Source: an uncultured Oscillibacter sp. (GTDB lineage Bacteria > Bacillota > Clostridia > Oscillospirales > Oscillospiraceae). Taken from it: DNA of 38,851 nt. The stretch is from positions 1-38,851 of the forward strand of contig CATNDT010000006.1 in assembly GCA_950097035.1 (NCBI GenBank), in the 5' to 3' direction. The notes beneath the pieces are model-generated. The model ran no database searches and was not told the DNA's origin. It saw only the letters and a list, made by a program, of their open reading frames with translations. The first letter of the stretch is position 1. Every line of letters starts with the position of its first letter. A program made the position numbers and the translations under genes. Below, piece by piece: positions 1-38,851 of the stretch.

Positions 1-1840
1 ATGCCGTTTGCGTCTGCTCCGGGTGCGTTTGCCGGTATTGCTCCAATTCCTCCGGGGTCAGGTATCGGCCTTCTTCAATCAACTGCCGCAGCCGTTTTTC
101 AGCGTCAGACCAGGATATAGTGACTTCCGCAGTCTCTTTGTCCTCGCCGTTTTTCTGTATTGTGATGCCAACATCAGGGCGATAATCCACCCATCCCTGT
201 GTCCCATCCGGCAGCTTATGCCCTGCGGCAACACGGCCAAACGCTGCACTGACCGCGCCCACCGTGTCCTCAACGCTCAAATTCTGCTGATAGATTTCAT
301 AAATCCGCAGATTTTGGAAATGAAGCGGCGCTTCAAATCGGAGTTGTGCGTCGATGTCAGCCTGGGTGATCTCCAGGGCTGGGAGCTGTTCCAAGTGGTC
401 GCTCTGGTACTTCTCCAATTCCTCCGGCGTAAGGTAACTGCCCTCCTGGATGAGCTGGCGAATACGTTTTTCCACAGCGGGCCACTTCACCGTAACTTCC
501 GTCCTTGGATGGTAGCGCACCAATCTCAACCCGGTGTCAGGGCGGTAATCAGTGATACCCGATGCGCCATCCAGGAATGTATGATTGCCGCCGGAATATC
601 CATATTCCTGTTTGAGCGCAGCAACCGCGTCTTTGGCAGAAATGTTCCGCTGATACATGGTGAAAATCCGCAGCCTGCCCGAATACTGCCGCAGAATCGT
701 GTCAATTTCTGCCTGGGAAATGGAAGAAGCAGAGGGCGCGTCCGCGCTCTCTGCTTCTCGAATGGTCTCCATCTGCTCCCGCTGGGACGGGATTTCCGGG
801 GGCATAAAACTTAGCTGTAAATCAGCTCCGACATGATAACTTCCTCCGCCTGTGCCTTGCAGGTGTTCATCAGTCCCACCCACTTCATCTGATCGCTGGC
901 TTTCAACTGCTCCGTGGCCCCCGCCGCTTTCGCCAACTGCGGCATCATCCGCTCCAGACGGCTGTTCGCCGCGTCCTCGATCTCCAACAGGTGGCTGAAC
1001 AGGGTCCCGTTCAGCGTCATGCGGTTGAACAGGCCCGGTCGATGCTCCTTCAGATACGTCCGGCGCATCCTCCCGTACTTGCCAAGGTCCCGGTCCGGCT
1101 GCTCCGGCAGGGCCAGATTGGGAATCAGGTAATCTCCCACTTGGGTGTAGGTCAGATTGTTCTCCATGTTCGGCGTTCCTTTCTGCGGATTTTTCCCGCT
1201 CATATTTTTTGATGGTGACTTCGATCTGCCGCAGCACCGTCTCGCTCCCCAGGCTGACCGCCGTACCCAGCTCCGTGATGGTGTCCTGGGTGTTGAAGTC
1301 AAAAATGCTCAGGAAATCCTCATGTTCAAAGTAGTTTTCCGGCTCCAGGCCGCAGCGGGACATGAGGGTGTATGCGATGCTGACGGCGGCGGCGTTTCGG
1401 AACTGCGCTCCGATGTTGAACTCATCATACTCCTCCAAAAAGCTGCCGTCAACGATGCGGAGGATGTCCTGCTGGTGATCGTCCCAATATTCCGCCGCAA
1501 GCTGGGCGGCGATCCTCTCAAACTGTTCCACGAGGTCGTTGCCGGACACGTCAAACCGCTGCTCCAGCGCCGCCGATACCGTGTCCTGATATTCCTCCCG
1601 GTACTTCCACAGCTTGGGCCGGGTTTCCTCTCCGCCGCCGGTGTCAGCCACATCGAACACATAGCGCAGAAAGGGCCTGCTGCCGCTGTTGTCGATGATG
1701 GCGATGCCCGTGGCCCCCCGACGCACATACCGGCGCATCCGCTGATTCCAGAAATCATATTCCGCGCAGGCGGTGGCGTTGGGCCGCTGGGCGTGAATCA
1801 GGAGCTGTTCGGGATATGGATATTTGTATCTTTTATTCAT
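1..1840 (-). CDS. Giant ICE/conjugative-transposon helicase/methylase-type protein, N-terminally truncated and 3'-incomplete (runs off window)
   Basis: Manual minus-strand translation from ATG at 1840 is open to the window edge: MNKRYKYPYPEQLLIHAQRPNATACAEYDFWNQRMRRYVRRGATGIAIID...FMPPEIPSQREQ...YLTPEELEKYQ...YLTPEELEQYR. Absent from the ORF track because no stop lies in the window. Confidence 0.8.
   Translation of the reverse strand, partial: MNKRYKYPYPEQLLIHAQRPNATACAEYDFWNQRMRRYVRRGATGIAIIDNSGSRPFLRYVFDVADTGGGEETRPKLWKYREEYQDTVSAALEQRFDVSGNDLVEQFERIAAQLAAEYWDDHQQDILRIVDGSFLEEYDEFNIGAQFRNAAAVSIAYTLMSRCGLEPENYFEHEDFLSIFDFNTQDTITELGTAVSLGSETVLRQIEVTIKKYEREKSAERNAEHGEQSDLHPSGRLPDSQSGPAGAAGPGPWQVREDAPDVSEGASTGPVQPHDAERDPVQPPVGDRGRGEQPSGADDAAVGESGGGHGAVESQRSDEVGGTDEHLQGTGGGSYHVGADLQLSFMPPEIPSQREQMETIREAESADAPSASSISQAEIDTILRQYSGRLRIFTMYQRNISAKDAVAALKQEYGYSGGNHTFLDGASGITDYRPDTGLRLVRYHPRTEVTVKWPAVEKRIRQLIQEGSYLTPEELEKYQSDHLEQLPALEITQADIDAQLRFEAPLHFQNLRIYEIYQQNLSVEDTVGAVSAAFGRVAAGHKLPDGTQGWVDYRPDVGITIQKNGEDKETAEVTISWSDAEKRLRQLIEEGRYLTPEELEQYRQTHPEQTQTA
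811..1167 (-). CDS. tnpV: TnpV-family transposon-encoded protein, overprinted within the giant ORF
   Basis: MENNLTYTQVGDYLIPNLALPEQ...YLKEHRP...TEQLKASDQMKWVGLMN...ELIYS*. SD GAAAGGAA upstream of ATG at 1167. Aligns with the second TnpV at 5638-6012. Confidence 0.8.
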   Translation of the reverse strand: MENNLTYTQVGDYLIPNLALPEQPDRDLGKYGRMRRTYLKEHRPGLFNRMTLNGTLFSHLLEIEDAANSRLERMMPQLAKAAGATEQLKASDQMKWVGLMNTCKAQAEEVIMSELIYS

Positions 1841-2060
1841 CTTTTTCTTTCCCTGTTAATAGTCTTTGAATTGTTATATTATAAAAATCAGCTATTTGAG
1901 GGAACTGATAAATGCTAGGACGGGATATTCCTTGTTCCCATTTAGATACTGCTGACTTTGAGACGCCACAATACTCTGCAAGTTTCTCTTGTGAGTTTCC
2001 TTTTTTCGTCCGCTCTTCTTTTAACACTTCCGAAATATGTAATTCAATACCCTGTTCCAT
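1833..2060 (-). CDS. XRE-family helix-turn-helix regulator
   Basis: LKEERTKKGNSQEKLAEYCGVSKSAVSKWEQGISRPS is a classic HTH_3 motif; stop overlaps the ATG at 1840. Confidence 0.85.
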   Translation of the reverse strand: MEQGIELHISEVLKEERTKKGNSQEKLAEYCGVSKSAVSKWEQGISRPSIYQFPQIADFYNITIQRLLTGKEKDE

Positions 2061-2346
2061 AGTGGCTCCTTTCTTCGGTACTATAAATTATTTTTAACTA
2101 TGAAATAACTTCATCAATTTCAAAAAAATTGATTTGATAAAAAACGTAACTGTTCAATTAACAAGAAGAAACCAATCAACTTTTTTCAAGGGTTGACAAA
2201 TGATACGATACAGAAGGAGCAGAAACGGGTAGTTACTTTGCAATCTCACCCGCAGTCTGCTCCCATTTTTCAAATAAAAATTTTCATCTGTTCTTATCTG
2301 TCAAAGCCTTAAATTTCAAGTCTAAAAAGCTATGTTTTTCACAACT

Positions 2347-3933
2347 TCATACATATAATTGTGTTCGGCAAACATTAAGATAGATTGCCAAAGTTGCCAG
2401 CAGTATTAGACAAGTAATGCCAAACATTATCATCATTTGGTAATGCGGAAAGATTATACAAAGATACAATGGCGTTAAGCTGCTTGCCATTCCACCTCCA
2501 ACTGTAGCTAAAACTGAAATTGCCCCACCTTTTACCGCATAATACTCACTCGTCCAATCATACTTAGGAAACTTGATATTCAGATAAACACCAAGAACTG
2601 AAATGAAAAAAGCATATACCGTAGGGATAATAAACAACAGTACAGTCTGCATCAAGGAACACGGAATCGCAATTCTGATAAAAATTGCACTAACATATAA
2701 AACAGGAAGTATCACTGTTAAATTTACCGCAATTTTAGAATTGTACACTGTCCTTGCCTGCGTTGGAGCGGAACACATAATCCATCGGTTTTTTCCCTCT
2801 AAAGACAAGGATGCTGCCGTGGTAGAAGTCATAGTCACAAAAATGGCAAGCGCAATCGGCATAATATTTTGAATGATGCTCATGATTCCCATCGTTTCTA
2901 TTTGCTGTCGTAAAGCAGGCGGCATAAAAAATGCTGCCCCAAGTGCTACAACGAAAAGCAGGACAATTCCAATACATGAATTCAAGGCATAAATCGTACA
3001 TGAACTTAATCGGCGAAGCTCCTTTTTATACAATGCCATAAACGGAGATGAAGATTTTAATGTTCCCATTTTATAATCTTTTTTTGCATAATGTGAGAAT
3101 ACCGCTGTATTCAGTCTTTTATAGTAATGAGAAACAATCGTTATGAAAGCAATGCCCAGCAACAGGGAAACAGCGGCAAAGATAACAAAGCTTGCCCAAT
3201 CATTATGTAATAAGGCATTTGTAAAAAGAATAGCAGGCGGATAAAATTTGTTTACCGCTTCTGCCATTGCAACGCCTAAATTAGTTATCTGCGCCTCATC
3301 CATTGATTGTGTTTTTGCGGAAGCAAATACAATCATCAGTACGGCAGCCGTACTCAAAACCAATGAAAAAACATTTTTGTGTCTTGAATGTGATGAAACG
3401 GCAACAATTAGAACACCTAATGATAGAGAAATAATCATAGGAATAATCGGTGTCAAAAATAACGCACCCACTAAAAACAGGTAACTAAAAATCGGCGGAT
3501 GTTCGTATACGACATAGATAATGCTTGACGGCAGCATGGCTATAAAGCCAATTATCAGATTGATGAGATACAGCATCGTTATACGGCTTGTTACGATAGA
3601 AATCGTTCTTACAGGCATGGACATAACCATATCATAATCTTTTAATCCAATAAGAACCCCTGTACTTTTAACGAATGTAAGGGTCAAAGTTGCTAAGGAG
3701 CAGACCACTACCATGAGCGTTGGCAATGCTTTGCTGAGTCCCGCTTCTGCCATGCTGTTGCTGAATTTCACCGTATAGACTACAAGAATAGCAATGGCGG
3801 TAAGTCCTAAAGCACCAACAATCGCAGAACGTTGTTTTTCCTGTTTATCACGAGAATGAATCAATCGGTTAATTCCAAAAAGATTATATAACTGCATCCT
3901 CAAAAGATACTTATACTTGCCTTTCATTTTCAA
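2347..3933 (-). CDS. ABC transporter permease (ABC-2-like, multi-TM)
   Basis: 528 aa with many hydrophobic segments; overlaps the start of the downstream-oriented ATPase gene. Confidence 0.8.
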   Translation of the reverse strand: MKMKGKYKYLLRMQLYNLFGINRLIHSRDKQEKQRSAIVGALGLTAIAILVVYTVKFSNSMAEAGLSKALPTLMVVVCSLATLTLTFVKSTGVLIGLKDYDMVMSMPVRTISIVTSRITMLYLINLIIGFIAMLPSSIIYVVYEHPPIFSYLFLVGALFLTPIIPMIISLSLGVLIVAVSSHSRHKNVFSLVLSTAAVLMIVFASAKTQSMDEAQITNLGVAMAEAVNKFYPPAILFTNALLHNDWASFVIFAAVSLLLGIAFITIVSHYYKRLNTAVFSHYAKKDYKMGTLKSSSPFMALYKKELRRLSSCTIYALNSCIGIVLLFVVALGAAFFMPPALRQQIETMGIMSIIQNIMPIALAIFVTMTSTTAASLSLEGKNRWIMCSAPTQARTVYNSKIAVNLTVILPVLYVSAIFIRIAIPCSLMQTVLLFIIPTVYAFFISVLGVYLNIKFPKYDWTSEYYAVKGGAISVLATVGGGMASSLTPLYLCIIFPHYQMMIMFGITCLILLATLAIYLNVCRTQLYV

Positions 3934-4642
3934 CTACCTCCATGAATACATCTTCAAGACTATGACTTCCTTTGATTTCTTCCATTGTTCCACTTTCTAT
4001 CAATTTACTGTCATTGATGATAGTAACCTTGTCACACAATTTTTCGGCAACCTCAAGTACGTGAGTAGAGAAAAAAATGGCTGTTCCAGCTTCACAAAGT
4101 TCACGCATAATCTTCTTTAAATGAAAAGATGCTTCAGGGTCAAGACCTACAAACGGCTCATCCAACACTAAAAGCTTGGGAGAATGTACAAATGCGCCTA
4201 TTAATGCAAGCTTCTGTTTCATACCATGCGAATAGGAACTGATTAAATCCCCAAGACTGTCCGTTAAATTGAGAACATCCGCATATTTTTGTATTCTTGA
4301 AACTCTTTCTTCGGCAGGAACAGAAAACATATCACACATATAGTTTAAATATTGGATGCCTGTCACATAGTCATATAAGTCGGGATTGTCTGGAATATAA
4401 GCTGTAATAGATTTGCATTTTACAGGCTCGTCCTTTACAGAATGACCGTTTATGAGGATTTCCCCTTCGTCAAAGTCCATTATCCCGACAACTGCACGGA
4501 TTGTTGTTGTTTTCCCCGCACCATTGTGACCAATAAAAGCATGGATTTCTCCTGCTTTCACACTCAAATTCAGACTGTCAACAGCCTTTTTATTTCCAGA
4601 ATAAACTTTAGAATAATTCCTAATTTCTAATACGGCGTCCAT
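3911..4642 (-). CDS. ABC transporter ATP-binding protein
   Basis: Walker A GHNGAGKTTT, signature SYSHGMKQK, Walker B LLVLDEP. Confidence 0.95.
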   Translation of the reverse strand: MDAVLEIRNYSKVYSGNKKAVDSLNLSVKAGEIHAFIGHNGAGKTTTIRAVVGIMDFDEGEILINGHSVKDEPVKCKSITAYIPDNPDLYDYVTGIQYLNYMCDMFSVPAEERVSRIQKYADVLNLTDSLGDLISSYSHGMKQKLALIGAFVHSPKLLVLDEPFVGLDPEASFHLKKIMRELCEAGTAIFFSTHVLEVAEKLCDKVTIINDSKLIESGTMEEIKGSHSLEDVFMEVVENERQV

Positions 4643-4663
4643 TTTATTAGCCTCCTTTGAATT

Positions 4664-4861
4664 TTAGTTTTTGTACTTTTTCACAATTGCCCAGTAAAGG
4701 ATTGCGGGTACAGGGGTAAATAATAGAATAAAATATTTATTTACAACCGAACCAGAACCAGACACTCCAAAGTGTAATGGGATTTCCTGCGGCAATAAAA
4801 AAGTTAGTGCTGCTAATACAACAAAAGTTACAAATGTAATGATGATGCATTTTTTCTTCAT
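4664..4861 (-). CDS. Small DUF1648-like membrane protein
   Basis: 65 aa; LPLHFG-like motif 'PQEIPLHFGVSGSGSVVNKYFILLFTPVPAILYW'. Confidence 0.6.
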   Translation of the reverse strand: MKKKCIIITFVTFVVLAALTFLLPQEIPLHFGVSGSGSVVNKYFILLFTPVPAILYWAIVKKYKN

Positions 4862-4874
4862 AGGTCTTGCCTCC

Positions 4875-4918
4875 TTTTTAATATCATAGTGATAATAATA
4901 TCATAATGATATTAAAAA
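4875..4918. promoter_or_regulatory. Candidate operator: 13-bp inverted repeat tttttaatatcat...atgatattaaaaa enclosing TGATAATAATATCA
   Basis: Perfect 13-bp arms, directly upstream of the DUF1648-ABC operon start (4861, minus). Confidence 0.6.
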
Positions 4919-4962
4919 GTCAAGAAAAATCCCGTCCATCACTGAGGACAGGCGGGAAATTT

Positions 4963-5499
4963 TTAATCCATTTTAGGCGGAGAAATAATAACGCCAATAG
5001 AATGCAGCTTTCTACCCGCTGCCGGTGCGTTGTTTCCATAAGGCTTTATTGCATCTCGAATATTTCTAATTAACATCTCAAGTTCCCCATCTGTTAGATA
5101 AAGAGGGGATAAGGAAAAACCAGATTTATCCTTTACAATGTCTATATCATCCCGTTTACAATAATCTTGGAATAACTTCGCAAAGCCAATGATATATTGC
5201 ATAAACGACTGCATATAGGCTTCACCAGAGTTGCTGTCTAAAATTTCTTTAAAATCTTTTGTCATATCAATATCTATCGCATAAGTCTTTTCTAAAGCAC
5301 CTCTGACTTGCGTTTGATTTACAATTTTTAATACTTTGTCATTTGTCATCCTCTTTAAATAGCGATAAAGCGTTGCGGGCGGAATATCCGAAAAGGTCTC
5401 GGATAAATGTTTAGCGGTAGTTTCCCCACAATTCTGTATTTCCAGAAATAGTTTGCATTTAATCGGGTTCGTCAATACATCCATAATTTTTTTATCCAT
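4963..5499 (-). CDS. Winged-helix transcriptional regulator (ArsR/HTH_20-like)
   Basis: MDKKIMDVLTNPIKCKLFLEIQNCGETTAKHLSETFSDIPPATLYRYLKRM wHTH pattern. Confidence 0.75.
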   Translation of the reverse strand: MDKKIMDVLTNPIKCKLFLEIQNCGETTAKHLSETFSDIPPATLYRYLKRMTNDKVLKIVNQTQVRGALEKTYAIDIDMTKDFKEILDSNSGEAYMQSFMQYIIGFAKLFQDYCKRDDIDIVKDKSGFSLSPLYLTDGELEMLIRNIRDAIKPYGNNAPAAGRKLHSIGVIISPPKMD

Positions 5500-5527
5500 G
5501 CGTATCCCTCCAATAATTCGGTCTATT

Positions 5528-5541
5528 TGATAATATTATCA
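5528..5541. promoter_or_regulatory. Perfect 14-bp palindrome TGATAATATTATCA upstream of the winged-helix regulator
   Basis: Read directly; one mismatch from TGATAATAATATCA at 4890-4903. Confidence 0.6.
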
Positions 5542-5596
5542 TTTTGGTACTATAAATTCAAGAACCTTTCATTGATGATAATCTAAGATAACAAAC

Positions 5597-5634
5597 CTAA
5601 AAGTGGCAAAGTTTTTATACCTTGCCACTTTTAG
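5597..5634 (-). terminator. Hairpin ctaaaagtggcaa-N12-ttgccacttttag just 3' of TnpV
   Basis: Perfect 13-bp arms. Confidence 0.6.
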
Positions 5635-5637
5635 CAC

Positions 5638-6012
5638 TTATACGAAGATTATTTCGTTATTCACAATCCCCCTCGCACACGCCCTTATGTTATTCATTCT
5701 TCCTGTCCATTCTAAGGCGTTTTCTGCCTTTAACTGTTCCGTTATGCCTTGCTCCTGTTTCAAGCCCTCTATGAGCCTTTTAAAGCGTTCCTGCGCCTGC
5801 CTGTCGATGTCGGCAAGGTAGGCGTTGAGCCTGCCGCTTGTGAGAAGATTGATGTATGTAACCTTTCGGTACTTCTTCAGATAGTCCAGATGCCGCTGTC
5901 CCCATGTGCCTATCGGCTGTTCTTTTTCGGCGGGTATGGTTAAGCATGGTATTAAATAATCTCCTTGCCACTCGTATTTGCCGCCTAATTCCTCAAATAA
6001 TGATTTTGCCAT
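5638..6012 (-). CDS. tnpV: TnpV-family transposon-encoded protein (stand-alone copy)
   Basis: GDYLIPCLTIPAEKEQPIGTWGQRHLDYLKKYR...TEQLKAENALEWTGRMNNIRACARGIVNNEIIFV. Confidence 0.75.
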   Translation of the reverse strand: MAKSLFEELGGKYEWQGDYLIPCLTIPAEKEQPIGTWGQRHLDYLKKYRKVTYINLLTSGRLNAYLADIDRQAQERFKRLIEGLKQEQGITEQLKAENALEWTGRMNNIRACARGIVNNEIIFV

Positions 6013-6107
6013 CTTCTAGTTCCTCCAAATAAGATATTCACTCCACATTATTGTGTCTGTTGTCTTAAACGCAATTTTGAGTTTTCTCCTTATCTGGTTT
6101 CACTCAT

Positions 6108-6266
6108 GTTCGATTTTTGAAGAAGATCCTTCCTGGTGACACCATTGAGATTTATGCAGAGTTGGCTTCTGAAAGGGCGGAAAAAGCAATTGCCACATGC
6201 TCGGCCGAAATATATAATCATGGTGAATTAGCGGCGGTTGGTGATGTAACTTTGGCAATGCGCTAA
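6108..6266 (+). pseudogene. C-terminal fragment, possibly hotdog-fold (FabZ/thioesterase-like)
   Basis: VRFLKKILPGDTIEIYAELASERAEKAIATCSAEIYNHGELAAVGDVTLAMR*; no start, 5' part missing. Confidence 0.35.
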
Positions 6267-6292
6267 AAGGGGATTAAGGGGGTATATTGCGC

Positions 6293-6673
6293 TTATAAAA
6301 TAAAGCCGCAGTTGTAACTGAAGGCGCAGGGGGATTTTCGCAGGCACGGCGGCAAGACCCGATGACACCCAGCACCTTCAATTGACGGTTCAAGATGATT
6401 CTGAAGAAGAACGGTCTTCCGGAAAACGGCGGCGTCATCGTCCAGCCCCCGGACGATGGCCCGGAGGATATCCAGCCCTGCCGGTTTTGCGGCAAGGTGG
6501 TGCCGGCGGCCGGAGAAGATTTCATGCCCATTGTCTGGCACCTTGAACGGGTGTCCCTCAAAGGGATGCGGTTTGGAGAATGGTATCCACCGGACCGTTC
6601 CCGTCACAGCTTTTGCCGTAACTACGGTCTGTGCCTCTGCCCCTTTTTGCACCCTTTTTTGTGTTGTCCGCAC
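6293..6673 (-). pseudogene. ParB-like mobile-element protein remnant with internal deletion
   Basis: IPFSKPHPFEGHPFKVPDN joined directly to GHEIFSGRRHHLAAKPAGLDILRAIVRGLDDDAAVFRKTVLLQNHLEPS; recognisable ParB N-terminal pieces with the middle absent. Confidence 0.5.
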
Positions 6674-6686
6674 TATCTGGACCGGT

Positions 6687-7103
6687 TCACCCTCGATTAT
6701 AGCCTTCTTTCATTCTCCAGGCATGTTCACATATCTGCTCAGAGGTCAGTACGATATTAGGGTTTTGCATAAAAAACAGTAATAGGGAAAACTCACAGGG
6801 TCGTAAACTTACAGCCTGTCCCAGGACTCTTACTATATGCCGGGCAGGATCAATAAAAATGTCCTCTACTTGGAAGGCAGCGGATATAGCGGTTCCAGGC
6901 ATGCGGTAATGATTATACTCGGTATATCTCCGCAGATACGCCAAATCCACAATCAGCAGATGGAATATTTGGCTTTCCAGTAGATGGTTGGCGTCTCGCA
7001 CCGTTGGCGAGGGCGTAAGACACAAGTTGTTAGAAGAAAGTGAGGATTGTAAACCAGAAAAAAGGTCATCTGTCAATCCTATTGCCAACACACGGTACTC
7101 CAT
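6687..7103 (-). pseudogene. OmpR-like response regulator remnant (receiver centre deleted, wHTH C-terminus truncated)
   Basis: Begins MEYRVLAIG...LLIVDLAYLR, jumps to RRYTEYNHY...IFIDPARHIVRVLGQAVSLRPCEFSLLLFFMQNPNIVLTSEQICEHAW, stops early. Confidence 0.55.
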
Positions 7104-7175
7104 GTGGATACACCCTCCTTTTCAGGCAATCATCGAAATATAATTTCGACATTTTCTGCGCTGTCATGTATAAGG

Positions 7176-7200
7176 AAAGCGGGGCTTGCCGCCCCGCTTT
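7176..7200 (-). terminator. Rho-independent terminator-like hairpin aaagcggggc-N5-gccccgcttt
   Basis: 10-bp GC-rich stem downstream (minus) of the DUF362 gene. Confidence 0.7.
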
Positions 7201-7251
7201 TACATAGTTTCTGATTTGCAAAAGTTTTCAGTATGCCTATTCGAGAGCCAT

Positions 7252-9290
7252 TTATCTGTCAATGTTCACCAATTGATATTCACGGTTTCCAAGACCAATT
7301 TCCTCGGCGTGTTCCAGGGTATGCAGCCCATTTCGGGATTCAATTCGATTGACCAGGGAAGCCCCGTCCCCATCCTTCTGAGCATACACCAGATCAATGC
7401 ACGCCTGGTCCAGGGCCACCGGGTCGGTGGAGGCCAGGATGCCGATATCGTGGAGGTCCGGCTCCGAAGGGTTGCCGTCACAGTCACAGTCGATGGACAG
7501 CCGGTTCATCACGTTGACATAGACGATACGGTCTCCGTTGCCCAGGTAATCGGAGACGGATTTGCCCGCCTCGGCCATGGACTCGGTAAAGGCGGTTTGG
7601 TCGCCGCCCCAGGGGCTGGTATGGCTCTGACCTCCGGTGTGAATCAGGCATTTTCCCTCCTGGGAACCAAGACCGATGGAGATGTTTTTGATGGCCCCGC
7701 CATAGCCTGCCATCGCGTGGCCTTTGAAGTGAGACAGGACCAGGTAGGAATCGTACTCCCCAAAGTGCTGGCCCACAAGGTTTTCCTTGAGATTCGTTCC
7801 ACCATTGACCGGCAGGGACATGGAGCCGTTTTCGTCCAGGATGACCACATCGGCAATATCGTTAAAGCCGTGGTCCTTCGCCACCTGATAATGCATGGCG
7901 GTGCTGGAACGCTGCCCACCGTAGGCGGTGTTGCATTCCACGATGGTGCCGTCCACCTCCTGGACCACATCCTTGATTAACTCCGGGCGCAGGTAGTTGC
8001 TGGCGGGCGGCTCACCGGTGGAGAGCTTGACCGCCACCTTTCCCGTGGGAGTCCAGTTCAGGGCCTTGTATACCGCCATCAGGCCCTCCGGGGAGATGTC
8101 CGTGGTCATATAGACCTTGGGGCTGTCTCCGTCCTCTGCGGGAGCGGCGGTCTGGTCCTGGTTCAGGTAGCGGTAGAGAATCGCTGCTGTTTGAGCACGG
8201 GTGAGGGGACCGACCGGATCAAAGCGGTTCCCCTCTTTGCCATTGATCACGCCGTTGGCCCTTGCCCAGTCCACAGCCGTCCTGGCATAGGCGGCAATGG
8301 CGGATTCATCCGCGAAGTCCTCTCCGGCGCTGGCGGCAGGACTCCCTGCATACCGCCACAATACCGCCGCCATCTGCTGGCGGGTCACGGGATCATCTGC
8401 TCCAAACGTGCCATTCCCATAGCCGGACATCACACCGTTTGCCGATGCCCAGGACGCCGCACTGGCATAAGCGGACCCGGCGGAAATATCAGAAAACACA
8501 GTGGAAGTTACCGCCGGACTGCCTGCAGCCCGGTACAGCGCGTCCGCCACAGTGGCGCGGGTCATAGCGGTATTGGCATCAAATGTCGTTCCGGTCAGAA
8601 TGCCGTTCTCCCGACACCAATTCGCCGCTTCCGCATACCATGCATCCGATGGAACATCTGAAAAAGTGCCGGAGCCAAGTTGACGGTACTCCTCCTCGGA
8701 AATGCGGTCAAACCACTCTACGCCCGGACGCTCCGGGTTTGTGTTGGCGGCAATGTGGGCAAAAGTGCTGTTGGCGCTGCCGCCATGCCAGTGCTTGACG
8801 CCGGGAGGACAGTAGGCCACATCACCGGGATGCAGCACCTCCACTGGCTGGCCCTCGATCTGGTGATATCCGATACCGTCCGTGGCAATCAAGATCTGCC
8901 CGCCCTCGTGGGTATGCCAGTCATTGATGACGCCCGGCTCAAAGACAACGTAGTGAAGCGAAGGCGCGTCCGCCGCGTTTTCCCCGTCCAGCAGATCGGA
9001 GATATAGACCGGGCCGCTGAAATGGTCGGAGCTGCTGGCCGATGCCACCCGCTGGAACATCACCGGGTTATCCGCTGTCACGCTGCGTCCGGTATATTCC
9101 TCTGCATTCAAGTTGTTGTACTGCTCATCGGTGACAGGCTCGCTCTCGCCGCCTCCGGTATAGTGGGAATCGTAGATCACCACCTGAGAGAACCAGCTGT
9201 CGGGGGCGGCTCCGAAACCGCCGCCGCGGAACAGGCGCTGAGGAGCAGGGTCAGCGTCAGCAGCGCCGCAAGAAGTTTTTTTCGTTTCAT
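7252..9290 (-). CDS. Cupin - SLH(x3) - DUF362 fusion protein; lipoprotein signal peptide is in another frame (frameshift or deletion junction near 9202)
   Basis: Cupin 'WHTHEGGQILIATDG...HPGDVAYCPPGVKHWHGG', three SLH repeats 'FSDVPSDAWYAEAANWCRENGI...', C-terminal DUF362-like. Out-of-frame ATG at 9290 encodes MKRKKLLAALLTLTLLLSAC. Confidence 0.75.
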
Positions 9291-9302
9291 GTGTCATCCT
9301 CC

Positions 9303-10205
9303 TTAAAAAATAAGATTCACCAGCCATCCTGTCGCCAGCGCGAACAGAATGGTAAAGGCCCAGTAAAGAGCAAAACGCTTCGCCCCCAGCACGATTTTCA
9401 CCGCTCCCAGATTGGTGATTTTCGTGGCGGGCCCGGTAATCATGAAAGCCGCCGCGCTGCCCATGCTCATGCCGTCCACCAGCCAAGCCTGGAGCAGCGG
9501 AATCGTCCCGCCGCCGCAGGCGTAAAGGGGAACGCCGATGGTCGCCGCCATCAAAACCCCAAAACCTTCATTGTCTCCGAACAGGCTGGCCACCACATCA
9601 GAGGGGACATACCGCTGAAACAGGGCGGACAGAGCCACGCCCAGCAGGAACATAGGACCGGTGGCCTTGATATTCCGGCCCAGATTTTTCAAAAAGCGCA
9701 TCAAAATATTGGGGTCTGTGTCCCGGCTGGCGGGGGCGGAGAAACCGGTGAAGTTAAAAAAGCCTTTTTCCCGGTAGAACCAGCGGATCAGCAGCCCGGC
9801 GGCGCCGCCGCAGAGGAAGCTGGACAAAATGCGAATGACCAGTGCTGCCTGTCCCAGGGCCATGCTGTAGAGAATCAGCTGGGGATTGAGAAGAATGGAG
9901 CTCATCATAAAGGCCGCCAGCCAATCGTCCTCCATGCCGCTCTCCGAGAAGGACGCCGCCAGGGGGATGGTTCCATACATACAAAGCGGCGAGGCGATAC
10001 CCAAAGCACTGGCGATGAAGATGCCCAGAACGCCCAGCCGTTTCCCGTGGAGGGAGCGGAACAGTCCATGGATATGCTCCTTGGCAAAGACGGAGACGGC
10101 CGATCCCAGCACCATGCCCAGCACCCAATAGCGAAAAATCTGGGACAGCTGAAGACTGAAATAGTACCAGAGATAGACAGCCTCCCGGTGAAGTATCTCA
10201 ATCAT
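9303..10205 (-). CDS. Permease, ArsP/UPF0718-like
   Basis: Multi-TM with SPLCMYGTIPLAAS, LLNPQL and CGGGTIPLLQAWL motifs typical of the family. Confidence 0.75.
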   Translation of the reverse strand: MIEILHREAVYLWYYFSLQLSQIFRYWVLGMVLGSAVSVFAKEHIHGLFRSLHGKRLGVLGIFIASALGIASPLCMYGTIPLAASFSESGMEDDWLAAFMMSSILLNPQLILYSMALGQAALVIRILSSFLCGGAAGLLIRWFYREKGFFNFTGFSAPASRDTDPNILMRFLKNLGRNIKATGPMFLLGVALSALFQRYVPSDVVASLFGDNEGFGVLMAATIGVPLYACGGGTIPLLQAWLVDGMSMGSAAAFMITGPATKITNLGAVKIVLGAKRFALYWAFTILFALATGWLVNLIF

Positions 10206-10267
10206 CTAAGCTCACCAACTGATTTCTCATCTTTGATCTACCTCCTGATTGACAAAATTTGAGGAAC

Positions 10268-11482
10268 CTACATGGGAAATACAACGGAAATGACCAGTGA
10301 GTGTCCGTCCTGGCTGGAAGCACTGACTTCTCCCTTATGCGCCAGAACAACCGCCTGGACGATGGAAAGGCCGATCCCGTGTCCGCCAGTCTGGGAGTTT
10401 CGAGAGGGATCAGCACGGTAGAAGCGGTCAAACAAGTTCTTCAGATTATCTTCTGAGATCGCCTGCGTGGTATTAAATACACGCAAGTAAACGAACCGGC
10501 CTCGTTTTTCCAATGTCAGTGAAATGCGTCCGTTCGGTTCCGAGTATTTCAGAGCGTTATCCAGAAGATTGGAAATGGCCTGTCCGATTTTCTTTTCATC
10601 GCCGCGCATGATAATGCCCGGCTGGATACTGCTGGTAAACGACTTTTCCTGTGTTTTCGCAAGCGCCTGAAAGGACTGCACCAGTTCATCCGACAAGGCG
10701 GACAGCGAAAACTCCTTCATTTGCAGGTGACTTTGACTCTCCTCCATTTTGGACAGATAGATCAGATCATTGGTCAGCGTTGTCAGCCGTTTGATTTGAA
10801 GCTGGATGTCCCGCAGCCATTCGCTCTCGCCGTACTCCATATCCAAAACATCCACATCCGCGGAGATGATGGTCAGCGGCGTCTTAATCTCATGGCCCGC
10901 GTCCGTGATAAAGCGCCGCTGCTTTTCATAGCTTTCGGAAACCGGCCTGACAATGCGCTTTGAAAGGGCGAACAGGAGGATAAACACGGACAGCAGCCCG
11001 AAAAAGGCAACCAGAATACTGGATAGCAGAAGACTGCGGAACGATGCGATCTCCTTGCCGAGATCTAAAAAAATGAATAATGTTTCATCCCTGCCGTCCC
11101 GGCGCAGAAACCGAAAGTCTTGATAAAAGCCCCTTTCCCGTTCCCAGACAGCCCTTGCGTATTCCGCCGCGCCTGTTTCGTCCACGGCGGAAATCTTTTC
11201 TGTATTGGCTGAAAGGACGGTTTTTTCATCTGTCATCACAACGGAAAAATAGCGGCAGGTAAACAGCGCCTCCGGGGATTTTGCCAGCAGTGCCTGTAGC
11301 TCTTCGGATTCCCACGCCGGGAAGGCGCCGCCATTTTTCGCCAGCATGGTCAGGACCTCATCGGCCTCAGCGGTCATATTGCGATAATTGAGCACATTGA
11401 TGGCGCTGACAATGACCAAAAACACCAGAAAAAGGGACAGCATGGCAACGGTAATCAGCCTGCGGCGAAGTCTGTTGATCAT
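10268..11482 (-). CDS. Sensor histidine kinase
   Basis: ITDAGHEIKTPLT H-box, N-box ISNLLDNALKYS, GGHGIGLSIVQ; start overlaps the RR stop (ATGA). Confidence 0.92.
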   Translation of the reverse strand: MINRLRRRLITVAMLSLFLVFLVIVSAINVLNYRNMTAEADEVLTMLAKNGGAFPAWESEELQALLAKSPEALFTCRYFSVVMTDEKTVLSANTEKISAVDETGAAEYARAVWERERGFYQDFRFLRRDGRDETLFIFLDLGKEIASFRSLLLSSILVAFFGLLSVFILLFALSKRIVRPVSESYEKQRRFITDAGHEIKTPLTIISADVDVLDMEYGESEWLRDIQLQIKRLTTLTNDLIYLSKMEESQSHLQMKEFSLSALSDELVQSFQALAKTQEKSFTSSIQPGIIMRGDEKKIGQAISNLLDNALKYSEPNGRISLTLEKRGRFVYLRVFNTTQAISEDNLKNLFDRFYRADPSRNSQTGGHGIGLSIVQAVVLAHKGEVSASSQDGHSLVISVVFPM

Positions 11483-12153
11483 AGTACGCTCCTCAGATAG
11501 TATCCCGCGTTCCTGGAGGCCGTGATTTCCACATCCGCTCCCAGCTCGGTCAGTTTTTTCCGCAGACGTGAGATATGTACCCACACGACATTGGTTTCCG
11601 CATCACTGTCATATCCCCAGATGACTTCCAGAAAACGCTCCGCGGATATGAGGCTGGAGGGGGATCGCAGCAGCAGCTCCAGCATTTGATACTCCTTGTT
11701 GGGCAGCCGAAGGCGGCCGCTGGGAGAGGACAATTCAAAGGAGGCGCAGTTTAACGTGATATTCCCCATTTGCAGCAGCACATCGCCCTGCGAGGCGCGG
11801 TTGCGGGTCATGGCGCGAATACGCGCCAGCAGTTCTCTTGTTGAAAAGGGTTTGGCCAGGTAGTCATTGGCTCCGCTGTCCAGGCCCAGGACCTTATCCT
11901 CCACCTCGGATTTTGCCGTCAGCATCAGAACGGGGATATGGTTTCCGCTGGATCGAAGCTGCCGCAGAACGCTCAGCCCGTCCAGTTTTGGCATCATAAT
12001 GTCCAGGATCAGCGCGTCATAGTTTCCGGCATCCAGATAGGCCAGAGCCTCCGCGCCATCATAAACAGCGTCAACGGAGTAGTGATTTCCCTCCAAAATC
12101 GCGGTCAGTGCTTTGGAAAGAGACGTTTCATCTTCTGCCAAAAGTAATCTCAT
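11479..12153 (-). CDS. OmpR-family response regulator
   Basis: MRLLLAEDE...ALILDIMMPKLDG...LTAKSE...LAKPFSTRELLARIRA plus wHTH. Confidence 0.93.
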   Translation of the reverse strand: MRLLLAEDETSLSKALTAILEGNHYSVDAVYDGAEALAYLDAGNYDALILDIMMPKLDGLSVLRQLRSSGNHIPVLMLTAKSEVEDKVLGLDSGANDYLAKPFSTRELLARIRAMTRNRASQGDVLLQMGNITLNCASFELSSPSGRLRLPNKEYQMLELLLRSPSSLISAERFLEVIWGYDSDAETNVVWVHISRLRKKLTELGADVEITASRNAGYYLRSVL

Positions 12154-12277
12154 ATCAAACCTCCTTGCGGAACAAAGAGCAGAATCTATGTTTTGTATCA
12201 TACCATACGGACTTTTCCTCAACCTAAACCTGTGTGGTATTTTTCAGTGCATCCCAATGTCGTTTTACTGAAAGCAA

Positions 12278-12314
12278 ACGGTTTCAGAACAGCCATGTGG
12301 CCGTTTTGAAACCG
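12278..12314. terminator. Hairpin acggtttcagaac...gttttgaaaccgt
   Basis: 13-bp near-perfect arms between the TCS and the flavodoxin remnant. Confidence 0.5.
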
Positions 12315-12331
12315 TCTGCTGACCCATAAGT

Positions 12332-12621
12332 CTAATATCCAAGCTGATTCAGCCACTCAGCGACATCTCCGGCGGCATCTGCTACGCTCTGCTCACTGAC
12401 GGTAAAGCCGTCCTCCATGACGGTGGTCCCCGGTTCCAGCTCTTGGATCGTGCTGAGTTGCCGCTTACCTGAACCTCTGCTTGTTGGGGATTTTGATTGG
12501 CGGGGGAGGGCGAGTCGGATTCCCCGCTCTCTCCACCGCAGGCGGTCAGCAGGAGGATTAGGACTGCCGTCATGGGAATGGCTTTTGCCAAAAGAGTATG
12601 TTTCCTATTCGTGTTTTCCAT
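12332..12621 (-). pseudogene. Flavodoxin lipoprotein remnant: signal/N-terminus fused out of frame to a flavodoxin C-terminal tail
   Basis: MENTNRKHTLLAKAIPMTAVLILLLTACGG... then, in another frame, STIQELEPGTTVMEDGFTVSEQSVADAAGDVAEWLNQLGY*, matching the C-tails of the intact flavodoxins (LSTIRSLEPEAQVLDGLSISRNHIQDAEQEIIDWVNGLNLS). Confidence 0.65.
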
Positions 12622-12640
12622 TTGTCATCACCACAGTACA

Positions 12641-15262
12641 TCATTCAGAATCTGCGTTCCAAAAGAACCGCAGGGCATTATACATATATTCATTGGCCGC
12701 GTCCCCATCGTGGGCATAGCCCTCCCGTTCCCGGAAAGACAGGTTGCCGCTCTCCTCATTGTCCGCCAAGGTGAACACATCCGTCTCCGCCATGGCCATC
12801 ACGCCGTTCTTGAAGCCGGAGTAGGCGAAATCCTCCGTACCGGAGGCGGTGAAGATAAAGAAGTCCTCCGGAGAATGGTTGGAACCGCTCACAATATTTT
12901 CCATAAACTCCCCATTCCCAATGGGGCCGCCGCTGGAGGGGGCGAAATAGCGGAAGTAGTTCAGACAGTGCTCAAAGGTGTGCCAGGTGTTCATAGACCC
13001 CATGGAGAATCCGCCGAAGGCCCGGTGGCTGCGGGAGGCCGCAAGGCCCGCCGCATCGGTGCTGGCCGCGTAGGTGCTGTATTTGGATTCCACAGCGGGA
13101 ATCAGGTCATTCACCAGTTCGTTATGGAAATTATTTGTAAGCCGCAGAGCGAGAGAATAGTCCCCGCTGTCCGATTCGCTGGTGTTGTTATAGGTAGGCA
13201 GGACGATAATCAGTGGCTTGATTTTTCCATCCTCAATGGCGTGGTCCATGACGTATTTGAAGGCGTGGGGGGCCTCCGGAGTGCCCATAATGGTTGTCTC
13301 ATTGCTCCAGCCGCCGTGGCTGAGATAGAGAACGTTGTACCGCGCATTTTCGGAATACCCGTAGGGGAGGTAGACCCAGGCCGTTTTGGTCAGCCGCTGG
13401 GCATGATCCTCATAGGAGAGGGATTCCCATGTCTGGTACTCCAGCTTTTCAAGCCGTCCCGGATGGCTTGACGGCTGGGTGTAGCTCTCCGGGATATACT
13501 CCAGTTCCTCCGGAATTGTCCCGCTCAGGGAGGTGCGTTTCGTTTTGCTGAACAGCCAGCCCATGACTTCCTTTTCATGGGCGAACGCCTGTCCGCCGGC
13601 GTGCTGATCCTGAAAGCCGCGCTCCGTAAAATAACTTTGCGGCCGCACGTCCAGCACCAGCAATTCTCCAATCTGCTCCTCCGTCAAGCCCTGGGCCTCA
13701 TAAAGTCCATGCAGAGTGGCGTAAGCATTTTTAAGAGAGTCGGAACCGTAGTAGCTGTCATTTTCCCCGATAGCCAGGTAGACCGGCGTCCGGGCGGATG
13801 CCACGGCTTCCAGATCCCCGTCCCACTGGGAGGCGGTCATGAGATACCCGGCAAAGAGGTCCGGACGCTTGCCCATCACCAGAGAACCCGTCTCCCCGCC
13901 GCCGGACATCCCGTGGAGGTATACCCGGCTGGGGTCGATGTTGTAGTGTTTCAGGAAAAACTCCGTCAAGGCAATGGCTTGATTGGCGCTGGTTTCGCCC
14001 CAATCGCTGAGCTGAGGGGACAAAACGATCATCTTATCGTTATATTGAATCGCCTCTGGCCCAAAATCCTCCACCATATTCGCTCCTACCCCTTGGAAAT
14101 GCAGTCCCTCCCAGCCGGGAAGGGTGACGAACAGGGCATAGGGTTCGCTGCCGTCATAGGTCTCGGGGATGTAGCTGGAGTAGTGGATGTCTCCCTGAGC
14201 TCCAGCGTGAAGCACATTGTTCTGGACAAAGCCCCGGCGTGTTTCGGTGCCGGGCGTGACAAACTGGTCCTCCCAGAAAGCCACAGCGTCCTTGATCCAG
14301 CCCTCGGCCACGGTCCCCGTGCCCAGGCCGAAGCCGTGGCGCAGTCCCTCATAGACGTGGAACTCGGTGGGGATGCCCAGCTTCTCCAGTGCCTCCAGCC
14401 GCCGTTCCATAGTCTGCCAGCTGGCAATACCATCGCTTGTTCCCACGCAGACGTAGGTGGGCGGGTCATTCTCGGTGTACTCACTGTGGCCTGTGTATTG
14501 GATGACAGCCGCACCAGGCCTGGGCAGGTTCCCGCCGCCGAAGGCCGCCGGGCCGTAGCTGCCCAGATACGCCGTCATCCGCCCGCCGGCGGAGCTGCCC
14601 CACAGGGAGTAGCGGTCCGTCTCCACATCCAGCTCTTCCGCGTGTTCAAAGATGAAGGCAATGGCCCGCGCCAGATCCTCACAGGCCGTCTGGGCGCCGG
14701 GGCGGTAGATGAGGGCAAAGGCGTTGTAGCCCATCTTGCTGAGCTCCAGCGCGTGGGGGAAACTGTCGTGCATGGCCCCCACATAGGCGAACCCGCCTTC
14801 GGCGCTGCAGACAGCAAAGCGTTCGCCGGGACTGCCCTTGAAGAAGAACAGACCGGTGTCCTCCTTGGCGGGGTCGGCGGCTTTTTCTTCGTCCGTATAG
14901 ATGTCGTAGAAAATCGTATCTCCCGCCCCGGCGTGAGTTTTCATATAGTTGGCGATTTCCACCGTCTTGGCCGGGTCAATGTTGTTATACCAGGTCAGGC
15001 GCAGCTCCCCCAGGGTATCCCCGCTGTAGTAGCTGTCGTTGACTGGAAAAATCAGCCGCCCATAGTCTCCAAAGGCGGGGTCATGGATCACATCGGTGAT
15101 CCTGGTATCCACTGTATAGGCGTTTTCCATGGTTACAGCTCCTGTGCCGTTCGCCAGCTTCTCCGGTGCGCCGCCGGTTCCCGTCTGCGCCGCGTTGGCG
15201 CAGCCGCACAGCAATGCGGTAATCCAGACAGTCAGCAATCCCATTGCAAGCGGTTTTTTCAT
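12641..15262 (-). CDS. Lipoprotein with three tandem alpha/beta-hydrolase (esterase) domains
   Basis: Lipobox LLCGC; nucleophile elbows GSSAGG, GMSGGG and GFSMGS at about 290-aa spacing. Confidence 0.75.
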   Translation of the reverse strand: MKKPLAMGLLTVWITALLCGCANAAQTGTGGAPEKLANGTGAVTMENAYTVDTRITDVIHDPAFGDYGRLIFPVNDSYYSGDTLGELRLTWYNNIDPAKTVEIANYMKTHAGAGDTIFYDIYTDEEKAADPAKEDTGLFFFKGSPGERFAVCSAEGGFAYVGAMHDSFPHALELSKMGYNAFALIYRPGAQTACEDLARAIAFIFEHAEELDVETDRYSLWGSSAGGRMTAYLGSYGPAAFGGGNLPRPGAAVIQYTGHSEYTENDPPTYVCVGTSDGIASWQTMERRLEALEKLGIPTEFHVYEGLRHGFGLGTGTVAEGWIKDAVAFWEDQFVTPGTETRRGFVQNNVLHAGAQGDIHYSSYIPETYDGSEPYALFVTLPGWEGLHFQGVGANMVEDFGPEAIQYNDKMIVLSPQLSDWGETSANQAIALTEFFLKHYNIDPSRVYLHGMSGGGETGSLVMGKRPDLFAGYLMTASQWDGDLEAVASARTPVYLAIGENDSYYGSDSLKNAYATLHGLYEAQGLTEEQIGELLVLDVRPQSYFTERGFQDQHAGGQAFAHEKEVMGWLFSKTKRTSLSGTIPEELEYIPESYTQPSSHPGRLEKLEYQTWESLSYEDHAQRLTKTAWVYLPYGYSENARYNVLYLSHGGWSNETTIMGTPEAPHAFKYVMDHAIEDGKIKPLIIVLPTYNNTSESDSGDYSLALRLTNNFHNELVNDLIPAVESKYSTYAASTDAAGLAASRSHRAFGGFSMGSMNTWHTFEHCLNYFRYFAPSSGGPIGNGEFMENIVSGSNHSPEDFFIFTASGTEDFAYSGFKNGVMAMAETDVFTLADNEESGNLSFREREGYAHDGDAANEYMYNALRFFWNADSE

Positions 15263-15345
15263 AATCGTCCCCATTTCTGTGGCAGATACTCCCCCGCGGC
15301 ACAGTCCGCGGCCTGACGGTCAAACGCGCTGTGCCACGGGGGGAA

Positions 15346-15981
15346 TTACTCCCGGATGAAATTGGTGAAGCTGATGGTCTCCTGCTCCGGCAGGGGAACG
15401 CCCGCTTTTTCCCCGGCCTCCTTGCACTTGAGGAACCAGGCCATGTTCTTGCCCAGAATCCGCATGATCTGCATCCCCTCGGCATCCTTCCGCACTTCCT
15501 CCGGAGTCGTGCCGTGGACCATGTTCCAATACCGGGAGGTGATGATGGGCATCTGCATCAGGCCGAAATATTTGTTCATCTGATCCCAAGTGGCGGTGGT
15601 CCCGGCCCGCCGGGCGGAGATCGCCAGCCCCGCTGGCTTCAGGAGAAAGCGGTTTCCGCCGCCGCAGAAGTCGGCGTAAAAGGCACGGTCCAGAAAAGAG
15701 GTGATGGCTCCCGTGGCCCCGCCCCAGTGGACGGGGGTGCCGAAGACAAAGCCGTCGTAATCTCCGGCCAGATCCAGGAACTCATTCACCTTATCGTCAA
15801 ATACACAGGCGTGCTTCTTAACACAGGTCTTGCAGGCAATGCAGCCGGAGATAGGCTGATTGCCGATCCAGAACAGATCGGTATCAATGCCGTTTTCGTT
15901 CAGAGCGGAGGATACCTCCATCAGGGCCGTATAGGTGCATTTTTCCTTGTGGGGACTGCCGTTGACCAGCAATACTTTCAT
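15346..15981 (-). CDS. NAD(P)H-dependent FMN reductase / iron-sulfur flavoprotein-like
   Basis: MKVLLVNGSPHKEKCTYTAL; CIACKTCVKKHACVFDD; GTPVHWGGATGAITSFLDR. Confidence 0.9.
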   Translation of the reverse strand: MKVLLVNGSPHKEKCTYTALMEVSSALNENGIDTDLFWIGNQPISGCIACKTCVKKHACVFDDKVNEFLDLAGDYDGFVFGTPVHWGGATGAITSFLDRAFYADFCGGGNRFLLKPAGLAISARRAGTTATWDQMNKYFGLMQMPIITSRYWNMVHGTTPEEVRKDAEGMQIMRILGKNMAWFLKCKEAGEKAGVPLPEQETISFTNFIRE

Positions 15982-16002
15982 GATAGCTTTCTCCTTATTA
16001 AA

Positions 16003-17703
16003 TCAAATGTCCAGACCCTTCACCCAGTCCACGATCTGCTGCCGGGCATCCTGGATGCGGTCCCGGGAAATGGACAGGCCGTCCAGCACTTCCGCCTGGG
16101 GCTCCAGAGTGCGAATAGCAGAAATCGTGCTGGAGAACCCGCTGCCGCCGTGGGGGTTGAAGGGGATGATGGTCTTGCCCGCGAAGTCATGGGTCTCAAA
16201 GAATGTATACATCACCATGGGCATATCGCCCCACCAGTTGGGATAGCCAATAAAAACGGTATCATAGCTGTTCAGGTTGTCAATGTTCTTTGCCAGCGCG
16301 GGACGGAAGTCCCGATTCTGTTCCTCCCGTGCCTGTGCCACCAGAGTGGTGTGGTCCGTGGGGTAGGGATTCTGCGGTTCGATGCGGAAGATGTCGGCGT
16401 TTGCAGTCTCCTGAATGACCTGGGCCATGTACTGGGTGTTGCCCAGGACCTGACCGTTGATGACCACGGTGCTGTTGGCCTCCTCGGTGGTCATGTTGTT
16501 GGGATCGGTGGTTTCCGGCTGGGAGAAGTACACCACTAGGCGGCCGCCCTCCTGCCGGGAGGGCTGGGCCGTTTCTGTGGCGGCGTGGGAGGCGGGAAGG
16601 TTCAGGCCATTGACCCAGGCGGTCACCGTGCCGGCGGAAGCGCCGCTGGAGAACCTCTGGCCCTCCTGCCAGTCGCCGCCGCGGGCTATCTCCTCCAGCA
16701 GTCGGCCGCTCTGGCCAAGACCGGAGGAAGAAGAGGTGCAGAAGGGGATCACGGTCTTTCCGGTGAAATCATTGGCCTTCACAAAGGTATCCACCGGCCA
16801 GGCGGCGATGCCCCACCAGATGGGATAGCCGATGAACACCACGTCATAGTCCGCCCAGTTGTCCACGGTATCCTCCACCAGCGCGATGTTCCGCTTGGAG
16901 ACGTTGTCGTGCTCATCATTGACCCGGCTGGAGGAATCCGTCCAGTCCAGGTCGGCGGCGCTGTAGGGATTTGCCGGGGTGATCTCAAAGGTATCGGCGT
17001 TCAGAGTGCTGGCAATGGTATTCGCCACGGCCTCGGTACTGCCGGTGGCGGAGAAATAGGCGACTAAAACCTTCGCGCCGTTCCCGGCGGAGGGGGTGAC
17101 AGGCTGGCTGTTCCGGTTCATGTAGTTATAGAGAATCAGGGCAATCTCGCCGCGGATGGCGTTGTCGGCGGGAGCGAATCGGTTTTGGTCCTTGGCGGGA
17201 ACGATGCTGTTGGCTCTGGCCCAGTCCACCGCCGTTTTCGCGTAATCGGAAATGCTGGCTTCATCATCATAATCCTCCGCGGAGGCGGCGGGAGAACCAG
17301 CCCAGCGCCAGAAGATGGCTGTGACCTGCTGGCGGGTAATGGGGTCGTTGACTCCGAAGCGGCCATCCTGATAACCATTGATCAGGCCGCCGTCCGCCGC
17401 CCAGCTGGCGGCACTGACATAGTAGGCCGTTGACGCCACATCGGGGAACCGGGTGGTCCCGGAGGCGGCGGGGCTGCCCGCCGCCCGGTAGAGGATAGCG
17501 GCGAGCTGAGCACGGGTCACGTTGTCGTTTACGCCAAAGCGGCCATCATTGTACCCGTTGATGTAGCCCTGCTGGGAGACCCACTGGACCGCCTGGGCGT
17601 AGGTACTCCCGGCGGGCACATCGGGGAACTCCGCAGCGGAGGCCGTGACGCTCAGGGCCAGCAGCATGGAGAGGGCCAACAAAAGAGAGAGTAATTTTTT
17701 CAT
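16003..17703 (-). CDS. SLH(x3)-anchored tandem flavodoxin
   Basis: Signal peptide, three SLH repeats, flavodoxin 1 (LVAYFSATGSTEAVA...GYPIWWG) and flavodoxin 2 (VVYFSQPE...GYPNWWGDMP). Confidence 0.85.
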   Translation of the reverse strand: MKKLLSLLLALSMLLALSVTASAAEFPDVPAGSTYAQAVQWVSQQGYINGYNDGRFGVNDNVTRAQLAAILYRAAGSPAASGTTRFPDVASTAYYVSAASWAADGGLINGYQDGRFGVNDPITRQQVTAIFWRWAGSPAASAEDYDDEASISDYAKTAVDWARANSIVPAKDQNRFAPADNAIRGEIALILYNYMNRNSQPVTPSAGNGAKVLVAYFSATGSTEAVANTIASTLNADTFEITPANPYSAADLDWTDSSSRVNDEHDNVSKRNIALVEDTVDNWADYDVVFIGYPIWWGIAAWPVDTFVKANDFTGKTVIPFCTSSSSGLGQSGRLLEEIARGGDWQEGQRFSSGASAGTVTAWVNGLNLPASHAATETAQPSRQEGGRLVVYFSQPETTDPNNMTTEEANSTVVINGQVLGNTQYMAQVIQETANADIFRIEPQNPYPTDHTTLVAQAREEQNRDFRPALAKNIDNLNSYDTVFIGYPNWWGDMPMVMYTFFETHDFAGKTIIPFNPHGGSGFSSTISAIRTLEPQAEVLDGLSISRDRIQDARQQIVDWVKGLDI

Positions 17704-17716
17704 AGAAACCTCACTT

Positions 17717-19168
17717 TCAATATTCGTAATCCGGGGCCAGCAGGGCCATCAGCGCCTGGTCGTGATGATTTGCCAGCCGTGACTCCGTATCCAGGATCAT
17801 GGTGGCTCCGCCCTCGCGTGTATAGGGCTCCCACTCAGGCAGGCCATCGGCGCCGGGGACGCCGCTCCGGGCAAAGCTGATCCACGCCTGACTGACCTGA
17901 TCCGCCTTGTGGGACATGATCTTCAGCAGAGGCAGGCGGATGGTGGTGGAGTCCACCTGCTCTGCCGTCAGGTCAGGCTTGTCCGGGTAAGCAGACTGGA
18001 GGGCGGCGGTCAGCGCCTCCGTGGCCTCATAGGGGCCGCTCTCGAAGAAGCCGCTCCACTCGTTGAGGTTGCTTCCGATCAGAAGGGGGGTGTCCTTTCC
18101 GGCCTCCGCGAAAGAGCCTTCAGTCACTGGGTCAGTGGGCAGGAAATCTCCGTCCACCACAGGCTCCCAGTCCATAGAGTAGCCGCCGCCCAGCGCCGCC
18201 GGGAGCTTCAGTTCCTCACCGGTCTGCCGGAGGGCCTGGGATGCCGCCTCCTGAAGCTCGTCCACGGAGACGGACTGGATATCCTCGATGTTCTCCGGGG
18301 TAATGCCCAGAATGTTCAGGAGATTCTCCGTCAGGGCGGTGCTGGCCTCCTGGCTGTTGAAGATGACGCCCATTGTCTCAGTGGCTCCGCTCTGGACAAT
18401 GCCCTTGCCAAAGAGACCTTTGGCGTAAGGAGAGGACATCAGGGCCAGAACCTTGGCGCCGCCGCCGGACTGTCCAAACACGGTCACGTTATCCGGGTCG
18501 CCGCCGAAGGCCTCAATGTTGTCCCGAACCCACTCCAGCGCGTCTACGATGTCCAGAATGCCCACGTTGGCGGAATATTGATACTTGTCCCCGTAGGCGG
18601 ACAGATCCAGGAAGCCGAAAGCGTTCAGCCGGTGGTTGACGCCAACCACCACCACATCGCCCTCCCGGCTCAGGTTCTCGCCGTCAAATCCGGTTTCGTT
18701 GGCCGTGCCGGTGGAGAAGCCGCCGCCGTGGAGCCACACCATGACGGGGCGCTTTCCGCCGTCCCCCGGGCCGGGCGTCCAGATGTTCAGGTTCTGGCAG
18801 TTGTTGTCGGTGCCGTCCTGCTCACCGCTGCCGCCCAGGCCAGATATGGCACCCTGGGGGGACATGGGGCCATAGGAGTCCGCCGTCAGGACACCCTCCC
18901 AGGGTTCCACGTCCTCCGCCGGTACAAACCGTTCCTTGGCCTGGGCGTAGGGGACACCCAGATAGCGGTAGATGCCGTTCTGCTCCGTTCCCTGGACCTG
19001 CCCGGCAGTGGTGGCGGCGATGCCGTTGGAAGAATCGCTTTGCGTATCAGAGGCACCAGCCGGTGGATCGCTGCTGGAATTTCCGCTGGCTGCCGTTTTG
19101 CCGCAGGAGGCCAGGCTCAGGAGAAGCGCCCCCGCCAGCGCAATGGCAAACAGTTTTCTCTGTTTCAT
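17717..19168 (-). CDS. Type-B carboxylesterase lipoprotein
   Basis: LLLSLASCGK lipobox; GVPYAQAKERF; VMVWLHGGGFSTG; VTVFGQSGGGAKV. Confidence 0.9.
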   Translation of the reverse strand: MKQRKLFAIALAGALLLSLASCGKTAASGNSSSDPPAGASDTQSDSSNGIAATTAGQVQGTEQNGIYRYLGVPYAQAKERFVPAEDVEPWEGVLTADSYGPMSPQGAISGLGGSGEQDGTDNNCQNLNIWTPGPGDGGKRPVMVWLHGGGFSTGTANETGFDGENLSREGDVVVVGVNHRLNAFGFLDLSAYGDKYQYSANVGILDIVDALEWVRDNIEAFGGDPDNVTVFGQSGGGAKVLALMSSPYAKGLFGKGIVQSGATETMGVIFNSQEASTALTENLLNILGITPENIEDIQSVSVDELQEAASQALRQTGEELKLPAALGGGYSMDWEPVVDGDFLPTDPVTEGSFAEAGKDTPLLIGSNLNEWSGFFESGPYEATEALTAALQSAYPDKPDLTAEQVDSTTIRLPLLKIMSHKADQVSQAWISFARSGVPGADGLPEWEPYTREGGATMILDTESRLANHHDQALMALLAPDYEY

Positions 19169-19186
19169 TCTTGAATCACCTCTTTC

Positions 19187-20434
19187 TTATGAAAGATTCA
19201 GACCGTTGACCCAATCAATGATCTCTTGCTCCGCGTCTTGGATGTGATTGCGGGAGATGGACAGTCCGTCCAGGACCTGCGCCTCCGGCTCCAGACTGCG
19301 GATGGTGGAGAGTGTGTCGGAGAACCCGCTGCCGCCGTGGGTGTTGAAGGGGATGATGGTTTTTCCTGAAAAATCATAGGCGTCAAAGAAGGAGTAGAGG
19401 ATCATGGGCATATCTCCCCACCAGTTGGGGTAGCCGATGAATACCGTGCCGTAGTCCCCCAGATTCTCAATGGCGCCGGCCATTGCCGGGCGGGCATCGT
19501 TGTTTTGTTCCTCTTTGGCCAGATCCACCAGCGTATCGTGGTCGGTGGGATAGGGCGTCTCCGGCTCGATGCGGAAAATGTCTGCGCCCAAGGTTTCCTG
19601 GATCACGTAGGCCATGTACTGGGTATTGCCCAGCACCTGACCATCAATGACCACGGTACTCTGCTCCTCGTCCTGGGTCATGTTGTCCGGCTCAGTGGTC
19701 TCCGGCATGGAGAAGTATACCACCAGCGCGTTCCCGTTCCCGGCGGTATTGCCGGTCTGCTCCGGAGCTGGGAGATTCAGGCTATTGACCCAGTCGGTCA
19801 CATCGGCTGCGGAGACGCTGCTGCGGAACCGCTGACCCTCCAGCCACTCGCCGGTCCCCGCCAGCTCGGCCAGCAGTTCTCCACTTTCCCCAAGGCCGGA
19901 GGAGGACGAGGTGGCAAAGGGGATCACGGTCTTGCCGGCGAAGTCATTGGCCTTCACGAAGGCGTCCACCGGCCAGGCGGCGATGCCCCACCAAATGGGG
20001 TAGCCGATGAAGACCGTGTCGTACTCGTCCCAGTTTTCAACAGTGCTGGAGACCAGCTCCATCTCCCGCAGGGATTCGTCCTCATGCTCCCGGCTCACCC
20101 GGCTGTCCTGGTTTGTCCAGTCCAGGTCAGCGGAGGAGTAGGGCTCCGCCGGGACGATCTCAAAGAGGTCGCCGCTTCGGGCCTGGGCGATGGCCTCCGC
20201 CACCGCCGCCGTGTGTCCGGTGGCGGAGTAGTAGGCCACCAGAGTCTTGCCGCCTCCGGCGGAGGGCTGGGGCTCCGCCGCCGGAGATTCCTCCGGCTCG
20301 GGGGACAAGGGCTGCTGGGGTTCAGCAGGCTGCTGCACCGGAGGCGTACTGGCGGACTGCTCACCAGAGCTGCCGCAGGCGGTCAAACTCAAAATTATGA
20401 CCATCGACAGAATCATCAAAAATGCTCGTTTCAT
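19187..20434 (-). CDS. Tandem flavodoxin lipoprotein
   Basis: ILSLTACGSS lipobox; LVAYYSATGHTAAVA...GYPIWWGIAAWPVD and second GYPNWWGDMPMILYSFFD domain. Confidence 0.88.
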   Translation of the reverse strand: MKRAFLMILSMVIILSLTACGSSGEQSASTPPVQQPAEPQQPLSPEPEESPAAEPQPSAGGGKTLVAYYSATGHTAAVAEAIAQARSGDLFEIVPAEPYSSADLDWTNQDSRVSREHEDESLREMELVSSTVENWDEYDTVFIGYPIWWGIAAWPVDAFVKANDFAGKTVIPFATSSSSGLGESGELLAELAGTGEWLEGQRFRSSVSAADVTDWVNSLNLPAPEQTGNTAGNGNALVVYFSMPETTEPDNMTQDEEQSTVVIDGQVLGNTQYMAYVIQETLGADIFRIEPETPYPTDHDTLVDLAKEEQNNDARPAMAGAIENLGDYGTVFIGYPNWWGDMPMILYSFFDAYDFSGKTIIPFNTHGGSGFSDTLSTIRSLEPEAQVLDGLSISRNHIQDAEQEIIDWVNGLNLS

Positions 20435-20464
20435 AAAATGTTCGCTCCTTTGCGGGAATTCCGG

Positions 20465-21610
20465 TTATTGGACATTCGCCTGAATCCAGGCTTCCACATG
20501 TTCCGCAATCACATCGTTGTTCAGCTCCTGGAACAGGAAGTGGGAGTTGCCGGTGATGCCCTCTTCCGGGAGGCGTACCACGGTGCTGGTGAGTCCTGCC
20601 GCCGTGTAGCCTTCGGTAAATGCATCGGCGCTGGAGGACATCATGGCCCACATGCCTGCCGCCGGAACATCGGTAAATTCCTCGCCAATGTAGTCGCCGT
20701 AGTAGAAGGTGATGGGGATCTGCTTCTCCACCAGAGCGTTGTAATCCTCGCTGTCCACCTGGGGCGCCATACCCGGCTCAATGGCCACGATGGCGGCAAT
20801 GTGGTCGGTGTATCGGGCAGTCTCCCAGCCGGGCATTCCGCCCTGGGAGTGAGTCACCAGGATAGAGTCTTTGCCGGTGCGTTCATAGACCTCATCGATG
20901 GTCGCCGCCACCGCCTGGGCCACCACGGTGTTGTCGATGTTCTGGTCGCCTCCGGCGTTGTCCATGCCGGTGTCCGGCGTCATCTGGCGCAGGAACTGGT
21001 CCAGGGCCTCCTCTCCCTCCGGGAACTGGGAGCCCTCGTTGCGGGTGAATTCGTTGTTCAGGTAGGTGCCGATGCGGAACTGGGTGTACCAGGTTTGATC
21101 GGAGGGCTCGGTGGTCATGGTCCCGGCCACAGAGGTCTGTCCGGCTTCGCCCCGGCGGGGCTGGTCGATAAGGAACACGCTGTGGCCCATCCGCAGGAAC
21201 AGATCCGACCAGCCGGGGCGTCCATCCGGGGTGGTCATCCAGCCCATACGGGACTGGCCGTAGCCGTGGAGAAACACCATGGGCAGGCCGGTTTCCTCCG
21301 CCGGAATCTGATAGAACACGTTGGCGTGGTCCACATGAGAGGTGGAACCCTCTCTGGACAGATAATAGTTGGAGACGTCAAAGACGCCGTCCGAGGTGAT
21401 CACGGTGCCGCCGGCGGAGAACATCCCCTGTTCCGCAATCACCAAAGCATCATCAGGAATCTGGGTACCTGTCTCCACTTCACCCTGCGGCCCCTCCGGT
21501 ACGTCAGCAGGTGTACCATCATTGGCGGGGGTGCCGGCGCAGCCCGCCGGCAGGGAGAGGGCCAATAGCGCCGCAAGAACGATATTTCTGAGCTTTGTTC
21601 TCGTTTTCAT
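20465..21610 (-). CDS. Alpha/beta-hydrolase lipoprotein
   Basis: MKTRTKLRNIVLAALLALSLPAGCAG lipobox; VFLHGYGQSRMGW; VTHSQGGMPGW. Confidence 0.85.
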   Translation of the reverse strand: MKTRTKLRNIVLAALLALSLPAGCAGTPANDGTPADVPEGPQGEVETGTQIPDDALVIAEQGMFSAGGTVITSDGVFDVSNYYLSREGSTSHVDHANVFYQIPAEETGLPMVFLHGYGQSRMGWMTTPDGRPGWSDLFLRMGHSVFLIDQPRRGEAGQTSVAGTMTTEPSDQTWYTQFRIGTYLNNEFTRNEGSQFPEGEEALDQFLRQMTPDTGMDNAGGDQNIDNTVVAQAVAATIDEVYERTGKDSILVTHSQGGMPGWETARYTDHIAAIVAIEPGMAPQVDSEDYNALVEKQIPITFYYGDYIGEEFTDVPAAGMWAMMSSSADAFTEGYTAAGLTSTVVRLPEEGITGNSHFLFQELNNDVIAEHVEAWIQANVQ

Positions 21611-21623
21611 GTTAAATTGCCTC

Positions 21624-22622
<999 letters not shown>

Positions 22623-22709
22623 GGTTGTTCCTTTCTGCGGCGGTTTTCCGCTGTGCTGTTTATGGTTTGATTTTAGCGCCTTGACCCGAAAAACAGAAGT
22701 CTCGATTAG

Positions 22710-22723
22710 TTCATCAGTATCAA
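22710..22723 (-). promoter_or_regulatory. Candidate LysR site TTGATACTGATGAA upstream of the aldo/keto reductase
   Basis: 12/14 match, same spacing to a flanking ACTTCTGTTTT box and same distance to ATG as the site at 26213-26226. Confidence 0.5.
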
Positions 22724-22798
22724 GTCAAAGGTTTGTGCTGAGGCGCGTAAAAAAGGGCCGAGGCTCAACGCCCCAGCCCGCCGCAGATCCCCACTGAC

Positions 22799-23783
22799 TT
22801 ATTCCGTCCACTTCGCATTTTGAACCACACAGCGCAGATACAGACCGCCGTTTCCAATCCGTTCCACAGCCTTCAGATCAAATTCCACGGGCTTGCCTGC
22901 GCCCCATCCTGGAACCTGGGTAAAGATGGAGGCCGTCCCGCTGTTTCCATCTGTCACAGGGGACAGCACCAGACTCAGTTCATCTACCATACCCGCCTGA
23001 AGAAACGTCCAGTCCGCCGCGCCGCCTCCGTTAAAACAGAGATGACGTGGGCCTCTGCTCGCCCTTTGTTGGTAAACCGTCCGGATTCCCAGTCAAGCTC
23101 GCCCTTCGTATCCAGGGCATCCGGGATATAATTTGCATTCAATGCCGTGCCGTTGACCAGACCGTCATAGTGCAACAGCATTTCACCAGCAAGAATGCCT
23201 CCCGCGGAAAAACCCATGACGGCAATGTCATTTTCGCTGATCCCATATACATCCGCGTTTTTGCGGACAAAGCGAACAGCACGGGCCAGATCCAGGGCGC
23301 CTTCCTCCTGTGTATAAGGGCGCAGACGGTAATTCACCACAAAGCTTTGATAGCCCCGGCTTGCCTGATAAATCAATGCAATGGATGGTCCGTCATACCA
23401 ATAGACCAGAGAGCCGAGTTCATATTCATATCCGGATTTTTCGTATCTGGGAATACACTCCGGCAGATCAAAGGCCCTTGCAAAGCCGGGAGCAGGATGC
23501 CACAATTCTGCTGTAAGAGGCAGCATGGCCGCAAACGCTCTGGAGGTCTCCGTATCATATAACACTCCAGTTAAACGGCATCTCCCGCCGTTACCCGAAT
23601 ACGGTACAATTCTTCTACGGAACTCAAATCAATTTCCTCCAGTCCCTCTCCTGTGTCCCATCCGGAATCACCGCCGCATCCGGCAAGGATACCTGTGAGT
23701 AAAATACATAATAATACAGCTGTGCATTTCCTCATTCCATGCATCTCCTGTCTTATTGAGAAAGCAGCCGTCTCAGCAGGCAC
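22799..23783 (-). pseudogene. Chimeric remnant: alpha/beta-hydrolase lipoprotein N-part fused to RibD/dihydrofolate-reductase-like C-part, with frameshifts
   Basis: Lipobox LTGILAGCGG; SFVVNYRLRPYTQEEG...VMGFSAGGILAGE; then DTKGELDWESGRF...HVISVLTE and, in a third frame, GGGAADWTFLQAGMVDELSLVLSPVTDG (RibD_C-like). Confidence 0.6.
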
Positions 23784-23828
23784 TCATGCCTTTCTGATCA
23801 CACGATTCCTGCAGATTTCAACGTAAAG

Positions 23829-23854
23829 AGGGGGCGGGCGCAGAGCCCCGCCCC
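23829..23854 (-). terminator. GC-rich hairpin ggggcggg...cccgcccc 3' of the Fe-ADH
   Basis: Inverted repeat followed by CTCTTT on the minus strand. Confidence 0.6.
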
Positions 23855-23903
23855 ACAGTTGTCCAATTTGGTTTCAGCTATGGCCTGTCTGCGGGAAAGC
23901 TCG

Positions 23904-25064
23904 TTACTTTGCCTCCTGGAAGATCCGCGCAATTTCCGCGTGGCTCATCTTTTTGCAGCTGCCGGGAGCAATGTTGCAGGACGCGGCGACCGCTCCCAGG
24001 TCCGTGGAATCATCCACGCCCAGTTCCCGCAGGGTGGTGGGCAGACCGATCTCCCTGATGAAGTCTGCCAGGGCCTCCACACCGGCGGCGGCAACCTCCT
24101 CATCGCTCTTCCCCTCCGGGTCGGTGCCCCAAACCTCCGTGGCAAAACGCTTGAACTTGAAAAGTCCGTCCTTATAGATGTGCCGGTAATACACCGGGTG
24201 CAGCACCGCCAGCCCGGCGCCGTGGTTGCAGTCTGTGTAGGCACCCAGCTGATGCTCCATCTGGTGGCACTGGAAGTCCGTGATCTTGCCGATCTTCAGG
24301 ATGCCGTTCTCCGCCATGGCGGACGCCCACATCAGCTCGCTGCGGGCTTCATAGTCATCCGGCTCGGCCAGCAGCTTGCGGATGTTGGCGATGACGCCCC
24401 GCATGATAGCCTCATTGATGTCATCGGAGAGGTTGTTCCGGTTCTGGGGCCTGCCGAAATAGGTTTCCATGGCGTGGCTCAGGGTGTCGAAGGCGCCGGA
24501 GATCACCTGCCGGAAGGGGACCGACATGGTATAGCCGGGGTCCAGCAGGGCAAAGGCGTTGGAGGCGCCCAGCATGCCGCACTTGATCTTTTTCTCCCCG
24601 TTGGTGATAACCGCGCCGCTGTTCATCTCACTGCCGGTGCCGGAGACGGTGACAATGGCCCCCATGGGAAGAAAATGGTCGGGCATATCCCGTTTTTCCA
24701 TCTCCATGGTCCAGATGTCCTGGTCCTCCACCGCCTGGGCGGCCACAATCTTGCAGCAGTCAATAGTGCTGCCGCCGCCCACTGCCAGGATGAAGTCCAC
24801 ACTCTTCTCCCGGGCCAGTTTCGCGCCCTCCTGGACCTTGGCATAGGTGGGATTCGGCATGATCCCGGAAAACTCCACCACCGTCTTCCCCTCGGCGGCA
24901 AGGATGCCGGTCACCTCGTCGTAGACGCCGTTTTTCTTGATGGACCCGCCGCCGTAGGCCAGCATCACCGTGTTGTACGGCCTGGTCAGGCAGGCCAGAT
25001 ACTCTTTGACACAGCCCTTGCCAAAATAGACTTTGGTGGGATAGGAAAAAATAAAGTTGTTCAT
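23904..25064 (-). CDS. Iron-containing alcohol dehydrogenase
   Basis: YFGKGCVKEY; AVGGGSTIDCCK; GTGSEMNSGAVITN; GAFDTLSHAMETYF; CNHGAGLAVLHP. Confidence 0.95.
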   Translation of the reverse strand: MNNFIFSYPTKVYFGKGCVKEYLACLTRPYNTVMLAYGGGSIKKNGVYDEVTGILAAEGKTVVEFSGIMPNPTYAKVQEGAKLAREKSVDFILAVGGGSTIDCCKIVAAQAVEDQDIWTMEMEKRDMPDHFLPMGAIVTVSGTGSEMNSGAVITNGEKKIKCGMLGASNAFALLDPGYTMSVPFRQVISGAFDTLSHAMETYFGRPQNRNNLSDDINEAIMRGVIANIRKLLAEPDDYEARSELMWASAMAENGILKIGKITDFQCHQMEHQLGAYTDCNHGAGLAVLHPVYYRHIYKDGLFKFKRFATEVWGTDPEGKSDEEVAAAGVEALADFIREIGLPTTLRELGVDDSTDLGAVAASCNIAPGSCKKMSHAEIARIFQEAK

Positions 25065-25086
25065 CGTCAATCGTCCTCTTTTAATA

Positions 25087-25737
25087 TTATTTTTTGTGTA
25101 TGAGCAGGCGCCCGCCATAGTGGGAGCAGAACACAAACAGCCCCACAATCGCCAGATAATCCAGGAAGAAAAACAAAATTGGTTCCTCATAGTCCAGGAA
25201 CAGGAAATGCGTCCGCAGGAGCAGGTAGTCAGGAAAGCCCCGTTTCCAAAACGCATAGCCCCCGTAGGCCGCAGTCAGACCACCCAGTATCCGGAATCCT
25301 CTCGTCCGCGTCACGGAAAACCGGCGGGCCGCGTTCAGCATCATGGTCCAGTGAAGGCCAAGGTGCAGGCTCATGCACACAAAGCCCCAGAAGGAGCAAA
25401 CCATATGGACCTGCCTTGCCATGGCACTCCAACTGCGGATGCGCAGAGCGGAGAACACATGGCGGGAAAGGATGATCCCGCTAACCATCAGGCCGGCCAT
25501 CGTCAGAAAGCACAGTGCCACAAGGATCGTCTGCAAAATGCGGTACGTCGGCCAGCGGCCTCTCCCCAGGCCCCGCACCCATTGCCAATTCAGCGCGAGG
25601 TGCAGGACGAAGAGAACCGCCATGCCCATCCCGATCCATTCATGGGCCGCTTCTCCGATCAGAGAATAGGACATCAGCAGAAGCAGGGCAGCCGTCATTA
25701 GGAAATCAATACTCCGTTTTAAGGCTGTCTTTTTCAT
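25087..25737 (-). CDS. DUF4405-like membrane protein (cytochrome b-like histidine-rich TM helices)
   Basis: MTAALLLLMSYSLIGEAAHEWIGMGMAVLFVLHLALNW; HMVCSFWGFVCMSLHLGLHW. Confidence 0.75.
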   Translation of the reverse strand: MKKTALKRSIDFLMTAALLLLMSYSLIGEAAHEWIGMGMAVLFVLHLALNWQWVRGLGRGRWPTYRILQTILVALCFLTMAGLMVSGIILSRHVFSALRIRSWSAMARQVHMVCSFWGFVCMSLHLGLHWTMMLNAARRFSVTRTRGFRILGGLTAAYGGYAFWKRGFPDYLLLRTHFLFLDYEEPILFFFLDYLAIVGLFVFCSHYGGRLLIHKK

Positions 25738-25805
25738 GGTCCGCTTATTTCTGCTCATCCACCGGAGGCACCATCGTTACATAGCGGTTCAACAGCTCCG
25801 GCGGG

Positions 25806-26126
25806 CTAGTGGATCAGCAGCAGATCAATGTAGTCCGTATCCAGCCGGTCCAGAGTCCGCTCTACGGCGTCCGGCTGCTCATAGAACGGGGGCCACAGCT
25901 TGGTCTCCAGAAAGATTTCCTCCCGCTTCAGCCCGGACTTCTTCATGGCCCGGCCCACGGCCCGCTCGTTGATATAGGCGTTGGCGGTGTCGATCAGCCG
26001 ACAGCCGCACGCCAGGGCGCTGAGACAAGAGGCCTCGGTCTCATCCGGGATCAGCAGAAAGGTCCCAATACCCGCCATGGGCATTTCCACGCCATTGTTC
26101 AATTTGATAGTCTCTTGTGCGTTCAT
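25806..26126 (-). pseudogene. Aldo/keto reductase, N-terminal fragment only (stops at YIDLLLIH*)
   Basis: LNNGVEMPMAGIGTFLLIPDE...RLIDTANAYINERAVGRAMKKSGLKREEIFLETKLWP; catalytic N-half then a stop at a fusion. Confidence 0.8.
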
Positions 26127-26149
26127 ATGGTCATTCTCCCTAAATGTCA

Positions 26150-26186
26150 AAGTGGGGTATTCTTTAATGAAAAGAATACCCCACTT
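26150..26186. promoter_or_regulatory. 15-bp perfect inverted repeat aagtggggtattctt-N7-aagaataccccactt
   Basis: Sits between the LysR 3' end and the aldo/keto reductase start; terminator or 5'-leader hairpin. Confidence 0.6.
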
Positions 26187-26207
26187 CACATGAAAACAGA
26201 AGTAGAA

Positions 26208-26231
26208 AAAGGTTGATAAGTATCAACCTTT
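26208..26231. promoter_or_regulatory. Palindrome AAAGGTTGATA-AG-TATCAACCTTT (candidate LysR operator and/or lysR terminator)
   Basis: 11-bp perfect arms; followed by T-run on the minus strand; contains TTGATACTTATCAA. Confidence 0.55.
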
Positions 26232-26234
26232 GGG

Positions 26235-27134
26235 TTACTGCTTCCCGCGCATGACCTGGGCAATCGTATCCATCAGCGTTTGAACTGCCGGAGAAGGCGT
26301 TGGCGAGTGCAGCAGCCCGAAGGGGATGGAGTAGTTCCAATCCAGTGGGAGGACCTTCAGCAGAGGGTGAACGCCCTCCCACTGGGGCACCGCCATCAAC
26401 AGGGCGTTTTCATGCTCACATTGATTGAATACCTCCAGGCTGTAAAAGGAGAAATCCACGATTTGAATCTCCGGGTGTTCCGCCCACAGCTCGTCCCGGA
26501 GACGGTCTACCGATTTGCTCCAGTTGCGTTTCATCAGCATCAGCCGCTGACCGCTTAAATCCTCGATGGACAGGCGTTTCTTCTGGGCCAGCGGATGATA
26601 AATGGACACGGCACAGCAGATAGGGACCTGCATCAGCTCCATGGCGTCACAGCAGCGCAGGGCCAGCATGGTCTCATCGAAAATACCCGCCACCAGGTCG
26701 ATGTTCCGCCCCAGGTTCGCCAGAATCTCTCTGGCGTTTTCCGGGGTGTTGTCAAAGTTCACCATTTCGAACTTCAGCTCCGGGTGCAGCGCATGGACCT
26801 GGGGCCACAGATCCATCAAAAACTGGCTGGGCGTCATCAGGGAGGTCCCGATCCGGATGATGCTCTCGTTGCTCTGCATGGCGTTTTTGGCCCGCACCTG
26901 TGCGTCTTTGGCATATTGAATCATGTACTTGGCATCCTGATAGTAGGACTTGCCCGCGTTGGTCAGGATCAGGCCGCGGGGAGTCCTTTGAAAGAGCTGG
27001 ACCTCAAGGCTGCCCTCCAGCAGATTGATCTGCTTCATGACGGCGGTAGAGGAGATGTAGAGCGCCTCCGCCGCTTTGGAGAAGCTCCCAGCATCGGCCA
27101 CTTGGATGAAAGTGTCTAATTGATGGTTATACAT
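26235..27134 (-). CDS. LysR-family transcriptional regulator
   Basis: LDTFIQVADAGSFSKAAEALYISSTAVMKQINLLEGSLEVQLFQRTPRGLILTNAG. Confidence 0.95.
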   Translation of the reverse strand: MYNHQLDTFIQVADAGSFSKAAEALYISSTAVMKQINLLEGSLEVQLFQRTPRGLILTNAGKSYYQDAKYMIQYAKDAQVRAKNAMQSNESIIRIGTSLMTPSQFLMDLWPQVHALHPELKFEMVNFDNTPENAREILANLGRNIDLVAGIFDETMLALRCCDAMELMQVPICCAVSIYHPLAQKKRLSIEDLSGQRLMLMKRNWSKSVDRLRDELWAEHPEIQIVDFSFYSLEVFNQCEHENALLMAVPQWEGVHPLLKVLPLDWNYSIPFGLLHSPTPSPAVQTLMDTIAQVMRGKQ

Positions 27135-27333
27135 GGCGTATTCCTCACAGAATCAGAGTCTTTATGTGGATGAATGCAGAGATTATAGCACAAAAACTTT
27201 AACTCAAGCTATACTCACGGCAAAAATTCTCTTACAATTCTCATCCTATATATCTGAACAGGGAACACAAGACGCAGAGCAAACCATGCTTGCGTATGCG
27301 TGGATGCAGGAAACACGGCGGGCCGCAAGGGGA

Positions 27334-27726
27334 CTAAGAAATGTCCCTCTCTGGCTGGTTGATTTCGCTGCGAAGACCGGGTACGGACGTCCGTTCCAAT
27401 ACGAGCTGTGTCTGTTCCACCAATTCAGTGATGCGTTTTTTCAAGCTGCTCCGGTTCTGATAGGGCAGGATACGGCCGCGCAGTTCCTCCACCAGTTCCT
27501 CTCCGGAGCGCGGCTCACCCAGCTGGCGCAGCTCCCGGCCATAGGCGTACAACGCCAGCGCGGAAGCCAGCTCCATGCAGCCCATAGCCGCCTCCGAATA
27601 ATTCCAACGCATGAGCAGGATGATGGGGGAGAGGACCGCCACCAGCACCCAACCCACTGCCTTTCTGGCTTTTTCATCGGTAAGGACGATGACAGCGGCT
27701 TTCGCCAGCAGAGCGGGATTAGCCAA
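27334..27726 (-). pseudogene. ICE protein remnant (NlpC/P60-type N-terminus fused to an unrelated coding tail), TTG start
   Basis: MANPALLAKAAVIVLTDEKARKAVGWVLVAVLSPIILL, typical ICE lysozyme/C40 peptidase N-terminus; then MRWNYSEAAMGCMELASALALYAYGRELRQLG; SD GGAGGG before TTG. Confidence 0.5.
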
Positions 27727-28375
27727 GGGTCATCCCTCCGCTTTTCCAGAAGCTCCTCCGCGATCCAGTTGTCATGGCCTTCGCAGGTCAGCATATGCAG
27801 CGTCCTCCAGGCGCTGGGACCACCGGAGATCCCTTTCTCCACCAGCGTGGACAATGTGCGAAAGGCTTTGTCCGCGGCAAACTGCTCCAGGAGGCAGGAC
27901 GGCGCGGCGGTGATCTGTTCCTCACCGCACTGCTTGATGATCTCCTTGGCAATGAAGCGGTGATCCAAGTAGGCATAGCTGGCTATCTCGCCCTGGAAGG
28001 ACAGAGACAGATCCGGCACATAGTGATCTGCCGCCGCCAGCAGGAGCCGCACTCTGTCCGCATCCGCAATGTCTACTGCTTTCTGACAGGCAGTGCGGTA
28101 AACGTCTTCAGAAAAGTGCACATCATTGGCAAGCACCAAGGCCATCACCCTGACTCCCACATTGCCAAGCCTCCCGGCCGCCGCAATGAGAAGATCGTCC
28201 GCGTGTTCTGCCAGTGGTCATCCAAGAGAAAATACTCGTCCGGCAGATAGCCCATACCCTCCAGCCGGTGCTTCAGTTCCTCATAGACCTCCTGCGCCAC
28301 AGGCTGGCCGGCGTACACCAGCTTGCAGGGGTCCGCTTCAGAGGGCTTCCACTGCTCCAGTTCAATTACATTCAT
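27727..28375 (-). pseudogene. ICE ankyrin-like hypothetical protein, internally deleted and frameshifted
   Basis: Frame 1 MNVIELEQWKPSE...VYEELKHRLEGMGYLPDEYFLLDDHW; continues in another frame LAEHADDLLIAAAGRLGNVGVRVMALVLANDVHFSEDVYRTACQKAVDIADADRVRLLL. Confidence 0.55.
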
Positions 28376-28398
28376 TTTCTCTGTCCTCCATAAATCAT

Positions 28399-28427
28399 TT
28401 GGAATTTAAGCGGGAATAGGATATAAT
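28399..28427 (+). promoter_or_regulatory. Sigma70-type promoter TTGGAA-17-TATAAT
   Basis: Read directly; upstream of the GNAT gene. Confidence 0.65.
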
Positions 28428-28465
28428 AAAAATCACAATTGAAGATCAATTTTGGGGGTGCTGTT

Positions 28466-28969
28466 ATGGAAATTAGAAGAGAGACCACATCCGACTACGA
28501 CGCAGTCTATCAGGTGGTTCGAGACGCCTTCGCCTCGGCGGAAGAGCGGGATGGAAATGAGCAGGACTTGGTGGCGAAACTCCGCTCCGATCCGTCGCTG
28601 GCCCTGTCCCTGGTGGCGGTGGAAAACGGTAAAATCGTGGGCCATATCCTGTTCACCAAGGCCGAGGTGGATGGACATCCCGTGCTGGCCCTTGCGCCGT
28701 TGTCAGTACTTCCGGAGTATCAGAGACGTGGGATCGGTCTGGCTCTGATGGCCGAGGGCCACCGCGTGGTTCGAGCACTGGGTTATGACTATTCGGTAGT
28801 TCTGGGACATGAGGACTACTACCCCAAGGCCGGCTACCGCCCAGCAGGTGAATATGGGATCAAGCCGCCCTTTGAGGTCCCGGATAAGAATTTTATGGCG
28901 CTCAAACTGAATCCCGCCGCCCAAAACCTCAACGGCACAATGAGGTATGATCCCGCATTTGGGATTTAG
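28466..28969 (+). CDS. GNAT N-acetyltransferase
   Basis: LAPLSVLPEYQRRGIGLALMAEG acetyl-CoA motif; VVLGHEDYYPKAGYRPA. Confidence 0.9.
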   Translation: MEIRRETTSDYDAVYQVVRDAFASAEERDGNEQDLVAKLRSDPSLALSLVAVENGKIVGHILFTKAEVDGHPVLALAPLSVLPEYQRRGIGLALMAEGHRVVRALGYDYSVVLGHEDYYPKAGYRPAGEYGIKPPFEVPDKNFMALKLNPAAQNLNGTMRYDPAFGI

Positions 28970-29003
28970 GACGTACTGACATGGTGGAAAGGGAGACCGC
29001 ATT

Positions 29004-30512
29004 ATGAAGGAGCGAACATATCTCGCCATCGATCTGCGCAGTTTTTATGCATCCGTCGAATGCGTTGAGCGCGGCCTTAATCCCCTGACCACCAATCTTG
29101 TGGTAGCTGACCTGAGCCGGACAGAGAAGACCATCTGTCTGGCGGTCACGCCCTCCCTGAAGGCATGGGGTATCTCAGGCCGAGCCCGCCTGTTCGAGGT
29201 GGTGCAGCGGGTCAAGGAGGTCAATGCCCGGCGGCTGCAATCCGCACCGGGCCGGCAGTTCATCGGCGCCTCCTCTGACGATACCGAGTTGAAAACCAAC
29301 CCGAGCCTGGCAGTGGACTACATCGTGGCTCCGCCCCGGATGGCCCGCTACATGGATTGGAGCACCAGGGTCTACAACGTCTATTTGAAATACATTGCAC
29401 CCGAGGATATCCACAACTACAGCATCGACGAGGTGCTGATGGATGTGACCAATTATCTGGACACCTATAAACTCACCGCCCGTGAACTGGCCAGAAAGAT
29501 CATCCTGGATGTGCTGGAGACCACCGGCATCACTGCCACGGCGGGGATCGGTCCCAACCTGTATCTTTGCAAGGTTGCTATGGATATCATGGGCAAGCAT
29601 ATCAAACCGGATCAATATGGCGTTCGGATTGCCAAGCTGACCGAGATGTCCTACCGCCGCCTGTTTTGGGACCACCGGCCTCTCACGGACTTCTGGCGGG
29701 TGGGGGCTGGCTATGCCAGGAAGCTGGAGTGGTGCGGGCTGTATACGATGGGCGATATTGCCCGCTGCTCTCTGGAAAATGAGGACTTGCTCTATAAGCT
29801 GTTCGGTGTAAACGCGGAGCTGCTCATTGATCACGCCTGGGGCTGGGAGCCCTGCACAATGGCGGATATCAAGGCATATAAACCGGAGTCCAAGAGCATC
29901 GGTTCCGGCCAGGTCCTGCAATGTCCCTACAGTTATGAAAAGGCCCGGCTGGTGGTGAAGGAGATGGCGGATCAGCTGGCGCTGGATCTGGTGGACAAGG
30001 GTCTGGTTACCGATCAGCTGGTGCTGACGGTGGGCTATGACCGGGACAACCTTAACGACCCGGAACGAAGGAAAAAGTACCGTGGACAGGTCACAAAGGA
30101 TCGTTATGGCCGGGATGTCCCCAAGCACGCCCACGGCACCGCCAATTTGGAAGAATACACTGCCTCCACAAAACGCATCATCACCGCCGTATTGGAGCTG
30201 TTTGACCGTATCATTGACCGGGATTTACTGGTCCGCCGTTTTTACCTCACGGCCACCCGTGTTGAGGATGAAGAATCTGCCCCGGACAAAAAGGCGTTTG
30301 ACCAGATCGACCTTTTTACCGATTATGCCGCCAGGCAGGAGCAAGAATCGCAAGAGTCCGCTGAGCTGGAACGGGAGAAAAAGCTCCAACGTGCTATGCT
30401 GGACATTAAAAGGCGATATGGCAAAAACGCGATTCTCAAAGGCATGAATTTGGAAGAAGGGGCTACGGCCAAAGACCGCAACAACACCATTGGAGGGCAT
30501 CGCAGTGGGTAA
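29004..30512 (+). CDS. Y-family DNA polymerase (UmuC/DinB-like, mobile-element type)
   Basis: YLAIDLRSFYASVECVERGL; YSIDEVLMDVT; TATAGIGPNLYLCKVAMDIMGK. Confidence 0.93.
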   Translation: MKERTYLAIDLRSFYASVECVERGLNPLTTNLVVADLSRTEKTICLAVTPSLKAWGISGRARLFEVVQRVKEVNARRLQSAPGRQFIGASSDDTELKTNPSLAVDYIVAPPRMARYMDWSTRVYNVYLKYIAPEDIHNYSIDEVLMDVTNYLDTYKLTARELARKIILDVLETTGITATAGIGPNLYLCKVAMDIMGKHIKPDQYGVRIAKLTEMSYRRLFWDHRPLTDFWRVGAGYARKLEWCGLYTMGDIARCSLENEDLLYKLFGVNAELLIDHAWGWEPCTMADIKAYKPESKSIGSGQVLQCPYSYEKARLVVKEMADQLALDLVDKGLVTDQLVLTVGYDRDNLNDPERRKKYRGQVTKDRYGRDVPKHAHGTANLEEYTASTKRIITAVLELFDRIIDRDLLVRRFYLTATRVEDEESAPDKKAFDQIDLFTDYAARQEQESQESAELEREKKLQRAMLDIKRRYGKNAILKGMNLEEGATAKDRNNTIGGHRSG

Positions 30513-30900
30513 ATATGACGATATTATCAATTTGCCGCACCATGTATCCACTACCCGCCACCGTATGTCCATGTTAGAGCGTGCTGCTCAGTTCCAACCC
30601 TTTCGAGCCCTGGTTGGCTATGAGGACGCAGTCCATGAGACAGCCCGGCTGACTGATGAGCGTGCGGAGCTGACGGAGGATGAGAAGTCGCTTCTGGATA
30701 CAAAGCTGCAAGAGCTGGCGGGCAAAATCGGCAGTCAGCCTTGGGTAACGGTCACTTATTTTCGGCCGGACAAAAAGAAAGCCGGAGGTGAGTATGTTAC
30801 CACAACCGGCCAGCTCAAAAGAATTCATGATTTTGAGGGAGCTTTGCTCCTCGCAGGGGGAAAACGAATCCTGATTGAGGATATTCTGGACATACGGTAA
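30505..30900 (+). CDS. YolD-like protein
   Basis: MSMLERAAQFQPFRALVGYEDAVHETARLTDE; overlaps the polymerase stop; GTG start. Confidence 0.8.
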   Translation: MGKYDDIINLPHHVSTTRHRMSMLERAAQFQPFRALVGYEDAVHETARLTDERAELTEDEKSLLDTKLQELAGKIGSQPWVTVTYFRPDKKKAGGEYVTTTGQLKRIHDFEGALLLAGGKRILIEDILDIR

Positions 30901-30938
30901 GACCTAAACTCCCGGTTGGAAATCATAAAGGAGAAATC

Positions 30939-31895
30939 ATGCGAAAATTCAATATTCTGTCCAAAATTTATGGCTGTGTTTTCATCCTTTCCTTTTTGGC
31001 TTTGGCTGGCTGCTCTGGAGACTGCTTGGCAAATCGACCGCCGGTGGAGACGCAGGCATCCGAACAAACCGCACAGACACCGGTTGAGGAGCCTCTCCCG
31101 GCTGAAGCCCAAGCAGAAATCGTAGGGCCGGTAATAGAAGACGCAGATTGGGAGGATTCCTTTAATGGATTAAACGGTGCGGCTGTGATCTATGATCCGG
31201 CGGAAAATTGCTATCAAATCTACCAGCCGGAGTTGGCATCTACACGGCGTTCTCCCTGTTCTACTTTCAAGATCATATCCTCCTTGATCGCCTTGGAACA
31301 TGGGATAATTGACGCGGACGCTTCTCTACGCCCTTGGAGCGGAGAGACTTTCTGGAACACAGACTGGAATCGGGACATTGATTTTCCAGGTGCGTTCCGA
31401 ACCTCCTGCGTCTGGTATTTCCGAGAGGTCATTGATGAGATCGGGGCAGATACGATGCAGGCCGAGTTATCGAAGCTCCAATATGGCAACTGCGATATTT
31501 CCGATTGGGAGGGCCGACTGAATACGAACAACAGCAATCCTGCGCTGACCGGCTTCTGGATCGAATCTTCACTGCTCATTTCGCCAAAAGAACAGACGGA
31601 GGTCATGGAGCGTATCTTCGGGAACCATGCGGATCACCTTTCTGGAGTTCTTGACCAGATGAAAGCGGTCATGCTGCTCCCGGAACCAGGTGACGCAGAG
31701 TTCTCCATTTACGGAAAGACAGGCATGGGAAAGGCTTACGGGGTGGTTGTTGATGCCTGGTTTACAGGCTTTGCAGATACGGCCAGTAAACGTATATTCT
31801 TTTGTGTGTATTTAGGGGAGAGCGACGGCAAAAATGTATCCAGCATGCGGGCAAAGGAGATCGCAGTCACAATACTGTCTAATTATTTGCGGTAA
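30939..31895 (+). CDS. Class D (OXA-like) beta-lactamase, lipoprotein
   Basis: Lipobox SFLALAGC; PCSTFK (SxxK), TSCVWYFRE (SxV), LQYGNCDIS (YGN), YGKTGMGK (KTG). Confidence 0.85.
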   Translation: MRKFNILSKIYGCVFILSFLALAGCSGDCLANRPPVETQASEQTAQTPVEEPLPAEAQAEIVGPVIEDADWEDSFNGLNGAAVIYDPAENCYQIYQPELASTRRSPCSTFKIISSLIALEHGIIDADASLRPWSGETFWNTDWNRDIDFPGAFRTSCVWYFREVIDEIGADTMQAELSKLQYGNCDISDWEGRLNTNNSNPALTGFWIESSLLISPKEQTEVMERIFGNHADHLSGVLDQMKAVMLLPEPGDAEFSIYGKTGMGKAYGVVVDAWFTGFADTASKRIFFCVYLGESDGKNVSSMRAKEIAVTILSNYLR

Positions 31896-31915
31896 AAATG
31901 TCCACACCCCCTGTC

Positions 31916-32695
31916 CTACCGTCCACCCGCCTTTCCAAACAGCTCCGCTTTATGGGGCGGAGCCTTCACCTCCAGCAGATACCGCTCGTTGCCGCACTTG
32001 TAGAGGCAGACGCCCCGCTGGGGGTAGCGGATCAGCTCAAATTCGGACTCCTCCAGCTGGAGGTTGTCCATATAGAACCGCTTATCCACACTGCCGGCGT
32101 TGAAGAGGAACTGGTGGGTGGGGATGGCGAAGAGAGGCCGGGTCAGCTCCCGGATGCCGTCCACATCGAAGTCCTCCAGATTCTGACTGGCGAGGATGAG
32201 GGCGGATTCTTTCTTCCGCACCCGCTTGAGGGTGTTGCGGATATACTCAATGGTGGTCACGTTGGAGAGCCAGATGTACAGCTCATCCAGCGTGGCCACC
32301 GTGTTTCCCTCCGTCAGCAGCTTGTCGCTGAGGTAGGAGAGAACATTGAAGAGCACGGCGTCCTCGGCCGGAGTTGCCCGGGATGAGGACGCTGGCGGTG
32401 GTCTTGTCTTCTGCTCTCCGGTCCAAATCTACAATAATATTAGAGCCGTAGCGGTCCCTGCCAATGTAGAAGCCGTTGGGATCGTTTTTGTCGGAGTAAT
32501 TGAACGGGAACAGATTCGCCACCGATAAGGCCGGGAGGACACGCTCGTACAGGGAGCCGAAGACGTTACTGCCCGCCGGGGTGGAGGCGAGAAAGCCCTC
32601 CCGCTGGCGCAGGAGGACGCGGTCGGCACTCAGTTTGGAACGGGTCAGCTCAGCGGTCATATCGTCCCGGAGGGCGCGGAGGCCGTCCGTATTCA
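31916..32695 (-). pseudogene. VirB4/TraE-like conjugation ATPase remnant deleted at Walker A
   Basis: NGFYIGRDRYGSNIIVDLDRRAEDKTTASVLIPGNSG fused, with a frame change, to AEDAVLFNVLSYLSDKL...VATLDELYIWLSN...ALILASQNLEDF. Confidence 0.75.
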
Positions 32696-33065
32696 ATGGC
32701 TTATTGGTTGGGATGACTTTGAGACTGAGGACGATGAAAACGAATATGAGCGGCAACAATTGCAGCAGGCGGGTATAATGGAGCAGGAAATGATGAAAAA
32801 GATTGCCCGCCAAGCCGGGTATGAACTTAGTTATCGAGGTTCTCCAATAGGCAGTGAAAATTATATTCTATCAAGTAGTTCCGGCGAAACAGTAGGGCTT
32901 ACTATATCAGAGTACTTGGACTTTTGGTATGATTTTATGGATTATGCGGTCTTCCGGCTCAAATGGACAATTGAGACAAAATGTAACCGCAATAAAGTTA
33001 CAATAGATATGGTTGCTCGGCTTGCCGCCTGCAAAACCTTGATAGCTCTGGAGTTTTTTAACTGA
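32691..33065 (+). pseudogene. 5'-truncated hypothetical ICE-type gene
   Basis: Open plus frame IQWLIGWDDFETEDDENEYERQQLQQAGIMEQEMMKKIARQAGYELSYRGSPIGSENYILSSSSGE...; no start at the junction. Confidence 0.4.
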
Positions 33066-33070
33066 TATGC

Positions 33071-33105
33071 AGCAGCCCGAAAATCCAATAGATTTCCGGG
33101 CTGCT
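33071..33105. terminator. 15-bp stem hairpin agcagcccgaaaatc-caata-gatttccgggctgct
   Basis: One mismatch; at the boundary between ICE remnants and the SSS locus. Confidence 0.5.
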
Positions 33106-33356
33106 GGGACGCCGTGAAGAATTCAGTTCCCGACTTTCCAGTTCACAGCCTGTCTGAGAGGGCGGAGCAGGCCTTTTCGGGTTTGTTTGATGGTATTCGC
33201 TCGAAAGTCAAAAATTCTTTGGCGCTGTTCTTGCCGCCGTTTCCGCTCGCATATTTTCTGTTTTGAGCTGACATACGAAGCAAAATGTATCAGTGCCGGT
33301 GATATTGCCGTTGTTCCGCAAAATTTTTATGCACACCGATGACATTTTTATTGAGC

Positions 33357-34856
33357 TTACAGATCCAGCACAGCCTTGCTGGCGGCGTTCAGCTCCTGCT
33401 TTGGCGTGATCAGGGAGACAACAACCGTCAGAGTAATGGCAATGGCGGTAGTGACGAAATATCCGTACAAGGAGGAGAAAGGCGCAGGATAAGTGAAAGA
33501 TGTGACCAGCGGCAGGATGTTGAAAATCACGGAGTAAGCAAGTCCCACCATGACGCCTTTCTCGTTGCAGCGCTCCCACAGAAGACCCACGATGAACACA
33601 GGAAAAGTGCCGCTGACCAGTGTGCCCCAGCCGAAAGTGCCCAGGATGCCTACCAGCTCCGAACTGAAAACGGAGACCACGATGGCCACGATGCCCAGGA
33701 TGACCATGAACACTCTGGAGACGGAAATCTGCTTTTCAGGCGCAATCTTGATACCCAATGCGCTGGGCAGATCCTTGGACAGCAGCGTGGAGGAGGAGGT
33801 CAGGAACATACTGGCGGAGGACAGAGCTGCGGCCAGAATCGCAGAGTAGGCCAGCAGCTGGGCCCAGAGGCCGCAGTACCCGGAGAAAGCATAGATGGCG
33901 TCATCAGCAGAGGCCAGGGGATCGATGGCGCCGGTAGCGACCAGATAGAGGGCACCGTAGGCGATGACCACGCACACAAAGCTGACGATGGCGTGGGTGA
34001 CGCCGGTGACCAGGCCGGTCTTGGGAAGGTCGCGGGGGTCTTTCACAGCATACATCCGGGTGAGAACTTGGGGCTGGCCCACACAGCCCAGCAGAGGAAT
34101 CAGCATCCAAGTCAGACTCGTGCTGCCAGGGAGCTTACCCCAGGCGTTGAGGAAGTCGGGACCCAGCGCCTTGGTGACGCCGTTTGCGCCGACGACTTCA
34201 GGATTGGCAGCTACGGCCTCCAGCACGTTGCCGAAACCTCCGGTGACGGCGAAGAAAGCGATGGTCAGCACTACGCCGGCCACAACCATGACGGCGCCCT
34301 GGAATGCCTGAGAGAGCAGACCGCCCACCTCACCGGAGAGGGCGGTGTAAACCGTCAACAGACCGAAGACGACAATACCGGCCACAATGGGGGGAATATC
34401 GATCAGGTTGGCGACCAGTGCGGTACCGGCGGCAATCTGTGCCGCCAGGTAGCCCACGCAGCCCAGGCAGATGATGATAGACATCAGCGCTTTAATAATG
34501 CGGTTGTGGTTGAAGCGGACGTCGCAGATGTCGCCGAGGCTGGAGATTTCAGCTACTTCAGCCATAGCGCGGACTTTTTTGCCCAGGATGATGTAGCTGG
34601 CGGCAAAGGCGCTGCTGCCCAGCATCCAGAAAGCCATGGCGTTGCCGGTGTTATAGATGAGGCCGGGGACGCCCACCAGGGCGAAAGCCGAGGCGACGCC
34701 AGCCATACTGGACAGGCCCACAGCAAGGGGACCAAACATAGCGGTACCGCCAAAGTAGGCCTGCGCGGTGTTTGCCTTCTTTTTGGACCAAAGTCCGATG
34801 GCAAAAGAGACGCCAATCATCAGGACGCAAAACAGTATAATTAGAGCAGTATCCAT
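33357..34856 (-). CDS. Sodium:solute symporter (SSS family)
   Basis: About 13 TM segments; GLSSMAGVASAFALVGVPGLIYNTGNAM; SAILAAALSSASMFLTSSSTLLSKDL. Confidence 0.9.
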   Translation of the reverse strand: MDTALIILFCVLMIGVSFAIGLWSKKKANTAQAYFGGTAMFGPLAVGLSSMAGVASAFALVGVPGLIYNTGNAMAFWMLGSSAFAASYIILGKKVRAMAEVAEISSLGDICDVRFNHNRIIKALMSIIICLGCVGYLAAQIAAGTALVANLIDIPPIVAGIVVFGLLTVYTALSGEVGGLLSQAFQGAVMVVAGVVLTIAFFAVTGGFGNVLEAVAANPEVVGANGVTKALGPDFLNAWGKLPGSTSLTWMLIPLLGCVGQPQVLTRMYAVKDPRDLPKTGLVTGVTHAIVSFVCVVIAYGALYLVATGAIDPLASADDAIYAFSGYCGLWAQLLAYSAILAAALSSASMFLTSSSTLLSKDLPSALGIKIAPEKQISVSRVFMVILGIVAIVVSVFSSELVGILGTFGWGTLVSGTFPVFIVGLLWERCNEKGVMVGLAYSVIFNILPLVTSFTYPAPFSSLYGYFVTTAIAITLTVVVSLITPKQELNAASKAVLDL

Positions 34857-35300
34857 TTATTTTCCCTCCTTGATTTTTTTGGCCTCTTCGCAGAACTCAT
34901 CCCAGTCTTTCTGAGAGAGCCACTCGTTCTGGAGCAGATAGTAGCCCAGGCTGATGGTCAGCAGGCCGCCCAGCCAGTACCCGATGATCACCGGGGCAAA
35001 GGATGGATGCATGCCGAAGACAGTAAAGCTAGGCAGAACACCGGCAAAAGTGTCGGCGTAATAGCCGCAGAGGATGAAAGAGACGATGAAGAGAATTGCC
35101 CAGACCAGAAGGGGATAGATCAGAAATTTCTTGGAGACAACGCCCTTTTTGGCAACGCCGAGCATGAAGTGCAGTCCCATCAGAGGAACGGACAAAACCA
35201 TGCCCACGACGAAGTGGCCTGTGCTGGCAAGCACTAAAAGAACAATCCACAGGGCGGAAATCAGCAGCATGATCGGGGTTTTCAAATTTGAAATGTTCAT
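34857..35300 (-). CDS. Small membrane protein, SSS partner (hypothetical)
   Basis: Immediately upstream of and abutting the SSS gene; several TM segments. Confidence 0.6.
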   Translation of the reverse strand: MNISNLKTPIMLLISALWIVLLVLASTGHFVVGMVLSVPLMGLHFMLGVAKKGVVSKKFLIYPLLVWAILFIVSFILCGYYADTFAGVLPSFTVFGMHPSFAPVIIGYWLGGLLTISLGYYLLQNEWLSQKDWDEFCEEAKKIKEGK

Positions 35301-35325
35301 AACGTTCTCCTCTCTCTGTTATTTT

Positions 35326-36660
35326 TTACCAGATGGCGTTTTTCTCAGCTTCTTCGCGGAGCCAGTCTCTGAAATCGGGGTGCGCAATAGAGATGAGGGC
35401 CTCCACCCGCCGCTTTACATTCAGACCGCGCAGCCAGGCGATGCCGTACTCTGTCACAACGTAGTCCACATCGTTTCGGGAGGTGGTCACCACTGCTCCC
35501 CGGGCCAGGAAAGGCACAATTTTGGAGCGCAGTTCCTCCTTGCCGTCCGTGGCCTTCACCGTATAGGTGGAGTGCATGGCGATGATGGACTTGCCGCCCG
35601 GGGACATCTGGGCGCCCTGCACCGTCTCCGCCTGTCCGCCGGAACCGGAGAACTGGGTGTGGCCCACGGTCTCAGAGGCGCACTGACCGGTCAGATCAAC
35701 TTCGAGAGTGGCGTTGATGGAGACGAATTTGTTGTTTTTTCCAATAGTGTAGGGATCATTGGTAAAGGTGCAGGATTTGAACAGCACAGAGGGATTATTG
35801 TGCAGGTAGTCATAGAGACGCTGACTGCCCATGGTGAAAGAGCAGACGGAGTAGCCGTTGTAAAATCCCTTTTGTGAGTTGTCCACAGCACCGCACTCAA
35901 TGAGGTCTACCATGGTCTCCGTGAACATCTCCGTGTGGATGCCCAGGTGCTTTTTGGTTTTCAGCTCGTTGGCCACGGCGTTGGGAATGTTTCCGATGCC
36001 CAGCTGGATGGTGGAACCGTCCTCCACCAGTGAGGCCACGTACTTGCCGATCTGCGCGTCTACGTCCGTATAGGGGGCGGGCTGGACGGCGGGAATCGGA
36101 CGGTCGGACTCCACCAGCGCACCCACCTCGGAAATGTGGATCATGGTGTCGCCAAAGGTGCGGGGGAAGTTGGGGTTGACCTCCAGCAGGACGAAAGCGC
36201 CCTTGTTGACCAGGTCGCGCTCGTAGATGGCGCTGATGGACAATGACATATAGCCGTGCTCGTCCATGGGAGCCACCGTAGCCATGACCACCGGGCGGCG
36301 GCCCTCATGCGCGGCACGGTAAAAGGCTTTGCTCAACGCGGTGGTAGAGTGCTGGGGGATGTCGCTGACCAGCCGTTCTTTCTGGGCTTTCCGCAGATTC
36401 GCGTTAAAGAACCAGCCGTTGTGGAAGAAGATTCCCTCCATCTCGGGGTCGTGGAACACCGGATAGTTCTGGATCGGCAGGCAGGTCTGCAGGACAACAT
36501 TCTTGACGCCGGTATTTTTCAGATGTTGCATATGGGAGAGAATTGCAGCCGGCTCCGCCGCCGCCTGGGCAACAAAAATGTAGTCGTTGTCTTGAATCAG
36601 TTCCAATAGTTTCTCTGGGGACATCTTTTTTTCCTGGTATTGCTCCTGAAATGTTTTCAT
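35326..36660 (-). CDS. Acetyl-CoA hydrolase/4-hydroxybutyrate (butyrate) CoA-transferase-like
   Basis: GIGNIPNAVANELKTKKHLGIHTEMFTETMVDLIE; GSGGQAETVQGAQMSPGGKSIIAMHST; VVTTSRNDVDYVVTEYGIAWLRG. Confidence 0.92.
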   Translation of the reverse strand: MKTFQEQYQEKKMSPEKLLELIQDNDYIFVAQAAAEPAAILSHMQHLKNTGVKNVVLQTCLPIQNYPVFHDPEMEGIFFHNGWFFNANLRKAQKERLVSDIPQHSTTALSKAFYRAAHEGRRPVVMATVAPMDEHGYMSLSISAIYERDLVNKGAFVLLEVNPNFPRTFGDTMIHISEVGALVESDRPIPAVQPAPYTDVDAQIGKYVASLVEDGSTIQLGIGNIPNAVANELKTKKHLGIHTEMFTETMVDLIECGAVDNSQKGFYNGYSVCSFTMGSQRLYDYLHNNPSVLFKSCTFTNDPYTIGKNNKFVSINATLEVDLTGQCASETVGHTQFSGSGGQAETVQGAQMSPGGKSIIAMHSTYTVKATDGKEELRSKIVPFLARGAVVTTSRNDVDYVVTEYGIAWLRGLNVKRRVEALISIAHPDFRDWLREEAEKNAIW

Positions 36661-36803
36661 AAAGTATCAGTTCTCCTTCTCAGTCTATATTTTACCTGGT
36701 AATGGGGTTCTGACCGTGCGAGTTAAAACGACTTCCCCGACCATTCCCAAACCTAATTTACCGAAGTACTGATCAGAAGTAAAATATCGGTTTTTCATCA
36801 GTT

Positions 36804-36818
36804 ATGAATTCAATTCAT
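36804..36818. promoter_or_regulatory. Candidate LysR operator ATGAATTCAATTCAT
   Basis: Perfect 7-bp arms about one centre base between lysR and the CoA-transferase. Confidence 0.5.
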
Positions 36819-36890
36819 GATAACGACAAAAATGGATAAAAACAGTTAAAAAACTTTGTCTATAATTGATAAATATATTTTGCGCAAACA

Positions 36891-36924
36891 AACAGCGGGA
36901 TGGTTTTGGGACCATCCCACTGTT
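36891..36924 (-). terminator. Hairpin aacagcgggatggt...accatcccactgtt downstream of lysR
   Basis: 14-bp arms with one mismatch, followed by TTGTTTG on minus. Confidence 0.65.
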
Positions 36925-36927
36925 GTC

Positions 36928-37803
36928 TTATACCTCATTGCACAGCGCTAAAAAGCGCTGCATGGGCGGTGTTAAAAATTTGTCTTTCCGGTAGGCGATT
37001 GAGAGGACCCAATGTGCCTCCGGATTCTTCAAATGAATTTGCCGAATGTTGGCGCAATCTCGCTTAGCCAGAAGCGGTGTTGGAAAAAAGGTGATTCCCT
37101 GGTTGTCACTTGTCATCTCGAAGATCAAATCCCACTGGGAGCTCTTGAAAGTGATGTTCGGTGTGAAGCCCGCCTCCTTGCACAGTGAGAGAATGATGTC
37201 GTGATAGATAAAATCAGAGGACATCATCAAAAATTTTTCATTCCGTAACTCGGAAAAGGATACGTATTTCCGGGCCGCGAGGGGGTGGGCCTTTGATACG
37301 GTCAGAACAATTTCAGCCCGGTATACCGGCTTGGATATATACTGGGAATTTGAAAAGGGCTCCAGCACAGCGCCCATATCCAGTCGGTTCATGTCCATCT
37401 CTTTCAGGAGAGTTTTAGAGGGAACCTCCAGGATATTCAGATCCACATTGGAATACCGCTCTCTGTATTCACGGATCTTGGAATAGAAATAAACGGTGCC
37501 AGATGTGGGAGGAATGCCGATGTTCAGTGAACCGCTCATGTCGTGCAGGCGCTGGTGAAGCTCACGGGTCTGCATATTGAAAAAATCGAGAATTTTCCTG
37601 GCGTATTCATAGAAGAGCTCCCCCTCGGGCGTCAGCAGAAAGTCTTTGGAGCTGCGGTCAATCAACTCTGTTTCAAATTCCTGCTCCAGTGCACGGACAC
37701 TTTTGCTCAGCGCAGATTGGCTGACAAAGAGACTTTCGGTCGCACGAGTAAAGCTCTTCTGGCAGACAATTTCAACATAATATTGTAGCTGGTTGATTGT
37801 CAT
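36928..37803 (-). CDS. LysR-family transcriptional regulator
   Basis: MTINQLQYYVEIVCQKSFTRATESLFVSQSALSKSVRALEQEFETELIDRSSKDFLLTPEG. Confidence 0.94.
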   Translation of the reverse strand: MTINQLQYYVEIVCQKSFTRATESLFVSQSALSKSVRALEQEFETELIDRSSKDFLLTPEGELFYEYARKILDFFNMQTRELHQRLHDMSGSLNIGIPPTSGTVYFYSKIREYRERYSNVDLNILEVPSKTLLKEMDMNRLDMGAVLEPFSNSQYISKPVYRAEIVLTVSKAHPLAARKYVSFSELRNEKFLMMSSDFIYHDIILSLCKEAGFTPNITFKSSQWDLIFEMTSDNQGITFFPTPLLAKRDCANIRQIHLKNPEAHWVLSIAYRKDKFLTPPMQRFLALCNEV

Positions 37804-38851
37804 CGTCTTCCCTCCTTTAACCAAAAAGATGGGGATCAGGATACCGGCTGCCAGGTTTTTTGGAGAGGCTGGCCGACCCTGTTCCGGATTCTTTTACCTG
37901 CGAAACATAGACGGGACAGAGGCCTCCGGCGCCTGTGGAAAGTACCGCTGCAGACTCTGGAGCAACGCCGACAATATAGACAAGCTTCCTGTTGTTCCGT
38001 GAAATGGTTTCGTTCAAAACAGCGCCTGTTTTATGGGAAATGAGTATAGCAGAAAGACGATCCGATGACAAGTCTTAGAATTACAAATTTTCGAAAAAGT
38101 GAACGTGGGGTCGGCGGAGTGAGGGCTATTCGTCAAAAGACCGTCATGTACAGCGACCAAAAGTACACCTGCTGGGAAGCCTGTATCACCACCGAATGGA
38201 ATATGGGCATTGGGGAGTAAATTCAACGGTTGTTCACAGGCGAGCCCCAGGAAAGATATCCGGAAGAAGATGCAGACAGCCATGGGGGTCAACGGGTGAA
38301 GCTATCAGAAACCGTCAAAATCGACTCTCACACATTACCCTCACATGCGTGGGGATAAACTGTTTGTGTAGCCAGGGGCGCGGCTCGCAGTATCCCAGAA
38401 TCGTGATGTGACCGATCACCCCGTATTCCAGCCTGTGAGCCGTTGTGTGCGGCTTTGTGGGTGAGGAAGTGTCCGGGGTCTCTGTTCAGGAGTGGGGCGC
38501 CGTGCTGGGGCTTTGTACGGCGATGCTGACGAACTGCAAAAACGTTGCTGAGCAGTTGATGGATTGCACCAGTGTCTCCAAAGAGGTCTGTAAAGATTTT
38601 TTATACAAATTCTAATGGTTTATAGGCGTTTCTGCTCCTTTTCATTTGCTCTCCGGCACTCACTGAAGCCAGTGTTTCCATGTGCTCCACGTCTGTCTGT
38701 GGCTGTTTATGTGGTCAGGAGGATCGACGCTCCGGAAGAGGCACCCTACAAACACAACGAAACGCTGTGTAATTCGCTTGATTTTTACCTCTGTATTTCT
38801 CCGTTTTAAATTGCAATTCCCTATCGACTTTTGCCTTCTCATTCGATATTG

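Follow-up and report, generated by a model that had tools for sequence, protein, structure and literature searches.

The tnpV gene of this window (the whole 38,851-nucleotide stretch of DNA analysed) lies entirely inside the giant SNF2-helicase/methylase-type gene of an integrative and conjugative element (ICE), on the same strand and in a different frame, and we consider it very probable that the two are a true and ancient overlapping gene pair of which both proteins are inferred to be made, a judgement reached without expression, Ribo-seq or proteomic data. The preliminary description of this DNA had proposed such a pair from the single copy seen here. Beyond that view, the pair is family-wide and ancient, its phase is invariant, and the stand-alone TnpVs do not form a single clade.

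The features of the window are collected in Table 1. The embedded TnpV matches Pfam family PF14198 with an E-value of 3e-43 over positions 1–111 of the 111-position profile, where the gathering cut-off is 27 bits and the score 146.6, and thus meets both requirements for membership (a score above the cut-off and a full profile). The minus-strand giant frame, read from 1840, has no stop across tnpV and stays open up to the contig end, giving 613 residues. Position 1 of each TnpV codon is position 2 of a giant codon (phase +1), and the embedding is full, over 119 codons. The sequence AGAAAGGA, located 9 nt 5' of the tnpV ATG, is a Shine-Dalgarno (SD) site. The coordinates and the giant-frame translation quoted in the preliminary description, which had placed tnpV with its own SD wholly within the giant ORF in a different frame, were verified, as was the resemblance it had seen to the second TnpV of the window; this stand-alone homologue carries four stops in the giant-equivalent phase.

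Table 1. Features of the giant gene, the embedded tnpV and the stand-alone homologue in the window
Feature	Positions	Strand	Evidence
Giant ICE gene, SNF2-helicase/methylase-type polyvalent protein, N-terminal 613 aa only	2..1840	-	99% identical to L039
N-terminal helical domain of the giant (alignment A1), conserved among elements of Bacillota	1190..1840	-	
SD site GAAAGGA, within giant codons, 9 nt before the tnpV ATG	1177..1183	-	
tnpV, embedded, +1 phase relative to the giant, 118 aa, ATG at 1167 and TAA at 811	811..1167	-	PF14198, 146.6 bits
Giant linker, aa 223–353, predicted disordered; tnpV read in the giant frame, with a few codons on either side	782..1174	-	pLDDT ~25, composition
Post-linker giant sequence, two copies of a repeated alpha/beta unit	2..781	-	
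Stand-alone TnpV homologue, 34% identical to the embedded TnpV	5638..6012	-	PF14198, 150.7 bits

Because the window is one entire contig (G000:C6) of a fragmented assembly (339 contigs, 81% complete), the giant gene lacks its 3' end. At the 5' end, the DNA of two other loci, L039 and L040, both of which hold long-ORF versions, is 99% identical to the window over 1828 bases; the homology ends at 1828, and about 45 codons are missing from the start of the giant. Their place is taken by sequence with an HTH gene (1833–2060), the 3' end of which overlaps the new ATG of the giant, and the upstream element sequence was found on a different contig of the same genome. The junction at 1828 could be a real recombination or insertion, or an assembly join. 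The window copy of giant and tnpV, recombined at its 5' end (~1828) and cut at its 3' end by the contig edge, does not qualify as a complete giant gene, and it stops before the domains that characterize the longer versions. The giant ORF of L039, of 3237 residues, contains LPD25, DUF7007, SNF2-related and Helicase_C domains, and that of L077 also contains SNF2-type domains plus a weak Eco57I-like methylase match, so that in both loci an SNF2 helicase and its accompanying domains are found in one ORF.

In order to survey homologues, searches were made with the giant N-terminal domain (A1) alone, which brought up 80 named-genome and 30 class-level loci, and recovery was for this reason unbiased towards TnpV. 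TnpV follows the N-terminal domain in the +1 phase in 79 of the 80 named-genome loci and in all 30 class-level loci, with some loci in the two sets cut by a contig end; the single exception, L083, breaks off within TnpV. Among the hosts are Roseburia inulinivorans, Ruminococcus bromii, Oscillibacter valericigenes, Eisenbergiella porci and the actinomycete Collinsella aerofaciens. The same arrangement is present in more distant giants from Cohnella, Virgibacillus, Enterococcus faecalis, E. hirae and Listeria plasmids, and the embedded ORF of E. faecalis clears the Pfam cut-off unaided (32.4 bits). A divergent version of 136 residues, which occurs in the Clostridia loci L221–L223 and, on a conjugative plasmid of Streptococcus agalactiae, within snf2, aligns to TnpV by profile comparison only (probability 83%, E 1e-5). 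A scan of viral contigs with a single window protein as query gave no match, although a profile query did work, and blastn against plasmids and phages returned short matches only. Four giants (L030, L215, L216 and L220) lack TnpV, and their linkers are unrelated to the TnpV-type linker, so the case that would have spoken against the pair, a linker kept at the protein level with TnpV absent, did not arise. The Pro/Glu-rich linker of L030 belongs to a giant placed among TnpV-bearing ones, and this locus is taken as a TnpV loss on account of that placement and its unrelated linker. The existence of TnpV-less giants shows that the giant tolerates absence of the region. Separately, in L023 (160–1500) the pair breaks off at codon 78 of TnpV and continues on the opposite strand beside giant C-terminal sequence, as the result of either a rearrangement or an assembly error, and L322, a more distant phylum member, has two divergent TnpV-like ORFs in tandem with no adjoining giant N-terminal domain.

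A total of 197 non-redundant full-length TnpV matches were available for statistics on the overlap, 131 of which adjoin a giant N-terminal domain while the other 66 do not and served as controls; the null was obtained by synonymous-codon shuffling, which preserves each protein and its codon usage. All 131 adjoining copies share the +1 phase; 130 of them leave the giant frame without a stop across TnpV, where 14 would be expected to. Among the controls, 64 of 66 carry stops in the giant-equivalent phase, with a mean of 6. T endings of TnpV codons before GA, AA or AG, which create a giant-frame stop, occur once in 4647 cases in embedded copies compared with 398 in 2257 in controls. In a separate phylum-level sample, the new TnpVs adjoining an N-terminal domain are all in the +1 phase without a stop and every other TnpV has stops. 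Two ORFs that are open in different frames and conserved as such in homologues are thereby found both in the main set and in an independent one, and by this sequence comparison the opening of the giant frame goes far beyond chance. The only embedded copy with a giant-frame stop in TnpV is that of L193 (TnpV at 2221–2563, reverse strand), in which TnpV itself is intact; interruption of the giant in homologues, which would have refuted the proposal, is confined to this one locus among 131.

Both frames are under purifying selection by rates taken from disjoint close pairs. For TnpV, dNN/dSN is 0.24–0.31 (calculated at transition weights 1 and 2), and omega of the giant, dSN/dSS, is 0.49 (95% CI 0.34–0.76). 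Changes that are synonymous in TnpV and nonsynonymous in the giant accumulate at 0.58 times the synonymous rate of the flanking giant N-terminal domain, and doubly synonymous sites show about the full flank dS. The comparison of homologues and the per-frame dN/dS that had been suggested as checks thus both came out in favour of two coding frames. In composition, the linker has 1 Cys against 54.6 expected from synonymous shuffling, with Lys at 0.41 and Ser at 1.61 times the shuffle expectation; no depletion of Cys or Lys is seen in the controls. On this sequence evidence the giant reading of the tnpV bases is Cys-free, Lys-poor and weakly constrained (omega ~0.5).

In the AlphaFold2 model of the giant, residues 223–353 are disordered, without secondary structure, and folded regions lie on either side. 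The predicted disorder coincides with the TnpV stretch, in agreement with the earlier suggestion that the low-complexity linker is TnpV read out of frame. For TnpV the same method predicts a confident fold (pLDDT 88.7) featuring a beta hairpin and five helices. No solved structure of TnpV was found, and this model gave no PDB match below E 0.001 and no significant match in a viral library, and it fails the test for a recombination directionality factor of the Xis type, namely a fold like that of solved excisionases.

The origin of TnpV is less certain. In a midpoint-rooted tree of TnpV the deepest branches are embedded copies and stand-alone copies are nested among them. The label changes about 10 times between embedded and stand-alone, at least 3 of these changes being forced by strongly supported branches, and a single clade of stand-alone TnpVs is rejected (p-AU 0.0003). 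The root itself was not inferred other than by midpoint, and few stand-alone copies from Bacilli were sampled. That the stand-alone copies are not one clade suggests repeated escape from the embedded state, which is easier to imagine than repeated entry because all embedded copies share one site and one phase; descent of several stand-alone TnpVs from the embedded form is likely but unproven. Our tentative proposal, which falls somewhat short of what we would call probable, is that all TnpVs trace back to overprinting within a helicase gene of an ancient Bacillota conjugative element, where a new fold arose in the region encoding the disordered linker and later escaped several times. On the same reading, the escaped copies came to serve serine-recombinase transposons and mobilizable elements as a free-standing accessory gene. 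Because the root is not established the overprinting birth remains a proposal, and of the term "overprinted" used in the preliminary description the overlap is confirmed while the strict sense, that TnpV originated there, is plausible and not shown. It is also quite possible, if not to be expected, that the stand-alone form is the older and that a free tnpV was captured once, early, into a giant that happened to read through. Such a capture would fit the Tn4451-like elements, where TnpV functions from a gene of its own (PMC3158075), and the existence of giants with a short linker without TnpV, but it sits poorly with the nesting of stand-alone copies (under a root that was not inferred) and with the rejection of their single clade, and insertion repeated at one site and in one phase is unlikely. 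Capture concerns origin only and is compatible with a real pair today.

As to how TnpV is expressed, 129 of 130 embedded copies have an SD match of 4 nt or more, and 129 of 130 start with ATG. The conserved SD lies in one giant phase in 112 of 121 copies, from which it follows that part of its conservation could reflect shared ancestry or giant coding; the phase of the SD relative to the giant frame was therefore regarded as only weakly informative as proof of selection at the nucleotide level. Internal initiation at tnpV is supported, and not proven, by the conserved SD and ATG, and production of both proteins is inferred from the same indirect evidence. SD-like elements stimulate +1 shifts in prfB, and with this precedent TnpV might be read as a C-terminal extension of the giant N-terminal domain that a +1 frameshift, stimulated by the SD-like element, would produce. 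The +1 frame is indeed open for some distance 5' of the ATG in many copies, but the near-universal ATG at normal SD spacing, and the fact that stand-alone TnpVs begin at the equivalent place, make frameshifting look improbable.

More doubtful still is the possibility that only TnpV is real, with chance or GC bias keeping the giant frame open and two genes in fact making up the giant. Two results could be taken to favour it. In synonymous shuffles of the window tnpV the giant frame stays open in 10.6% of cases (P = 0.11), and openness in the window alone was consequently dropped as evidence for dual coding. Secondly, giant-frame dNN/dNS does not differ from the controls, and changes affecting both proteins are not rarer, relative to the controls, than those affecting TnpV only. 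The linker is accordingly constrained in kind and not residue by residue; dNN/dNS was set aside as biased for testing the giant frame, the values in controls being similar, and dSN/dSS and residue depletion were used in its place. Against chance or GC bias stand the excess of open frames and the almost complete avoidance of stop-making codon endings across homologues, the Cys and Lys depletion and the giant omega, and controls matched for GC content (0.5–0.6) still average 3.1 stops. That only the giant is real, with the TnpV frame a fossil or chance ORF, has in its favour that some plasmid annotations give the giant alone and is scarcely tenable for a Pfam family with free-standing members whose embedded copies retain low dN/dS, start codon, SD and a confident fold.

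The annotations themselves are divided. RefSeq-derived plasmid records of Cohnella and Monoglobus have TnpV annotated at the embedded site and no giant; in that of Cohnella (L259, NZ_CP051681.1) an antisense "hypothetical protein" is placed over the giant N-terminal domain and the plasmid gene table holds no giant gene. Records of E. faecalis, Virgibacillus and E. hirae have the giant annotated and not TnpV. Where checked, annotation gives one or the other and never both, which is an indication only because the plasmid gene table is incomplete. NCBI rules bar fully embedded genes unless individually justified (PMC8665328). In the literature consulted there was nothing relevant on TnpV with an overlapping gene or on overprinting with ICE, and the words "TnpV" and "overlapping" are both absent from the searched text of the polyvalent-protein paper.

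With the overlapping pair as the preferred reading, a single mRNA would carry the giant gene of the element. Ribosomes in the giant frame would read the tnpV region as a Cys-free, acidic, Ser- and Gly-rich disordered linker joining the N-terminal domain to the repeats that follow, while those initiating at the internal GAAAGGAG and ATG would read the +1 frame and produce TnpV as a small folded helical protein. TnpV made from the giant's mRNA may then act as an accessory factor in excision or integration of the element, a role that is inferred and not shown, and through embedding, the amount of TnpV made and its transmission would be coupled to the giant transfer gene. Since the predicted fold resembles nothing known, the case for a recombination role draws on gene neighbours and published work. 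All five stand-alone TnpVs checked (L061, L263, L285, L294 and L298) lie directly 3' of large serine recombinase genes, in an operon arrangement; in L263 the TnpV and recombinase frames share a few bases. For the TnpV of Tn4451, homology with lambda Xis led to a postulated role in excision (PMC3158075). A trailing TnpV accompanies the embedded one in some elements: in L069 (17790–18125) and L237 a second TnpV, with 86% DNA identity to the stand-alone TnpV of the window (5638–6030), is found immediately 3' of the end of the giant.

Each half of the pair has known relatives. The TnpVs of Tn4451/Tn4453 and Tn6104–Tn6106 belong to the same family (PF14198) and are stand-alone copies beside large serine recombinases, as are several here, but the Tn4451-type TnpV is an ordinary separate gene whereas the present one is fully embedded in another. 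The giant shares SNF2-related, Helicase_C and LPD25 domains with the SNF2-helicase/adenine-methylase polyvalent proteins, including the snf2 product of streptococcal ICEs (PMC5512222, PMC9815147). Like tnpV, the pop and ano genes are contained wholly or almost wholly in another gene in a different frame (PMC7103648, PMC5960689), but those are antisense genes of E. coli O157:H7, whereas tnpV is on the same strand, encodes a named protein family and is conserved across Bacillota. Same-strand overlaps of neighbouring genes share phase 1 with tnpV, this being the commoner phase among long bacterial overlaps, but they occur at gene junctions and do not embed a gene of 119 codons (PMC2542354).

In cellular DNA, a long gene lying wholly within another is usually written off as annotation noise, and such bacterial examples as the literature search yielded are antisense genes from a single E. 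coli lineage. The present pair recurs in well over 100 loci across Bacillota, in mobile elements of gut Firmicutes and of others, and its dual coding can be measured directly because natural controls exist in the form of stand-alone TnpVs and TnpV-less giants; as far as these comparisons of sequence go, the capacity of one stretch of DNA to encode both proteins has been maintained over a very long time. The arrangement bears on how a giant transfer protein and a small accessory factor are coordinated in conjugative elements, and on whether gene families arise by overprinting and then escape. If the proposed origin is true, TnpV would be a bacterial gene family whose overprinting birthplace still holds a functional copy.
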